Positions 1 to 64,000 of a stretch of DNA of 64,000 nt are shown piece after piece. The translations under genes and the position numbers were made by a program. This stretch comes from Syntrophotalea acetylenivorans (GTDB lineage Bacteria > Desulfobacterota > Desulfuromonadia > Desulfuromonadales > Syntrophotaleaceae). The stretch's first letter is position 1. The number at the start of each line of letters is the position of its first letter. Where the stretch lies: positions 1,240,001 to 1,304,000 of the forward strand of contig NZ_CP015519.1 in NCBI RefSeq assembly GCF_001887775.1, in the 5' to 3' direction. Below the pieces are notes generated by a model. It was not told the DNA's origin. It ran no database searches and worked only from the letters and a program-made list of their open reading frames with translations.

Positions 1-1568
1 CCCTGATCACCCAGATGATGGAGCTGGAGCGTCAGCCATTGAAACAGATGGAGGTCGACAAGGCCTACTTCAACAATAGGCTTACGGCATTAAATCAGTT
101 CGAAGGCAAGCTAGAAAGCTTTTTGTCACAAATTGAAAAGCTTAACTCAGCCACTGAGTTACAGGCAAAAAAAACGATCCAGGGCTCGGAAGATTACTTT
201 TCCGCCACGGTAGACAGTGAGGGGATAACAGGTAGTTACCAGGTAGAGGTAGTGGACCTGGCCCAGGTGCAAAAAAGCGTGAGCCTTGGCGTAGCCGACA
301 AATCAGCCCATAACTTCGGAATGGGCACCCTGACTCTGCAGGTCGGTGATGATGATCCAGTCGACATTACCATCGATGGACAGAATAATTCCCTGGACGA
401 CATCATGGCCGCCATTAACGATGCCGATGCGGGAGTCACCGCATCGATCATCAACGATGGCACCTCTAACCCTTATCGACTGGTGTTGACCGGCGCTGAG
501 GCCGCCACCAGTTTCAGCTTGACTTCCAGTCTCGCAACATTTGATGGGAATCTCTCAAATCTTGAGATTGGCGGGTATTCGGATCCGGACGCCCAACTGT
601 TCGGCAGCGGCACGGTCAGCCTGTCAACCGGCCACGACATCACCTTGAGTGGGCCAAACAACTCCCTGACGGACTTGCGGGATGCTATTAACGCTGAAAC
701 GGGGACTACCGGAGTTAGCGCATCTCTCACCGAGGACGGCAGTGGAGGGTGGCGTTTGGAGTTGACCGGTGGCACCATCGACTCCACTGCCCTTTCCGGT
801 GCTTCCGGCTATGCGCCACCTTCCCTGGCGGACACCCAGAACGCTCAGCAGGCACATATTCGAGTCGATGGCATCGACATTTACAGCGCCAGTAACACCC
901 TCTCAGAGGCGATTCCGGGTGTGACACTCAATCTGGACAAAGCAGAAGAAGGCACTCAAACCAGCCTTACTGTGGATCTGGATGAAAGTGCCATTAAAGA
1001 CCTGATTAAAGATTTTATTTCCGGCTATAACAAGGTGGTCTCTTACGTCACCAGCCAATCAAAATCAGAGGACGGCAGCGCCGGCATCCTGATTGGCGAC
1101 ACTGGAATGAACAGCGCAAAGCGGCGTCTGCAAAGCATGCTGACCAAGCCGATTGAAGGTTCAATAAGCTCCCTTTCCATGCTTGGCATGAAGACCCAAA
1201 AAGATGGCACACTGGAACTGGACGAGGACACTCTTACAGAGGCTATCCAAAGCGATCTCGATGGCGTCACGACTTTGCTGGCCGGCAACGAATCCGTCGT
1301 CGGCATCGCCACCCAAATGGCGGATTACCTGGAAAGCATAACCGACGATATCGACGGACTTTTCAGTTCTCGCGAAGACACTATTCAGAGCAATATCAAA
1401 GGAATCGAGAAAAGCATCGAGCGCATGGAAATGCGTCTGGAAAAACGGGAACAAACACTCTACAACCAGTTTAATGCGTTGGAACAACTAGTGAGTTCCA
1501 TGAACTCAACCAGCAGTTTTCTCACTACCCAACTAAAATCACTGGAGAATCTTTGGAGTAATCAATAA
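1..1568 (+). CDS. fliD: Flagellar hook-associated protein 2 (filament cap), 5'-truncated by window edge
   Basis: FliD forms the cap at the tip of the flagellum under which exported flagellin subunits fold. The reading frame is open to the first base of the window (codons before the first Met at 15 read LITQ), so the true start lies upstream. The visible part is about 521 residues. It has the FliD N-terminal helix (ELERQPL...), a middle dominated by Ser/Thr/Gly beta-rich repeats typical of the variable D2/D3 domains, and a C-terminal heptad helix (LYNQFNALEQLVSSMN) that mirrors the N-terminal coil, as in the family. It ends directly at the fliS start codon, so the two are co-transcribed. Family assignment is firm; only the extreme N-terminus is missing. 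Confidence 0.95.
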   Translation, partial: LITQMMELERQPLKQMEVDKAYFNNRLTALNQFEGKLESFLSQIEKLNSATELQAKKTIQGSEDYFSATVDSEGITGSYQVEVVDLAQVQKSVSLGVADKSAHNFGMGTLTLQVGDDDPVDITIDGQNNSLDDIMAAINDADAGVTASIINDGTSNPYRLVLTGAEAATSFSLTSSLATFDGNLSNLEIGGYSDPDAQLFGSGTVSLSTGHDITLSGPNNSLTDLRDAINAETGTTGVSASLTEDGSGGWRLELTGGTIDSTALSGASGYAPPSLADTQNAQQAHIRVDGIDIYSASNTLSEAIPGVTLNLDKAEEGTQTSLTVDLDESAIKDLIKDFISGYNKVVSYVTSQSKSEDGSAGILIGDTGMNSAKRRLQSMLTKPIEGSISSLSMLGMKTQKDGTLELDEDTLTEAIQSDLDGVTTLLAGNESVVGIATQMADYLESITDDIDGLFSSREDTIQSNIKGIEKSIERMEMRLEKREQTLYNQFNALEQLVSSMNSTSSFLTTQLKSLENLWSNQ

Positions 1569-2003
1569 ATGAATGCCTATATGAATAATTACCACCACAA
1601 CCAGATCGATACTGCATCCCGTGAGCAGATATTGATCATGCTTTACGACGGGGCAATCCGTTTCACCCGTCAGGCCATAAATGCGATTGAGACGGGAGAT
1701 CAGAATGGCAAAACCCACGGAATTCAGAAAGCCATGGCCATCATTTCCGAATTCCGCAACACTCTTGACCACAACATCGGTGGAGAGATTGCCGCCAACC
1801 TTGATGCGCTTTACGAGTTCATGATCAGCAGTCTGACCCAAGCTAATCTCAAAAATGATCTTGAGCCTTTGCAAGTGGTCGACAACCTGTTGAGCGATCT
1901 GCGAGAAACCTGGAATGAAGCTATCCAGATCGCCCGTAAGGAACAGAGGGCGCAAGTTCAGGTAGCCAAAAGCGACCACATGCCCTTGAGAGCCAGCTTG
2001 TAA
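1569..2003 (+). CDS. fliS: Flagellin export chaperone FliS
   Basis: FliS binds the C-terminus of flagellin in the cytoplasm, prevents premature polymerisation and delivers it to the export gate. The 144-residue length is close to the family norm (about 125-140). The N-terminal segment with an LIMLYDGAIRF core and a four-helix, all-alpha composition is characteristic. The ATG follows the fliD stop codon without any gap, which argues for translational coupling. The order fliD-fliS-fliT-like matches many flagellar operons. No anomaly seen. Confidence 0.95.
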   Translation: MNAYMNNYHHNQIDTASREQILIMLYDGAIRFTRQAINAIETGDQNGKTHGIQKAMAIISEFRNTLDHNIGGEIAANLDALYEFMISSLTQANLKNDLEPLQVVDNLLSDLRETWNEAIQIARKEQRAQVQVAKSDHMPLRASL

Positions 2004-2018
2004 AGAGAGGAAGCGAGC

Positions 2019-2420
2019 ATGTCGCTGGAACAACTGATTGAACAATCTGCCGCCTGTTATCAGGCCATGCTGGACCAGCTGGCGCAAATGGCTGAAGTAC
2101 TTGAAGACGCTCAACCCAAGGCCATTCACCGTGCTCTTGAGAGCTGGCAGCTACTGCAGGAAGAGGCGCAGCAACTCGACGCCCGAATCGATCAACTGAC
2201 CGGGAATTTTCAGCAGAGCGAACTGCCGCCCAAGTATCATCAGCGCAGCGAACTGATGAACCAGGTTGCCCTGGAGTGCCAACAGGTCTTCTCCCGGGCC
2301 AATCTTCTAAAAGCCCTGATCAGCGATGAGCTCAATCGACTACAGCATGGCCGCAAGGCTCTTGGGGGGTACAAAACACCGGTAGACAAAAGAGGCTCCC
2401 GGCTCACCGCAAGCCTCTAA
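2019..2420 (+). CDS. FliT/FlgN-like flagellar chaperone
   Basis: Small (133 residues), wholly helical, Gln/Glu/Leu-rich protein placed 15 bases after fliS with a good ribosome site (AGAGAGGAAG) before the ATG. FliT-type proteins escort the cap protein FliD and FlgN the hook-associated proteins; sequence alone does not tell the two apart here. The position directly after fliD and fliS favours a FliT role. The C-terminus ends in a basic, Gly/Ser-rich tail. Function is inferred from position and fold class rather than from diagnostic residues. Confidence 0.7.
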   Translation: MSLEQLIEQSAACYQAMLDQLAQMAEVLEDAQPKAIHRALESWQLLQEEAQQLDARIDQLTGNFQQSELPPKYHQRSELMNQVALECQQVFSRANLLKALISDELNRLQHGRKALGGYKTPVDKRGSRLTASL

Positions 2421-2658
2421 AAATGCACCCTATCCATTGGACTGGGCAATAAAATCCAGGGCATTACCGTTTGCGAAAAACAAAAATACACGCTATGATG
2501 GCGCCCACTCACTCGGAGGGCGTTGCCGATGACGGTGCCAAGTGGTAATCACCGACATTTTGATCGCGCAGTTAAGGCAGAACTCCAAACTTGTTTTCCT
2601 GATGGCAAAAGGGCTACTGCCTGACATTGTCATCCATGCAACCGACCAATACTTCTAA

Positions 2659-3324
2659 ATGTTAGCCCTTGACCATCTAAAAAAACATCGTTCCGTCATG
2701 ATCTCGCTGCCACTCTCCGGTGGACAACCGCTGACCCTGGAATGCGTGGCCCGGCGCCGCTCTGTCGATCTGGTCGATGCGACTTTTCTGCCGGGGCAGC
2801 TGCCCCTCAAAGGCCTGGATCTGACCGGTACCGTCCGGCTTTTTTTCGAGGACGAAGGGCGCACCTTCAGGCTTCGAGCTAAAATCGAAGAGATTAACGG
2901 CGACGACAAGCTGCTTCTCAAAGCCATTGAAACGGCTTTGCAATATGGTGAGCGGGAATATTTCCGCGTCAACGCTGATTTTTCTGTCAAATACCGCCTT
3001 CTCACCGACGATGTGGATATACGTACCCGGCAGTTCAACGGTCGAATGAACATCAGCGGTGGCGGCATGCTGCTGCCCCTGCAAGAACGGGTAGGTAACG
3101 GTCAGAAGCTTTCCCTGACCCTGATTTTATGCAAGGACCCGCTTAAGGTCGTGCGTTGTACTGCCCAGGTGGTGCGTACCTGCCCCCTTGCCGATGGATT
3201 CAAAGGAGCCGGAATACACTTCACGGAGATTGAACCCCCTGACCGTGACAGCATCATCGCTTTCTGCATGGCCGCCCAACGGTTGGAATTAAGAAACAAG
3301 GTGCAAACCAAGGACCTGACTTAG
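2659..3324 (+). CDS. PilZ-domain c-di-GMP receptor, YcgR-like layout
   Basis: A 221-residue protein with an N-terminal beta-rich half (residues about 1-95, resembling the YcgR flagellar-brake domain) followed by a PilZ domain. The c-di-GMP contacts are visible: an RxxxR motif at R99-R103 and an NxSxxG motif at N131-S133-G136. Proteins of this layout bind c-di-GMP and slow or bias the flagellar motor, which fits its place just after the fliD-fliS-fliT genes. The start codon at 2659 has only a weak ribosome site. The 238 bases upstream hold a possible promoter (TTTGCG about 2471, TATGAT about 2495) but nothing conserved. A second, related PilZ gene follows after one dispersed hairpin repeat. 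Confidence 0.85.
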   Translation: MLALDHLKKHRSVMISLPLSGGQPLTLECVARRRSVDLVDATFLPGQLPLKGLDLTGTVRLFFEDEGRTFRLRAKIEEINGDDKLLLKAIETALQYGEREYFRVNADFSVKYRLLTDDVDIRTRQFNGRMNISGGGMLLPLQERVGNGQKLSLTLILCKDPLKVVRCTAQVVRTCPLADGFKGAGIHFTEIEPPDRDSIIAFCMAAQRLELRNKVQTKDLT

Positions 3325-3395
3325 TTTTCATCCGGAAACGGCCTTTTCCCATATGAAAACTACGCGGTGCCCATCCGAAGTTTCCTGATGGGCAC
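3325..3395 (+). repeat. Dispersed hairpin repeat, family A, copy 1 (short form)
   Basis: About 72 bases made of two inverted repeats: GTTTTCAT paired with ATGAAAAC, then GTGCCCATC paired with GATGGGCAC. The same unit recurs at 16104-16176 in the same orientation and, inverted and with an extra inner module, at 12874-13049. It begins at the stop codon of the upstream PilZ gene and may act as a transcript-end or RNA-stability element. No coding capacity. Confidence 0.9.
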
Positions 3396-3425
3396 GAGTT
3401 AGCATCACCGAAGGGAGCATGCGCT

Positions 3426-4130
3426 ATGGCCACCTCCCCACCCTGCCCTATTAACCTCCTGGAAAACTTTGCCGACTGCCGCATGGTCAAGGTGACCATT
3501 CCGCTATTGAGGGAAGAGTCCATACACCTGGACGGCGTGGTTAAAGACTTTACCGAGTCCTCTTTGGACATTCATTTCCCATCCCAGCCCCTGCCCCTTT
3601 CCGATCTTGCAGAAGAAGGTCAATGGCGTGTCACCTTTGACAAGGGGATATCCTTCCTGACGCTGTGGACCAGCCTGGCGACTTTGGTCAATCCCAGCCG
3701 CGTTCAACTCAATATCACCGGCTCGGAGACAAACCATTATGCCCGCCGAGACCACCGTGTGGATACAGAGGTTTACCTGCGTTACTGGCAGGCAGGAGAC
3801 GGTCGACAAGAATTGCCCCCCCAACGCACTCGGGTGAATCTCAGCGGCTACGGCGTCAGCTTTCAGGCTCAAACAACCTTAGCTGCCAACAGTCTGGTGG
3901 AATTGGAAATATTTCTACCGGGAGGGACTCTGGAGAAGATACGCTGCGTCGGTCGCATTATTCGCGGCAGCAGCCAGGAGGAGAACTGTTCCGTAACAGC
4001 CCTGGAGCTGGTCAATCCCGGGCAGGACGACATTGAAAAGATCATCAACTTTTGTATGACGGTACAGTTCCGGGATATGCAACAAAAGGCCCGCATGCTG
4101 GTCTCCAGCATGGGGCCCGATAATACTTGA
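3426..4130 (+). CDS. PilZ-domain c-di-GMP receptor
   Basis: A 234-residue protein with the same two-part layout as its upstream neighbour, to which it is distantly similar, suggesting an old tandem duplication. The PilZ motifs are an RxxxR at R107-R111 and NxSxxG at N138-S140-G143. The first about 100 residues form a beta-rich domain like the N-terminal part of YcgR. It has its own ribosome site (GAAGGGAGC before ATG). It converges with the response-regulator cyclase gene on the other strand; the intervening bases hold a perfect 7-bp hairpin. A role in c-di-GMP control of motility or surface behaviour is inferred from domain and location. Confidence 0.85.
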   Translation: MATSPPCPINLLENFADCRMVKVTIPLLREESIHLDGVVKDFTESSLDIHFPSQPLPLSDLAEEGQWRVTFDKGISFLTLWTSLATLVNPSRVQLNITGSETNHYARRDHRVDTEVYLRYWQAGDGRQELPPQRTRVNLSGYGVSFQAQTTLAANSLVELEIFLPGGTLEKIRCVGRIIRGSSQEENCSVTALELVNPGQDDIEKIINFCMTVQFRDMQQKARMLVSSMGPDNT

Positions 4131-4143
4131 AAGCTGTATGCTG

Positions 4144-4161
4144 CCCCGGTAGCGACCGGGG
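4144..4161. terminator. Possible hairpin between converging genes
   Basis: CCCCGGT-AGCG-ACCGGGG is a perfect 7-bp GC-rich stem lying between the stop codons of the converging PilZ gene (plus strand) and cyclase gene (minus strand). There is no run of T on either side, so it would be a weak intrinsic terminator at best. Confidence 0.4.
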
Positions 4162-4190
4162 TCAAAAACACTGGCCGCCAAAATCCGGTA

Positions 4191-5171
4191 TCAAGCCGTC
4201 GCTGCAACCTGCTTGAGAGGGTAGATAAAAGACAGATCCGGGAAATGGATCGACGGCTTACTGGCTGTCTCACAACGGTCGCGGCCATTACGCTTGGCGG
4301 CGTAAAGAGCCTCATCGGCGCCGGCAATCAAGGTTTGCGGAACCAGCCCTTCCGGCCTTTCAGCACAATTAATCCCGATACTGGTGGTAACAGCAAAACC
4401 GCAATTGAGAGTGCTGATTTTGTGGCGAATGCGCTCGGCAACCATCTGCGCATGGGAACGGGGCGTTTCAGGCAGAATGATAGCAAATTCCTCGCCGCCA
4501 TAGCGACAAACCGTATCGGAAGTACGGCTCTGCTCCCGCAGCACCAAGGCAACTTCTTCCAGCACCCGGTCACCGGCCTGATGGCCATGGGTATCATTGA
4601 TCTTCTTGAAATGATCCAGATCGATGAGCAGCAAGGAAAGAGGTTTTTTTGTACGTAAACTACGGGCCGTTTCCTGTTCAATCGTGGCATCGAAGTAGGC
4701 CCGGTTGAAGAGGCCTGTAAGTCCATCGGAAAGAGCCATGCGGGCCAGGCGGTTTTGAGCATGATGCAACGCTTGAATCCGCTCGCGGTTTTTCAGATGC
4801 CAGCGAATTCTAGCACTAATTTCGGCATTACCGGCATCGAGTAACAAACCTTCACTGGCACCGGTTTCCAAGCCTTCAATGAGCAGGCCCCGGTCTTCTG
4901 GCTGCGCAAAAAGCACTACTGGCAAATCGGCCCATTCCGCTTCACGCTTCATCTCGTCTACCAAGATATCCAAAGCATCGCGGTTCTGTTCATGAAGGTT
5001 GCAGCACACCATATCGACCGCATGATCCCGCAGCCAGTGCAATGCGCGGCGACCATCGGCACAGTATAGTTTTTTATGGAAAGCGCCGGTCGATTCAAGA
5101 ATTTCGGCAACCACTTTACGGCTGTTTGCTGAATCACCAACAATCAAAACAGTATTGGACATAACAGGCAT
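4191..5171 (-). CDS. Response-regulator diguanylate cyclase with degenerate receiver
   Basis: A 326-residue protein: receiver-like domain (about 5-125), short linker helix, GGDEF domain (about 140-305). The cyclase part is intact: active-site GGEEF at 225-229 and a product-inhibition RxxD site (RTSD, 216-219) at the usual five-residue spacing. The receiver is not canonical. The phosphoacceptor position in VDMVCCNL is Asn58 instead of Asp, the acidic pair near the N-terminus is reduced to GD, and the conserved switch Lys is lost. It is therefore unlikely to be controlled by phosphorylation and may sense another partner or dimerise constitutively. The start was chosen because GGAGGGAGC precedes the ATG. 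Product c-di-GMP could feed the adjacent PilZ proteins (inference). Confidence 0.9.
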   Translation of the reverse strand: MPVMSNTVLIVGDSANSRKVVAEILESTGAFHKKLYCADGRRALHWLRDHAVDMVCCNLHEQNRDALDILVDEMKREAEWADLPVVLFAQPEDRGLLIEGLETGASEGLLLDAGNAEISARIRWHLKNRERIQALHHAQNRLARMALSDGLTGLFNRAYFDATIEQETARSLRTKKPLSLLLIDLDHFKKINDTHGHQAGDRVLEEVALVLREQSRTSDTVCRYGGEEFAIILPETPRSHAQMVAERIRHKISTLNCGFAVTTSIGINCAERPEGLVPQTLIAGADEALYAAKRNGRDRCETASKPSIHFPDLSFIYPLKQVAATA

Positions 5172-5371
5172 CAGCTCCCTCCTCTGAAGTCTTGCACTGT
5201 GCCTCCTTATCGACCTTTTGCTGCGATTGCTTTAGCTCCGCTTGCTCCTTTTTACATTAAGATTGAACAACCTTTTGTTATTTAAATAGCATAGCCGGTT
5301 GGCAAGTCTCGCAACACACCTTCTAGGTAAATGATTTAAAGATTTGCCCGGTAGCTGTCGAAAAGAGTGCT

Positions 5372-6403
5372 ATGAGTATTATTAATCCCCTGATTACAAT
5401 TCGACCGGTCATGACACCGGCCCAGGCGGCAACACCAGCTGAAGGGCGCCAATACGATCTGCAGGCCGGGCAACTGGTCAATGCTACCGTAGCCGAGGGT
5501 GGTCACAGCGAGGTATTGCTCGATCTTGACCGTCAACGGCTACGCGCCCAGACTCAAACTCCCTTGCAGACCGGCCAAAAATTGCGACTACTGGTCGTAG
5601 AGAACAAGCCCCAGCTTGTATTACGACTTTTCCAGGACAACCTGCTCGAACGCCTGACCCACACGGTCCATCTGCTGGAAGGAAAATACGAGCTGTCCAG
5701 CGCCTTGCAGCAGTTAACCAGCAGCCAAGGGACGGGAAAAAACCTGCCGGAAAAAGTCCTTCAAAAATTACTCGATTTTTTTTCGCCCTTTCGTACCGAA
5801 TCTCCCGAAGCCCTATCGGGAAAGGAGCTACAGTTGCTGGCCCGGCACCTTGGCTTAACCCTGGAGGCCGACCTGGCCCGCGGGCCTTCGGCCGTCGAGC
5901 CTGCTAACCTTAAGAGCTTATTGCTATCAACGGTCCAGACTGGAGGCGAACAACAACCTGAAACAGTTGAAAAAGCTGAACAATTGCTACAAAAACTCGA
6001 ACTTTTTCAACTGTGCAATCTACGCCTGGCCCGTCAAGGAGCCAACCTTTTGCCTTTGCCGCTGCCCTTTCTCGACAACGGCTATCTGGTGGCGGAAAAA
6101 GAGACCGGCAACGCTCCGGAACAACAAACAGCCCGAAAAGTTTCTCTCTACCTTTCCTTACAGGGGCTGGGGGATCTGCGTATCGACCTGCTCCAGGAAG
6201 CCGAGGGGCTGTTTGTACGTTTTACCTGCGACAGCGGAGATAAAACCGAATTTCTTTCCGCACAGGAATCGGAACTCCGATCCATGCTGACAACTCTCCC
6301 CCTGTGCGGAGCTACCTACTGTAGCGATAAGGGACCATTGCAAACGGACCTGATCCGAAGAATTTTAGAGGATGAAGACGAACTGTTTGATGCAAGGATC
6401 TAA
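5372..6403 (+). CDS. FliK-like flagellar hook-length control family protein
   Basis: 343 residues, rich in Gln and Leu, without membrane segments. The C-terminal part (about 225-330) has the beta-alpha layout of the FliK C-terminal domain (LQGLGDLRIDLL...). The N-terminal half resembles the linker regions of FliK proteins. It is followed after 3 bases by a gene for a free-standing FlhB C-terminal-like domain, the same pairing seen for Bacillus ylqG-ylqH, which supports the call because FliK normally acts on the FlhB C-domain to switch export specificity. Whether this is the organism's main FliK or a paralogue cannot be decided here. Ribosome site AAAAGAG precedes the ATG. Confidence 0.65.
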   Translation: MSIINPLITIRPVMTPAQAATPAEGRQYDLQAGQLVNATVAEGGHSEVLLDLDRQRLRAQTQTPLQTGQKLRLLVVENKPQLVLRLFQDNLLERLTHTVHLLEGKYELSSALQQLTSSQGTGKNLPEKVLQKLLDFFSPFRTESPEALSGKELQLLARHLGLTLEADLARGPSAVEPANLKSLLLSTVQTGGEQQPETVEKAEQLLQKLELFQLCNLRLARQGANLLPLPLPFLDNGYLVAEKETGNAPEQQTARKVSLYLSLQGLGDLRIDLLQEAEGLFVRFTCDSGDKTEFLSAQESELRSMLTTLPLCGATYCSDKGPLQTDLIRRILEDEDELFDARI

Positions 6404-6406
6404 CTG

Positions 6407-6682
6407 ATGGAAAAGAGGAAACAACAGAAGGCCGTTGCCCTGTCCTACGAAAAGGAGAAGGGGGCTCCGATGGTGGTGGCCAGCGGTCAGGGCGCCATAG
6501 CCGAAAAAATTCTCAGCACAGCGCGAGAGGCCGGAGTTGAAGTGGTTGCCGACCCCGATTTGGTCGAACTGCTGGCCGGCGTCCCGTTGGGCATGGAAAT
6601 CCCTGCCGAGCTCTATCAGGCAGTAGCAGAAATCCTGGCTTTCGTTTATCGGGCCAACAAAAGCTACAAAGATAAAACCTGA
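6407..6682 (+). CDS. FlhB C-terminal-domain-like protein (YlqH/FhlB type)
   Basis: A 91-residue soluble protein corresponding to the cytoplasmic substrate-switch domain of FlhB/YscU (start KAVALSYEKEKGAP, then a PLGMEIPAELYQAVAEILAFVY core as in FlhB). It lacks the membrane part and lacks the autocleavage motif NPTH: the corresponding stretch reads KGAPMVVASGQG. Such stand-alone copies can partly replace the FlhB C-domain in some bacteria. Here it overlaps functionally and physically with the FliK-like gene (3-base spacing), suggesting one transcription unit. It converges with the sensor cyclase gene 6 bases away. Confidence 0.85.
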   Translation: MEKRKQQKAVALSYEKEKGAPMVVASGQGAIAEKILSTAREAGVEVVADPDLVELLAGVPLGMEIPAELYQAVAEILAFVYRANKSYKDKT

Positions 6683-6688
6683 AGCGCC

Positions 6689-9076
6689 TTATTCCGGTCC
6701 GTCGATCGGCAACAGATGGCTCTGTCCAGCAACGACCTTTCGAGCGTATCTCGGCCGACTTGTTCGCTCCATCTTGACATCAAAAAAGCAATAGCCGTTT
6801 CGTCCCATGTCTTTGGCCACATACATGGCCATGTCCGCCCTCTTGAACAATAGATCGGTATTTTCTCCATCCTGGGGATAGAGAGTGATCCCGATACTGC
6901 TCGAAATATCGAAGCGCCGTTGATCGATGCAGAAGGGTTCTGCCATTATAGCCAGGATCTTTTCTGCTACTATATTTACGGCAGATATCTCATTTAACCC
7001 GGGAAGCAACATGATAAATTCATCCCCGCCGAATCGGGCCAGGGTATCATTTTGACGAATACAGGAAGCTAACCGTAATCCCACAGCTTTAAGCAGCTTA
7101 TCGCCAAAGGCATGACCGTACTGATCATTTACTTCTTTGAACTTATCGAGGTCGATAAACAACAAAGCCGCCAACCGCTCATCACGTTTAGCCTGAGCCA
7201 ATGCCTGCTTCAGGCGGTTCATAAATAGAGAACGATTCGGCAAACCGGTCAAGGCATCGTAATAAGCCAGCTTCTTAATATCCGCCTCGGCTTTTTTGCG
7301 GGCTGTTATATCGAGTACCACACCCTGGTAATGAGTCACTTCGCCGTCATCATTTCTGCGAAGCCAAAGACGATTCACAATCCAGAATTCTTCACCCCGG
7401 CGATTCAGAATTCGGTACTCCAAAGCCAGAGCTCCTCCCTTTGGCGAACTACAGTGCCTGGTCACTGCCTCTTGAACCCGTTCCAGGTCTTCTGCATGAA
7501 CAACTGAGGAAAACAGCAGTCTCCCCCTACAAAAATCTTCGGAGTCAAACCCGAACTGGGAAATATTGGGAGAAACGTACTCCACAGGCCAACCACTTTC
7601 AGCACACCACAAAAAAGCCACTGCGGGACTGTTGTTGACAATCCGTTCAAGGTCTTCCCGCCTGGCCGAGATCTCCCGCAGTTCATTTTCGACCCGAATG
7701 CGCTCTACAATTTCATGGTTCAAGTCATCGCGGGAAGCGGTCACTTCCAATAGATTTTCCACCATATTATTAAAGCTGCGCGAAAGCTGCCCGATTTCAC
7801 CCCGGGCCGCAACGTTGAGCTGCAAACCAAAGTGGCCCTGGCCAATCTGCTCGAACACCTCCATGGCTTTTTCCAGCGGACGCACAATCCCACGAGCAAC
7901 ATAATAACCGATCAACAGCGACAGAACGATTATGGCCGTTGCTACTCCCGCCACCCAGCTGATCATATTGGACAGGGCACTGGCCATACGTTGTCGTGCA
8001 GGATAAAAGTCTTCCTCATAAGCCGTTGCCATAATAACCCAGTCCCAAGGCTCATAATATCCAATCGCCGCCATTTTGGGATGCAACTCGCTACCGTCAG
8101 AATTTTTCCAGAGGTAGCGATGCAAAGCCACAGGAATAGCTTCTGCAGCCTTTCTGTCATCCAGGGTTTCAGCTAACTGAAGAATTTTTTCCACTTCTTT
8201 TTTTTGCGAGGGGCTATCGGCCAGCAAAAGGTTTTCACCGTCCCGTTGTCCATACCCCGAAATTATATATTTGCCTCGCTGTTCCCCCTTGTCGCCAAGA
8301 ACCGCGACATAGCCTCTCTTACCTATGGTTATATCCATGATGCCATGCCGCAAGCTGGTAACGTTCTCCTGCTTTTGGCCGACATATAGGGCACCGATCA
8401 CTTTGCTGCCGGAAGAATCCCAAAGCGGTCGATAACCGGTCAGATACCAAGCATTAACCACATAGGCCCGGCCGGTGAAGGCTTCTCCCCTGAGCAAGGT
8501 TTCGATCACCTCATTGGGAGATCCGTCAGGATTATAACGGGGGATATAGGTTCCAATAGCTCTGTTGCCGTTCAGGTCGGGCACCGTTGTGGCGACCCGC
8601 AACATGTCACCTTCGTCGTTCATCCGTTGAAAAACGGTACAGGTCACACCCAGCAGCTTCGTTACCTCGTCAACAATGGCGGTCGGTTGACTCAGATCGG
8701 TATTGCGTCCAAGCCAGATACCATCATAAAGGACCTTGGGCAGCGTCACCTCGCTGGTTTCGTTGGTGAACTGATTGACTGCCTGCCAAGAGACAGGAGC
8801 CCCCTTAAAATTCAGCTGGGCGTGGTTGCCAGCCACATCCGCGGCGACGTTTAAACCATGGGTCAGCATCTGTTCAAGGGATTCCTGCATGGTCCGGCAC
8901 ATAAGGTAAACATTTTGAGCGACTTTTTTGATTTCACTAGACACCAGCAGATCGACTTCCTGGCCGATATTCCGTTCCAATACCTTTTCCTGGTACATTG
9001 CAATACCGACAATGGAGGCGGCGGTCAGCAAAACCAACAGCAAGCCCATGCCAGTTATTTTTGTTCTGATTTTCAT
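6689..9076 (-). CDS. Membrane sensor diguanylate cyclase: Cache, HAMP, PAS, GGDEF
   Basis: 795 residues. An N-terminal membrane helix (about 8-28) leads into a large periplasmic region (about 30-370) of the Cache_3/Cache_2 type found in chemoreceptors and sensor kinases, including a PVSWQAVNQFT region and a GALYVGQ motif. A second membrane helix (about 372-395), a HAMP linker (about 395-450), a PAS domain (about 485-605) and a GGDEF domain (about 615-780) follow. The active site is GGDEF at 683-687 with an RxxD inhibition site (RQND, 674-677). It should make c-di-GMP in response to a small periplasmic ligand and possibly a PAS-bound cofactor. There is no EAL domain. It stands alone, convergent with the FlhB-like gene. 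Confidence 0.92.
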   Translation of the reverse strand: MKIRTKITGMGLLLVLLTAASIVGIAMYQEKVLERNIGQEVDLLVSSEIKKVAQNVYLMCRTMQESLEQMLTHGLNVAADVAGNHAQLNFKGAPVSWQAVNQFTNETSEVTLPKVLYDGIWLGRNTDLSQPTAIVDEVTKLLGVTCTVFQRMNDEGDMLRVATTVPDLNGNRAIGTYIPRYNPDGSPNEVIETLLRGEAFTGRAYVVNAWYLTGYRPLWDSSGSKVIGALYVGQKQENVTSLRHGIMDITIGKRGYVAVLGDKGEQRGKYIISGYGQRDGENLLLADSPSQKKEVEKILQLAETLDDRKAAEAIPVALHRYLWKNSDGSELHPKMAAIGYYEPWDWVIMATAYEEDFYPARQRMASALSNMISWVAGVATAIIVLSLLIGYYVARGIVRPLEKAMEVFEQIGQGHFGLQLNVAARGEIGQLSRSFNNMVENLLEVTASRDDLNHEIVERIRVENELREISARREDLERIVNNSPAVAFLWCAESGWPVEYVSPNISQFGFDSEDFCRGRLLFSSVVHAEDLERVQEAVTRHCSSPKGGALALEYRILNRRGEEFWIVNRLWLRRNDDGEVTHYQGVVLDITARKKAEADIKKLAYYDALTGLPNRSLFMNRLKQALAQAKRDERLAALLFIDLDKFKEVNDQYGHAFGDKLLKAVGLRLASCIRQNDTLARFGGDEFIMLLPGLNEISAVNIVAEKILAIMAEPFCIDQRRFDISSSIGITLYPQDGENTDLLFKRADMAMYVAKDMGRNGYCFFDVKMERTSRPRYARKVVAGQSHLLPIDGPE

Positions 9077-9299
9077 AGTTACAGCCTTGTCTCTATTTTT
9101 TCCTGGCCATCGTTTACCAGGCGACCTTGGTGATTTTTTCTATCTGCTTTGGTGAAAACAATGTTTCTCACCAGGTCTGTTACGCAAAATACAAGCCAAC
9201 AAAGCCCTCAGGATAATTAACACTTTCTCCATTTGACTCCACAAACCAACCCTTCCTAACAATCCTCATCGGGTACTTCGACCCTCTTTTTCAAATAGC

Positions 9300-9320
9300 C
9301 GTCCACCGTTTCCGGACGGC
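9300..9320. other. Short GC-rich hairpin upstream of the 6S RNA promoter
   Basis: GCCGTCC and GGACGGC form a perfect 7-bp stem around a 9-base loop. It has no T-run and sits just ahead of the -35 box of the small RNA gene. Bases 9077-9299 upstream show no gene. Confidence 0.4.
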
Positions 9321-9328
9321 AATAAATC

Positions 9329-9357
9329 TTGAAACAAATAGGGCTTTTGTCTATAGT
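9329..9357 (+). promoter_or_regulatory. Sigma-70-type promoter of the 6S RNA gene
   Basis: TTGAAA at 9329-9334 and TATAGT at 9352-9357 are separated by exactly 17 bases, close to the vegetative consensus. Transcription would start around 9364-9366, just before the closing stem of the RNA. No open reading frame follows, consistent with an RNA gene. Confidence 0.75.
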
Positions 9358-9364
9358 GGGGCTG

Positions 9365-9595
9365 TATAGAATGCTCTCTGCCCTGCAAGTGAGGTCGGTA
9401 AGCCCTTGCGGAATAAATATTGACCCGGGGTTTCTTCAGGGGCGCGGTGTGCCAGCCCAAGAACTTATTGGGACGCCTGATGCGGTTCACAGGAGACCCC
9501 ACCTAATTAGGACTCGCAGGAGGCCTAAAGACCCACGGCAGGCGTGGAGAGCTGAGAGATATAAGCGTCGTTTAGTTCGACGCTTTTCTTTTTTT
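9365..9595 (+). ncRNA. ssrS: 6S RNA (RNA polymerase regulator)
   Basis: The transcript region has a strong promoter, no credible reading frame and an intrinsic terminator. It folds by eye into the 6S plan. The closing stem pairs GCTCTC (9373-9378) with GAGAGC (9547-9552), CCTGC (9382-9386) with GCAGG (9538-9542), and GTG-A-GGTC (from 9389) with GACCCAC just before GCAGG. A large central bubble follows, then an upper stem pairing GGGGTTTC with GAGACCCC, ending in a CCCAA/TTGGG hairpin. 6S RNA mimics an open promoter and sequesters housekeeping RNA polymerase in stationary phase. The mature molecule would be about 180-190 bases. The identification rests on structure, not on a database match. 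Confidence 0.75.
9563..9595 (+). terminator. Intrinsic terminator of the 6S RNA gene
   Basis: AAGCGTCG, 7-base loop, CGACGCTT, then a T-rich tract (TTCTTTTTTT). A classical Rho-independent terminator ending the small RNA transcript ahead of the TraB-family gene. Confidence 0.9.
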
Positions 9596-9643
9596 GACGC
9601 CCTGAATCCGTCAACGATGATCCAATAATGGCAATAAAAACGA

Positions 9644-10819
9644 ATGGATACTAAAGATTGTTCTGACATTTACCGCCTGGAAGTTGCCGACAAGAAAATC
9701 GTCCTGATCGGCACCGCTCATATCTCCAGCGACTCGGTGAATACCGTCCGCCAGGTCATTGCCGAAGAGCAGCCCGACAGCGTCTGCATCGAACTGGATC
9801 AGCAGCGCTATCGGTCCTTGACGGACGCCAAGGCTTGGCAATCGCTCGACTTGGTCAAGGCCATTCGCCAGGGCCAAGGCCCCTTTCTACTGGCCAACCT
9901 GGCCCTGTCGGCCTTCCAAAAAAGAATGGGACTGCAGACAGGCGTCAAGCCGGGCGCCGAGTTGGCCGCCGCCGCCGAGGCGGCCAAAGAGCAGGGGGCC
10001 GAAATCTGCCTTATCGACCGGGAAATTCGCACCACCCTGTTGCGCGCCTGGCGTAAAACGGGACTATGGAAGAAGCTGCAGGTATTCGCCGCGCTGTTCA
10101 GCGGCCTGTTCGAATCGCAAGAGATTGACGAAGAACAACTGTCTGCCCTGCGCCAAGGCGACACGCTGACTGCCATGTTGGACGAAATGGGCGACATGCT
10201 GCCAGCGATGAAAACCGTTCTGGTGGACGAGCGGGACCAGTATATGGCAGAACATCTGCGCCAGGCCCCTGGAAAACGCCTGGTGGCCGTGGTCGGCGCA
10301 GCTCACGTCCCCGGAATACGACGTCGCCTCGCTGAGCAGAGTGATCCCGGCTGCATTGACGAACTGTCCCTGATTCCGCCCAAACCCCCGCTTTCCCGGG
10401 TACTGCCCTGGATCATACCGGCGGTGGTGGTTGGCTTGTTTCTTGTTGGTTTCCTCTTCGGCGACCGCAGCCAGCTGACTGAAGCGGCCATCGCCTGGGT
10501 ATTGGCCAACGGCCTGCTTTCGGCGGCCGGTACCGTTCTGGCACTGGGGCACCCTCTGGCCATCGTCACCGCCTTTGTCGCGGCCCCCATCACCTCGCTT
10601 AACCCTACCATCGGTGCCGGTTTTGTTACTGGACTAGTCCAGGCGATGATCGCCGGGCCGACCGTCCGGGACCTGGAAGAAGCGGGCAACGACCTAGCGA
10701 CTGCCAGAGGCTGGTGGAGCAATCGTCTGACGCGAGTGTTGCTGGTATTTTTCTTTTCTTCCCTCGGATCCTCCCTCGGAACCCTGCTGGCTTTTTCCTG
10801 GCTTAAAAATCTGATCTGA
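9644..10819 (+). CDS. TraB/PrgY-family membrane protein
   Basis: 391 residues. The soluble N-terminal domain (about 1-240) carries the TraB/PrgY/GumN hallmarks: a GTAHIS motif near residue 24, an ELD segment about 50, ERDQYMAEHL-like segment about 195, and VVGAAHVPGI about 215. The C-terminal third has four or so hydrophobic helices (about 245-385), the usual membrane part of the family. The domain belongs to the putative metalloprotease superfamily that includes the plasmid pheromone-shutdown proteins, but its role in chromosomal bacterial copies is unknown. It stands alone between the 6S RNA gene and an intrinsic terminator. Confidence 0.85.
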   Translation: MDTKDCSDIYRLEVADKKIVLIGTAHISSDSVNTVRQVIAEEQPDSVCIELDQQRYRSLTDAKAWQSLDLVKAIRQGQGPFLLANLALSAFQKRMGLQTGVKPGAELAAAAEAAKEQGAEICLIDREIRTTLLRAWRKTGLWKKLQVFAALFSGLFESQEIDEEQLSALRQGDTLTAMLDEMGDMLPAMKTVLVDERDQYMAEHLRQAPGKRLVAVVGAAHVPGIRRRLAEQSDPGCIDELSLIPPKPPLSRVLPWIIPAVVVGLFLVGFLFGDRSQLTEAAIAWVLANGLLSAAGTVLALGHPLAIVTAFVAAPITSLNPTIGAGFVTGLVQAMIAGPTVRDLEEAGNDLATARGWWSNRLTRVLLVFFFSSLGSSLGTLLAFSWLKNLI

Positions 10820-10831
10820 ATTTATCAAAAA

Positions 10832-10861
10832 CAGCCATCACCCTACCGGGCGATGGCTGTT
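10832..10861 (+). terminator. Terminator hairpin after the TraB-family gene
   Basis: ACAGCCATC ... GATGGCTGT forms a 9-bp stem around CACCCTACCGGGC 12 bases after the stop codon. Only a short T tract follows (TTAAGTGT), so efficiency is uncertain. Confidence 0.6.
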
Positions 10862-10874
10862 AAGTGTCCTATCG

Positions 10875-11000
10875 TAGGATGACCAAACTGAAATTTTAGC
10901 CTACAAGGCTTGGTGTTTTTCAGGGACAAAGGCATACACCTGGTATGTCGAGGTCCTGAAAAAACACCGTAAGCCGTAGGGCGGACTTTTTGCGACGCCA
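10875..11000 (+). repeat. Dispersed hairpin repeat, family B, copy 1
   Basis: About 125 bases matching the units of the tandem array at 18516-18950. Shared parts are the CCTACAAGGCTTGGTG entry, the TTTTTCAGG / CCTGAAAAA stem with a GCATAC...GTATGTC inner hairpin, and the exit CGTAGGGCGGACTTTTTGCGACGCCA. It lies between the converging TraB and L,D-transpeptidase genes and has no coding capacity. Confidence 0.9.
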
Positions 11001-11006
11001 CTCTAG

Positions 11007-11052
11007 TGTGGCATGCCACAATCTGGGGCGCCCCAAATGTGTGGCATGGCAC
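11007..11052. repeat. Three tandem palindromes between converging genes
   Basis: TGTGGCATGCCACA (11007-11020) and TGGGGCGCCCCA (11024-11035) are perfect palindromes and TGTGGCATGGCACA (11039-11052) is a near-perfect one. The outer two are near copies of each other and could also pair to form one long cruciform with the middle palindrome at its tip. They lie just past the stop of the L,D-transpeptidase gene. Confidence 0.8.
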
Positions 11053-11072
11053 ATTATTTCTAATCGGGAACC

Positions 11073-12800
11073 CTACTCAAGGATTCCTTCACTGCAAGCC
11101 ACCAGGACGACAGTTTTACGATTGTGGCGACGAAGAGCAGTATAAAGCACCGCGTCACGCTGATAAATATCATTGCGGAACTGCAGCCTACCCTCCCTGT
11201 CAACCCAGGCAGTACGATAGAGAATGTGCACAGGTACCGGTTCATCCAGAAGAACCCGCAAGGTTTCGTCTGCGGCCATGGCTTCTTCGATACGCTGCGC
11301 ATCCCAGCCTACCTGATTTTGCAGCAGATAGAGAGCCAGGTCAAAAGGTCGCTGGACCCGGATACACCCGCTACTGTAGGACCGCCGCTTACGATCAAAC
11401 AGATGCCGCTCCGGAGTATCGTGCAGATAGACATGGAATTTGTTGGGGAACATGAACTTGACCCGTCCCAGGGCATTCCAGGGACCGGGCTTTTGGCGCA
11501 ACATTCCCGGAAAGGTCTCCGCCGTTACCCCCTCCCAATCGATGGTTTCCGGATCAATCCATTCAATTATTCTCTTGCGTTGAGTAACGATTTCATAGTG
11601 GTGGGACTCCAGGAAATTAAGATCGGCTTTGATCAGAGGCAGTTTGTCTTCGCGCAGAATGGTTTGAGGGACATTCCAGTAGGGGGCAAAATCGAGATAA
11701 CGCAATCTTGCTGAAAACACCGGGGTGCGACGATAATCGGTACCCACCACTACCGGCATGGCAAGCACTGCTTCTCCCTCCTCCACCACCTCAAGACTAA
11801 AATCAGCAATATTAACGGCTAAATGACGTCGCCCCAGGTCCCGCGACAACCAGCGCCAGCGTTCCAGGTTGATTTCAATCTGGCGAATCCGCTCCTCGAC
11901 CGACACGTTCAGAGCCGCCAGGGTTTTCGGACCCAACACGCCATCGGCCTTCAAATCGTGGCGCCGCTGAAAGCGTGTCAAAGCTTCTGCCGTAGCCTCG
12001 TCAAAGACCCAATCAGCCGATCGGCTGAAAGCCGGCAGATCGCCTGTCTGTATCAGATGCTGCTGCAGCCAGGGTACCCGCCAATCACTCTCACCGGATT
12101 GGACCAGAGGGCCATCGGGAAGTTGCGGCCAGCCACCATCAACGGCCAAATGTCGATAAGTCGCCAGGTAATCTCGCAGATGCAGATAGCCCGGATCGTC
12201 CGGCAGCATCTCCTGCAAAGCTTTCACCGCCTGGTCAGACTCAAGGCTCAGCTGCAGAACCTCAACCAGATCGATAGGGCGGCGTACAGGGCGCCACTCG
12301 TTAGAATAGACCTTGGCCGCTTCAACCCGACCGTCAACAACATCACCGGCATAACGCAAAAAAGCGTCGGTCAGCAGGATATCCAGTCGAGCCAGATGCA
12401 GGGGGGCTAGCGGTTTTCCTTGACCATGAAAAATTCGCAACTGCTCGGCAAAAATATCAATGGTCTTGATATGGTATTCTTCCGGTCGCAACCCCTCACG
12501 ATCTGCAGACTGTAAAACCGTCCGCAACCGCTGCCCCTGATCGCTGAGCCCCTGTAAGGTAACCCACGCTGCCGCAAAATTCCGCTGGCGGTAAAAGCTG
12601 TAGGTTTCGTCCACCAGAGCCAATCCGTAACCACCGACGTTCAGAATCGATGGCCGCCCGCTATCGCCTAAAAGCTCGTGAAGCTGGCCGGTCAAGGGGG
12701 CGTCCTGCTGGAATTCCTGAGCTTGGGAAGAGGTTGTCGTCAATATCACAAACAGCATCGCCAACAGCGTCAAAGCATATCTTTTAATCATTATTGCCAT
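11073..12800 (-). CDS. Periplasmic L,D-transpeptidase, YcbB/LdtD type
   Basis: 575 residues with a signal peptide (MIKRYALTLLAMLFVILTTT, then SSQAQ cleavage region). A long helical N-terminal scaffold is followed by a peptidoglycan-binding domain (about 260-305, FQRRHDLKADGVLGPKT) and a YkuD catalytic domain (about 325-505). The catalytic motif is present, HDTP followed by SSGCIRV near residue 475 with the nucleophilic Cys. Enzymes of this class make 3-3 cross-links in peptidoglycan, bypassing penicillin-binding proteins. An alternative start three codons in (12791) fits the signal peptide equally well; neither has a clear ribosome site. It appears to be a single-gene unit. Confidence 0.93.
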   Translation of the reverse strand: MAIMIKRYALTLLAMLFVILTTTSSQAQEFQQDAPLTGQLHELLGDSGRPSILNVGGYGLALVDETYSFYRQRNFAAAWVTLQGLSDQGQRLRTVLQSADREGLRPEEYHIKTIDIFAEQLRIFHGQGKPLAPLHLARLDILLTDAFLRYAGDVVDGRVEAAKVYSNEWRPVRRPIDLVEVLQLSLESDQAVKALQEMLPDDPGYLHLRDYLATYRHLAVDGGWPQLPDGPLVQSGESDWRVPWLQQHLIQTGDLPAFSRSADWVFDEATAEALTRFQRRHDLKADGVLGPKTLAALNVSVEERIRQIEINLERWRWLSRDLGRRHLAVNIADFSLEVVEEGEAVLAMPVVVGTDYRRTPVFSARLRYLDFAPYWNVPQTILREDKLPLIKADLNFLESHHYEIVTQRKRIIEWIDPETIDWEGVTAETFPGMLRQKPGPWNALGRVKFMFPNKFHVYLHDTPERHLFDRKRRSYSSGCIRVQRPFDLALYLLQNQVGWDAQRIEEAMAADETLRVLLDEPVPVHILYRTAWVDREGRLQFRNDIYQRDAVLYTALRRHNRKTVVLVACSEGILE

Positions 12801-12873
12801 GGATTTAAAACATACCTCACTAGAAACAAAGCTTGTCGACTATGCTGTTTAATATACACTAATACACTGGTTG

Positions 12874-13049
12874 GTGCCCATCCGGAAACTTCGGATGGCA
12901 CCGCGTCGCTTTCATATGGGAAACGAGGAATTTTCTCCAAGGTCAAGGAAGTCAATCCCTTGCACGGAGGCGTAGCTGTTCTACGCCGCACACGCAAGCG
13001 TGCAGATTGACGCCGAGATAGGGGAAAAGGGCCGTTTCCGGATAAAAAC
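12874..13049 (-). repeat. Dispersed hairpin repeat, family A, copy 2 (long form with inner module)
   Basis: Inverted copy of the repeat at 3325 and 16104, but interrupted after TTTCATATGGGAAA by about 100 bases before the AAAGGGCCGTTTCCGG end resumes. The inner module has its own hairpins: GGCGTAG-CTGTT-CTACGCC and a GCACAC/GCGTGC stem. It lies between the aldehyde dehydrogenase and L,D-transpeptidase genes, both on the minus strand. Confidence 0.85.
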
Positions 13050-13059
13050 TAGCTGGATG

Positions 13060-14423
13060 CTAGCGTACCCATACGGTCTGGATATTGACAAATTCACGAA
13101 TTCCGTAATCAGCCAACTCCCGTCCATATCCTGATTCTTTAATGCCGCCAAAAGGCAAGCGCGGATCACTTTTAACCATACCGTTGACAAACACCGCCCC
13201 CGCTTCAATCTCTTCGGCCAAGGTCTCCGCTCGCCGGCTGTCGCCGCTCCAGATGGAAGCACCGAGACCAAAAGGGGTGTCATTGGCCACCGCCAGCGCT
13301 TCTGCCTCACCTGCTACCCGAATTACCGCGGCTACAGGGCCGAACAATTCCTGATCATAGGCAGGCATACCGGGAGAAACTTTGGCCAAAATCGTTGGGG
13401 ATAGTAATAACCGGCCTTAGGTAAGGGCTTGCCACCCAATATCAGCTCAGCCCCTGCAGCAATGGATTCCTGAACCTGGGCATGCAATTCATCCCGCAAA
13501 TCACCGCGGGCCATCGGACCGACCTGGGTCGTCTCCAACAAGGGATCGCCCACCTCCAGGGCAGCCATAGCCTGCCTCAACAGGTCGAGAAATTTTTCGT
13601 ATACCTCGTCGAACACGATAAAACGTTTTGCCGCGATACAGCTCTGCCCTGAATTCAAACAACGTGATCGCGCCCCCTGAGCTGCTGCTTCCTTCAGATC
13701 GGCATCGGGCATTACGATGAAGGGATCGCTGCCACCCAGTTCCAACACACTCTTTTTCAGCATGGCGCCCGCCTTGGCTGCCACCTTGCGACCGGCCAGA
13801 TCGCTTCCGGTCAGAGTAACCGCCTTTACCGCCGAATGGGCAATCACATCATCAACCTGGCCCGATCCGATCAGCAGGGTACGAAAAACCTGCGGGGGAA
13901 AACCGGCCCGCTCAAAGAGTTTCTCTATGGCCAAAGCGCAGCGGGGCACATTGGAAGCGTGTTTGAGCAGTCCGACGTTACCGGCCATCAGAGCCGGAGC
14001 GGCAAACCGAAACACCTGCCAGAAAGGAAAGTTCCAGGGCATCACCGCCAGAATCGCCCCCAGGGGACGAAAGGCAACCTGTGAATGGCCGGCATCGCAA
14101 CTCACAGCCTGGGGCGCCAAATAGTCACCGGCATGATCGGCGTAATGCTCGCATACCCAGGCACATTTGTCGATTTCAGCCAGACCCTCGGCCATCGGCT
14201 TGCCCATTTCTTCCGCCATCAGACAAGCCAGACGCTGCTGATCGCGACGTAATTCGTCGGCCAATGCCCGCATCAGTCCACTACGATTGTCCATGGACGT
14301 ACGCCGCCAGGCCGGCCAAGCCTCCTGCACCTGTTCAATGATTCGAGCAACCCGGGCAGGGGAATAGTCAGTAAAACGTTCCAATACTTGCCCGGTAATC
14401 GGGCTAATCGATTCAATCGCCAT
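13060..14423 (-). pseudogene. Succinate-semialdehyde-type aldehyde dehydrogenase, frameshifted
   Basis: Together the two frames give about 454 residues of an NAD(P)-dependent aldehyde dehydrogenase most like the Sad/YneI succinate-semialdehyde dehydrogenases. The catalytic Cys is in NSGQSC, the general-base Glu in LELGGSDPF, and the cofactor region is around MPWNFPFWQ. The frame is broken at the run GGGG (13397-13400 plus strand): upstream sequence ends ...AGYYYP and downstream continues in another frame as TILAKVSPGMPAYDQELFGP. Adding one base to the run restores the family sequence exactly, so this is a one-base deletion or a sequencing error. The start MAIESISP was chosen over a Met six codons upstream. 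The gene is divergent from the rhomboid gene. Confidence 0.88.
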
Positions 14424-14714
14424 TGGTTCAATCCATATCAAGTAGTTGAAGATAATCGTTACGTATCGAAATACTGTAAAACAACACCTATTGTCCGGCT
14501 AATCGACCGGGCAGTCAACCATCAGCACGATTTTCCTTCTACCGGACAACTTCTACCGGACAAATATTCCAATAGTGTTGCAACTATTCAGCAGTTGATC
14601 AGCAGACCGTTTTCTGCAATAGTTGCGAAGTTTCTCAGTAAAATAATAATTCCTGAAAGGCCACTTCAAAGGCTCCAAACCCACGACTCATCTTCCACCG
14701 GAAAGGACTCTACG

Positions 14715-15521
14715 GTGAACTGCAAACCCTTTTTTGACAAGCTTGGCCTCAACGGCACCCGATGGCAATGGCGACTGATGCGCTGGGAAAAAAATATCGC
14801 CGCTTTACGCCGGGGCGAGGGTCTGTCCGGTGATAGTTTCTCGCCAGCCCGTTTAATCCTTATCGTCAACCTGATCTGGTTCAGCCTGATGGTTCTGAAA
14901 GGGATTTCTGCCGGACTCGGTTTGCAACCGCTGATGTCTCCGCCTTTAGGCCTGCTGCACTATTTTGGCGCTCAGCGCTGGATACCCGAAGTGCTGAACT
15001 ACGGGCAATGGTGGCGATGCCTGACCTACGCCTACACCCACGGCGGGCTGATGCACATCGGCTTTAATATGCTGGTGCTCTACCAGGTCGGTCCCATGAT
15101 CGAAAGGGAGATCGGCGCTCGGCGTTTTATTGTTCTCTATACCCTGACCGCCCTTACAGCGACCCTGCTCGGTCTGTTCTGGCACCCTTATACCCCCGTA
15201 GTAGGCGCCTCCGGTTCGATTTTCGGCCTGATCGGCTTTGCCGTGGCCTACTTTCACCGTATGGGTCCGGCCGGCGAGGCCATGCGCAACTTCATGTTTC
15301 GCTGGGCCGCTTTCGCTTTTATCTTCGGCCTGCTGGTCGGAGCCGATAACGCCGGCCACCTCGGGGGCGCTCTCGGTGGTGCGGCCTTCGGCCTGATACT
15401 GCCCATCGGCATTCGCGGCCGCAAGGCCAGCTCCGGCTTCTTTACCGTAGCCAGTCTGCTGTGCGTCATTGCCACCATCGGTAGTCTGGCAATGCAGGCC
15501 CTGACCTGGTTCCTCGCCTAA
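14715..15521 (+). CDS. Rhomboid-family intramembrane serine protease
   Basis: About 268 residues if translation starts at the GTG at 14715, which is preceded by AAAGGA at good spacing; the frame stays open upstream to 14388 but that part overlaps the divergent gene and has no protein-like features. Six or seven membrane helices. Diagnostic motifs: HGGLMHIGFNML (helix 2), the catalytic Ser in GASGSIFGLIG, and the catalytic His in NAGHLGGALGG. Rhomboids cleave membrane proteins within the bilayer; the substrate cannot be inferred. The C-terminus adds one extra hydrophobic helix. The next gene (YbaK) follows after about 20 bases and may be co-transcribed. Confidence 0.92.
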   Translation: MNCKPFFDKLGLNGTRWQWRLMRWEKNIAALRRGEGLSGDSFSPARLILIVNLIWFSLMVLKGISAGLGLQPLMSPPLGLLHYFGAQRWIPEVLNYGQWWRCLTYAYTHGGLMHIGFNMLVLYQVGPMIEREIGARRFIVLYTLTALTATLLGLFWHPYTPVVGASGSIFGLIGFAVAYFHRMGPAGEAMRNFMFRWAAFAFIFGLLVGADNAGHLGGALGGAAFGLILPIGIRGRKASSGFFTVASLLCVIATIGSLAMQALTWFLA

Positions 15522-15543
15522 CCCTTTATTGACCAACACGATT

Positions 15544-16038
15544 ATGGCAAAATCCAAAATCCCAGTCACCCCCGCTATTCGCCTGCTGCGCAAACAACAG
15601 GTTCCTTTTGTTGGCCACTGTTATCCCTATCAGGATCACGGCGGCACCGCCGTCTGTGCTCAGGAGCTTAGGGTGAACGAACACGCGGTAGTCAAAACCC
15701 TGATTATGGAAGACGAGCAGCAACGTCCCCTGGTGGTACTCATGCATGGCGACCGTCAGGTTTCGACCAAAAGACTAGCTCGTGCACTCGGCGTCAAACA
15801 GATTGTTCCCTGCACTCCGGATATGGCCCTGAAACACACGGGTTATCAGGTGGGCGGCACCTCCCCCCTCGGTACTCGCAAGAAACTGCCCGTCTACATG
15901 GAACAATCCATATTGGAGCTGCCCGTTATCTATCTTAACGGCGGCAAGCGCGGCTTTCTGGTGGAAATATCCCCGCAAGCGGTGCATCAGTTACTTGATT
16001 CACAGCTGGTTGAAGTTTCTACCAACATCGCGGACTGA
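15544..16038 (+). CDS. ybaK: Cys-tRNA(Pro)/Cys-tRNA(Cys) deacylase, YbaK/EbsC family
   Basis: 164 residues from the ATG at 15544 (a TTG five codons upstream is possible but less likely). The protein has the trans-editing deacylase fold: the VVKTLIM segment with the conserved Lys near the start, and the GGTSPLGTRKKLPV signature near residue 100, as in bacterial YbaK. These enzymes hydrolyse mischarged cysteinyl-tRNA(Pro). It is a stand-alone housekeeping gene following the rhomboid gene closely and ending before a family A repeat. Confidence 0.92.
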   Translation: MAKSKIPVTPAIRLLRKQQVPFVGHCYPYQDHGGTAVCAQELRVNEHAVVKTLIMEDEQQRPLVVLMHGDRQVSTKRLARALGVKQIVPCTPDMALKHTGYQVGGTSPLGTRKKLPVYMEQSILELPVIYLNGGKRGFLVEISPQAVHQLLDSQLVEVSTNIAD

Positions 16039-16103
16039 AGGCTTTTTGCCCCCCTGCAGTGGTCTGCCAATACGAGCCTGTTAAACTTCTGATGAGCACC
16101 CTG

Positions 16104-16176
16104 GTTTTCATCCGGAAACAGCCCTTTTCCCATATGAAAACAACGCGGTGCCCATCCAAAGTTTCCGGATGGGCAC
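16104..16176 (+). repeat. Dispersed hairpin repeat, family A, copy 3 (short form)
   Basis: Close match to copy 1 at 3325: GTTTTCAT/ATGAAAAC arms followed by GTGCCCATCC/GGATGGGCAC arms, here a perfect 10-bp stem. It lies in the spacer between ybaK and pncB, about 30 bases upstream of the pncB start. Confidence 0.9.
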
Positions 16177-16207
16177 ACCCTGACATTTTGCCATTCTAGG
16201 AGACTCC

Positions 16208-17644
16208 ATGACTGAAGCCCGCTATTCTCCGCTGCTGACCGATCTTTACGAGTTGACCATGCTGGCCGGCTATTTCGAAAAGGGCATGCACCTGACGCCG
16301 GCGGTGTTCGACCTGTTTTTCCGCAAAAACCCCTTTCATGGCGGCTATGCAGTGTTTGCCGGCCTACAAACCGCCCTCGACTACCTGACCGAGCTGCGTT
16401 TCAGCGAAGCCGACCTGGACTATCTCGACAGCCTGAATATCTTCAGTCGGCCCTTTCTCGATTACCTGCGGAATTTTTCTTTTCAGGGCCGGGTCATCGC
16501 CCCGCCGGAAGGCACGGTGGTGTTCGGCGGCGAACCACTGGTCACCGTGGAAGGACGATTGGCCGAAGTGCAGCTGGTGGAGACGGCGCTGCTCAACCTG
16601 ATCAACTTTCAAACCTTGATTGCCACCAAGGCTGCGCGGATCTGTGTAGCCGCCCACCCCGGTCAGGTCATCGAGTTCGGCCTGCGCCGTGCCCACGGCC
16701 CCGACGGCGGCCTGCATGAAGCCCGCGCCGCCTACATCGGCGGCGCCCGCGGCACCAGCAACACCTGGGCGGGACAGGTCTTCGACATTCCGGTGAAGGG
16801 CACCCATGCCCACAGCTGGGTGATGGCCTTCCCCGACGAACTGAGCTCTTTTCGGGCCTATGCCGACTGTTTCCCCGAGCATTGTATTCTGCTGATCGAT
16901 ACTTACGATACGCTGAAAAGCGGTATCCCCAACGCCATCACCGTCGCCCGTGAATTGCGCGCCAAAGGCTATGAACTCCTGGGGGTACGACTCGACTCCG
17001 GCGACCTGGCTTACCTGAGCAAGAATAGCCGCCAGATGCTGGACGAAGCGGGCTTTCCCCAGGTTAAAATAGTCGCCTCCAGTGACCTTGATGAAAACAT
17101 TATCGAATCGATCCGTAATGAAGGAGGCTGTGTCGATATCTACGGTGTCGGCACCAAGCTGGCGACCGGCAGCGGGCCCGGCGGCTGCGCCCTGGGCGGT
17201 GTGTACAAACTGGTCCGTTGCGACGGCAAGCCCAAACTCAAGGTGACCAGCGATCTGGCCAAAGCAACCCTTCCTGACCGAAAGCGGTTACTGCGGGTTG
17301 TAGATGCGGACGGCCAATTCAAGATGGACATTATCTGCCGGCAACAGGATAAAGTCATCCCCGGCGACAGGGTTTACAACCCGGCCAACCCCGATGAATC
17401 GAAAACAATTCCCCCTGGAGCGACTCTGCAGGAAATACGTCAACCGGTAATGGATGAGGGACAGATGCTGCTGGAAAAGGAAAGTCTGGACCTCATGGCC
17501 GACCGCTGCGCCGAGCAGTTACAGCTTCTTCCCAAGGGCACATTACGTCTGGCCAACCCCCACATCTATAAGGTGGCCATCAGCTCTAATCTTTTAACTC
17601 TGCGCAACAGCCTGATCAAGCAGTATCTCGACAAGCTCGACTGA
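16208..17644 (+). CDS. pncB: Nicotinate phosphoribosyltransferase
   Basis: 478 residues, typical of the longer bacterial NAPRTase form. It converts nicotinate and PRPP, with ATP hydrolysis, to nicotinate mononucleotide in NAD salvage. Diagnostic parts are LLTDLYELTMLAGYF at the N-terminus, the FGLRRAHGPDGG segment, and GTHAHSWVMAF carrying the His that becomes phosphorylated. The YGVGTKLATG segment belongs to the PRPP-binding barrel. Ribosome site TAGGAGACTCC precedes the ATG. It is a single-gene unit. Confidence 0.96.
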   Translation: MTEARYSPLLTDLYELTMLAGYFEKGMHLTPAVFDLFFRKNPFHGGYAVFAGLQTALDYLTELRFSEADLDYLDSLNIFSRPFLDYLRNFSFQGRVIAPPEGTVVFGGEPLVTVEGRLAEVQLVETALLNLINFQTLIATKAARICVAAHPGQVIEFGLRRAHGPDGGLHEARAAYIGGARGTSNTWAGQVFDIPVKGTHAHSWVMAFPDELSSFRAYADCFPEHCILLIDTYDTLKSGIPNAITVARELRAKGYELLGVRLDSGDLAYLSKNSRQMLDEAGFPQVKIVASSDLDENIIESIRNEGGCVDIYGVGTKLATGSGPGGCALGGVYKLVRCDGKPKLKVTSDLAKATLPDRKRLLRVVDADGQFKMDIICRQQDKVIPGDRVYNPANPDESKTIPPGATLQEIRQPVMDEGQMLLEKESLDLMADRCAEQLQLLPKGTLRLANPHIYKVAISSNLLTLRNSLIKQYLDKLD

Positions 17645-17698
17645 AGCAGTAAGAGCTTAACGAACAGATAGCGTGACTTTCGATTTAAGCCGTTGCAG

Positions 17699-17727
17699 TT
17701 GAAAATGGCGTTGGATCGTGTTATACA
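17699..17727 (+). promoter_or_regulatory. Sigma-70-type promoter of the cyclophilin gene
   Basis: TTGAAA (17699-17704) and TATACA (17722-17727) with exactly 17 bases between them. About 60 bases of leader precede the chosen ATG at 17790. Confidence 0.7.
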
Positions 17728-17789
17728 GCGGCGAAGCTGGTAACCTAGGCCAGGAACCCTTCAACAGTAAAAAACCAAAAGGTCAGCTT

Positions 17790-18437
17790 ATGAATATGGC
17801 ACGATTCATCCAGATAAGAGCCGGCAGAGTTCTCTGTACGGGGCTGCTTTCGGTGTTACTGCTCTGCGCCGCCACCCCGACGGCATGGGGGGCATCCTCC
17901 GAGCATTCAACTTTAACCCCCAATACAGGACACACCATGACTCAGGTTCTGCTGAAAACCACTCAGGGCGACATCGTTATTGCCCTCGACGAAGAAAACG
18001 CTCCGATCTCTGCGGCAAACTTTCTTGCCTACGTCAATGAGGGCTTTTACGACGGCACCATCTTTCATCGGGTTATTCCCAACTTCATGATCCAGGGCGG
18101 CGGCATGACCGCTGACATGAGCCAGAAGGACAATCGTCCGCCGATTAAAAATGAAGCGGATAATGGATTGAAAAACCTGCGCGGTACGCTGGCCATGGCC
18201 CGCACCCAGATAGTGGATAGCGCCACCAGCCAGTTTTTCATCAACCTGGTCGACAATGCCTTTCTCGACCATCAAGACCCTTCGCCCCAGGGATACGGCT
18301 ATGCCGTTTTTGGTAAAGTGGTCAAAGGCATGGAAACAGTCGATGCCATCGCGGCCGTCGCCACCGGCAACAGCGGCATGCACCAGAACGTACCTGTTGA
18401 ACCGGTACTCATTGAGCAGGCGACCGTACTCCCTTAA
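17790..18437 (+). CDS. Cyclophilin-type peptidyl-prolyl isomerase with signal peptide
   Basis: 215 residues from ATG 17790, which has AAAAGG upstream. An N-terminal signal sequence ([22 protein letters not shown]) precedes a cyclophilin domain that begins at a second Met (17937, [13 protein letters not shown]). Catalytic-pocket motifs are [14 protein letters not shown] and FFINLVDN, and the domain is complete. It catalyses proline cis-trans isomerisation, here most likely in the periplasm. The internal Met at 17937 is the usual start of cytoplasmic PpiB and has a weak upstream AGGACA, so a second, cytoplasmic product is conceivable. Followed by an intrinsic terminator. Confidence 0.93.
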
Positions 18438-18463
18438 AGGGGTACCGCCATTGATAAATCACT

Positions 18464-18492
18464 GGCCGGAGTCCACCGACTCCGGCCTTCTT
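18464..18492 (+). terminator. Intrinsic terminator after the cyclophilin gene
   Basis: GGCCGGAGT, loop CCACCG, ACTCCGGCC, then TTCTTT. Perfect 9-bp GC-rich stem with a short T-rich tail, 27 bases after the stop codon. Confidence 0.85.
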
Positions 18493-18515
18493 TGATGCTT
18501 TCAGAAACACAGATT

Positions 18516-18950
18516 GGATGGCTAAGCAAAAATGGCGTCCTACAAGGCTTGGTGGTTTTTCAGGGGTGAAGGCATACATCTAGTATGTCGAAGTCCTGAA
18601 AAGGCGCCGTAACGCCGTAGGGCAGACTTTTTGCGACGCCATCAGTGCTGTTCTCACAATAACTTATAGGATGGCTAAGCAAAAATTGCGTCCTACAAGG
18701 CTTGGTGATTTTTCAGGGGTGAAGGCATACACAAGTATGTCGAGGTCCTGAAAAAGCACCGTAACGCCGTAGGGCGGACTTTTTGCGACGCCATCAGTGC
18801 TGTTCTCACAATAACTTATAGGATGGCTAAGCAAAAATTGCGTCCTACAAGGCTTGGTGATTTTTCAGGGGTGAAGGCATACACAAGTATGTCGAGGTCC
18901 TGAAAAAGCACCGTAACGCCGTAGGGCGGACTTTTTGTGACGCCATCATC
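18516..18950. repeat. Tandem array of three family B hairpin repeats
   Basis: Three near-identical units begin at 18516, 18669 and 18821 (periods 153 and 152). Each starts GGATGGCTAAGC and contains GTCCTAC...GTAGGGC outer arms and a long stem GGTGnTTTTTCAGG / CCTGAAAAAGCACC with an inner GCATAC/GTATGT hairpin. Each ends CTTTTTGCGACGCCATC. Units 1 and 2 also share a 25-base tail (CAGTGCTGTTCTCACAATAA...) that the third lacks. Unit 1 differs by several bases, while units 2 and 3 are almost the same, so the newest duplication is 2 to 3. The array ends exactly at the stop codon of the minus-strand methyltransferase gene. Confidence 0.95.
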
Positions 18951-20148
18951 AGTCTTTGACAGAGATGACGTACTTCAAGTAGCGGCCTTCGGGAAAGGTG
19001 ACGGGATAGGGAAAATCCGCGCCTTGACCGGCGAGTTGAATCACCCGCAGCTGACAACCGCCGCGCAATGCACCACGCCGCAGCTCTTTGAGATAATCGG
19101 CCAGATCGACCTTCTGATGATTGGACGAGGTGATCAACAGACCGCCAGGGGGCAGCAAATCCAAAGCAGCCGCCACCAAGTCAGCGGTGCCGCCACTGGT
19201 GGTGAAGCGGCTCTTGCCGACGGTTGAAAAGGAAGGCGGATCCATGATCACGGTATCGAAACGCCGACCGCTTCGTCCCAGCTCTGCCAGCACTTCAAAA
19301 CAATCGCCAAGCAGAAATTCATGGCGCTTCGGATTGAGGCGATTGGCAGCAAAATTGTCCCGGGCCCAGTCCAGATAGGCGGAAGAAGCATCGACACTGG
19401 TCACCCGCTTGGCTCCCGAGGCAGCAGCCGCTACGGAAAAGGCTCCCGTGTAGGCAAACAGGTTGAGAACCTCCTGCCCCGCCACCCGCTCCATCAGATC
19501 AGACCGATTATGGCGCTGGTCGCAAAAGAGACCGGTATTGAGACCTTCTTCCAGTTCGACGAGAAAGTTGAGACCGTTTTCCATGACCGTCAGTCGTTTA
19601 GGGGCGGCCTCACCAGCCATCAGTTTGCTGTAACGCTTCGATTCACCGGTCGCCAACTGACGGGTCTGCTGGGGACGAAACTTGACATAGATGCCTTTGG
19701 GTTGCAGCAATTTTTGCAGCACCTCAACCACCAGCGATAGATGCGGTTTCCAGGCCCGGGTGAAATACTGAACCATCAGAAAGTCGTCATAACGATCGAC
19801 GGTTAGCCCCGACAAGCTATCGCCCTCGCTGTTAACCAGCCGGTAAGCGTTGGTATCGACCAGCCGAGCATGATGATTGCGTAACGCCACGGCCTTCTCA
19901 ATCCGCCCCTGCAACCAGGCCCGGTCGAGGCGCATCGGCCCCTGTTCCAACACCCGGGCGACGATACGTTCTTTGGGATCGAGCAGTGCGGTACCGAACA
20001 TCCGGCCCTGTTGATCACACAGCTGCACCAGTTCACCGGCCTTCCCGGTCGGCCAGCTTTTGGTATAACGATCGGCCAACACCCAGGGATGACCCAGTTC
20101 GAGCATGGTCACAGTCTGAGGACCGACCTGGCATTTTTTTAAAGTCAT
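18949..20148 (-). CDS. Class I rRNA large-subunit methyltransferase, RlmI family
   Basis: 399 residues. An N-terminal PUA-like RNA-binding domain (about 1-75, GHPWVLADRY) is followed by an EEHEE-type middle domain and a Rossmann methyltransferase (about 205-395). SAM-binding motif I is VLNLFAYTGAFSVAAA and the catalytic motif is MDPPSF. Family members (RlmI, RlmK/L) make m5C or m7G in 23S rRNA; position cannot be assigned here. It is a single minus-strand gene; its stop codon overlaps the end of a family B repeat, which probably supplies the transcript end. Confidence 0.92.
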   Translation of the reverse strand: MTLKKCQVGPQTVTMLELGHPWVLADRYTKSWPTGKAGELVQLCDQQGRMFGTALLDPKERIVARVLEQGPMRLDRAWLQGRIEKAVALRNHHARLVDTNAYRLVNSEGDSLSGLTVDRYDDFLMVQYFTRAWKPHLSLVVEVLQKLLQPKGIYVKFRPQQTRQLATGESKRYSKLMAGEAAPKRLTVMENGLNFLVELEEGLNTGLFCDQRHNRSDLMERVAGQEVLNLFAYTGAFSVAAAASGAKRVTSVDASSAYLDWARDNFAANRLNPKRHEFLLGDCFEVLAELGRSGRRFDTVIMDPPSFSTVGKSRFTTSGGTADLVAAALDLLPPGGLLITSSNHQKVDLADYLKELRRGALRGGCQLRVIQLAGQGADFPYPVTFPEGRYLKYVISVKD

Positions 20149-20333
20149 CGACTAACCTTTTTCTAGCGGTTCACAGAAGTTTCAGCGGCGCCATTGTACC
20201 GATAAGGGGGCGCTGCACCAAGACCAATAATGGGTTGTCTGGTATATTTATTTCTACTACAACCTTGATGGGTCACAATTTTATTGCCTGGAATATATAG
20301 GCCACTCGTCCCTTTAACAGACGGAGCTCTGCC

Positions 20334-21014
20334 GTGTCGGAAGAAAGCGCGAAAACTAAAGCTGAACAGCATATAGAAGAGATCATGCAGCAACTCGATC
20401 CGGCCTCGGAACGCTATCGCGTCCTCAACAGCGCCCGCCGGTTTAAGTCCTCCTGGGTGGAATTGGGAGAAGAACTGCTGAAAGTTAATCAAGAACACCT
20501 GTATCGCAACTGGGGTTACGAATCTTTTGAGGATTATTGTAGCCGAGAGGTGCGCATTAAAAAACCGACCGCTTTGAAACTGACCCGGGCTTACAATTAT
20601 CTGGCAAAAGAAGAACCGCAACTGCTAACCCGCCAGGCCGAGCTCAACCCCTTGCCGGACTATCGCACCGTCGATTTACTGCGCCAGGCCAGGCAGGAAG
20701 AACAACTCTCGGTGGAACAATACGATGCGCTGCGCAAAACAGCTTTGGAGCAATCCCGCAGCCACCCCACCGTACTGAAGCAATTCAAAGAGATGACCAC
20801 CGTCGACGGCGATCCGCAGGCTGAACGCCTGCGTCACTGCAAATCGGCCCTGAGTGCAACCCGGCGTTTACTGAACAGCTTGGCGAATATTGAAACTCTG
20901 GCAGATGTCTACCAGGCACCACTGATGGAACTGCTTGAACTCCTTGAAAAGGAAACCGCTGAACAAGATTCGCAAGGAAACTCCACTGCAGAACACGACA
21001 ATGCTTCCCAATGA
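20334..21014 (+). CDS. Conserved hypothetical protein, possible DNA-binding helix-turn-helix
   Basis: 226 residues starting at a GTG preceded by AGACGGAG. The protein is all-helical and highly charged. A region near residues 60-95 (YESFEDYCSREVRIKKPTALKLTRAYNYL) resembles the helix-turn-helix segments of plasmid and phage accessory DNA-binding proteins, and the C-terminal half looks like a coiled coil (LLNSLANIETLADVY...LLELLEKE). No enzyme motif is visible and I do not recognise the family. It may share a transcription unit with nothing, because an extended -10 promoter lies before the next gene. Function unknown. Confidence 0.75.
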   Translation: MSEESAKTKAEQHIEEIMQQLDPASERYRVLNSARRFKSSWVELGEELLKVNQEHLYRNWGYESFEDYCSREVRIKKPTALKLTRAYNYLAKEEPQLLTRQAELNPLPDYRTVDLLRQARQEEQLSVEQYDALRKTALEQSRSHPTVLKQFKEMTTVDGDPQAERLRHCKSALSATRRLLNSLANIETLADVYQAPLMELLELLEKETAEQDSQGNSTAEHDNASQ

Positions 21015-21091
21015 AAGTTTTTCGTGCTATCTTGCCCGATCTGCCGAGCGGCCTGTGAAAAACGCTACGGCCTCCAAAGCCCTTTACGGGG

Positions 21092-21100
21092 TGGTATAAT
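21092..21100 (+). promoter_or_regulatory. Extended -10 promoter before the UbiE-like gene
   Basis: TGGTATAAT: a perfect TATAAT with the TGn extension, about 20 bases before the ATG of the next gene. There is no good -35 box at the usual distance, as is common for extended -10 promoters. Confidence 0.55.
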
Positions 21101-21122
21101 CGTAAGAATCTAGGAGTTTTTC

Positions 21123-21932
21123 ATGGCCAAAAACTTTAAAGATAAGGTCAGGGAACAGTTCAGCCGCACTGCCGAGAGCTATGTTCGCAGTCCCAGCTTC
21201 GCCCAGTCTGACGATCTGGCCGAAGCAGCGCGCATGCTGCAACCGACCTGCGACGATATTCTATTGGATGTTGCCTGCGGTGGCGGGCACAGCGCCCTCT
21301 ATTTCGCACCGCTGGTCAGAAGTGTGGTGGCTTCCGACCTGGCTATGCAGATGTTGAAAAAGGCCCAGGAATTTATCAGCGAAGAGGGTGGCGTAGAAAA
21401 CGTCACCTTCCGCGAAGCCGACGCTGAGGACCTGCCCTTCCCTGCGGGGGCCTTTACCCTGCTGGTCTGCCGCATCGCCCCCCATCATTTTCCCGATGTG
21501 CCGCGCGCCCTTGAAGAGTTCCATCGGGTGCTGCGTCGTGGCGGCCGCATGGTAATCATCGACACCTTGCTTGCTGACGAACCGCACATTGCCGAATTTC
21601 AGCATAACTACGAAAAGTTACGCGACCAGACCCATATCCGTGCTTTTACTCAAACCGAGTGGGAGCAAATGGTCGTCGATGCAGGCTTCATTCTTCACGA
21701 AACCACGGTGCAGAAGAAAACCCACGATTTCCAGGAATGGGCCAAACGGTCGGGCTTGTCGCGAGACGAGGTGCAGCAACTAAACAAGATGTTTATTGAA
21801 GCCAGCGACGAGATTCAAGACTTTTTCCAGGTTGAAACCTTTGCCGGCGAGGTGGAGACTTTTACCGACAACAAGGTGCTGATCAGCGCCAGTCGGCCAC
21901 CGAAGAAGTCTCCGCAGGCCGGCAACAAGTAG
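21123..21932 (+). CDS. Class I SAM-dependent methyltransferase, UbiE/BioC-like
   Basis: 269 residues. Motif I is LLDVACGGGHSALYF, followed by the acidic residue in VVASDLAMQML and FREADAEDLPFPAGAFTLLVCRIAPHHFPD as motif II/III, all matching the Methyltransf_11 family. Ribosome site TAGGAGTTTTTC precedes ATG. The N-terminus (KVREQFSRTAESYVRS) resembles BioC and UbiE-type enzymes. The substrate cannot be read from the sequence and there are no quinone or biotin genes nearby. Function beyond methyl transfer is open. Confidence 0.9.
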   Translation: MAKNFKDKVREQFSRTAESYVRSPSFAQSDDLAEAARMLQPTCDDILLDVACGGGHSALYFAPLVRSVVASDLAMQMLKKAQEFISEEGGVENVTFREADAEDLPFPAGAFTLLVCRIAPHHFPDVPRALEEFHRVLRRGGRMVIIDTLLADEPHIAEFQHNYEKLRDQTHIRAFTQTEWEQMVVDAGFILHETTVQKKTHDFQEWAKRSGLSRDEVQQLNKMFIEASDEIQDFFQVETFAGEVETFTDNKVLISASRPPKKSPQAGNK

Positions 21933-21979
21933 ATCCTCTGCAGTGCTGCAGACCGTAAAAATGGATCGAGCCAGGGTCT

Positions 21980-22396
21980 TTATTCACCGATAATCTTGAC
22001 CAGCGCACGTTTGCGGCGACGGCCGTCGAATTCGCCGTAAAAAATCTGCTCCCAGGGCCCAAAATCAAGCTGACCTTCGGTCACGGCAACCACAACTTCG
22101 CGGCCCATGATCTGCCGTTTGAGATGACCATCGGCATTATCTTCACCGACATTGTGCCGATAAGAAGCCACCGGTTCATGAGGTGCCAGTTTTTCTAACC
22201 ACTGGTCAAAATCTTGATGCAGGCCCGACTCGTCGTCGTTGATGAACACCGAGGCGGTAATATGCATGGCGTTGACCAGCACCAGACCTTCGCGAATTCC
22301 GCTCTGACGGAGACAGTCTTCAACCTGTGGCGTTATATTGATATACCCCTGCCTTTGGGGCACCTGGAACCATAGCTCCTGGCGATAACTTTTCAT
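21980..22396 (-). CDS. YjbQ/UPF0047 family protein
   Basis: 138 residues of the YjbQ fold. Signature parts are the [20 protein letters not shown] segment, [18 protein letters not shown] and the C-terminal [19 protein letters not shown]. The family is annotated as secondary thiamine-phosphate synthase because some members can complement thiE mutants at low efficiency, but its normal role is unclear. The motif residues His and Asp of the putative metal site are intact. It is a single minus-strand gene convergent with the methyltransferase gene. Confidence 0.93.
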
Positions 22397-22485
22397 CGTT
22401 CCTCCAATTAGGAAACCGGCAGACCATTAGCCTCACCGGGATATGCAGGCGACCTGCTAACCACCAAGCCTGCCCAAAACAATTC

Positions 22486-23424
22486 ATGGATCGATATCAA
22501 AAAATACTGCTGCTGATCCTTTTTGTAAGCAGCACTTTCCTTATCAGCGCCTGTGAACGGTCCGCATTCTCCTGGCCCACAACCGAGACCGGTACTATCG
22601 AAACGATTACCCCGGTCAGCCACCGGGAATTGAGTCGTTATCTGGCCATCAACAATTATCACTGGGACAACCTCGACCAGGGGGTTCCCCCCTTCCTGGT
22701 CACTGCTCTACCCAAGGACCTCCATCGCATCAAGGACATCACCGAGCGCAAACGACTGTTCTTCCTCTCCCTGCTGCCATCGGTATTGCTGGCCAACCGG
22801 GAAATCACCCTGCAACGCCGGCAACTGCTCATCGCCCTGCGCCATCATGATGCCGGTTTACCTCTTTCGGCTCCCCAGCAGATGTTGATCAGCGACCTGA
22901 CCCAAAGCTACCGCCTGCACCATAACCCCCTGACCGACCCACGCAGCCGCAAACAGTTGCTGCAACGCCTCGACACCCTGCCGCCGGATCTGGTGTTAGC
23001 CCAGGCGGCGAATGAATCGGGTTACGGAACCTCCCGATTCTCAAAGCTCGGGAACAACCTGTTCGGTCAGTGGACCTACGCCGCCGGCACCGGCCTGGTG
23101 CCCAAAGAACGTTCGGCGAAACAACGCCATGAAGTACGTCGTTTCGACAACTTATACGACTCGGTGCGCTCGTATATGAATAATCTCAATGCCCACCGGG
23201 CCTACCGCTCACTACGCGCCATCCGTACGAAAAAGCGTTATCGCAAGCAAGCTTTGCAAGGTATCGATCTAGCTGCCGGACTGCGCCTCTATTCCAGTCG
23301 CCGGGATGCCTATGTCGCTGAAATCCGCTCCATCATCCGCAACAACCGCCTTTCCCGTCTGACAACCGTCAGTCTGCGTCCAGCAGTCGCCAAAGGCGAC
23401 GCCCTCAACACCGCTTCCCTGTAA
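22486..23424 (+). CDS. Lipoprotein glucosaminidase-domain protein, Bax-like
   Basis: 312 residues with a lipoprotein signal (LILFVSSTFLISAC, lipobox Cys about residue 23). The C-terminal half (about 165-295) is a glucosaminidase/Bax-type domain. It contains the catalytic-Glu context LAQAANESGYGTSRFSKLGNNLFGQW, and YDSVRSYMNNLNAHRAYR is a Bax signature. Family members cleave the glycan strands of peptidoglycan. It should be anchored in a membrane facing the periplasm. A degenerate family B repeat follows before the converging SpoT-like gene. Confidence 0.9.
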   Translation: MDRYQKILLLILFVSSTFLISACERSAFSWPTTETGTIETITPVSHRELSRYLAINNYHWDNLDQGVPPFLVTALPKDLHRIKDITERKRLFFLSLLPSVLLANREITLQRRQLLIALRHHDAGLPLSAPQQMLISDLTQSYRLHHNPLTDPRSRKQLLQRLDTLPPDLVLAQAANESGYGTSRFSKLGNNLFGQWTYAAGTGLVPKERSAKQRHEVRRFDNLYDSVRSYMNNLNAHRAYRSLRAIRTKKRYRKQALQGIDLAAGLRLYSSRRDAYVAEIRSIIRNNRLSRLTTVSLRPAVAKGDALNTASL

Positions 23425-23458
23425 CCATTCAGATATAAATGTACTTCCAAATATTTAA

Positions 23459-23533
23459 AAATGGCTAAGCAGTATGCAGAAATCCTGAAAAATTCCTGTA
23501 ATACAGGCGGGGGGCTTTTTGCGACGGCATCAG
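23459..23533 (+). repeat. Degenerate partial family B repeat
   Basis: Retains the ends of the unit seen at 18516 (ATGGCTAAGC at the left, CTTTTTGCGACGGCATCAG at the right) and an ATCCTGAAAA core, but about half of the inner part is gone. As with the triplet array, it abuts the stop codon of a minus-strand gene. Confidence 0.75.
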
Positions 23534-23536
23534 AAA

Positions 23537-24984
23537 CTACTCTGCAGAGTCCGTACTACCGTCCTTAACCCGGCTGCGCAAATAGCGACGGATCTGATTG
23601 CGGGCTCGTGGAGTGACCGCCCAGTCGAGCCACTTGGGCAGTACTCCCGGCGAATCGCTCCGCTCGATCTGTATCTGATCACCGTCCAGCAGGCGGGTTT
23701 TCAGCTGCCGGGTCTGACCGTTAATGCGCGCCCGCCAGGCATATAAGCCGAGTTGCTCATGGATAGCAAAGGCAAAGTCAAGGGCACTGCTGCCTTCGGG
23801 CAAGGTGCAGATTTTACCCCGGGGGTATAAACTTGAATACTTGCCGAGGCCAATCGCAGACTGGCGGTATCGATGGCCGATTCCCCATCCAGCAGGGAAC
23901 GCATCAATTCCTGAAAATTGGCTTCGCGGAATTCGAAGCCAGGAGTGAGTACTCCGGATTCGTTGAAACGAGCCAACTTGCGAGTGGTAATCTCCACCCG
24001 CAGCCGATATTCCCCTGCCTGGACCGAGGTTTTCAAAGATTGGTAACCGAACTGGGACGGCACGATCAGATGGTCTCTCAGTTTGCCGGGGATCGGATTG
24101 TACAGACGGTGCAATACCCCAAGGGCCAGATAAGCATCCATGGTCGTATCGACCTGAATCTCTAAGGTATAGAGGGTAGCCAGGCCTCGGCCAACCGCCC
24201 GTACCGCAGCGATGGAAAATGGCCGCCAGCGATCCCGCAAGGCAAAGCTTAATTTCTGATGATCAAATGCCTGAGAAATATTCGAGCGGATCTTGCGTAA
24301 AGCGGGACCGGCCTGCATCTGCAGAGCCCGCACCACTCGCTGATAGCGTTCGCCTCGCTTGGGGTAGAGAATACCCAGGGACAGCGCTTCCATCTTGGCG
24401 GCCACGGACCCCATGCCGAGATGTCGGGCCAAAGGCACATAGATTTTACGAGTTTCTTCGGCAATCAGCGCCTGCTTAGCGGGGTTAAGAGCACTGATAG
24501 TTTCGAGGTTGTCCATGCGATCCCAGAATTTGAGACACAGCACCCTTACATCCTCGATAGCTAACAAAAGGGTTTTACGATAGGTTTCAGCCTTGAGAGC
24601 ATCGCGACTGAGTTCGGCGGCGGCTACCTTGGTGAGACCGTTGACCAACAGAGCCACTTCTTCACCGAATTGCTCTTCGACTTCGGCCAGAGTGACCGGA
24701 GTATCTTCGACTACGTCGTGCAACAGGCAAGCGTTAATGGAGGCGAAATCCATCCAATGTCGAGCCGCTCGATGGGCAACACGCAGAGGGTGAAAAAAAT
24801 AGGGTTCTCCCGATTTGCGAAGCTGTCCCTCATGGGACCTGCGAGCCACTTCGATAGCCCGACTCAGGGAGTCAATGCCCTGATCCAGGTCCTCTTCGGT
24901 CAACCCGCCGCCATAATGGGTGACCAGCAGCTCCATAATCTCATTAACCATGCGCTGCTCAGTTCGGCGATCAGCCTTTACCAC
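23537..24984 (-). pseudogene. SpoT/RelA-like (p)ppGpp hydrolase-type protein, frameshifted before the TGS domain
   Basis: HD hydrolase domain (about 30-190) with the HDVVEDTP metal-binding motif, then a synthetase-like region (about 230-370), then a TGS domain encoded in another frame (PEGSSALDFAFAIHEQLGLY). The break lies at CCCCGGGGG (23817-23825 plus strand). One extra base would give the canonical IQVYTPRGKICTLPEG junction. The synthetase part is clearly decayed: the Asp-containing DLLGIR region reads TLEIQV and the ExQxRT motif reads VEITTR. So even when intact the product is probably hydrolase-only or regulatory. There is no ACT domain, so the protein would be short (about 480 residues) against 700 or more for typical Rel. 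Confidence 0.85.
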
Positions 24985-25086
24985 TTGACAACTCCCTTAC
25001 TTTTCCAACTCCTTGTGCACCCGCATTACATAACAGGTTACGATAAGGAACAGTATAACCTGACGGTCTTCGATAATAGAAGGAGC

Positions 25087-25434
25087 TTAACCCGGCGGCC
25101 AGTGCATCGTACGGCCGCCCAGCAGATGAAAGTGCAGATGCCAAACGGTCTGACCAGCACCTTCCATGCAATTGTTGACCACGCGAAAACCCTGCTCATC
25201 AATTCCGAACTGCTTCGCTAATTTGGCCGCTACCACAAAAACATGCCCGACCATTTCGCGATGCGCCTCCGTCAGGTCGTTTGTGGTCGCAATGTGCTCC
25301 CGGGGGATGAGCAGGTAGTGATGGGGGGCCTGGGGAGCGATATCCTCAATAGCCACCAGCAGTTCATCCTCGTAGAGAATCTTGGCCGGTATCTTGCCAT
25401 CGATAATGCTACAAAAAAGACAGTTGTTTTCCAT
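25087..25434 (-). CDS. Histidine triad (HIT/HinT) nucleotide-binding protein
   Basis: 115 residues of the HinT type. The histidine triad HLHFHLLGG is at H99, H101 and H103, with an upstream His in APHHYLLIP. It hydrolyses AMP-lysine and related purine phosphoramidates. The N-terminal CLFCSIIDGKIPAKILYED is typical. Its start overlaps the end of the YhaN-like gene by 26 bases, so it is translated from the same mRNA. Zinc-binding-type cysteines (C5, C8) are present. Confidence 0.95.
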   Translation of the reverse strand: MENNCLFCSIIDGKIPAKILYEDELLVAIEDIAPQAPHHYLLIPREHIATTNDLTEAHREMVGHVFVVAAKLAKQFGIDEQGFRVVNNCMEGAGQTVWHLHFHLLGGRTMHWPPG

Positions 25435-27628
25435 CGTCCTTCCCTTCCTGAGCGGCGGTTGCCACGTTACCGCCCTGATCGTCGAGAGTCACGACGTTCC
25501 AGCGATCGCGAGCGGCCCTCTTCAGCAATCGTTCATCGTGACTGAACAGAATGATCTGATGCTCGCTGCTAAGTCGTTCCAATACCTTGAGCGCCTCGGC
25601 CAAGCGTTGACGGTCGAGATTGACCAACGGATCATCGAGAAGTAGCGGCAGAGGAATGCCGTTGGCCAGTTGCCGGGTCAGAGCCAGGCGAACAGCGAAA
25701 TAGACCGCATCGTTGGTTCCGCGACTGTAAGACTCGACCGGCCGCCAATCCCTGCCCCGCCCCGGCAGGGACAGGGAGAAATCATCGGCGAGGCGAACTT
25801 TCTGATACCGTCCGGCGGTGAGCAGCCCCAGGTAACGTCCGATCTCCGCAGCAAAGCGTTCCAGATAAGTACGGCGAAACTCGTCTACCGATTCGGACAG
25901 CAGTTGATAGGCCACGGCCAAGGCATCCCGTTGCTGCAGCAGCGCCGCCTCCCGTTCCTTGAGCTGTTCGCCTTCCTCTTCGATCTGCTGCAGATTGCTC
26001 AATTCTCCCTGCAGTGCCGCCTCGCGCCGGGTCAGGTCGAGTAATTGCTGTTCATTCTGGCGGATCGTTTCGCGCAGCTGCAGCAACTGCTCCTCGGCCC
26101 GGGGGAGCTCTTCGGCACTCATCAGCTCCTCCTGGCGCAACGGCTTTTCCTGCTCCATACGTTCGCCGAGGACAGCCAATTCGCGGGTTAGCAGTTCTTT
26201 TTCCTCGCTCAGATGCTCGGAGTTGTCCAACACCTGCAGAGCGCTTTCCACCTCCTTGATTTGGCCCAACAACTGCCGATGGCGCTCAAGGTTCTTTTGC
26301 ATCCGCACCAGTTCCACCGGCGAAGTGGACAGGCCACGAACCTCCAAGCGGTTGCTGAGATCGATGCGACGCTCCCTTGCCTCGTCCCGTTGGCGCTCGA
26401 CAACCTGCAATTTTTCCTGCAAGTCCTTGCGCTGGCCTCCCAGTTTAAAGCAACGCCACAGGTGCAGGCCCCAAAAAGTGACGGTTGCCGCCCCGGCCAG
26501 CACAAAAAGGGGAAGTTTGAATGCTCCGCCAAACAAACCGGCCGCTACGGCGACCAGAACCGCTGCCACAGAAATCAGGACCGGTCGTTTCCAAGCGGGA
26601 TTGGCATGTTTGGCAACCTCTTGCTGCAAAGCACTGGCCTCAGCCTGTAAAGTTACCATCTCCTTGCGTATGCTTTCACCTTCGAGAAGCAAGGGAGGCA
26701 ACTCTTCCGGCATTTCCCGGGGCAAACCGGTTTTTGCCAGATCCTTTTCCAGGTCGGCGCGCCGCTTTTCCAGTTCCTCGACCTTGCCGGACTCTCGATG
26801 AATCCTGCCGTAATCCTTGCGCAGGCTGCCTTCTTTCTCTTCCAGCTGCCATTGCTTACGCACCCAGTCCAGGTAACGTTCACCGGAGGCCAAATTCTCC
26901 CGGTCCTTTTCCATCGTTTCACTTAGCGCTGCGATCTGCTCCCGCAGGGAGGAAAGCTCCTTAAGGCCCTGTTCGGCAGCGAACCAGCGCTGCTGAAGCA
27001 CCTCAATCCTATCGCTCAGTTCATCGAGTTGGCGGGGCCGGGTCTTGTCCTTACCCCAGGGATTCTTGCGGGTAATGTTGAAATAATCATCGCTCAATGA
27101 CGCCAGAACCTGATCATAATCGACTTCAACATAACCGGACAGCAATGCCTTGAGGCGGGTGGTCAGACCATTGCGATCGGCCAGCTCCAGGTCACCCTGG
27201 CCGAAAAAGAGGCTGGACCGAAAGATATCCTCATCGGCCACAGCCAACAGCCGGTTAAGCTGATCAAGGTATTCGGCCCGTTCAGAGGAACGTCCTTGCG
27301 GGGCAGCCTTTCCGTCGAACTGATAGAGAACCTGATAGAGATCGTCACGCTCAACCAGCTGCACCCGGTCGCTGAGCAGTTCCCGCTCGATACGCACCGT
27401 GCAACCGCCATTTTCCAGAGCCAGGGCGGCCTCGCAACTGCCCTGTCTTCCCCAGGGCTTGTAGCGTTCTTTGTCCCGCAGACCGAACAACGCCGCCGGG
27501 ATGGATTCCATCATGGTCGACTTACCGGACTCGTTGGCTCCAACGACCAGATTGAACCCCCGCCGGAAATCAAAACTCCGCTCAGTGAACTTACCGAAGT
27601 GCTTCAGCTCCAGACTGCGAAGAATCAT
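25409..27628 (-). CDS. SbcC/Rad50-like ATPase, YhaN type
   Basis: 739 residues. The N-terminal ATPase half has Walker A GANESGKST (about 30-38); a long coiled coil (about 180-590) is interrupted by two hydrophobic segments near 350-395. A C-terminal half carries the ABC signature region ESYSRGTNDAVYF and Walker B LPLLLDDPLVNLD. The membrane hairpin inside the coil is the mark of YhaN-type proteins rather than true SbcC. It overlaps the phosphoesterase gene by 4 bases (ATGA), so the two form a nuclease-ATPase pair. The likely role is DNA end processing; direct evidence for the YhaN group is sparse. Confidence 0.88.
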   Translation of the reverse strand: MILRSLELKHFGKFTERSFDFRRGFNLVVGANESGKSTMMESIPAALFGLRDKERYKPWGRQGSCEAALALENGGCTVRIERELLSDRVQLVERDDLYQVLYQFDGKAAPQGRSSERAEYLDQLNRLLAVADEDIFRSSLFFGQGDLELADRNGLTTRLKALLSGYVEVDYDQVLASLSDDYFNITRKNPWGKDKTRPRQLDELSDRIEVLQQRWFAAEQGLKELSSLREQIAALSETMEKDRENLASGERYLDWVRKQWQLEEKEGSLRKDYGRIHRESGKVEELEKRRADLEKDLAKTGLPREMPEELPPLLLEGESIRKEMVTLQAEASALQQEVAKHANPAWKRPVLISVAAVLVAVAAGLFGGAFKLPLFVLAGAATVTFWGLHLWRCFKLGGQRKDLQEKLQVVERQRDEARERRIDLSNRLEVRGLSTSPVELVRMQKNLERHRQLLGQIKEVESALQVLDNSEHLSEEKELLTRELAVLGERMEQEKPLRQEELMSAEELPRAEEQLLQLRETIRQNEQQLLDLTRREAALQGELSNLQQIEEEGEQLKEREAALLQQRDALAVAYQLLSESVDEFRRTYLERFAAEIGRYLGLLTAGRYQKVRLADDFSLSLPGRGRDWRPVESYSRGTNDAVYFAVRLALTRQLANGIPLPLLLDDPLVNLDRQRLAEALKVLERLSSEHQIILFSHDERLLKRAARDRWNVVTLDDQGGNVATAAQEGKDDGKQLSFL

Positions 27629-28755
27629 TGGTCACCCCCGCTAAAAGCGCGAAAGCGGGTCAATACTTCGCGAAAGGCGTGTTCAATTACCGGCCGCTCA
27701 TCATCCTGAACTTCTGCCATCAACTTCCGGGCACGGCGGACAAACATACCTCGAACCGTCTCTTCCGGTTCGATCCGGCGCGCGTAGTCGCTATCGAAAA
27801 GGCGGGTTTCATCCTGCAGTTCAAGATAGAAGAAACCATCTTCGCAACGACTTTGTAAGGCAGACAGGTCGATGGGAGCTTCAAGAATTCCGGTCAGGGT
27901 CAGACGCAACAGCAGCTTGGAGTTATTCAAAGAGGCAACACGCCCCACAGCCTCATCCAACTCGGTACAACCGGACAGATCGAGGGTCTCCTCGGCCAGT
28001 TCCCGGCCATTAACCTCCAAGGGCTCCACCGCTGCCTGGTTTTTATCGATGGTCACCAAGGCGCAGTATCGTGATCCGTTTTCGCCAAAACGTTTACCTT
28101 CCGGGGAGCCTGGATAGCAGGCATAAATCCGTTCATTTTCGGACAGCACTTCAAAGCTGTGATAATGCCCCAGGGCCACATAGTCGAGCCCCCAGCTCTT
28201 GAGGTTTTCAAGAGAAAAAGGCAAGTCTTTTTTACGGTAATTCCATTCCGGGCTGCCTTGCCGGGAACCGTGCAACAACCCCACGTGCAAACCTTCGTCG
28301 CACCGCCGTTGCATACCTTCCAGGGCATCCTCCGAAACATAACTGCGATAAGCAAAACCGTACAGATAGACCTGCTGGCCATCGACGGTGAGTGCCACCG
28401 GTTCTTTAACTTGTGGCTGATCGAGCAAGACCACCCCGGGAAAGTCCTCCTGACGATAGACGGCATCGGTGGAGACCAGACTGTCATGGGTGCCGGGCAG
28501 CAATACCGGCACGATACCACGTTCAGAAAGGCGTTGCAGACCGGCCTGGACCTTGCCCAGGGCCACTTTACCAGGGCGTGGATGATCGAACAAATCTCCG
28601 GCCACAAGCAATAACTGGGCATCCTTTTTGATGGCCAGGGTCACGATACGTTCAAAAGTTTCGAGAAAATCGACCTGCCGCTGCGGTGCGCGATTGCCAA
28701 GGGAGGCAAAAGAACCGTCAAGATGCAGATCGGCGGTATGCAGAATACGAATCAT
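27625..28755 (-). CDS. SbcD/Mre11-like metallophosphoesterase, YhaO type
   Basis: 376 residues. Metal-binding motifs are TADLHLDG at the N-terminus, VAGDLFDHP, LPGTHDS and the C-terminal GHYHSFE. This is the catalytic nuclease partner of the YhaN-like ATPase that overlaps it by 4 bases downstream. It resembles Bacillus YhaO and short SbcD proteins. The gene heads the minus-strand run yhaO-yhaN-hinT and starts with a good motif for a cytoplasmic enzyme, with no signal peptide. Confidence 0.93.
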   Translation of the reverse strand: MIRILHTADLHLDGSFASLGNRAPQRQVDFLETFERIVTLAIKKDAQLLLVAGDLFDHPRPGKVALGKVQAGLQRLSERGIVPVLLPGTHDSLVSTDAVYRQEDFPGVVLLDQPQVKEPVALTVDGQQVYLYGFAYRSYVSEDALEGMQRRCDEGLHVGLLHGSRQGSPEWNYRKKDLPFSLENLKSWGLDYVALGHYHSFEVLSENERIYACYPGSPEGKRFGENGSRYCALVTIDKNQAAVEPLEVNGRELAEETLDLSGCTELDEAVGRVASLNNSKLLLRLTLTGILEAPIDLSALQSRCEDGFFYLELQDETRLFDSDYARRIEPEETVRGMFVRRARKLMAEVQDDERPVIEHAFREVLTRFRAFSGGDQ

Positions 28756-28864
28756 GGCAAAACGCCTCTTTTTATCGGGCTATTAAAACAGCCCGCAAAA
28801 CCCCCGGAAGGGCTTAAAAAACATGCTATCGACCGAATGTAAGGTCTAAGCCTGAAAAAGTTTA

Positions 28865-29641
28865 TCAATTTTGCTGCTCTTGTTGAGTCTGTTGACGATA
28901 ATAACGCCGGTCCCACCACCCATGATCCACGGCAGCGGACAGTGCTTCGCCAACCAAAACCAAAGTCAACCCGGAACGACGTCCGCCGCTACCGGCAAAA
29001 AGGTCCCGGTCCCCGCACTGGGAAACGATGTCGTCCAGAGTCCCGTTCACCACCTCTTCACCGGAGAAACCGAGCCGGTGCACCAGGCTGATGGCGACAT
29101 TTTTCCCGTACCCCCGCCGTAAACGTTCTACCAGCTCGGTTAACGGCAGATGATTCATATAGATCGCCAGGGTTACTCCAGGGGCCGCCAATTCCTCCAG
29201 AGAGGGACTGCCAGGCAGTTCTTCGAGAACTCGGGGTGAGACAATCAGGGTACGACTGCAGGTCCCTGACAGATTAAGGGTACGCTTTAGAAGCGCCGAG
29301 GCTGCATTAACCGTACTGACTCCTGGCACCACCTGGGCCGCATCCCCCAGGTGCTCTATCAGGGCCTGAAAGGGAGAGAAAAAGGTCAGATCTCCCGGAA
29401 CCAGAAAAACCACCGATCCCCGTTGTCGCTGTTCATGCAACTGCGTCAACAATCCGTCAAAACTATAATCATAAGGGTTATAAAATTCCTTACCGGCCAA
29501 TAGACCGGCAAAGGTTTGATCAAAGGGGCTAAAGGCATAGACCGTCCGGCTTTCAGCGAGCAATCGCGCCCCTTTAAGGGTCAACAATTCGGGATCGCCG
29601 GGGCCGGCACCGACAAAATAAACCAGGCTCACAGCTGGCAC
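28865..29641 (-). CDS. Tetrapyrrole (corrin/porphyrin) methylase family, CobM/CbiF-like
   Basis: 258 residues. The SAM-binding loop GAGPGDPELLTLKGARLL and VVPGVSTVNAASA are hallmarks of the uroporphyrinogen/precorrin methylases, and CbiF/CobM is the closest subgroup I can suggest. The protein is unusual in the middle (YAFSPFDQTFAGLL and YNPYDYSFDGLL segments) and no other cobalamin or heme genes are close. It overlaps the end of tlyA by 13 bases, so they are co-transcribed. The exact substrate is uncertain. Confidence 0.8.
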   Translation of the reverse strand: MPAVSLVYFVGAGPGDPELLTLKGARLLAESRTVYAFSPFDQTFAGLLAGKEFYNPYDYSFDGLLTQLHEQRQRGSVVFLVPGDLTFFSPFQALIEHLGDAAQVVPGVSTVNAASALLKRTLNLSGTCSRTLIVSPRVLEELPGSPSLEELAAPGVTLAIYMNHLPLTELVERLRRGYGKNVAISLVHRLGFSGEEVVNGTLDDIVSQCGDRDLFAGSGGRRSGLTLVLVGEALSAAVDHGWWDRRYYRQQTQQEQQN

Positions 29642-30387
29642 CCTTCTTGCTGTGTCTTTTGTAAATAGATAAGAAACTCACGATTGCCCTTCGGACCGAG
29701 CACCGGACTCTCGACCACCCCCCGAACCCGGCAGCCGAGTTCCGTGGCCAGTTGCTCGATACGCGCCACCACCGTAGCATGCTGTTCGGGGTCACGAACA
29801 ACCCCGCCCTTGCCGACTTGACCACGGCCAACCTCGAACTGAGGTTTGATCAAGGCGACCACCTCGGCACCGTCGGCGAGCAACGACAAAGTTACCGGCA
29901 ATACCTTGTCAAGGGAGATAAAGGACGCATCGATCACAGCCAACGAGGGCACTTCAGCAAGTTGATTGCTTTGCAGATGACGAATATTGGTCCGTTCCAG
30001 GTTGACCACCCGGGGATCCTGTCGCAGACTCCAGGCCAACTGGCCATAACCGACATCGACAGCGTAAACCTTGGCAGCCCCTTTTTGCAGCAGACAATCG
30101 GTGAAGCCCCCCGTCGAAGCGCCAACGTCGATGGCCACACGGTCGGTCACTGCTAAAGCAAAATGTTCCAGGGCTTTGGCCAACTTCAAGCCACCCCGCG
30201 AGACATAAGGAATATCCTCGCCCTTGAGGCGAATTTCAGCATCGCTGGCCACGCCGGTACCGGCCTTGTCGACCAGCTGCTCATTGACCAGTACTTTGCC
30301 GGCCAGAATCAGGCTACGAGCCCGCTCGCGCGATGGCACAAGGCCACGCATAACCAGTAATTTGTCGAGACGTTCTTTTGGAGGCAT
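29629..30387 (-). CDS. tlyA: TlyA-family rRNA 2'-O-methyltransferase
   Basis: 252 residues. An N-terminal S4 RNA-binding domain (about 1-65, RLDKLLVMRGLVPSRERAR) precedes an FtsJ-type methyltransferase (motif I AIDVGASTGGFTDCLLQ; motif IV ALIKPQFEVGR). TlyA methylates cytidines of 16S and 23S rRNA; the gene is often adjacent to exonuclease VII or isoprenoid genes but not here. It overlaps the tetrapyrrole methylase gene by 13 bases downstream. Confidence 0.93.
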   Translation of the reverse strand: MPPKERLDKLLVMRGLVPSRERARSLILAGKVLVNEQLVDKAGTGVASDAEIRLKGEDIPYVSRGGLKLAKALEHFALAVTDRVAIDVGASTGGFTDCLLQKGAAKVYAVDVGYGQLAWSLRQDPRVVNLERTNIRHLQSNQLAEVPSLAVIDASFISLDKVLPVTLSLLADGAEVVALIKPQFEVGRGQVGKGGVVRDPEQHATVVARIEQLATELGCRVRGVVESPVLGPKGNREFLIYLQKTQQEGCQL

Positions 30388-30620
30388 CGGCGCACGCAGC
30401 CGCTTAAAACGGCAAAATAAAAGGGTCTGCAGGGCGGCAAAAGACCGCTAAAACATGGGTCAACAGACTATCATAGGGGGTGGCGACGGGCAACAGTTTT
30501 GACCGCCCTGAGTATTGCAGACACCACTGAAAAAAAATGAAAAAAAGGCACGGGACAAAACCAAGGCGCTTTGTTAAAGTTGTCTACTGTGCACCATGCC
30601 ATTGACATTCAAGGGTTAAC

Positions 30621-31820
30621 ATGCCGGGAAAAATCCTCCTTACTCAACAGGAAACCGCCGCCGCGCAGGCGATCTACCAGGTACTGCGTGACGAAGGCTA
30701 TCATATTCTGCGTGCCGCCAACCTGACGGAGACCGAAAGCATGCTGCAACAGCTACCCGATCTGCTGTTGCTCGATTCAGACCTGGACGACCTGCACCAG
30801 GCCAATAGCTGGTCAGAGCTGGCTTTCCAGTGCCAGCAGGAAAGCGTTTCCTGCCTGCTCTACTCCTCCCGCACGCAGGATGAGTTTAAAACCAGCAATA
30901 CAACGCCCTCCTGGATAGACAATACCATCAACCGCCCCGATGACGCCCAGGAAGTGCGCTTCAAGGTTGCAGCCCAATTAACCATTCGGCGCCTGACCTA
31001 CGAAGCCGAACTCGCCAACAGGCGGTTGCTGGAAAAGCAAGATCAACTCGAAGAATATCAACGTTCGGCGGCTGAAATCCAGAAGTCACTGTTACCCACC
31101 AGCCTGCCGGATACAATTAACCTGCAAGTCGCCTGGCGCCTGGTTCCATGCGAAAAGGTCGGCGGAGACCTGTTCAACATCGTGCGCCTTACGGAAGACA
31201 CCGTCCTGGCCTACGTTCTGGATGTCAGCGGCCACGGCATCTCCTCTGCCATGGTCACTGTTTCGGTCACCCAAAGCCTCTCTCCTCATGCCGGTCGTAT
31301 CGTCCGTCGACCGCAGAACAAGCCGCCTTACTTCCGCCTGCTGTCCCCGGCAGAAGTCCTTCAGCAACTGGAGCAGGAATATCCACTGGAGCGCTTCGGC
31401 AAGCTTTTCACCATCAGCTATCTGCTCATCAACACCCGCACCGGTCAGATACGCTACAGCAACGCAGGCCACCCTCCGCCGCTGCTGGTACGAAGTGACG
31501 GTTCCTGCAAAGCCCTGAAAGCCGGCGGCTCCATTATCGGCACCGGTTGTTCTGGCCCCTTTGAAGAAGAAGAGGTCCTCCTGCACCGTGGAGACCGGTT
31601 ATTTCTATATTCTGACGGGGTCACTGAACACAGCAACAAGCAAAACCTGCAGTTCGGCCAGGAACGCTTGTTCCGCAAGCTGACCGCCAATAAAAAACGC
31701 CCCCTTGAACCTGCCTTGGACAATCTGATCGAAGCCCTTAAAAGTCACGGCCAGGATATGATTTTCAAGGACGACCTGACCCTGATCGGCATCGAATACC
31801 TGGGCAATAACGACTCATAG
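30621..31820 (+). CDS. RsbU-type PP2C phosphatase with degenerate receiver
   Basis: 399 residues: receiver-like domain (about 4-120), a coiled linker (about 125-155), then a SpoIIE/RsbU PP2C phosphatase (about 165-390). Catalytic motifs are KVGGDLFN, DVSGHGISSAM, FLYSDGVTEH and DDLTLI. In the receiver the likely phosphoacceptor Asp52 (DLLLLDSD) is kept, but the acidic pair near the N-terminus is replaced by QQ, so Mg binding may be weak. These phosphatases dephosphorylate anti-anti-sigma factors of partner-switching systems; no such partner lies nearby. Another regulator gene with a PilZ domain follows. Confidence 0.88.
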   Translation: MPGKILLTQQETAAAQAIYQVLRDEGYHILRAANLTETESMLQQLPDLLLLDSDLDDLHQANSWSELAFQCQQESVSCLLYSSRTQDEFKTSNTTPSWIDNTINRPDDAQEVRFKVAAQLTIRRLTYEAELANRRLLEKQDQLEEYQRSAAEIQKSLLPTSLPDTINLQVAWRLVPCEKVGGDLFNIVRLTEDTVLAYVLDVSGHGISSAMVTVSVTQSLSPHAGRIVRRPQNKPPYFRLLSPAEVLQQLEQEYPLERFGKLFTISYLLINTRTGQIRYSNAGHPPPLLVRSDGSCKALKAGGSIIGTGCSGPFEEEEVLLHRGDRLFLYSDGVTEHSNKQNLQFGQERLFRKLTANKKRPLEPALDNLIEALKSHGQDMIFKDDLTLIGIEYLGNNDS

Positions 31821-32013
31821 CGTCAATAGCCCCCTGGCGGCATTTCTCTGTCCTTAACAACAAAAACAGGCTCGACAGTGCTCTACGAACAAAAGATGGG
31901 TTGCTTTTTTGCCCCCCTTCCCTTATTACTTCCAAGGCGTTAAAGTTGAGGAAAATGGTGTTGTTCCCGCAACGAAAACTTTCTGATATTTAATCAGCAG
32001 AAGGGTGTTATCC

Positions 32014-32697
32014 ATGATCAAATTGCTGCTTCTCTCCGACAATACTGAAGCGGTATCGGCCTGCCAAAAAGCCTTTAAGCAAATAGATGTTTGCTGTGAA
32101 TGGGTTGACAATATTGAGAACATGAACCAGCGACTTGTGCGCGGCCCCTATAACGGGCTGGTTCTTGATGTGCTGGCCACGGCAAAATTTTCACCAAAGG
32201 ACAAAGCTTTTATCCAGGAGGCTTCTGAGTACTACCCCACCTTACTGGTGCGTTGGAACACAGCGGTCCAAAAGATTGGAGGCCTGGTCTTTGGCGAGAT
32301 TCTCGACAAGGAAGACCCCCTCGGAGACTTTGTTAAACGGTTCTGTCGCTCCGATCGCGCCCTGATCTTCCGGGAAAACAAACGATACGACATCCACCTT
32401 AATGTCTTGTTAAGCCCAGACCAAAAGTTTTCCATGGAGCGAGTCGAAAAAACCGCCACCCTCGATCTCTCCCGAGGCGGCTGTTTTATTATCTCCAGCC
32501 ACAACTGGAACAACATCGATACCGCCTGGATTCGCTTGCTTGAGCTTGACGACTCAAGTCCCATTCGAGTAGAGCTCTGCAGCTACGTGCCCTGGGGCAA
32601 GCAGACGCGAATTCCCGGCATCGGCACCAAGTTTATTGACCTGCAACCGAATCAACGGCAGGAGATCTATCAGTACTGCGACGATTCGCCGTCTTAA
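32014..32697 (+). CDS. PilZ-domain protein with N-terminal receiver-like domain
   Basis: 227 residues from the ATG at 32014, preceded by AGAAGGG (a GTG three codons upstream is possible). The N-terminal about 110 residues look like a decayed receiver (MIKLLLLSDN start, LVLD with Asp52). The C-terminal PilZ domain has RxxxR at R120-R124 and DxSxxG at D151-S153-G156, the c-di-GMP contact residues. It would link c-di-GMP to an output that is not encoded in the protein. It follows the RsbU-type phosphatase after about 190 bases that hold no gene or clear terminator. Confidence 0.8.
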   Translation: MIKLLLLSDNTEAVSACQKAFKQIDVCCEWVDNIENMNQRLVRGPYNGLVLDVLATAKFSPKDKAFIQEASEYYPTLLVRWNTAVQKIGGLVFGEILDKEDPLGDFVKRFCRSDRALIFRENKRYDIHLNVLLSPDQKFSMERVEKTATLDLSRGGCFIISSHNWNNIDTAWIRLLELDDSSPIRVELCSYVPWGKQTRIPGIGTKFIDLQPNQRQEIYQYCDDSPS

Positions 32698-32898
32698 TCG
32701 CACGTCCCGCCCATCTCTTTTTTCTGCCAATAAGCAATTCAGGGCTTCCCCGCAACCCCAGACCCTTGTCTAAAAACTATATATTTCTTGCCCGTGGTCA
32801 ATTATTTCGGTTACTGTCTGGGCTATTCTGAGCGCCAACGATGATGACAATACCCGGGAGAGCATTTCACAGCAGCCTCCCGGAAGGAGAAGCGCACC

Positions 32899-34251
32899 GT
32901 GCCCAACCGCAATCACACAACGGCAGCATCTACCACCGAGGAAGCCGCCTTTCGCACCTATCCCAGCAAGCTGTTCGTTGAAACCACCACTCATTGCAAC
33001 CTGCTCTGCCCCATGTGCGTCAAACAGGCAGCGGACAGTAAGGTCATCGAAGGTGACCTTAGGCAAGAAACCTTTGCCGCGCTGGAGCCGGCATTTCCTT
33101 ACTTGGAAGCCCTGGTACTCAACGGCATCGGCGAGCCGCTGATGCACCCCCACCTGCTCGAATGGATAGCCAGGGCCCGGCAAAGAATGCCCGATAGCGC
33201 CTGGATCGGTTTTCAGTCCAACGGCCTGCTCCTCGATCAACAGACGGCCCTCGCCCTGGTCGATGCCGGCCTCGACCGCATCTGCCTGTCGGTGGACGGA
33301 GTCAGCCCCGACACCTTCAGCAAGGTTCGAGAAGGCGAAAGCCTCAGCGACATGGATCGCGCCTTTGCGGTGCTCGCTGAGGCACGACGCGCACGACCGA
33401 AGGGTCGACTGAAGGTCGGCTCCGAGTTCGTTACCATGCGCGAAAATCTTCATCAATTACCCGATACAGTACGCTGGGTGGCAGAAAGGGGTGCCGATTT
33501 TTTCATCGTCTCCCAGGCTCTACCCTACGACCCTTCCGGGGTGCAACAGACTACTTACCACAACGCTAGCGAGGCAGCGGTCGCGCTCTTCGATAAATGG
33601 AAACAAAAAATGGCGAAGATGGGGTTGGATATTTACTCCTACGACTATATGGCCTGGGAGAGAGAGCGGGTTTTAAAGAACCTGGTCGATCCGCGCATCC
33701 GCGAGGTTAACGCCATGGTAACCGAAATGCGCGCCGAGGCCCGCAAACTTGACATCTTCATGGATGTCATGCAACTGCTGAAACGGGACACGGCCTTGCA
33801 GACCGAGGTGGAGCATGTCTACGAGGAAGCACAACGGGTCGCCGATGAGATGGGTATTGAGCTCAAGCTGCCGGTGACCGTCCCTCTGGCCGATCGCAAG
33901 TGCGATTTCGTCACCGGCGGTTCGGCCTTCATCTCTTGGTACGGCGGAGTACACCCCTGCTATTTCCTCTGGCATCAGTACCGTTGCTACATTAACGATT
34001 GGGACAGACTGGTCAAGGTCAAGGAGTTCGGTCGTCTCGATGAACGTCCGCTGCTGGACATCTGGAACGACGAAGAATTCACCACATTCCGCCGTAACGT
34101 AGTGGAGTTCGACTACCCCTATTGCACCAATTGCTGCGTCGCCCCCTGCGACCTGGTCCAGGAAGAAGACTTTCTTCACGACTGCTTCGCCGGCAGCGAG
34201 TCTTGCGGTTCCTGCCAGTGGGCTATGGGGCTCTTGCAGTGCCTGCAGTAA
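32899..34251 (+). CDS. Radical SAM/SPASM protein, putative maturase
   Basis: 450 residues, starting at a GTG preceded by GGAAGGAGAAG. The radical SAM cluster motif CxxxCxxC is C33-C37-C40 (CNLLCPMC). The C-terminal SPASM-like part has many Cys residues (YPYCTNCCVAPCDLV, ESCGSCQW), able to hold auxiliary iron-sulfur clusters. Radical SAM/SPASM enzymes modify peptides or mature metalloenzymes. A helical insertion (about 245-320) is unusual. It is immediately upstream of selD in the same direction, so a role connected with selenoprotein or metalloenzyme maturation is possible, but this is inference. Confidence 0.8.
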   Translation: MPNRNHTTAASTTEEAAFRTYPSKLFVETTTHCNLLCPMCVKQAADSKVIEGDLRQETFAALEPAFPYLEALVLNGIGEPLMHPHLLEWIARARQRMPDSAWIGFQSNGLLLDQQTALALVDAGLDRICLSVDGVSPDTFSKVREGESLSDMDRAFAVLAEARRARPKGRLKVGSEFVTMRENLHQLPDTVRWVAERGADFFIVSQALPYDPSGVQQTTYHNASEAAVALFDKWKQKMAKMGLDIYSYDYMAWERERVLKNLVDPRIREVNAMVTEMRAEARKLDIFMDVMQLLKRDTALQTEVEHVYEEAQRVADEMGIELKLPVTVPLADRKCDFVTGGSAFISWYGGVHPCYFLWHQYRCYINDWDRLVKVKEFGRLDERPLLDIWNDEEFTTFRRNVVEFDYPYCTNCCVAPCDLVQEEDFLHDCFAGSESCGSCQWAMGLLQCLQ

Positions 34252-34348
34252 GGCACAGCACACCAAAAGTTAATCCACCCCCGATGATATAAATCGACTA
34301 CACTAACTCCACTTTTTTCATTATGCCATTTGATACAAGGAAGAAAAT

Positions 34349-35401
34349 ATGAAGTTTTTCCGAAAAAAAAGGACGCTCACCAGCCTGGCCCGAACCTGCG
34401 GTTGAGCGGCTAAAATCGGTCCGACGGTCCTGTCGGACGCGCTACGGGGGCTGCCAGCCCCCACCGATCCCAACTTATTGGTCGGTTTCGAATCGAGCGA
34501 CGATGCCGCGGTCTATCGGCTTACCGACGACCTGGCGGTGGTCTCAACCGTCGATTACATCACCCCGCCGGTGGATGACCCGATCTGGTTCGGCCGTATC
34601 GCCGCCGCCAACGCTCTGTCTGACATCTACGCCATGGGCGGACGGCCGATTACCGCCCTGAATTTGGTGATGTATCCGGAAAAGAAGCTCGGTTCCGACA
34701 TCCTGCGAGAAATTCTCAAAGGAGGCCACGAAAAGGTCCTCGAGGCCGGCGCCAGTCTCGCCGGTGGTCATTCCACAGACAACGAGGAACCGGTCTATGG
34801 TCTGTCCGTGACCGGAGTGGTATCCCCCGAACGGATTCTCACCAACAACGGTGCCCGACCGGGAGACGTGCTGATTCTCACCAAGCCCCTGGGAACCGGC
34901 GTCCTCTTTAACGCCTGTCGCTCAGGCCGCTTGCCCCGAGCGGAACTCGACCCGGTGCTGCCGCAGATCGCCTTTCTTAACGGACCGGCCATGGAGATCG
35001 CCCTCAATTACGAAGTCCATGCCTGTACCGACATCACCGGTTTTGCTTTGGCCGGCCACACCCTGGAGATGGCCCGAGGCAGCAGCCTGGTGATTGAACT
35101 CGAGTATGCAGCCCTGCCCATTCATCCCCATGTTCTGGCGATGTACCAAAAGGGCGAGACCACCGGCAGCAACGGCGCCAACCGCAAACTGGTGGAAGGG
35201 AAACTGGACCTGCCAAGTCATTTGTCGGCTCCCCAGCGTGAACTGCTCTTCGATCCCCAAACCTCCGGCGGTCTTCTGCTGGCAGTCGCCGGGGATCAGG
35301 CCGATGCGCTACTGCGTGACTTGCACCAGGCCGGGATTGCAGCTTCGGCCATCATCGGTCGGGCGGTGGCCGGCCCCCGGCCGAGACTGCGAATTGTCTG
35401 A
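34349..35401 (+). CDS. selD: Selenide, water dikinase SelD, itself a selenoprotein
   Basis: 350 residues if the in-frame TGA at 34403-34405 is read as selenocysteine. Reading from ATG 34349 gives RTC-G-Sec19-AAKIGP, with Sec at the position equivalent to the catalytic Cys17 of E. coli SelD and Lys22 as the conserved active-site Lys. The following frame is unbroken with SDDAAVYRL, VYPEKKLGSD, TDITGFALAGH and DPQTSGGLL, all typical of SelD. SelD makes selenophosphate from selenide and ATP for Sec-tRNA synthesis. A downstream hairpin at 34419-34438 is the likely SECIS. The start is chosen because a Met there gives the full N-terminus with an AGGAAG ribosome site. Upstream genes suggest co-transcription with the radical SAM gene. 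Confidence 0.93.
34403..34438 (+). promoter_or_regulatory. In-frame UGA (Sec codon) and bacterial SECIS hairpin
   Basis: TGA at 34403-34405 is followed 13 bases later by GTCCGAC-GGTCCT-GTCGGAC (34419-34438), a perfect 7-bp stem with a GU-containing 6-base loop. The distance and form match bacterial SECIS elements, which bind SelB and must lie just after the UGA inside the coding sequence. The hairpin lies in codons that still make sense as SelD. Confidence 0.85.
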
Positions 35402-35483
35402 TGGTCGAGACGTTGACAATCGCGGCCTGAATCAGTGTCTATTTGCCTGAGCCGATATCCCCCGCCAGGTTACGGAACCAGTC

Positions 35484-35509
35484 AAAGCCCGGTCCTTAGA
35501 CCGGGCTTT
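35484..35509 (+). terminator. Intrinsic terminator after selD
   Basis: AAAGCCCGGTC-CTTA-GACCGGGCTTT is a perfect 11-bp stem, 82 bases after the selD stop codon. The rest of the 381-base gap to the rhodanese gene shows no gene; no tRNA-Sec (selC) is visible there. Confidence 0.75.
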
Positions 35510-35782
35510 GCTCGTCTTGAGCCATAACAGGGATTAGTCCTGAAAACACCCCACCTTATAGGTTTTTCCGATACCACCCTTGCCTTTTATCGATATTTAC
35601 AATTTGCAATCCTCAGGTTTTCTCTATATGTTTGCAACCTGAATTCGTCCTGTTTTATCTATCTCGGCCAGAAAAAAACCACCTGCCGTCCAGAGCTATT
35701 TCCGACCAGCACACATGACTGGGACCATCGGGTAAAAACTCAGCTATTAAAGGGACCATGCAGGCTGAAAAGGAGTATAAAA

Positions 35783-36202
35783 ATGAAGAAACTTTTTATG
35801 TTGATCGTCTCAGCCGTGGCCCTTCTCTCTGTTTCGGCCTGGGCAGGCAGTTACCACTACATCAGTGCCGCTGAGGTGAAACAAAAAGTGGAAACGCAAG
35901 AAGGCCTTCTCTTACTGGACATTCAGGTAAAAAAGGAGTTTGACCAGCATCATATTTCAGGAGCCATTGACACCTATGCCTATCCTGTGAAGTCGGAAAC
36001 TGACCGGAATAAATTGGCAGCCGTGCTGGGCCAGGCAAAAACAAGCGCAGAGCCCATTGTTATCATCTGTCCACGAGGCGGTGGCGGTGCGAAACGGGCC
36101 TACGATTATCTGAAAAGCCAAGACATTGCAGAAGGCCGATTGATGATTCTTGAGGGCGGTCAGGCCAAATGGCCCTACGAGGAGCTGCTGGCAAAAAAGT
36201 AA
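35783..36202 (+). CDS. Periplasmic rhodanese-domain protein
   Basis: 139 residues: signal peptide (MKKLFMLIVSAVALLSVSAWA) then a single rhodanese domain. The active-site loop carries the Cys in IICPRGGGGAKRA, a Gly-rich variant of the usual CxxGxR loop. Rhodaneses transfer sulfane sulfur; periplasmic single-domain ones occur in anaerobic respirers but their roles are ill-defined. Ribosome site AAAAGGAG precedes the ATG at ideal spacing. It is a single-gene unit ended by a strong terminator. Confidence 0.87.
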   Translation: MKKLFMLIVSAVALLSVSAWAGSYHYISAAEVKQKVETQEGLLLLDIQVKKEFDQHHISGAIDTYAYPVKSETDRNKLAAVLGQAKTSAEPIVIICPRGGGGAKRAYDYLKSQDIAEGRLMILEGGQAKWPYEELLAKK

Positions 36203-36231
36203 ATAAATTGTTTAAAATACGAGTCGGTCTA

Positions 36232-36263
36232 AAATGCCCACCCCGGAAACCGGGTGGGCATTT
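36232..36263 (+). terminator. Intrinsic terminator after the rhodanese gene
   Basis: AAATGCCCACCC and GGGTGGGCATTT form a 12-bp stem followed by a short T-rich tract. It ends the rhodanese transcript before the next gene. Confidence 0.85.
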
Positions 36264-36306
36264 ATTTTAAGAGAAACAGGCACACCGGATTTCTCGAAAG
36301 CGAAAC

Positions 36307-36759
36307 GTGATGTTCTTTTTTAGACGCAAAAGGCAAAATATAAAGTCAAAAGATGTTGTCGGAAAGACGCCGACAAAATCACGCCCGAGATATCTCAACA
36401 ACAATGAAATACCAAAAAGCTATTCAGAAAAAACCGCAGAGTCCTTGTTTTGCGGTCCTGAAAAATACAACTGCGCCCAGGCCGTACTGCTTACCTTTAA
36501 AAATCGTTTTGCAGTTCAAGATGCCGACATACAATCGGCTAAAACTATGGGCTACGGAAGAGTGCCAGGCGGCCTATGTGGTGCCTTATACGCTGGAAAA
36601 TATTTACTCTCTGACAGGGTAACATCCGAAAAACTAACACGTGAATTTGAGCGCAGGGCCGGCTCATCTCAATGTAAACGAATCTTAAAGCTCAAACTCA
36701 TTACATGCAAAGAATGTGTAGCGCTCACCGCCCGCTTAATAGATGAGTACTCCAAGTGA
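36307..36759 (+). CDS. C_GCAxxG_C_C family putative redox protein
   Basis: 150 residues. The conserved Cys pattern is present: YNCAQAVL, GGLCGALYAGKYLL and two Cys near the C-terminus (SSQCKR, ITCKECVAL). Members of this family are small cytoplasmic proteins of anaerobes thought to bind a redox metal centre or to handle thiols; no reaction is established. A basic N-terminal tail (FFRRKRQ) precedes the core. It lacks a strong ribosome site (overlapping GTGATG start). Base composition is more AT-rich than in the neighbours. Confidence 0.75.
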   Translation: MMFFFRRKRQNIKSKDVVGKTPTKSRPRYLNNNEIPKSYSEKTAESLFCGPEKYNCAQAVLLTFKNRFAVQDADIQSAKTMGYGRVPGGLCGALYAGKYLLSDRVTSEKLTREFERRAGSSQCKRILKLKLITCKECVALTARLIDEYSK

Positions 36760-36951
36760 CTATTTTCTAAAGACTTCACCGACGCAGTAACCTCTAAGCT
36801 TTTCCAGAGCCCCCACTTGAAATAGCTCTGACTTTTTCGCCAAGTCATCTGTCGAATCACCCGCAAAAAGTCCCACCCTGCACTTGAGGTGGCCCTTTTG
36901 CCTTTACATAGAGGAGATGGAACACAAAATTATTTGTTTTAGACCGCCAAA

Positions 36952-37185
36952 GGCAACGAATCCATCCTGCCGGTCGACGACGACCCGGCAACTAGGGATA
37001 TTGTCACCATGATACTGCAAACCTTGGGCTACCCGGTCATGGAAGCCGCCTCCGCCACAGAAGCCATAGCCCTTGCCGAGAGACACACTGGGGAGTTTCA
37101 CCTGCTAATCATCGATGTTATCATGCCGTAGATGAACGGAGTGGACCTGGCCACACGGATGGAATCTTTTTACCCCGGCTTCAAG
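36952..37185 (+). pseudogene. Remnant of a receiver domain (hybrid kinase or response regulator)
   Basis: Translates as ESILPVDDDPATRDIVTMILQ ... LLIIDVIMP-stop-MNGVDLA, an unmistakable receiver with VDDDP, phosphoacceptor Asp in IIDVIMP and the start of the next helix. A TAG at 37129-37131 replaces the usual Gly codon of the PGMNG turn, and the frame decays about 50 bases later around FKCLSC. No start codon or ribosome site precedes it, so it is the broken end of a larger gene. It lies between the C_GCAxxG gene and ferritin and adds to the AT-rich accessory look of this stretch. Confidence 0.75.
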
Positions 37186-37232
37186 TGCCTGTCATGCCCG
37201 GCCCCACCTGCCTCGGATCCCAGAGAGACAAA

Positions 37233-37263
37233 ATAGCCCGCTCCGGTGTCCCGGGCGGGCTAT
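37233..37263 (-). terminator. Intrinsic terminator-like hairpin after the ferritin gene
   Basis: ATAGCCCG and CGGGCTAT form an 8-bp stem around a GC-rich loop about 40 bases past the ferritin stop codon on the minus strand; a T-poor tail follows, so strength is uncertain. Confidence 0.6.
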
Positions 37264-37302
37264 ATTCGTTCTGCCTACGTTATCCAAGCTGCTGCTTTCG
37301 GA

Positions 37303-37800
37303 TCAGTTCTTATGCACCATCCCACCGATGGCCCGGTCGATAAAATAGACCCCGCTGCCCGCTTCGCCGATATTCTGTATCTTGTCGAGCACCTGCTGAA
37401 TCGTATGTTCCTCTTCGTGCTGTTCGGCCACATACCATTGCAGGAAATTAACCGTGGAGTGATCCTTTTCTTTGATGGCCGCATCCATTAACTCATTGAT
37501 CTTTGCCGTAACCAGCTTCTCGTGCTCCAGCACCTGCTTAAACATCTCGCTAATCGACTCGAATTCGGTAGCCGGCGCCTTGATCGCACCAAGAACCGGC
37601 AGTGCCCCGGTTTCATGGACATACTGGAAGAGCCGATGCATATGATCAAGCTCTTCCCTGGCCTGTTGCCGCAGAAATGCCGCGCTGCCATCCAGGCCTT
37701 TTATTTCAGCCCAGGCACTCATCTGCAGGTAAATATTTGAAGAATAATTTTCCAGATTGATCTGATTATTTAATTTCGTGACCATATTTTTACTTAACAT
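37303..37800 (-). CDS. ftn: Non-heme bacterial ferritin
   Basis: 165 residues from the Met at 37800, chosen because AAAGGAG precedes it; an upstream in-frame Met at 37830 is unlikely. The diiron ferroxidase ligands match E. coli FtnA numbering: E17, E50, H53, E94 and Q127, with E49, E126 and E130 for the third site. It stores iron as a 24-mer in the cytoplasm. It sits alone; no regulatory Fur box was identified with confidence. Confidence 0.95.
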   Translation of the reverse strand: MLSKNMVTKLNNQINLENYSSNIYLQMSAWAEIKGLDGSAAFLRQQAREELDHMHRLFQYVHETGALPVLGAIKAPATEFESISEMFKQVLEHEKLVTAKINELMDAAIKEKDHSTVNFLQWYVAEQHEEEHTIQQVLDKIQNIGEAGSGVYFIDRAIGGMVHKN

Positions 37801-37864
37801 GGCCGGAACTCCTTTCATAAGTCGCGTCAAACTACCTCAATTGCCTAATTTTACCACAGAACCA

Positions 37865-39508
37865 TCACTCCTTGCCCAGAAAGGAACGAGCCTTTTGCAG
37901 CCGCTGCAGCTTGGATTCGGCGGCGGCAACCTCGACCAACTTGGCATAATGGAATGCAGCCATCTCACGGTGACCGGCCAATTCGGCCGAGCGCCCCGCG
38001 CCATAAAGGCTGTTGAAGCGATTGGGGCTGCGCAAAAGTGCCGCCTGATAGTTAGCCAGCGCTTCGTCGTAACGCCCCATATCGAAGAGCATGTCGGCCA
38101 ACAGCTCATGGGCCGGCAGTACTTTTCCCGGGGTAACGGGATGCTTTTCCGTGGCCGCCTCTAGTGCCGCAGACTGACGCATAAGGGTCAGCCCTTCCTG
38201 CTTGTTGCCTTCCCCATAGGCCCGCCAGGCAGTCACCGCCAGGCGCTGAATTTCGATCTGCCCGGCCCAGTAGAGCGAGTTCTTCCCCGCCTTGGCTTCC
38301 AGAGCCGCCAGCCGCTCGATGGCACGGGCGACCATCATCGTATCGCCAGTGCGGGCGGCGCCGAGACCATTGGCGAAGTAGGTGATGGCCTCCATGGCAG
38401 GATTGATCTGCCAGGGATAGTTGTTCGGCGTCTGCGGTTTGAGGGCGGCGGCCGCCGCCCACTGCTGTCGTTCCAGCGCCAGACGGGCCGGCACGGCGGC
38501 AAAGGTATAGGCGGATGCCACATGGCTCTGGTATGGCCCCGACAAAGCCATCAGCTCGTCAAGCACCGCTTTAGCCTGGCTATCCTCGCCGCGCTGCAGA
38601 TAGGCATAGGCCAAGTAGTCAAGTGCATGCAGATAATGCAGGGATATTTTACCGTCCGCCGGATGTTTAAGGGCAGCATCGGCCGAACGCCGGTTCATGT
38701 CGATGGACTCGGGCCACAGGCCAAGGCGGGTAAAGATATGGGCCGGCATATGCAGCGCGTGGGGCACCTCGGGGGCGATGCTGCCGTAGCTGCGTGCCAC
38801 CTCCAGGGCCTGTTCAGCCAGAGGCGGATAATCCAGGGCATGGATGGTGTAGTGATGAGCTCCCGGGTGATCGGGGTTGTACTGCAGCACCTGCTTGGCG
38901 ATGGCTGCACTTTTCTTCTGCCTGGCGTAAGTCTTGTCCGCCGGGCTGGCAGTAGCCAGATATGCCAGGGCGTAGAAACTGGCCGCCTCCAGGTCATCGG
39001 GGAAGCTCTCGTAAACCTTGCGCCAGCTCTCGGCAAAGGCACTCAGGTTAGTTATTTCGGTGGAGTTGCGTCCCTGGGCGTAGTAGGCCGTGACCGCACT
39101 GACATAGGCCCGCTCATGTTCAGATTTGGCCATCTTCATAGCTGTAGCGGCCAGGGCCTTACCCCGATCAAAATCGGCTTGGTTTGGCGGGTCGGACCAC
39201 AGAGGATGAATGTAACTCATCGCCTGCCCCCAGTAGCCCATGGCACAATCCGGATCAGTTTGTATGGTAACGGCAAAGGCGGCGCGCGCCCCCACGTAGG
39301 TCATATGGTGCAGCAAGGCCAAACCACGTTGCGCTGTGCCGGCGGCTGTTTCATTGCAAACAAAAGGCACAGTCACGCTGCCCAGCTGCTGGCCGTAAAC
39401 ATTGACGGGATCTATGGGCGGCACACTCCCATGTTCCTCATGGGCCAGGGCCGCCGTCGATAACCCGCAAAAGAAGATCAAAAATCCCCATACGAGAAGT
39501 CGTTTCAT
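37865..39508 (-). CDS. Secreted TPR-repeat protein of unknown function
   Basis: 547 residues from Met 39508, preceded by TGGAGATCGG. Signal peptide (VWGFLIFFCGLSTAALA) then a His-rich start (AHEEHGSVPP) and a chain of about eight degenerate TPR or Sel1-like helical repeats. Conserved blocks include FNETAAGTAQRGLALLHHMTYVGA-type N-terminal and HMPAHIFTRLG, PADGKISLHYLHALDYLAYA and LPAHELLADMLFDMGRYDEAL. Such proteins occur in many proteobacteria near metal genes but have no known role. The ferritin gene follows on the same strand after about 65 bases, but the ferritin has its own ribosome site. Confidence 0.75.
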   Translation of the reverse strand: MKRLLVWGFLIFFCGLSTAALAHEEHGSVPPIDPVNVYGQQLGSVTVPFVCNETAAGTAQRGLALLHHMTYVGARAAFAVTIQTDPDCAMGYWGQAMSYIHPLWSDPPNQADFDRGKALAATAMKMAKSEHERAYVSAVTAYYAQGRNSTEITNLSAFAESWRKVYESFPDDLEAASFYALAYLATASPADKTYARQKKSAAIAKQVLQYNPDHPGAHHYTIHALDYPPLAEQALEVARSYGSIAPEVPHALHMPAHIFTRLGLWPESIDMNRRSADAALKHPADGKISLHYLHALDYLAYAYLQRGEDSQAKAVLDELMALSGPYQSHVASAYTFAAVPARLALERQQWAAAAALKPQTPNNYPWQINPAMEAITYFANGLGAARTGDTMMVARAIERLAALEAKAGKNSLYWAGQIEIQRLAVTAWRAYGEGNKQEGLTLMRQSAALEAATEKHPVTPGKVLPAHELLADMLFDMGRYDEALANYQAALLRSPNRFNSLYGAGRSAELAGHREMAAFHYAKLVEVAAAESKLQRLQKARSFLGKE

Positions 39509-39915
39509 GACCGATCTCCAGTCTGTATTGTTACCAAAAGCACAAAACCGCCTGTCAGACCAAGCTGACAACGGCGGCTTTCCTTTTCGATTTATACCAG
39601 TTTCGCCTGAAGGCCACGATTACCTCATGCCTCTTTTCAGCGAGCCTTAGATTCATCTATTTACTATAGCACTACGCTTTTATCAGGTTCAACACAGGGG
39701 GACCAGTCGACTTTCCAAAGACAACCATCGCAAGCAGCCATAATCCATGGCGCTTGTGTTTTCAGCGACAAGCAGGGAAAAAAGTTTCACTGGGAAACAT
39801 AGCGAGGTACTCTGGATTACCAACAGACTCAAGCGTTTCCACATCTACACATGAAAGCCAATGGTGTCCATGGCCTCGATTTAAAAACGGCAGATCGGCT
39901 GCAGGATTTGTCGGA

Positions 39916-39990
39916 GAGTATATATCTTGTTACAATAGCCGCCGAATACACTCTCCCTTGGGGGACAGGAATCCCGAAAGAGATTTAAGA
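39916..39990 (+). mobile_element. IS3-family transposase remnant (C-terminal scrap)
   Basis: A short stretch reads EYISCYNSRRIHSPLGDRNP, matching the conserved C-terminal end of IS3-family OrfB transposases (EYI-YN-RRxHSxLG-xxP). The DDE catalytic part and terminal repeats are not visible, so only a fossil is left. The rest of 39509-40094 shows no other gene. Confidence 0.6.
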
Positions 39991-40094
39991 AACCTGACCT
40001 GTACGGTGTGTCAACGAAACCGGTGGAACATCCTCGCCTTCGGCTCCCGCTGAATTCAATCGTTAAGTGTGCTTGCTGTAGAGAGAAATAACTG

Positions 40095-40967
40095 ATGAGA
40101 AAACTCTGTATTATTGGCTGCGGAAATGTCGGCAAAACACTCGGACGCCTGTGGAGTCAGGAAAAAGTTTTTACAATTGGTGACATCCTGAACCGTTCCG
40201 AGGAAAGTGGTTCATCAGCGGCCCGTTTTATCGGTGCCGGCCGGCCGGTCGCCGGGATTGCAGAGATGAGCCCCGCAGAAGTGTTCCTCATCGCCACCCC
40301 TGACGACCAGATAGGTGAATCGTGCCGCGCACTCGCTGCTTCCGGCCTCTTGCGCTCCGGTAACGTCGTGTTCCATTGCAGCGGTGCCCTGCCCTCAGCC
40401 GATCTTGTTTCAGCTAAAGAGGCCGGGGCCTGCATTGGAAGTGTTCATCCGGTCAAAAGCTTTGCGAATCCCGCTGAATCAGTCAAGACCTTTGGCGGTA
40501 CCTTCTGCGGGATGGAGGGCGACGACCAGGCGCTGGAAATTCTCCGTCCAGCCTTCGAGGCGGTCGGCGGGAAAACTATGGCGATAGATCCTCAATTCAA
40601 AACCATCTATCACACCGCGGCGGTAATGGTCTGCAATTACCTGACATCGTTGATCGAAATAGGCGCTCAAACTTACCTCAAGGCCGGACTGGATCGGGAG
40701 ACTGCCATGCAGGTAATGGAACCGATCGTGCGCGGCACCGTGGAGAACATCTTCAATTCGGGAACCGTACGGGCACTCACCGGACCGATAGCGAGAGGAG
40801 ACCACTCGATGGTTGCCAAACAACTCTCTGCGATATCTGACTGGAATCCGCGCTTTGGAAACCTCTATCGGGACCTGGGAGCGACCGCCCTGGAACTGTC
40901 CCGCCTGCAGGGCACCGCGTCATCGGACTCCCTTGCCGCGCTGGCCGAACTGCTGGAGCGAGACTAA
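40095..40967 (+). CDS. Rossmann-like DUF2520 protein
   Basis: 290 residues. The N-terminal Rossmann fold has the NAD(P)-binding loop CIIGCGNVGKTLGRLW (about 5-20) and the C-terminal part (about 130-280) is the helical DUF2520 domain (GSVHPVKSFANP, DPQFKTIYHTAAVMVCNYL). The layout resembles pyrroline-carboxylate and ketopantoate reductases, suggesting an NAD(P)-dependent reductase, but the substrate is unknown. No gene is co-directional within reach except the arsenic cluster 420 bases further on. Ribosome site weak (GAGAGAAAT). Confidence 0.85.
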   Translation: MRKLCIIGCGNVGKTLGRLWSQEKVFTIGDILNRSEESGSSAARFIGAGRPVAGIAEMSPAEVFLIATPDDQIGESCRALAASGLLRSGNVVFHCSGALPSADLVSAKEAGACIGSVHPVKSFANPAESVKTFGGTFCGMEGDDQALEILRPAFEAVGGKTMAIDPQFKTIYHTAAVMVCNYLTSLIEIGAQTYLKAGLDRETAMQVMEPIVRGTVENIFNSGTVRALTGPIARGDHSMVAKQLSAISDWNPRFGNLYRDLGATALELSRLQGTASSDSLAALAELLERD

Positions 40968-41132
40968 CAGGCTGTAGGCGCAAAAAGCCGCGCCGCATAG
41001 ATTTAACCAGCATAAGCGTTGCGTTCAGGGCAGGCATCCGCCTTCTCTCTGGTCGCACAGACCAACCCCCGTCAAGCATACCGCTCATCCGTTTTTCCGC
41101 CTCGTTCCAGGCACCGGCAGGAAATGATATAA

Positions 41133-41384
41133 TTCATTGAACGGGCCAACACCTTGAATGCCCATCGAAAGCTTACCGGTCAGGCTTTGAATAAAACCAT
41201 TCTGACCCGGGCAGAGGCGTATGCCGGTGATGGTTTTAAGGATGATGTCTTGCTGATGAGCATCACGCTCAAGAAGCCCCTTGTGCTGGATATTCGAAAG
41301 CATCCAACGTGTACCACCCTTTCCCCCTTGCGACCGATTCGGGGAGGGACGATAACTTTTCACCCCGTATCGGAAGGTTAAGAC
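41133..41384 (+). other. Possible coding remnant upstream of acr3, function unknown
   Basis: An 83-codon open frame reads FIERANTLNAHRKLTGQALNK ... GDGFKDDVLLMSITL and has protein-like composition, but there is no good start or ribosome site and an in-frame stop precedes it at 41130. It looks like the 3' end of a lost gene rather than a functional short gene. The 417-base gap 40968-41384 holds nothing else I can support. Confidence 0.3.
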
Positions 41385-42587
41385 ATGCAACTTCCAGAAT
41401 CCCTTTCTACGACAACAGCCAACGACGAACGGAAGATGTCCAACATTTTCGAGCGTTATCTGACGGTCTGGGTCGGGCTCTGTATCGTCGCCGGTATCGT
41501 TCTGGGAAGATTTGCGCCGAACCTTGCCCACACCCTTGATGGAATGTCGATCACGGTCAACAACGCGCCTATTGTATCTATTCCCATCGCGGTCTGTCTG
41601 TTTTTCATGATGTACCCGATCATGGTAAAGATCGATTTTGCCTCGGTGGTCAAAGCCGGCAAAAGCGGTAAACCTGTGCTGTTGACCCTGCTGGTGAATT
41701 GGGGCATCAAACCCTTTACCATGTATGCTCTGTCTCTGCTGTTTCTCGGCGTATTGTTCCGCGGTCTGATCGGTGCCGAGGCCATGGACCTGGTCAAGCT
41801 TCCCTTCGGCCTCGACCTGCCCGTGGGCGCGACCCATGGTGCCGGAACGGTGGTGCTGCACGAAGGGGTAAGGATGTTACAAATCCCTCTTTGGCGCAGT
41901 TATCTGGCCGGCTGCATTTTACTCGGCATTGCGCCCTGTACAGCCATGGTGCTGGTGTGGGGCTATCTGGCCCGGGGCAACGACGGCCTGACCCTGGTGA
42001 TGGTCGCCCTGAACTCGCTGACCATGCTGCTGCTCTACGGTGTGCTGGGCGGTTTCTTGCTAGGTATCGGCCGGCTGCCGGTGCCCTGGCAGGCCTTACT
42101 GCTGTCTATCGGCATCTACGTTGCCCTACCCTTGGTCGCCGGCTATTTCTCCCGCCGCTGGCTGATCGCGGCCAGGGGCAAGGAGTGGTTTCAGGACAAG
42201 TTTCTGCACAGGCTGACGCCGGTGACCATCATCGCTCTGCTGACTACGCTGGTGCTGCTGTTCAGCTTCAAGGGGGCTGTCATCTTGGGCACCCCTCTCA
42301 CCATTCTTTGGATCGCCATTCCCCTGTTCATCCAGACGGTGACGATCTTCGCTTTGACCTATGGAGCAGCCCAAAGGCTTGGCCTCAGCTACGAAAATGC
42401 CGCACCGGCCGCTCTCATCGGTGCCTCCAACCATTTCGAGGTGGCCATTGCCACTGCCGTCATGCTGTTCGGCCTTTCCTCCGGTGCGGCCCTGGCTACC
42501 GTCGTCGGAGTGCTGATTGAGGTCCCGCTGATGCTGATGCTGGTGGGCATATGCAAAAAAACCAGGGGATGGTTTCCATCGGCCTGA
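41385..42587 (+). CDS. acr3: Arsenite efflux transporter, ACR3 family
   Basis: 400 residues with ten hydrophobic helices. The family core is visible: [25 protein letters not shown], the helix-4 region with [19 protein letters not shown] containing the conserved Cys needed for arsenite transport, and [20 protein letters not shown] near the C-terminus. It pumps As(III) (and some Sb(III)) out of the cell with proton exchange. ATG 41385 has GGAAGG upstream; an alternative ATG at 41436 (MSNIF) would give a 17-residue shorter protein. It is followed by arsR. Confidence 0.95.
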
Positions 42588-42713
42588 CGGACGAACAGGC
42601 TGCCGGACAAGTAGCCAAAGAAGGGTCTTGAGCCCCAAACCCGCCCCTGCAGCCCAGACTCGGTTGCATCCAGGCGTCAAAAGAGAATGACCGGCAAAGT
42701 ATTTTTTCTTGAT

Positions 42714-42733
42714 ATATCCGAAAAACCGGATTA
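42714..42733. promoter_or_regulatory. ArsR-type operator before arsR
   Basis: ATATCCG-N6-CGGATTA inverted repeat, matching the repeat found again at 43115-43134. It touches the first possible ATG of arsR, so the downstream ATG (42745) is the better start. The spacing and the arms suggest a dimeric winged-helix regulator site; autoregulation by ArsR is the natural reading. Confidence 0.75.
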
Positions 42734-42744
42734 TGTTGTCAGTC

Positions 42745-43083
42745 ATGAAGAAAACTACCGCACTCTTCAAGGCTCTGGCTCACCAGACCCGGCTGCGCAT
42801 CCTATGTCTGCTTCTTGACGGAGAAGTGTGCGTTTGCCAGATTATGGCTGTGCTGGGCTTGCCCCAATCGACGGCTTCCCGCCATCTGGCCATCCTGAAA
42901 AATGCCGGACTGGTCGAAGACCGCCGTGACGGCACCTGGTCGCACTACTCCCTGGCCAGGAACGGCAGCCCCCTGGCCAGCCAGTTGCTGGAAGTTCTGG
43001 GGGAGAACCTGCCCCATACCACTATCGGGGCCAAGGATTGCCAAAAACTTGCAGAGGCTTTGCAAAAAAAAAACTGCGCCTGA
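42745..43083 (+). CDS. arsR: ArsR/SmtB-family arsenic-responsive repressor
   Basis: 112 residues. Winged helix-turn-helix (about 5-90) with the helix segment STASRHLAILKNAGLV. The metalloid-binding helix carries the Cys pair GEVCVCQI, the ELCVC-type site typical for As(III)-sensing ArsR. The arrangement acr3-arsR is common. Start placed at ATG 42745 because the operator overlaps the upstream ATG (42733); neither has a good ribosome site, so leaderless or coupled translation is possible. A second copy of the operator lies before the next gene. Confidence 0.93.
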   Translation: MKKTTALFKALAHQTRLRILCLLLDGEVCVCQIMAVLGLPQSTASRHLAILKNAGLVEDRRDGTWSHYSLARNGSPLASQLLEVLGENLPHTTIGAKDCQKLAEALQKKNCA

Positions 43084-43105
43084 TTTTTTAATTTTTTGGT
43101 TTTTT

Positions 43106-43137
43106 TTGACCCAAATATCCGCTTTTTCGGATATATA
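43106..43137 (+). promoter_or_regulatory. Promoter with embedded ArsR-type operator before the AhpD-like gene
   Basis: TTGACC (43106-43111) is followed by ATATCCG-CTTTTT-CGGATAT (43115-43134), a perfect 7-bp inverted repeat occupying the promoter spacer and running into GATATATAA at the -10 position. The same arms and spacing occur before arsR. Binding of ArsR here would block RNA polymerase directly. Confidence 0.8.
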
Positions 43138-43185
43138 ACCCGGCTGTACCATTGATATTTATTGCTCAAACTAGGAGAAGGACAG

Positions 43186-43497
43186 ATGGACAAGAAAACC
43201 CTGGAAACACTCGCTAGAAACGCCTGCTGCTTGCTTAAGACCAAGGATGGAAGCGATCAGGTTCCAAACTGCCAGCTCGCAAACAGTGAGGCCGTGGACG
43301 ACAAGACCCTGGAATTAATCGCCGTCGGAGCTTCAGTGGCGGCCTGCTGCGCTCCCTGTCTCGAATACCACATTAACGCAGCCCGCAAAGCGGGTGCCAG
43401 CCACGCAGAACTGGCCGCAGCGGTTCAAATAGGTGAAAAAGTCCGCCAAAGGCCCGCCGACATAATAGCTCAGTCATGTAAAGATCTTGATATTTAA
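43186..43497 (+). CDS. AhpD/carboxymuconolactone decarboxylase-like CxxC protein
   Basis: 103 residues from ATG 43186, which has GGAGAAGGA. The fold is that of the AhpD/CMD family, with the CxxC-type centre ACCAPCLEYHI and the helical tail HAELAAAVQIGEKVR. A further CC pair lies near the N-terminus (NACCLL). The family includes thiol peroxidase-type reductants and true decarboxylases; with the adjacent thioredoxin and iron-sulfur proteins a redox role in arsenic handling is the likely one. It is the first gene after the second ArsR operator. Confidence 0.85.
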   Translation: MDKKTLETLARNACCLLKTKDGSDQVPNCQLANSEAVDDKTLELIAVGASVAACCAPCLEYHINAARKAGASHAELAAAVQIGEKVRQRPADIIAQSCKDLDI

Positions 43498-43507
43498 ACA
43501 CCCGTTG

Positions 43508-43542
43508 TGTCTTGCGGGGCACCTGTTGTGCCCCGCAAGACA
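43508..43542. repeat. Perfect 15-bp inverted repeat between two ars-cluster genes
   Basis: TGTCTTGCGGGGCAC-CTGTT-GTGCCCCGCAAGACA forms a very stable hairpin in the 96-base gap after the AhpD-like gene. There is no T tract, so it may be an RNA-processing or stabilising hairpin within the operon rather than a terminator. Confidence 0.8.
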
Positions 43543-43593
43543 GCCCATAACCCCGGCAAGCGAAACTGATTGAAACGAAAGGAAGGTGCGACC

Positions 43594-44972
43594 TTGGATA
43601 GTTCACAAAAACAAACGCCGCAAGAGATCCTGCAAGGGGTCATGAAGTTATGCGCTAACTGTGACACCTGTCGCACCATGATGGAGGAGGATTGTGCGTT
43701 CTTCATCGAACTCTACCGCCTCTGGGATCAGGAACATGAGGATGGCACACCCGTCAGTGAGGCGCAGCTGCGTTACCTGACTGAACTTTGCACCTTCTGC
43801 GGCCTCTGTCCCTGCCCGAAGGTTCCCATGGACGTCATGGAAGCGAAGAGCCGCTATATCGAGAAAGAAGGCTTGCCGTTGGCGACCCGGCTACTCAACG
43901 ACGTTCCGCGCATGGCCCGCCTGTGCGGCACCTTCCCCAAGCTGTCCAAGGCCCTGCAATCGAACAGCGTCCTTGGCCCCCTGTTGCGTAAAGCCACCGG
44001 CTTGCATTCCGACCGACAACTTCCGGTCTTTCCGAAACAGAATTTTTTCAAATGGGCGGCAAACCAGGGCCTTGATCAACGAAAGGAAGGCAAGCATCGG
44101 GTAGCCTACTTCGCCGGCTGCACCGCCGGCTACCTGTTCCCCGAGATCGGACGGAGTGTCGTGGAGATCTTGCAGCACAACGGTGCCACGGTCTACGTCC
44201 CGCCGCAGGAATGCTGCGGCATGCCCTTTCTGGTGGAAGGCGACCGAAAGCGCACCCTGCAGCTGGCGCAAAACAACATGGGGCGCCTGCTTGAAGCAGT
44301 TCGCGACGATGACGACCTGGTCTACTCCTGCCCCACCTGCGGTTATTTCCTGAAAAAACTGCTCAAAGAAAGAGCTTATTATTCCGATGACTACCAGAAG
44401 TCGGTAGATGCCAAAGAAGGTGAATTGAAGGTGCCGGCCCCCGAGAAAGGCGAGAACCAGTTCTGGACTCTGAGAAAGTCCATGTACCGGGAGATTCTCA
44501 AAGATGACGGCTATTTTTCCGGCATCGATCCTCTGGACCGGGTCGCCCTATCGGACCACCTGTTCGATTTCGGAGTTTATCTGACCCGTCTGCAGGGTGA
44601 AGGTCGGCTCGCCGCCGACTTCAACCCCCTGCCGGAGCGCATGGCCTACTTTGCCCCCTGCCACCAGCGAGAGCAAAAGATGGGCCTGCCCTATCTGGAA
44701 CTGCTGAAACAGGTTCCCGGGCTGGAAATTGAACAAGTCGGCAGCGATTATGACTGCTGCGGCATGGGAGGGATATTCGGCTTCAAAGACCATTTCCATC
44801 AAAAGTCGTTGGACTTGGGGGACCGTTGATGGATAAAATTCGCAAGCGCGCCCCACAGGCCATCGTCACCGATTGCATGAGTTGCCGACTGCAATTCAAT
44901 CATTGCCTGCCTTACCCGGTTTTTCACCCGGTCGAGGTGCTGGCCCGGGCCTATCGGGGGAACCGGGTCTGA
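43594..44972 (+). pseudogene. CCG-domain iron-sulfur protein (GlpC/HdrB-like), frameshifted near its end
   Basis: Two N-terminal Cys clusters (CANCDTC and CTFCGLCPC) for 4Fe-4S binding are followed by two CCG-type domains (AYFAGCTAGYLF...QECCGMPF and FAPCHQRE...YDCCGMGG), as in GlpC, HdrB and LutA. The main frame stops at 44829 after LDLGDR, but the next frame immediately continues LMDKIRKRAP ... TDCMSCRLQFNHCLPYPVFHPVEVLARAY, the normal C-terminus with the last Cys ligands. One extra G in the GGGGG run (44816-44820) joins them. A TTG start with GGAAGG is used at 43594. The protein would pass electrons between thiols or quinones and partners. Confidence 0.85.
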
Positions 44973-45080
44973 AAAGGCTCTCGCAACAGGATTCAACCTC
45001 TAATTCTGCTCGACGATGGCGGATGTTCATCTATTATTAACTGACGGATTCAATTTAAGAATCCGAAGGGAGTACATGCA

Positions 45081-46153
45081 ATGGAAAAAGAAACCGGCGT
45101 GGAGCTGGATATGGAAAGCCCCCTGCCTAAAAGCTTTCTCAGCACTCATCTTGGCCTCAAAACAGGTCTGTTTCTGATTGTCTGGTTCCTGCTCTATCGT
45201 CAACTGTTGCCGCTGGCGCAGTTTCTCAGCTACGACCTCATCGGTTTGCGACCGGAGTCCCATCTGGGCTCGGCGGTGGAATTCTTTCTTTACGACACCC
45301 CAAAGTCTTGATGCTGCTGGTGCTGGTGGTTTTTGGCGTCGGCGTGTTGCGTAGTTTCATTACGCCGGAATTGACCCGGCAAATCCTCGCCGGCCGCAGG
45401 GAAAGTACCGGCAATGTTCTGGCCGCCCTGCTCGGCGTGGTAACGCCCTTTTGCTCCTGTTCGGCGGTGCCTTTGTTTATCGGGTTTGTCACCGCCGGCA
45501 TCCCCCTGGGAGTTACCTTTTCCTTCCTCATCTCGGCCCCCATGGTCAATGAGATCGCTCTGGTTCTGCTGTTCGGATTGCTGGGCTGGAAAATCGCCGC
45601 CCTTTACTTTATCACCGGGATACTCATCGCCACCGTGGCCGGTTGGACCATCGGCCGCCTGAAACTCGAGAACCATGTGGAGGACTGGGTGCGGGAACTG
45701 CAGATCAACCAGCAAGCCTTGCCCAACAACCGCCAATCCTGGGAAGAACGGGTCCGGTTCGGTATCGAAGCGGTGAAGGATATCGTCGGAAGAGTGTGGC
45801 TCTATGTGGTCATCGGCATTCTGGCCGGAGCGGCCATCCACGGATTCGTGCCGGAAAATTTCATGGCCGGCATTATGGGCAAGAGCGCCTGGTGGTCGGT
45901 GCCGGTCTCGGTGCTGATCGGCATACCCATGTATACCAATGCCGCCGGCATGATTCCGGTGGTGGAAGCACTGCTCGGCAAGGGAGCGGCGTTGGGCACC
46001 GTGCTGGCCTTTATGATGAGCGTTATCGCCCTCTCCTTTCCGGAAATGGTGATTCTGCGAAAGGTGCTCAAACCGCGGTTAATCGCCACCTTTATCGCCG
46101 TGGTCGGAGCCGGTATCCTGGTCGTAGGCTACCTGTTCAACCTGGTTATTTGA
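45081..46153 (+). pseudogene. COG0701-type permease (ArsP-like), frameshifted
   Basis: The first frame encodes a cytoplasmic tail, a first helix ([14 protein letters not shown]) and ends DTPKS; the second begins [18 protein letters not shown] and gives seven more helices. The COG0701 motif TPFCSCSAVPLFIG is present. One missing base in CCCCAAA (45298-45304) explains the break. COG0701 proteins include ArsP, which exports methylarsenite and aromatic arsenicals, and other metal-related permeases. Intact length would be about 357 residues. It lies between the CCG iron-sulfur gene and the thioredoxin gene in one direction. Confidence 0.83.
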
Positions 46154-46189
46154 TGTATTTTAAACAATTGATTCAATAAGGAGCCAATC

Positions 46190-46423
46190 ATGAAAATTCA
46201 GATTTTGGGCACCGGTTGCAAAAAGTGTCGGAAACTGGCCGAAAACGCCGAAACTGCCGCGCAGGAACTGCAATTGGACTATGAACTGGTCAAGGTGACG
46301 GAAATGCAGGACATCGCAGGCTTCGGCGTCCTCATGACCCCGGCGTTGGCCATAGACGGACAGGTTAAACTGGCGGGAAAAGTTCCCTCAGTCAAGGAAC
46401 TCAAGGGACTCTTGGGCTCCTGA
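46190..46423 (+). CDS. Small thioredoxin-fold redox-active disulfide protein (CxxC)
   Basis: 77 residues. The active site CKKC is in LGTGCKKCRKL at residues 10-13, and the fold ends with the cis-Pro loop in VLMTPALAIDG. This is the compact MTH895/TM0996-like thioredoxin group. Such genes regularly sit next to COG0701 permeases and ArsR regulators in anaerobes. A ribosome site AAGGAGCC precedes ATG. It closes the arsenic cluster; the next gene is on the other strand. Confidence 0.92.
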   Translation: MKIQILGTGCKKCRKLAENAETAAQELQLDYELVKVTEMQDIAGFGVLMTPALAIDGQVKLAGKVPSVKELKGLLGS

Positions 46424-46467
46424 TTCCTCCTTCTGCCCTTGGTAAATTCAGGGCCGGACGTCTCCCT

Positions 46468-47292
46468 TCAAGGCACCCGCGTCTCGCAAGGAACCTTGGT
46501 CTGGCACAGCCCGCAACCCGTCTCCATGACCCCGTAGAGTTGGCCGGCAGTTTCTCGCAGTTCTCCGTAGACGTAAGCCTGACACTTCTCTTTATCGTGT
46601 CCCTGCAAGGAAATAGCACCGACCGGACACCGCCGAATACAGAGGCCGCAGCTGCCGTCCCGATGGTACAAACAGTTGTTCCACGGGTCGACACAAGTTC
46701 TAGGGCTGGCAGGAATTACCAGATCGGTAACCAGGCTGCCACAGCGATGGGCGATTCCCTTCTCGGTAATGAATCCGTCGTTAAGGCTGAAGGTGCCGAG
46801 GCCGGCGACGTAAGCGACATGGCGCTCCGACCAGGTCGAAGCCATCCCAACTCGGGGATCTTTCACCGGTCGCCACAAACCGGCAACAAGCGGAGCTACG
46901 GCCTTGGCACCGATAGATCGGATCAGGTTGGACAGGTGGATGCGTAGCAGGGTATTGAAATGTTCTCCATGGGAGCGAGTCATGGACCATTCCCGGGAAG
47001 GAACCTTTTGAGCTTTCCGATTGCTTTTGCGGGTGGCCTCGGCAATGGGCAATATCCAGCAGATCACCGTTCGGGCTTCTTCAACTGAACAACCACAAGC
47101 CTCATGCAACACTTCCCCGGGCGTCAGATGAAATTCGCCGATGATGTGTTTGAAATCGCTGAATAGTGGATCGTCAGCCGCGGCAAACCCCACTAACGGT
47201 TCCTCAAAATAGGGGTGATCGCTGCCGGCAAAACGATTGTCGGGGCTTGCCGTCACAAAGTTGCGAATTTCTTCCTGAAGAACCTCTTTCAT
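46468..47292 (-). CDS. QueG-like 4Fe-4S protein
   Basis: 274 residues. The C-terminal half has two 4Fe-4S motifs (DGSCGLCIRRCPVGAI and ETGCGLCQTKVPC) like those of epoxyqueuosine reductase QueG, and the region AYVAGLGTFSLNDGF belongs to the cobalamin-binding core of that fold. It lacks the C-terminal HEAT-like part of QueG, and the first 100 residues differ, so it is a relative rather than a true QueG. Related proteins are reductive dehalogenase-like and of unknown reaction. It may be an accessory gene of the arsenic cluster, with which it converges. Confidence 0.75.
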   Translation of the reverse strand: MKEVLQEEIRNFVTASPDNRFAGSDHPYFEEPLVGFAAADDPLFSDFKHIIGEFHLTPGEVLHEACGCSVEEARTVICWILPIAEATRKSNRKAQKVPSREWSMTRSHGEHFNTLLRIHLSNLIRSIGAKAVAPLVAGLWRPVKDPRVGMASTWSERHVAYVAGLGTFSLNDGFITEKGIAHRCGSLVTDLVIPASPRTCVDPWNNCLYHRDGSCGLCIRRCPVGAISLQGHDKEKCQAYVYGELRETAGQLYGVMETGCGLCQTKVPCETRVP

Positions 47293-47522
47293 GGTCGCCT
47301 TCCCCTCCAGCGAGAAATGAACGTCTTTAAAGTATACGCGCTCGCATATCTACCGCCAAGCTGGAACAGGGGTAACAACCTCCGCAACCTTCCTGCACAA
47401 TCCTCCTGGGAGTGGCTTCAGAGCCAGAAAAAACTTGAAAACTCAGCGTTAATTTTGCATAGTACGGAACCTCAACAATACTCTGAAACCGTAAATTTTT
47501 TAATCCGAAGGGAGGGACAACG

Positions 47523-48701
47523 ATGATCGGTACCCCACTGAAACAAGGCGCAACCAAAATTCTAATGCTCGGCAGTGGAGAACTGGGCAAAGAGGTGGTC
47601 ATCGAAGCCCAACGCTTCGGCATCGAAGTGGTGGCCGTCGACCGTTATGCCGACGCACCGGCCATGCAGGTGGCTCATCGCAGCCATGTCATCGACATGC
47701 TTGATCGCGAAGCCCTGTCCCAAGTGATCAAGCAGGAAAAACCAGACTTCATCGTTCCCGAGATCGAAGCGATTAATACTGAATATCTGCTCGAACTGGA
47801 AAAGGAAGGTTTTAACGTCATTCCTACCGCCCGGGCGACCAACCTGACCATGAACCGCGAAGGTATTCGTCGCCTTGCGGCCGAGGACCTGGCCCTGCCC
47901 ACGGCTAAATACCTGTTTGCCACCGACCTGGAAGAGTTCCGCAGCGGCATACAGGAAATCGGCCTGCCGTGTGTGGTCAAGCCGATCATGAGTTCTTCCG
48001 GCAAGGGTCAGAGTACGGTGCGCTCTGAGAGCGACATCGACAAGGCCTGGGAATATGCCCAAGCCGGGGCGCGAGGCACCGGCGACAAGGTGATCATCGA
48101 GGAATTCATCCCCTTTGATTACGAAATCACCCTGCTCACTGTGCGCCACGCCAATGGCACCAGCTACTGCCCGCCCATCGGTCACGTACAGGAAGGCGGC
48201 GACTACCAGGAATCCTGGCAGCCCATGGCCATGACTCCGGCAGCCCTGCAAGAAGCTCAGAACCAGGCCAAGGCCGTAACGGACGCCCTGGGCGGCACCG
48301 GTCTCTTCGGCGTCGAATTCTTCATCAAAGGCGATACGGTCTATTTCAGCGAAATTTCACCCCGCCCCCACGACACGGGCATGGTGACCATGGTCAGCCA
48401 GAACATGTCGGAATTCGAACTGCACGTGCGGGCGATCCTCGGCTTGCCGGTTCCGGAGATCGAACTCCTCGCGCCGGGGGCATCTCACGTGGTACTGGCC
48501 ACCGAAAATTCCCAAAATGTCGGCATTACCGGTGTGGCGGAGGCACTGAACGTCCCCCGCAGCAAGGTGCGCGTGTTCGGCAAGCCCGACACCCGCCCCG
48601 GTCGGCGCATGGCGGTGGCTCTGGTCGTCGCTGATGACGTTGAAGAGGCCCGCAAGCAGGCCGCTAAGGCCGCGGCGGCCATCAAGGTGGTGCCCCGCTA
48701 G
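47523..48701 (+). CDS. purT: Formate-dependent phosphoribosylglycinamide formyltransferase PurT
   Basis: 392 residues, the usual length. An ATP-grasp enzyme that formylates GAR with formate and ATP in purine synthesis, bypassing folate-dependent PurN. N-terminal [18 protein letters not shown], the [10 protein letters not shown] and [17 protein letters not shown]-grasp core, and the [28 protein letters not shown] Mg-binding segment are all intact. Ribosome site GAAGGGAGGGACA. It is followed by a strong terminator. Confidence 0.97.
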
Positions 48702-48730
48702 AACAAGTAAGCGCCCCTGCCCTATTTCAA

Positions 48731-48766
48731 AATCCCCTGTGACTAAAAATCACAGGGGATTTTTTA
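48731..48766 (+). terminator. Intrinsic terminator after purT
   Basis: AATCCCCTGTGA and TCACAGGGGATT form a 12-bp stem with a TTTTT tail. Classical Rho-independent terminator. Confidence 0.95.
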
Positions 48767-48907
48767 TTGATCAATCTCCGGCACTTAAACCCTGCGGTTG
48801 TCATTGTTTTTACTTAGGCCCTTGACGAAGGGTCTATTTGCCGTTTTAGTAATAGGAAATCGGCAAAGGCTACGCCACTTGCCCTCTCCGTTGACAGGGA
48901 GGAATCT

Positions 48908-49177
48908 ATGCCTTGGGACCTGAACCGAGCCAGAAGCCTGGTTGCATCGGATCCAAGCCTGGCCGCATTCAAGGTACATCATGAAGGAGGCGAACTGCAC
49001 CTCAATAACGCCGGGGGCTTGTTTGCGCGTTTGCTGCCCACCAACCGCGCAGGACACTGGCAGATGGAATATTTCGTTCAGCGGAAACGTTGGGAATGCC
49101 GGGAATTCGTCGGCCCCCTGAACGAGTGCCTGGAGCTGCTGCGCAGCGACCCTCACTATGTGTTTTGGGAAGGCTGA
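48908..49177 (+). CDS. Conserved hypothetical small protein
   Basis: 89 residues starting at an ATG with GGGAGGAATCT upstream. Compact, mixed alpha/beta composition with many Trp and aromatic residues (MPWDLN, HWQMEYFVQRKRWE, HYVFWEG) and no Cys motif, signal peptide or known motif. It lies between two terminators as a single-gene unit. I do not recognise the family. Confidence 0.7.
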   Translation: MPWDLNRARSLVASDPSLAAFKVHHEGGELHLNNAGGLFARLLPTNRAGHWQMEYFVQRKRWECREFVGPLNECLELLRSDPHYVFWEG

Positions 49178-49205
49178 TCGAACCATCTTTTTTCAATAGA
49201 CAACA

Positions 49206-49238
49206 AAAAAGCGCCATCCGTAATGGATGGCGCTTTTT
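49206..49238. terminator. Bidirectional intrinsic terminator
   Basis: AAAAAGCGCCATCC, short loop GTAAT, GGATGGCGCTTTTT. A perfect 14-bp stem with A and T tracts on the two sides, able to end both the small gene on the plus strand and purC on the minus strand. Confidence 0.95.
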
Positions 49239-49266
49239 AAATGGCCTTAAACGCAGGCGATGCGGA

Positions 49267-50157
49267 TCAACTCTTGATGCCGGTGACACGCTCCATAGCC
49301 TCGAGGTATTTTTCCGAGGTTTTACGCACGATCTCTGCGGGCAATGTCGGTGCCGGAGCTTGCTTGTTCCAATCGAGAGTCTCCAGGTAGTCCCGCAGGA
49401 ATTGCTTGTCGAAACTCGGTTGAGAACCGCCGGGAGAATAAAGATCCCTGGGCCAGAAGCGGGATGAATCAGGGGTCAGGGCTTCATCGATCCAGATCAA
49501 CTGATCCTGGTAAAGGCCGAATTCAAATTTGGTATCGGCGATGATGATACCCTTGGCAGCCAACTCTTCCCGAGCGCGCAGATAGATGGCCAGGCTGGTT
49601 TCCTTGGCTTGCTGAGCCAATCCCGGTGCGCACAACTCCACGGCTTTGTCAAAGGAGATGTTCTCGTCGTGGGCGCCCAACTCGGCTTTGGTCGAAGGGG
49701 TAAAGATCGGTTCGGGAAGCTGCTGGCTCTCCTGCAGACCGGCGGGCAAGGGAATGCCGCAGACGCTGCCCTGGCGGCCGTATTCCTTCCAGCCGGAGCC
49801 GGTGATATAGCCGCGTACGATACACTCGATGGGCAGAGGCGCGGCCTTTTTGACCAGCATGCTGCGCCCTTCGAGTTGTTCCCGGTACTTGTGGGTCTCC
49901 GCCGGGAAATCGTTCACCTCGGTGGCTACCAGGTGATTAGGCACGATATCGGTCATGCGCTCAAACCAGAACTTGGAGATCTGGGTCAGCACGAATCCTT
50001 TATCGGGAATACCTTCGTTCATTACCACGTCGAACGCGGAAATACGGTCGCTGGTGACGATCAACAGGTGTTCGCCGAGGTCGTAGATGTCGCGGACCTT
50101 GCCGCGGTTGACCAGTTTCAGGTCGCTACAGTCGCTTTGCAATACGATGGGTGTCAT
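49267..50157 (-). CDS. purC: Phosphoribosylaminoimidazole-succinocarboxamide synthase PurC
   Basis: 296 residues of the long, eukaryote/delta-type PurC. It joins CAIR and aspartate to give SAICAR in purine synthesis. Conserved parts are [27 protein letters not shown], the [18 protein letters not shown] segment and [10 protein letters not shown] with ATP and Mg ligands. The start overlaps the end of ppiD by 4 bases (ATGA) and the unit ends with the shared terminator. Confidence 0.96.
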
Positions 50158-52118
50158 GATGCCAGTTCTTCTTCCTTAAGTGAGTTTTGCAGGGCCGGAT
50201 GAACATCGATATCGGCCTCTTTGCGGAGTTCTTTAATGCGGGTTTCGAGCAGGTTTTCTTTTTTGCGGGCGAGCAAAATCTTTTCCAGCTCGGTGCGATT
50301 TTCAGCGTCCAGTTTAGCCATATCGGCCTGCTGATGGGCCTTGAAGGCAACAACCACAAACTTACCGGCCACCTCGAAAACCTTATCGGCAGCGGGCTTT
50401 TCTTTAGTCAGGTCAAAGGCCACCTCGGCCACCTCGGCAGCGCTGCCGATGCGTGGCACAAAGGTTCCGTAGGAGCGGGAAAAGAAATCGGTCTCCTCAA
50501 CCTTCTGTTTAAGCTTACGGGCCGCAGAGGACAAAGATTTTCCATCCTGTACGTCCGCCAGCAGTTTCTCTGCAGTTTGACGAGCCAGACCATGACTCTG
50601 CTGACGGCGATAAGCCGCTTCGACAGCAGCCCGCACCTTTGCCAGTTCGGCCACATGGCTGGGGTGACGTTCCTTAAGGGCAGGCAAATAGATGGCGTCG
50701 GCCAGAGTCACCGGCCGGCCCAGTTCATTTTCTTTGAGCTTAAAGGCCGCACTGTTGAGTTCAGGTGCTTTGCCGATGCCGGGTATTGACGATCCCTGTT
50801 CAAAAGCCCCGGTCGTCTTCACAGTCAGGCCGTTAGCCTCAGCCGCTGCAACGAGATCACCGCTCTTGCGATGAATATTATAGGCGTCCATGGCCTTTTC
50901 AATAGCCAATTGGCGGGACTGTTCTTTGACAACTCCCGCTTTAACCTCGTCGAGAACGTCGGCGAGATCTTTAACGCCGGCCGGAATGTGGCCTTGGCAG
51001 AGAATAATATGGTAACCGAAGTTAGTCTCTACAATGTCGCTTAGCTGGCCTGGCTGCAAGGAAAAAGCCGCCTCTTCGAAGGCCGGCACCATGGTGCCGC
51101 GGGCAAAGTATCCAAGCGCACCGCCTTTGGCGGCGCTGCCGGCATCATCTGAATGGAGGCGAGCCAGTTCGGCGAAGTTCTTGTTGTCTTTGGTCTTGAT
51201 CTGCGCAAGAAGCTTTTCAGCCAACTGGCGCTTTTGCTTCTTAACCTTGGGCTTGGCATCGGCATCGACACGCAACAGGATGTGCGAGGCTTGAGTCTGT
51301 TCGGTCACATCGAACTGGGCCTGATGACGCCGATAATAGGTTTGCAGAACTTCGTCGCTCAGATCGATATCCCCCTCGTAGCTGGCCGGTTCGAATTTGA
51401 GGTAGTTTATAGCCACCGTCTCGGCCACTCGGAACTGCTCTTGATGATCGTCGTAATAGCCCTGCAAGGTTTCGTCGGTCACCTTTACATCGTCTTCAAA
51501 GAGCGCCGGCGCCAATCGAACGAAAGCCAGGTTGACCCTTTCATTGCGACGCCGGTATTCTTCGGCGACCTCTTCCTCGCTGACGGCCGCCGATTCTTCG
51601 ATCTGTTGACGAACCTTTTCGATCAACAATTGGCGACGCTGACCATCTTCAAATTGCTCGGAGGTCATGCGCTGGTATTGGAGTACTTGGAGGTATTGAT
51701 CCTTGTTGAACGCACCGTCGACCTGAAAGGCGGGAATCTGGGCGATCATATCGACCAACTCACTCTTGGAAACCTCGATATCACGATCGTCGGCATCCTG
51801 CAGCAGCAAGGTCTGATTTATCAACCTTTCCAGCGTCTGACCTTCGAGGCCGAGTTGTTCTTCCATCTCGGGAGTAAAGCGCTCACGGTAGATATTCTGG
51901 TAAAGGCGCCGCATATTGTCATAGGCAGTACGGAAATCACCGAAGGTCACCCTCTCGCCATTAATCTTTACCGCCACATCGCCATCGGCACCATCGTTGC
52001 CGCCCCCTTGGCCCCAGACCAGGAAAATGGTCCCGACAAAGGCCGCAATGATGACCCAGAACACGATCTTGACCATCACCGATTTCTGTTTTCTTCGAAT
52101 TAAGTCCAGCATCGTCAA
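50154..52118 (-). CDS. PpiD/SurA-like membrane-anchored peptidyl-prolyl isomerase
   Basis: 654 residues: one N-terminal membrane helix ([20 protein letters not shown]), then SurA-type helical chaperone domains and a parvulin PPIC domain (about 265-365, with HILLRVD and [16 protein letters not shown] motifs). The C-terminal region is a long helical second SurA-like part. The overall layout is that of PpiD, which assists folding of exported proteins at the inner membrane. Directly followed by purC with a 4-base overlap, an unusual but plausible operon. Start at 52118 or two codons in (MLDLIRRK). Confidence 0.92.
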
Positions 52119-52213
52119 AGACTCCTTTTGACTTCATATTTTCAGGCTGCAAACGAAAAGGGGCATGTTAGTCAATCGGCCTTATAATTGCAACTGCTTT
52201 CTCCTTTTGCCCC

Positions 52214-52242
52214 TTGAATATAACCCGCAGTTCTGGTAGTGT
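52214..52242 (+). promoter_or_regulatory. Candidate promoter of mreB
   Basis: TTGAAT (52214-52219) and TAGTGT (52237-52242) with a 17-base spacer, about 80 bases before the mreB start. The -10 match is only moderate. Confidence 0.4.
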
Positions 52243-52244
52243 AA

Positions 52245-53366
<1,122 letters not shown>

Positions 53367-53523
53367 ACCAGTACGTTATCGTAGATCGACCAAAAAAAAC
53401 TACATTCGGGTGAGGCAGGTGCGTCGGTTTTCAAGCAACGCCTGCGACCAATAGCACCGAAAGCGTCGTATATATTTTATTAAACTTGCTGATTAAAGCC
53501 CTGTACGGATTTTTCAGTAAGGA

Positions 53524-53548
53524 AGAGGGCGTCAAGCCCTCTTTTTTC
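53524..53548 (+). terminator. Intrinsic terminator between mreB and mreC
   Basis: AGAGGGC-GTCAA-GCCCTCT, then TTTTTTCTTTT. A 7-bp stem with a strong T-run in the 216-base spacer between mreB and mreC. The rest of the spacer (53367-53523) holds a second imperfect hairpin (GCAGG.../...CCTGC) and no gene. Confidence 0.85.
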
Positions 53549-53582
53549 TTTTGTTGGCCCTTTTTCTTCGAATTATATCGCC

Positions 53583-54401
53583 ATGCTGGAACTGCTTCGT
53601 AAATATCGGGTTCGATTGCTGGCCGGCTGTCTGGTCCTGACCGCTTTGCTCTTCTATTCGACCAACCTCCGCCACCAGAACAACACGACCATGTTCGAAA
53701 AAATTGTGCTGCAGATTGCCTCACCACTGTTGTACGGCTTCGACAGCACCTGTCGAACAGCCGACGGGTTGTGGAGTCGCTACCTGTGGCTGATTGACAC
53801 CGAACAGCAGAACAAAGCATTACGCGCTGAAAATCGACGCCTGCGGGGTGACCTGACCGACCTGCAAGAGGTGCGTCTAGCCAACGAGCGACTGCGCAAA
53901 CTCCTTGATTTTCGAGAAAGCAGCGGCCTGTCCGGCGTTGCTGCGCGAATTATCGCTGTCGACGCCAGCAGTCTTTTCCGTACCGTCCTCATCGACAAAG
54001 GGCGCCAACAAGGCCTGCGGGAAGGACTCCCCGTGGTGGTTGCCGAAGGAGCCGTGGGCCGGGTCATCAAGTGCACCTCCCGCCAGTCCAGGGTGTTGCT
54101 GGTTACCGACGCCTCGTCTACAGCCGCTGCCCTGGTACAGCGTAGCCGCACCCGGGCCATCTGCCGCGGACAGGGGGATTATTTGACCCTTGAATTTGCC
54201 TTGCGTCGCGACGACATCGAGGTCGGAGATCTGATTGTCACTTCCGGCACCGGAGGTGTTTTCCCCAAAGGCCTGGTTCTTGGCCGCACCAGCAATATTG
54301 AACGGGAAGCTTACGGCCTGTTTCAGACCGTTACCGTCATCCCGGAGGTCGATTTCACGCGCCTTGAAGAGGTGCTGGTACTTCTGGGGGAAGCGTCATG
54401 A
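53583..54401 (+). CDS. mreC: Rod-shape-determining protein MreC
   Basis: 272 residues: N-terminal membrane helix (VRLLAGCLVLTALLFYSTNL), a coiled coil (about 75-110) and the two-barrel periplasmic domain (GVAARIIAVDASSLFRTVLIDKGRQQGL ... GAVGRVI). It couples MreB and MreD to penicillin-binding proteins. Its end overlaps the mreD start by 4 bases. Confidence 0.95.
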   Translation: MLELLRKYRVRLLAGCLVLTALLFYSTNLRHQNNTTMFEKIVLQIASPLLYGFDSTCRTADGLWSRYLWLIDTEQQNKALRAENRRLRGDLTDLQEVRLANERLRKLLDFRESSGLSGVAARIIAVDASSLFRTVLIDKGRQQGLREGLPVVVAEGAVGRVIKCTSRQSRVLLVTDASSTAAALVQRSRTRAICRGQGDYLTLEFALRRDDIEVGDLIVTSGTGGVFPKGLVLGRTSNIEREAYGLFQTVTVIPEVDFTRLEEVLVLLGEAS

Positions 54402-54907
54402 ATATTGTTGTCGGCTACTTTCTACTCGGCCTTGTCGGCATTCTTGTCGAAACCGCTGTTGCTCCCGTACTATTACATATGCAACTGACCCCGGAACTGC
54501 TGCTGATTCTGGTCATCTACCTGGGGCTTTACCGCCAGGGTTTTTCCGGCGGTCTGGCCGCCTACACACTGGGACTGCTACAAGACAGCTTTGCCGGGAG
54601 CACCCTGGGACTCTACGGCTTAATATTTTTAACTCTGTACCTGATTCTGCGGGGCTTGGCCGAAAGACTCAATACCGAAAGCCCCGCCTTGCTGCTTTTT
54701 ATGGTGTTGTGCGGCACCCTGCTTCAAGCTGTCCTGCTGATTTTCCTGCTCGGTTTTCTCACCGATGCAGGGGCCGTTTGGCGCAACATCCTGCGATCTC
54801 TGCCGTTGCAAGCCGTACTCAACCTGGTTTGCGCTTGGCTCCTGTTCAGTTTCTTGCAGTTGCTACGCCGCCATCGATCTCTGCGCCGTCCCCCTAGACG
54901 CCTGTAA
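54398..54907 (+). CDS. mreD: Rod-shape-determining membrane protein MreD
   Basis: 169 residues with about five hydrophobic helices and the PELLLILVIYLGLYRQG helix typical of MreD. Its ATG overlaps the mreC stop (ATGA) and PBP2 follows after 16 bases, forming a tight mreC-mreD-PBP2-rodA unit. Confidence 0.92.
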   Translation: MNIVVGYFLLGLVGILVETAVAPVLLHMQLTPELLLILVIYLGLYRQGFSGGLAAYTLGLLQDSFAGSTLGLYGLIFLTLYLILRGLAERLNTESPALLLFMVLCGTLLQAVLLIFLLGFLTDAGAVWRNILRSLPLQAVLNLVCAWLLFSFLQLLRRHRSLRRPPRRL

Positions 54908-54923
54908 CCCGGACTCGCTAACC

Positions 54924-56774
54924 ATGGCTCTTAATACCGGATGGTCGGGATCGCCGGCCCTGAAAAAGCGCTTTATTATTGCTTCGCTGGCGGCATTAGC
55001 GGTCTTTGTATTCCTGTTTTTACGGCTCTGGTACCTGCAAATCATCCAAGCGGATATCTATCAGGCTCTCTCAGAAAAGAATCGAACCCGTTACATCCCC
55101 ATCGCCGCTCCCCGTGGCCCGATCGTCGATCGAGACGGTCACATGCTCGTCGACAACCGACCTGCTTTTCGCATCACCGCCTTGCGTCAGGAAGTCGAAG
55201 AACCTGAAAAAATGTTGACTCGACTGGCTGAACTCCTTGCTCTCGATCTGGAGATTTTGCAAGAACGATGGGCGGCCGGTCGCCGCTTTCCACGCTATCG
55301 ACCGGTCCCCCTGGCAGACGACGTCAGTCGCCAGGCCTTGGAGCGGGTCATGGAACACTCTTACGAACTGCCCGGGATCCTGACGGAGGTGCGACCGGTA
55401 CGGTTTTATCCGCACGGCGAATCGGCCGCCCACCTGTTTGGCTACCTGGGAGAGATTACCGAAGAAGAACTTAGGGCCGCCCCTTACCAGGCCTATCATC
55501 CCGGCGATTTCGTTGGGAAAAACGGTCTGGAGAGAGGCATTGAGCAGTACCTGACCGGTATTCCCGGCGAACGTCGTGTAGAGGTCGACGTCAAGGGGAA
55601 AAAACTGCGCATTCTCAAAACCCAGGAGCCGGTTCCGGGCAATCGCGTTACCTTGACCATCAACCGCGATCTACAACTGGCTACCGAGGAAGCTTTTGGA
55701 GATCAGGCGGGGGCCGCAGTCGCTCTTGATATCAATACGGGCGAGGTGCTGGCCATGGTCAGCACGCCCTGCTATGACCCATCCCTGTTCGCCCGGGGTA
55801 TTACCGGCAAGGAATGGGTCGAGTTATTACACAACCCTCTCGATCCTCTACAAAATCGCGCCCTCAAGGGTCAGTATCCGCCCGGCTCTATTTTCAAAAT
55901 CGTCACCGCTTTGGCCGCTCTGGAAAGCGGAAAGGCGACGGCCCGCACCAAAGTCGACTGCCAGGGTGCATTGACTGTCGGCAATCGATCCTTTCGTTGC
56001 TGGAAAAAAGGCGGTCACGGCGTCACCGATCTAAAAAAAGCCCTGAAGGAAAGCTGTGACGTCTGGTTTTATGAAGTCAGCCAACAGGTCGGTATCGACC
56101 GTATCGCCGACATGGCCCGCCGCCTCGGCCTGGGGGAACCCACCGGACTGGGCTTGGCCGGCGAACGCCAAGGTCTGATACCCGACCAACAATGGAAACA
56201 ACAAAAGTTCAACGACCGCTGGTACCGGGGCGAGACTTTGATCGCTTCTATCGGCCAGGGTTATATCCTCACCACACCGCTGCAACTGGCCACAATGATG
56301 GCCACCGTGGCCAACGGAGGTACCGTACTGCGCCCCTATCTGGTCAAACATATTGAGGACATGGCCGGCGAGACTCAACAACAGACCCAACCGCAGATCG
56401 TGCGAAAGGCTCATCTCAATAAGTCCCAGTTGGATGCTCTGCGGCGTGGCCTGGAGGCCGTGGTCAACGAACCCCATGGCACAGCCTGGATGAGCCGCAT
56501 CAAAGAGCTGCCCTACGCCGGCAAAACCGGCACCTCGCAAGTTGTTCACCAACGCAAACGTCGGGAAAAGGATGCGGAGATCCCCTACCGTCTGCGGGAC
56601 CACGCTCTGTTTTCCGCCTACGCACCGGCTGCCAATCCACAAATTGCCGTTGCGGTGGTTGTCGAGCACGGGAGTCACGGCAGCAGTGCCGCAGCGCCTA
56701 TCGCCAAGGCCATGTTCGACAGCTATTTCAAGTTGCAATCGCCGACCGAGTCCGGCGCAGCCGAGGAGAATTAG
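54924..56774 (+). CDS. mrdA: Penicillin-binding protein 2, elongation transpeptidase
   Basis: 616 residues from ATG 54924; the longer open frame upstream lies inside mreD and is rejected. N-terminal membrane helix (about 14-36), a dimerisation/pedestal domain with RGPIVDRDG, and the transpeptidase domain. Catalytic motifs: S322-xx-K325 in PPGSIFK, the SxD motif S377-C-D379 and K534-T-G. It cross-links lateral wall peptidoglycan in the elongasome. It is followed 4 bases later by rodA. Confidence 0.96.
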   Translation: MALNTGWSGSPALKKRFIIASLAALAVFVFLFLRLWYLQIIQADIYQALSEKNRTRYIPIAAPRGPIVDRDGHMLVDNRPAFRITALRQEVEEPEKMLTRLAELLALDLEILQERWAAGRRFPRYRPVPLADDVSRQALERVMEHSYELPGILTEVRPVRFYPHGESAAHLFGYLGEITEEELRAAPYQAYHPGDFVGKNGLERGIEQYLTGIPGERRVEVDVKGKKLRILKTQEPVPGNRVTLTINRDLQLATEEAFGDQAGAAVALDINTGEVLAMVSTPCYDPSLFARGITGKEWVELLHNPLDPLQNRALKGQYPPGSIFKIVTALAALESGKATARTKVDCQGALTVGNRSFRCWKKGGHGVTDLKKALKESCDVWFYEVSQQVGIDRIADMARRLGLGEPTGLGLAGERQGLIPDQQWKQQKFNDRWYRGETLIASIGQGYILTTPLQLATMMATVANGGTVLRPYLVKHIEDMAGETQQQTQPQIVRKAHLNKSQLDALRRGLEAVVNEPHGTAWMSRIKELPYAGKTGTSQVVHQRKRREKDAEIPYRLRDHALFSAYAPAANPQIAVAVVVEHGSHGSSAAAPIAKAMFDSYFKLQSPTESGAAEEN

Positions 56775-56778
56775 AGCC

Positions 56779-57876
56779 ATGTTTGATCGCCGTCTGATCA
56801 CCCATTTCGATTGGCCGCTGCTGCTGCTGATCGTGCTGACTGCCCTGATCGGCATCGCCAATCTTTACAGCGCTACCTCGTCCTGGTCAACTCTGGCAAC
56901 CCCGGTCTATATAAAGCAGACCTATTGGTTGAGCGGAGGCATTCTGCTTGCCGCTATCGTAAGTTTTATCGACTATCGGCATCTACAGCACCTTGGTTAT
57001 ATCTTCTACGGCCTGACGCTGCTGTTGCTGGCTGCGGTGTTACTGGTCGGCAAGACATCCATGGGGGCCACCCGCTGGCTCGATCTCGGTTTTTTCAATC
57101 TGCAGCCGAGCGAAATCATGAAGATTGTCATCATCATTGCCCTGGCTTGTTATTTTGCACGCCAGGACACCCTGGCCGGCTATTCCTTTGAAGATCTATG
57201 GATACCCTTCCTGCTGCTCGGCATACCGGCGTTTCTCATCATGAAACAGCCCGATCTCGGCACCGCCCTCATTGTTCTGTTCATCGGCTTTACCATGAGC
57301 CTGTTCGCCGGTATTCGCAAAGGCACTCTGACAGTGCTGGCTATATTGGCAGCCGGAGGTGCCGGAGGGGGGTGGTTTCTGCTCCACGACTATCAGAAGC
57401 AGCGCATCTTGACCTTCCTTTCCCCGGAGCGCGATCCTCTTGGTTCCGGCTACCACATCATTCAATCGAAAATAGCCGTCGGCAGTGGCGGTTTTTTCGG
57501 CAAAGGATTCATGAAGGGCACCCAGTCGCAACTCTCTTTTCTGCCGGAACGCCATACCGATTTCGCTTTTTCGGTTTTCGCCGAAGAGTGGGGGTTCTGC
57601 GGCAGCCTGCTGCTGCTTGGCCTCTATTTACTGATCATAATCTGGGGCATCTATGTCGCCCGCAGCGCCGCCGACCTGTTCGGCACCTTTTTGGCTTTTG
57701 GTGTTTCAGCCATGCTGTTCTGGCACATTGTTATCAATCTCGGCATGGTCATCGGCTTGTTGCCGGTAGTCGGGGTACCCCTGCCCCTCTTCTCCTATGG
57801 CGGCACCAGCATGATCACCACCATGCTCGGCACCGGTTTGTTGCTCAATGTGAGCATGCGGCGATTCACCTTCTAA
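56779..57876 (+). CDS. rodA: Rod-shape SEDS glycosyltransferase RodA
   Basis: 365 residues with ten membrane helices. SEDS signatures are GATRWLDLGFFNLQPSEIMKI, KQPDLGTALIVL, LPERHTDFAFSVFAEEWGF and PLPLFSYGGTSM. RodA polymerises glycan strands together with PBP2. The start is placed at ATG 56779, 4 bases after the PBP2 stop; the frame open upstream is inside mrdA. Confidence 0.96.
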   Translation: MFDRRLITHFDWPLLLLIVLTALIGIANLYSATSSWSTLATPVYIKQTYWLSGGILLAAIVSFIDYRHLQHLGYIFYGLTLLLLAAVLLVGKTSMGATRWLDLGFFNLQPSEIMKIVIIIALACYFARQDTLAGYSFEDLWIPFLLLGIPAFLIMKQPDLGTALIVLFIGFTMSLFAGIRKGTLTVLAILAAGGAGGGWFLLHDYQKQRILTFLSPERDPLGSGYHIIQSKIAVGSGGFFGKGFMKGTQSQLSFLPERHTDFAFSVFAEEWGFCGSLLLLGLYLLIIIWGIYVARSAADLFGTFLAFGVSAMLFWHIVINLGMVIGLLPVVGVPLPLFSYGGTSMITTMLGTGLLLNVSMRRFTF

Positions 57877-58072
57877 GGGGTGGCCGCCTGACTGCGTCCC
57901 TGTCTAAAATATTGAAATAATTTGGGGATGCCAACGATCTTTGGACCGGATATCTGAATTGACGATGCCGGACCGGTTTTGTTAAAGTACTGTAAATTTT
58001 TTTGATATTCTTTGTTGAAAGTTAAAACGTCTCTCTTTTCTACACGATAGAAGCCAGCGAGGAACTGAGTCT

Positions 58073-58978
58073 ATGGGAAACACCGAAACAAGCACCTGGT
58101 CTTTTGGCCAGTGGGCGGAAGGCAATCTGGAATTGGCCGCCGCGACCGCTGCGGTCAAGGATCTACCGGCCATGGCCGATATCGTCACCGAGTTTCTGGT
58201 GGCGACCCAGGACCCGGACTGGACGGCCAAAAAGCTGGCCATGGTTATCGCCAAGGACCCCGCAATAGCCGCCAGCATCCTAAAGGTGGCCAACAGTTCT
58301 TATTATAGTTTCCAACGCCAGATCACCAGTCTTCAGGGTGCCATCTCGGTACTGGGCCTGAAAACCCTCAAGAGTCTGGTTTTGGCGGCCGGCGTAAAGA
58401 CCATGAACAAGCGCTTTGGCCTGATTGAAAAACTGCTGGTGGAAGACTCGATCGGTAGCGCCCTGAGCGCACGGGCCATTGCCCGCCAAGCAGGGGGACT
58501 GGATCCGGAGGAAGCCTTTCTGGCCGGACTCATGCGCCACATCGGCAAGATTGCCATGAACAACATCGCCCCGGAGGATTACACCGAAATCATTCAAGGG
58601 GTTTATAACCAGGAAGGTTCCCTGGCCGATCTGGAACGAAAACACTTTCCCTACACCCACAGCGCCATCGGCGCCGCCTTGCTTGACAGCTGGAATCTCT
58701 CCCCCGCTTTGGTGGCCTGCACCCTGTTTCACACCGACCCGCCACCGGCCGGAGCACTCGATATAGAAACGGAGCGACTGCTTGCGACGGTCAATCTGGC
58801 CGGTACCGTTTGCCAGCATCTCGGCATCGGCCAACGCCAGGCCGAAGAATCCCTCGAGCTGATGAGTAATCCCTGTGCTGCTGAACTTGGGCTCGACGAG
58901 GAGGCTGCGGAGGCAATTGTGGAAGAAGTCTCCGGAGCTTTCGAGGAAACCCGGCAGTCTTTTCTCGGCGACAACTAA
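58073..58978 (+). CDS. HDOD-domain protein
   Basis: 301 residues. The central HDOD domain (about 25-230) has LPAMADIVTEFL, MVIAKDPAIAASILKVANS, the ISVLGLKTLKSLVL helix and LAGLMRHIGKIAMN, all typical. HDOD domains are HD-like but lack the metal ligands of true phosphohydrolases and act in signal pathways. Adjacent C-terminal helices may bind partners. It is a stand-alone gene; 196 bases upstream show no clear terminator of the mre cluster. Confidence 0.9.
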   Translation: MGNTETSTWSFGQWAEGNLELAAATAAVKDLPAMADIVTEFLVATQDPDWTAKKLAMVIAKDPAIAASILKVANSSYYSFQRQITSLQGAISVLGLKTLKSLVLAAGVKTMNKRFGLIEKLLVEDSIGSALSARAIARQAGGLDPEEAFLAGLMRHIGKIAMNNIAPEDYTEIIQGVYNQEGSLADLERKHFPYTHSAIGAALLDSWNLSPALVACTLFHTDPPPAGALDIETERLLATVNLAGTVCQHLGIGQRQAEESLELMSNPCAAELGLDEEAAEAIVEEVSGAFEETRQSFLGDN

Positions 58979-58983
58979 ACCTT

Positions 58984-59018
58984 GATGGCGTCGTAAAAGG
59001 TCCGTCCTACGGCGTTAC
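58984..59018 (-). repeat. Half-copy of the family B repeat
   Basis: GATGGCGTCGTAAAAGG ... CGTCCTACGGCGTTAC is the reverse complement of the right end of the family B unit. Only this end is present. It lies just after the HDOD gene stop. Confidence 0.75.
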
Positions 59019-59086
59019 GACGAATACATCAAACTTAGCATCATCAACAACTGCTGCGGTATCGACCTTCACTACTGGAGGTAATC

Positions 59087-60094
59087 ATGCACGAAGCGAT
59101 GTTTTGGGAAAGAACAAACAACAGCCAGGTGCGCTGCACCCTCTGTCGCTTTCGCTGTGTCATTGCCGAAGGCCGACTTGGCCGTTGCAAGGTACGGCAG
59201 AATCGAGATGGCAAACTCTACAGCCTGGTTTACGGCCGTTGCATCGCTGAGCAGATCGATCCGATTGAAAAGAAGCCCCTCTTCCACTATCATCCGGGCT
59301 CTCTCAGCTATTCTATCGCCACCGTCGGCTGCAATTTCCACTGTCTCCACTGCCAGAACCACACTATTTCTCAATGGCCTTCCGGACGCCCCATCGAAGG
59401 CCGGGAACTGCCCCCTGCTGAACTGGTGCGGCGGGCAACAGCCAGCGGGTGCCAAAGCATCGCCTATACCTATACCGAGCCGACCATTTACTACGAATAC
59501 GCCTACGATTGCGCGGTATTGGCCAAACAGCAAGGCCTGGGCAATGTGTTTGTGTCCAACGGTTACACCACCCCGGAAGCTCTGGAAAAAATCGCTCCTT
59601 ACCTTGATGCGGCCAATATCGACCTGAAAAGCTTTTCCGCCGCCACCTATAAAAAACTCACCGGAGCTGAACTACAGGGCGTCCTGGAAACACTGCGGCA
59701 TTATCACCAGCTCGGTATCTGGCTGGAGGTGACCTCTTTGCTGATCCCCGGCTGTAACGACACCGATGAGGAATTGCGCGCTATGGCCAACTTCATTGTC
59801 GATCAGCTCGGTTGCGACACCCCCTGGCACGTTACCGCTTTTCATCCGACCTACCGCATGACCGAAACCCCGAGAACGCCCCTGGCCACCCTGCAACGAG
59901 CCCGTCGCATCGGCGCTGATGCCGGTTTGCATTATATATACGAGGGCAACCTTCCCGGAAGCTGGGAACATACCGTCTGCCCCGACTGCGGAGCACGGGT
60001 CATTGAACGTTGCGGCTTTCAGCTAACCGGCAGACAGCTTGCGGCTGGCCGCTGCAGCCACTGCCAAGCCGGCATCGCCGGGATCGGCCTGTAG
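59087..60094 (+). CDS. amrS: AmmeMemoRadiSam system radical SAM enzyme, AmrS
   Basis: 335 residues. The radical SAM motif is in GCNFHCLHCQN (CxxxCxxC). The N-terminal RCTLCRFRCVIAEGRLGRC and C-terminal CPDCGARVIERCG Cys clusters are typical of AmrS-like, formerly PflA-like, proteins. AmrS acts with the Memo-like AmrB and AMMECR1-like AmrA in an uncharacterised conversion, but neither partner is in this window. A ribosome site GGAGGTAAT precedes the ATG. Confidence 0.93.
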   Translation: MHEAMFWERTNNSQVRCTLCRFRCVIAEGRLGRCKVRQNRDGKLYSLVYGRCIAEQIDPIEKKPLFHYHPGSLSYSIATVGCNFHCLHCQNHTISQWPSGRPIEGRELPPAELVRRATASGCQSIAYTYTEPTIYYEYAYDCAVLAKQQGLGNVFVSNGYTTPEALEKIAPYLDAANIDLKSFSAATYKKLTGAELQGVLETLRHYHQLGIWLEVTSLLIPGCNDTDEELRAMANFIVDQLGCDTPWHVTAFHPTYRMTETPRTPLATLQRARRIGADAGLHYIYEGNLPGSWEHTVCPDCGARVIERCGFQLTGRQLAAGRCSHCQAGIAGIGL

Positions 60095-60350
60095 CCTCCG
60101 AGAGTCCTTTTTACTTGAGGCGGTCAAAGATTTATACTCTGCATCCCATGCTGCATCGACTTATCCGGCCGCTAAGCTTCTTAGAACCTGGGGAATACAT
60201 CCTGCCAGCGAAAACGGGAAGAAGTACGACGGTCTGGGAAAAAGCAACAAAAACCGGCATAAACAAAACCGAGCAGCATCATCATTTCAAACATGGGCGG
60301 CCTCTTTTCTGGTGAGTTGCCCCCAGCATGCCCTCTCTCTGTGACAGAAT

Positions 60351-62783
60351 ATGTCTCACCCTTGCCATGCAAAATCATCGACACACCGTTCCAGCCCTTC
60401 GGGGACTACCAACGGGACGAATCAACCGCAAGTTCTCGCCGTATTGTTACTGAGCACTATTGGCGGCCTACTCGCTGCCCCCATCCTTTCACCCCTGCCG
60501 CTCCCTCTTCTCTGGCCCACCCTGCTGGCCCTGATCTGGGGCATATTGCGCAACACCCGCCTGGCGACAATAAGCCTGGCAGTCTTCTGCGCCCTTCTGG
60601 CGATAACCCAATACCAGCGGCAGATTTCTCCGCCCCTTCCCGAACACCATGTCGCCCTGCTGCCTCAAAGGCAGCCTCTAACAATAGAAGGTCGAGTGCA
60701 GGCAATTCACGGAGGGGACCCGCTGCGTATCGACCTCGACACCGATCACTTAGTGAATGATTCGGCATCGCATGCTCTTACCGGTCGCCTGCGACTGACC
60801 ATCGGCGAAGGTAAGTTAAACTTCCAGGTGGGCCAGCGCATCCGTTTCCGCGGCAGCCTGAGATCCCCGGAGCCTTTTGGCACTCCGGGTGAATTCGATT
60901 ATGCGCAATACCTGGCGGCACGAAGCATTTTTGTTACCGCCTACGTCAACCGTGCCGAGGACATCGTGGCCTTCGCCACTGAAAGAGGAGCAGGGATTCT
61001 AAGGCGGCTGGCAGCGCTGCGCCACATCATCGGTGAGCGCATCGATGAGGCGGTGACACCTGACCAGAAAACCCTGGTGCGGGCCTTGGTGATCGGGGAT
61101 CGGCAGCTGACCAGCGCCCAGCGACAACAACTGGCGGAGACCGGCCTGTCCCATCTGTTTGCCATATCAGGACTGCATTTGGGATTGCTGGCATTACTGC
61201 TCTACAGCGGTGGCCGCTGGCTGTATCGACGCAGCGAAAGACTGCTTTTATTAGCTCCTCCTGGCCGGTTATTGCCTGTGATGTTGCTACCCCTGCTCTG
61301 GCTGTATCTTCAATTAAGCGGCAACGCTTTGTCGACCCGCAGAGCCTTTTTAATGACTGTAGTTGGTGCCCTGCTGTTATTAATCGGTCGGCGAATCAAG
61401 CCAATGCACGGCCTGGCTGCGGTTGCCTTGCTGATGCTCTGCGGTTCTCCCCTGTGTTTCTTCGAGCCGGCATGGCAACTGTCCATGGCCGGAGTCGGCG
61501 GCATCCTGCTCTTGTTGCCGGCCTGGCAAAGGTACATCAGCGCCTGGCCCCGCTGGTCGCGGTGGCCGAGCGGCCTGGCAGCAACCACCCTGGCGGCGAC
61601 CATCGCCACTACCCCGCTGGTTCTTTACCACTTCCACTTGCTGGCTCCGGCCGGACTCTTGAGCAATCTGCTGGCTGTGCCCTTGATCGGCTTTGGCGCT
61701 GTGCCGTTGGGTTTGAGTGGAACCCTGATCGACCCCCTATGGCCATCCGCAGGCGCAGCACTCTACCGACTGTGCGGTCATCTTTGTCAATTGACTCTAC
61801 AGGGGGCCACTCATTTGAGCCAGGCACCGCTGCTATCGGCCAAAGTTTGTTACTTTTCGCCTCGCATCCTCCTTGGCCTCACCCTCTCATCCCTGTTGCT
61901 GCTGGTACCATACCGGGCCGGGCGCTGGCTCTACCATCGCGGGCCACTGCTTGTGGCAGCTCTGCTTTTGCTGTTTCTACCACCGTCAATACCTGAGCAA
62001 CTAACGGTTACCGCGTTGAGTGTCGGCCAGGGAGAGGCCCTGTTGTTGTCGAGACCACAGGCCGGTCATTATCTTATCGATGGTGGCGGAATCTATGGCA
62101 GCACTTTCGATGTCGGTACCAGACTGGTGGCGCCGGCTTTGGCACGGCTTGGCGTCTCTTCCCTGGAGGCAGTCATCCTTACCCATGACCACCCGGATCA
62201 CCGCCAGGGTCTGGTAGAAATTCTCAACCATTTCCCGGTTAAAGCTTTCTGGTCCGCGCAGACCCTGGCAGAATTGCATCCCGAAATACGCGAACCGCTG
62301 CAAAAGAAAGGGATTCCACTCCTTGTCTTTACTGAGGGATGGAGCAAGCTGGATCAAGGAACGGCTGGAGAACTTGCGATCTACGTTCCGCCCCAGAAAA
62401 CACCCAAGATCAATAACCGTTCTCTGGTCCTATATGCCCGACACGGCCAGGAGGGTCTATTGCTCACCGGTGACCTTGAACGGCAGGGCGTCGACGACTT
62501 ACTGAACCATCCGCCTGCCGGTCCGGTCACTCTGCTCAAACTTCCCCATCACGGTAGTCGATATTCCGAACCCTGGCGACTGACGGAAGAACTTCATCCA
62601 CAAATGGTGTTTGCCTCCAGCGGTCGGCACAATCGTTACGGACTGCCGCACAAAATGGTTATACAAAGTCTATCCGAACAAGGCCTGAAGGTATACGACA
62701 CCGGTCAAGACGGCAGCTTGCGCTTTGGTAGCGATAACTCCGGCTGGCATCTGCAACATTGGGAAAAAGGCCTTTTCCGTTGA
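60351..62783 (+). CDS. comEC: ComEC/Rec2-type DNA uptake protein
   Basis: 810 residues. N-terminal membrane helices and an OB-like DUF4131 domain (about 90-170), the ComEC core with LIGD-type segment LVRALVIGDRQLTSAQRQQLAETGLSHLFAISGLHLG, several more helices, and a C-terminal beta-lactamase-like domain with THDHPDHRQG and the later KLPHHGSRYSE. It forms the channel for single-stranded DNA in natural competence. The start is the ATG at 60351 although the ribosome site is weak; the first 25 residues look atypical and a later start is possible. Confidence 0.93.
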   Translation: MSHPCHAKSSTHRSSPSGTTNGTNQPQVLAVLLLSTIGGLLAAPILSPLPLPLLWPTLLALIWGILRNTRLATISLAVFCALLAITQYQRQISPPLPEHHVALLPQRQPLTIEGRVQAIHGGDPLRIDLDTDHLVNDSASHALTGRLRLTIGEGKLNFQVGQRIRFRGSLRSPEPFGTPGEFDYAQYLAARSIFVTAYVNRAEDIVAFATERGAGILRRLAALRHIIGERIDEAVTPDQKTLVRALVIGDRQLTSAQRQQLAETGLSHLFAISGLHLGLLALLLYSGGRWLYRRSERLLLLAPPGRLLPVMLLPLLWLYLQLSGNALSTRRAFLMTVVGALLLLIGRRIKPMHGLAAVALLMLCGSPLCFFEPAWQLSMAGVGGILLLLPAWQRYISAWPRWSRWPSGLAATTLAATIATTPLVLYHFHLLAPAGLLSNLLAVPLIGFGAVPLGLSGTLIDPLWPSAGAALYRLCGHLCQLTLQGATHLSQAPLLSAKVCYFSPRILLGLTLSSLLLLVPYRAGRWLYHRGPLLVAALLLLFLPPSIPEQLTVTALSVGQGEALLLSRPQAGHYLIDGGGIYGSTFDVGTRLVAPALARLGVSSLEAVILTHDHPDHRQGLVEILNHFPVKAFWSAQTLAELHPEIREPLQKKGIPLLVFTEGWSKLDQGTAGELAIYVPPQKTPKINNRSLVLYARHGQEGLLLTGDLERQGVDDLLNHPPAGPVTLLKLPHHGSRYSEPWRLTEELHPQMVFASSGRHNRYGLPHKMVIQSLSEQGLKVYDTGQDGSLRFGSDNSGWHLQHWEKGLFR

Positions 62784-62849
62784 CAGTCCGGCAGATGATT
62801 TGATAATTTTTGCAGGTTTTTAGGCCTTTAATCCCTGGAGCGCCATAGA

Positions 62850-64000
62850 ATGAGTAAAACGACTATTCTAGTTGTCGATGAAGAGCTCTCTTTTCGTCGG
62901 TTCTTCGCCGAAGTGCTCAACGAAGACGAATACGAGGTGGAAACGGTCGCCTCGGTTGAACTAGCCCTGGCCCGTGTTGCCCAGGGGGGAATATCGATAG
63001 TCGTAACCGAGTTGGTCCTGTCCGGCATAGATGGCCAAGAAGTTTTACGCCAATGCCGTGCCCGGAATAACCCGCCGGAAGTCATTTTCACCACCGATCA
63101 CAATAATGCGGAAACGGTAATTCAAGCACTGAAGAACGGTGCATACGGTTACCTGCTCAAGCCCTTCGATCCCGAAGAGCTGCGCCATCTCCTGCGTTCC
63201 TGTCTGGAGCAACGCCGACTGGGCTATGAAAACACCCAGCTGAAACGCCAGATCGATCTCTTCCAAAAAGGCCAAAACCTGGCATCCCTGCTCGACATCG
63301 AGCAACTTTTTGACGAAGCGTTGCAAGCCCTGCTCCATGAGGTAGACGGTGGTCGGGGAATGGCTTTTCTGCCGGCGGAGAATTGTGTCTCTCAGGTTGT
63401 CGCCCTTAGCGACTTAACGGAAAATGAGGCTCTGCCCCTGGCCCATGCCCTGCTACCGTTCCTGGAGGGACTCAAAGACTTTCGCCTGTTGCAGGGCGAT
63501 GAGTTACCCACGGACCTGCCCCTGCCGCAGGGTACCCGCTCCATGTGCTTACTGCCCCTGCACTATCAAAAACGCATCGAAGGCGTTTTGGTTCTACTTA
63601 ACCGAGCCGAAGAGGATTTTCGCCAGCCACTGCCACGCCGCAACCTTCTTTTTCTGCTGGAGCAGGTGGCCCTCGGCTTCAGTAATGCCTGTCGGTACAA
63701 AGATGTCCGCAGGCTGATTCATACAGACGATTTGACCGGCCTGCATAATTACCGCTATCTGCAGATGATCCTCGACCAGGAAATTCATCGCGCCGAACGA
63801 TACGGCCTTGAGTTCTCCCTGGTCTTTATCGACATCGACCGTTTCAAGCTGATCAACGACTCCCGCGGTCACCTGGCCGGGAGCCAGGCCCTCAAGGAGG
63901 TTGCCGACCTGTTGCGTCAGAGTGTTCGAGAAGCCGATATCCTGTTCCGCTACGGGGGGGATGAATTTACCGGCTTTCTGGCCGAGACCGGGCCCGAAGG
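62850..64000 (+). CDS. Receiver-GGDEF diguanylate cyclase, atypical receiver, cut by window end
   Basis: Open from ATG 62850 to the last base (383 codons visible). Receiver domain (about 3-120), a GAF-like middle (about 140-290), then GGDEF (from about 300), with the active site RYGGDEF and an RxxD inhibition site (READ) upstream. The receiver starts ILVVDEE but the phosphoacceptor site reads VVTELVLSGIDG, with Glu where Asp is expected; the conserved Lys in LLKPFD is kept. Asp-to-Glu often mimics the phosphorylated state, so the cyclase may be locked on. The end of the protein lies outside the window. Confidence 0.9.
   Translation, partial: MSKTTILVVDEELSFRRFFAEVLNEDEYEVETVASVELALARVAQGGISIVVTELVLSGIDGQEVLRQCRARNNPPEVIFTTDHNNAETVIQALKNGAYGYLLKPFDPEELRHLLRSCLEQRRLGYENTQLKRQIDLFQKGQNLASLLDIEQLFDEALQALLHEVDGGRGMAFLPAENCVSQVVALSDLTENEALPLAHALLPFLEGLKDFRLLQGDELPTDLPLPQGTRSMCLLPLHYQKRIEGVLVLLNRAEEDFRQPLPRRNLLFLLEQVALGFSNACRYKDVRRLIHTDDLTGLHNYRYLQMILDQEIHRAERYGLEFSLVFIDIDRFKLINDSRGHLAGSQALKEVADLLRQSVREADILFRYGGDEFTGFLAETGPE

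Follow-up and report, generated by a model that had tools for sequence, protein, structure and literature searches.

The 64,000-nucleotide window analysed here (positions 1,240,001 to 1,304,000 of contig NZ_CP015519.1 of Syntrophotalea acetylenivorans) contains a repeat that occurs once in a long form and twice, in the opposite orientation, in a short form from which an inner module is missing. This raises the question of what kind of element exists in such states, and which of them gave rise to the other. We find that the repeat is a non-autonomous transposon of the miniature inverted-repeat (MITE) type, 29-250 bp long, with terminal inverted repeats and target duplications. Sequence comparison furthermore makes it very probable that this MITE family is moved in trans by an insertion sequence (IS) of the ISNCY family with a DDE transposase. 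The copies in the window and their parts are the following.

12868..12873, no strand: left target duplication TGGTTG (partner TAGCTG, 4 of 6 bases equal)
12874..13049, plus strand: long MITE copy, 176 bp
12874..12901, plus strand: terminal hairpin 1, holding the left terminal inverted repeat GTGCCCATCCGGAAAC
12918..12923, plus strand: GGGAAA, left endpoint repeat of the presumed deletion that leads to the short form
12924..13027, plus strand: 104-bp inner module with nested hairpins, absent in the short form
13022..13027, plus strand: GGGAAA, right endpoint repeat
13034..13049, minus strand: right terminal inverted repeat, whose minus-strand reading is the GTTTTYATCCGGAAAC end
13050..13055, no strand: right target duplication TAGCTG
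3324..3395, minus strand: short MITE copy, 72 bp, with the duplication GACTTA / GAGTTA (5 of 6)
16104..16176, minus strand: short MITE copy, 73 bp, with the exact duplication ACCCTG / ACCCTG

A sequence-only reading of the window had placed the 176-base unit at 12874 exactly to the base and had estimated about 100 extra bases, containing further hairpins, between its arms; the module measures 104 bp and inner hairpins are present in it. The two short units of 72 bases needed small corrections, the one put at 3325 being located at 3324-3395 (72 bp) and the one at 16104 having the correct start, but a length of 73 bp. The arms common to the long and short window copies comprise 25-35 nt with 89-96% complementarity. 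The ends of the MITE read GTGYCCATCCGGAAAC and GTTTYCATCCGGAAAC and are flanked by a 6-bp target duplication with the consensus TARYTA; CATCCGGAAAC is found at both ends as the terminal inverted repeat, the outermost bases being unequal. The folding energy of the long copy is lower than that of all 200 shuffles on each strand (z of -3.8 and -5.1), and there is no transposase gene inside it.

The long copy sits between two minus-strand genes, which we take, by eye from their sequence, to encode an L,D-transpeptidase and an aldehyde dehydrogenase. The latter consists of two overlapping minus-strand open reading frames (13060-13389 and 13332-14441, 109 and 369 aa), apparently owing to a frameshift in the gene or a sequencing error. 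Elsewhere, the window holds a 6S RNA at 9372-9554 on the plus strand (65 bits) and a second, unrelated repeat family (10875-11000, 18485-18948, 23472-23529, and 58983-59022), which forms three 152-bp tandem units at 18485-18948 and is single or inverted at the other places.

Distribution, mobility, and candidate mover

The search of the window's own genome, a single contig of 3,218,469 bases, with the long copy yielded 32 pieces (E<=1), with 3e-60 as the best non-self match, and two further queries yielded 31 and 29 pieces; the repeat family is not a product of chance. By eye, 29 places were classed: 15 copies are long, 3 extra-long, and 6 short, to which are added one very short copy (L026, about 53 bp), one of intermediate size (L011), and three partial ones. 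Beyond this genome, which is included in the counts, long-form matches are found in 34 of 58 relatives (E<=1e-3) and in 111 of 194 genomes of the class (E<=1e-6). A stricter pattern resulted in 59 stretches in named records, mostly from Desulfuromonadales, Desulfobacterales, Syntrophobacterales, and Geobacter-like metagenome-assembled genomes (MAGs), together with single MAGs labelled Chloroflexi and Latescibacterota, whose matches may be due to misbinning. Several distant copies keep the core and have lost the ends, as expected for old relics.

Two of the core-only copies (L114 and L115), which come from two families of the order, adjoin a seemingly identical gene end, perhaps reflecting an old insertion common to both. 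One extra-long copy abuts a Moco-II RNA motif (L040:1709-1755, 59 bits), and stretches resembling the flank at L040 recur at G000:C1:2075436 and 2075874. At another locus, a tmRNA gene on the minus strand (L007:988-1345) lies about 100 bases from a long copy.

The element inserts as a unit. With the ends fixed and all loci fetched, exact 6-bp duplications flank 54 of 112 long copies (mean of 500 shuffles 2.4, maximum 8), 12 of 26 short copies (mean 0.8, maximum 5), and 7 of 16 extra-long copies (mean 0.6, maximum 4). The target reads TA(G/A)(C/T)TA over the 110 copies with at least five of six matching bases. The longest word common to both flanks has a mean length of 5.7, compared with 3.5 +- 0.2 for re-paired flanks (maximum 4.0 in 500), in 39 of the 40 copies fetched from relatives; L130, whose left end was not located, was left out. 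Two of the three window copies have orthologous empty sites in genomes of the same genus, the copy at 12874 in G004, where the site reads TGGCCG, and the copy at 16104 in G001. The sequence-only reading had proposed either a non-autonomous element that moves or an RNA element family, and had named target-site duplications and conserved junctions as the signs to look for. The mobile part is borne out by the duplications, far above the shuffled level in long, short, and extra-long forms, and by the short-form junction, which recurs in 10 of the 15 genomes searched; the RNA part is neither demonstrated nor disproved.

A simple ORF caller placed a gene on either side of 88 copies, and 11 of these were left out as being far from genes. 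The remaining 77 are located between minus-strand genes (29), plus-strand genes (16), convergent genes (19), or divergent genes (13). The right end adjoins the 3' end of a gene in 48 of the 77 copies, and the right-hand gene follows at a median distance of 13 bases, which could be explained by a TAG-rich target rebuilding the stop codon.

A candidate mover is found in G010, where a repeated 1683-bp unit (L289 and L306) begins with the MITE end GTGTCCATCCGGAAAC. This IS has the ends GTGTCTATCCGGAAAG ... GTTTCCGGATGGACAC and encodes a 454-aa protein matching the NCBIfam model ISNCY_1 with 483 bits (cutoff 325) and the Pfam domain DDE_Tnp_1. Nine complete IS copies (G010, G005, G025, and G056) have the same ends as the MITE; seven are flanked by an exact 6-bp duplication and one by a 7-bp duplication (TAGACTA), while the ninth is decayed. 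In G025 and G056, the IS ends are unequal as in the MITE, one carrying GTTTCC and the other GTGTCC. Among more distant Desulfobacterota, there are IS ends of the sequence CATCCATAAATG or TTTCTGGATG, and the MITE ends in named Desulfobacterales MAGs are identical to these; in G382, an IS copy and a long MITE are 60 bp apart. Ten distant transposase loci were fetched, two of which show an exact 6-bp duplication, the others being decayed, in tandem, partial, or having one end not found. L289:1-4101 contains two tandem IS copies with one TAGCTA in common and a third, inverted copy nearby; the flanks of two of these IS copies look duplicated.

The IS transposase is found in 6 of 58 relatives (E<=1e-20), and relatives of it in 7 of 395 genomes of the phylum (E<=1e-100). 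At E<=1e-20, the IS is absent from the window's own genome and from the MITE-rich genomes G002, G006, and G008; conversely, G005 and G025 carry the IS and have no MITE match at E<=1e-3. With no IS in the window's genome, the MITE copies of this genome are probably relics that are now immobile, unless they are served by an unrelated enzyme. Candidates for an autonomous copy were discarded: the exact CATCCGGAAAC matches checked in this genome and in G006 are MITE pieces or other sequence, L186 is truncated with no transposase seen, and L242, from a pair search for distant ends, is a false lead.

In the mechanism that we favour, the transposase would bind the ends GTGYCCATCCGGAAAC and GTTTYCATCCGGAAAC, cut the MITE out or copy it, and insert it at TARYTA with a 6-bp duplication, frequently directly at a stop codon. 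In the long form, which bears a large imperfect palindrome, slippage across the short direct repeats that lie at the palindrome base (GGGAAA, TCCGGATG) would delete the interior, giving the 73-bp and 29-bp forms with both ends kept. Other palindromic modules would be gained inside, giving the extra-long forms, and every form would still be able to transpose.

Possible folding of the top strand

A different reading is that the copies form a family of RNA elements, whose top strand is transcribed and folded and which are kept by selection on the RNA, mobility being only the means of spread; the RNA might act on mRNA stability or processing, or might titrate an RNA-binding protein. We consider this unlikely. 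Over 124 distinct long copies, a strand-neutral set of 50 core pairs contains 319 G-T pairs against 58 A-C mismatches, with 29 pairs leaning to G-T and 13 to A-C (sign test, p 0.02), and taking one copy per genome gives averages of 118 versus 30. The consensus fold keeps 30 pairs on the top strand and 5 on the bottom strand, a two-strand comparison that is biased by its own folding, which is why the pair set without G-U was used. Changes on both sides are seen in 16 of 45 pairs, but could alternatively stem from template switching inside the palindrome.

Without the six richest pairs, the sign test yields 23 versus 13 (p 0.13), and hairpin 1 shows no clear bias (8 versus 4). Transcription does not favour the folded strand either, as the genes flanking the 77 placed copies are on the minus strand in 29 cases and on the plus strand in 16, and wobble pairs stabilise single-stranded DNA too. 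No Rfam family is reached at the curated cut-off: the window element has no match at the gathering cut-off, and six further copies (E<=5) gave a single weak match, mir-2066 over L040, with 22.6 bits (gathering 100). The G-T bias hints that a folded top strand, be it RNA or single-stranded DNA, matters; since it stems largely from six pairs and transcription does not favour the strand, we regard it as a lead only. The same applies to the count of GGA motifs: ANGGA, the motif of CsrA, occurs 2.48 times per copy on the plus strand versus 1.10 after shuffling, and 0.65 versus 0.28 times on the minus strand (124 copies), because these copies are related.

Origin of the size forms

The element comes in forms of 29 bp, 73 bp, 176 bp, and about 205-250 bp. 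The description as a two-state repeat is therefore right about the short and long states, but counts too few of them. The short form equals the long form minus 104 bp, which is the exact spacing of the two GGGAAA repeats (12918 and 13022) at the base of the inner palindrome, and this argues for deletion over insertion. All 26 short copies measured, with substitutions allowed only in the right part, are 73 bp long. The 41 matches to the short-form junction (<=3 mismatches) leave 5 of the 15 genomes without a match, and at least two of these matches, in G008, have a different junction. Short copies have substitutions in common with the long copies of their own genome: 13.8 of 28 short copies find their nearest long copy there, against 3.5 expected, a kinship that fits recurrent deletion, but also gene conversion or homogenisation. 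The 29-bp form, hardly more than both ends, is flanked by TAGCTG on each side in G006 (L187) and G010 (L302), and its sequence would fit a deletion between the TCCGGATG repeats.

Extra-long copies, three in the window's genome and four in G006, have a 60-75-nt module with at least three hairpins. In G465, a related module is found at two places within the element and in opposite orientations (L378, L381, and L382), and the named MAGs show other palindromes at other places in the element, indicating that modules have been gained as well as lost. The G465 module of several hairpins has a GGACCGCGAAGGCGCC core and may be a repeat of its own.

Such gains, in both orientations in G465 and as diverse palindromes in the named MAGs, lend something to the reverse history, in which the inner module of the long form was inserted into a short ancestor. 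We nevertheless hold this history to be improbable: the long form is found across the class and beyond, whereas the short form is matched only in family f1 and in G056 among the 15 genomes searched (families f1, f20, and f5), and the length difference equals the GGGAAA spacing. The sequence-only reading had left both histories standing; the spacing favours deletion for the short forms, and the gain of modules is evident in the extra-long ones.

One might also think of a class-wide mobile RNA module, with conserved top-strand hairpins that have GGA motifs in their loops (in the extra-long module on stems with compensating changes), dozens of transposed copies jointly serving as sponges for an RNA-binding protein, for instance CsrA, and deletion forms that are mobile without the load. 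We give this combination very little credence.

Comparison with known elements

The favoured reading, a MITE moved in trans, links the element to the ISNCY-family IS (NCBIfam NF033593), which has 15-16-bp ends and a 6-bp TARYTA duplication as in the MITE, but differs in that the MITE is without a transposase; beyond the ends, nothing in common was noticed. A REP-type palindrome mobilised by a Y1 (HUH) transposase would account for the small size, the hairpins, the TAG-like flanks, and the location beside gene ends, but is scarcely credible, as REP insertion is not known to leave a target duplication, whereas the element has genuine 6-bp duplications of varying sequence and a DDE transposase was found with the same ends. 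The GTAG-tagged REPs are likewise short palindromes near gene ends, but carry their tag at a single end and are associated with RAYT genes (PMC3733652), unlike the MITE with its two inverted ends, 6-bp duplication, and DDE partner.

MITEs, and MITEs of varying size, are already known. The Correia element of Neisseria has internally shortened forms, and its ends and duplication differ from those of this MITE. It is described as non-autonomous, located near genes, and able to be cut in mRNA (PMC10969869). The likeness, set out by description only, consists in the lack of autonomy, the position near genes, and the shortened forms.

A literature search with five sequence stretches of the element gave no match, and no paper linking the family to an ISNCY transposase came up among those listed in literature searches. 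The present family brings together in one picture a bacterial MITE spanning orders, its likely mover, and graded internal deletions. If mobile, the 29-bp form would be among the smallest transposable units. Genomes with the MITE and without the IS, and the reverse, make the loss and regain of mobility testable, and the bias of the stems towards one strand does the same for an RNA role.

The genome G465, which is probably Geobacter uraniireducens, has copies of the element of about 177 bp and of about 233-243 bp; TAACTA or TAGCTA duplications accompany those of the smaller size. The Chunjie element of G. uraniireducens Rf4 was reported by Chen et al. (2008, Genetics 179:2291), and one copy is said to be inside a phosphate-uptake operon. 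None of the 10 flanking proteins scanned in G465, which has 24 match places, is an ABC phosphate transporter; beside one copy, a protein that we take by eye to be PhoU-like is encoded. Chunjie is described in a review as a MITE of 178-235 bp with inverted ends, direct repeats, and size variants, of which there are many partial copies in intergenic positions (PMC10969869). The MITE described here shares the inverted ends, direct repeats, size variants, abundance of partial copies, and intergenic location, and by this comparison of descriptions, Chunjie may well belong to the same family.
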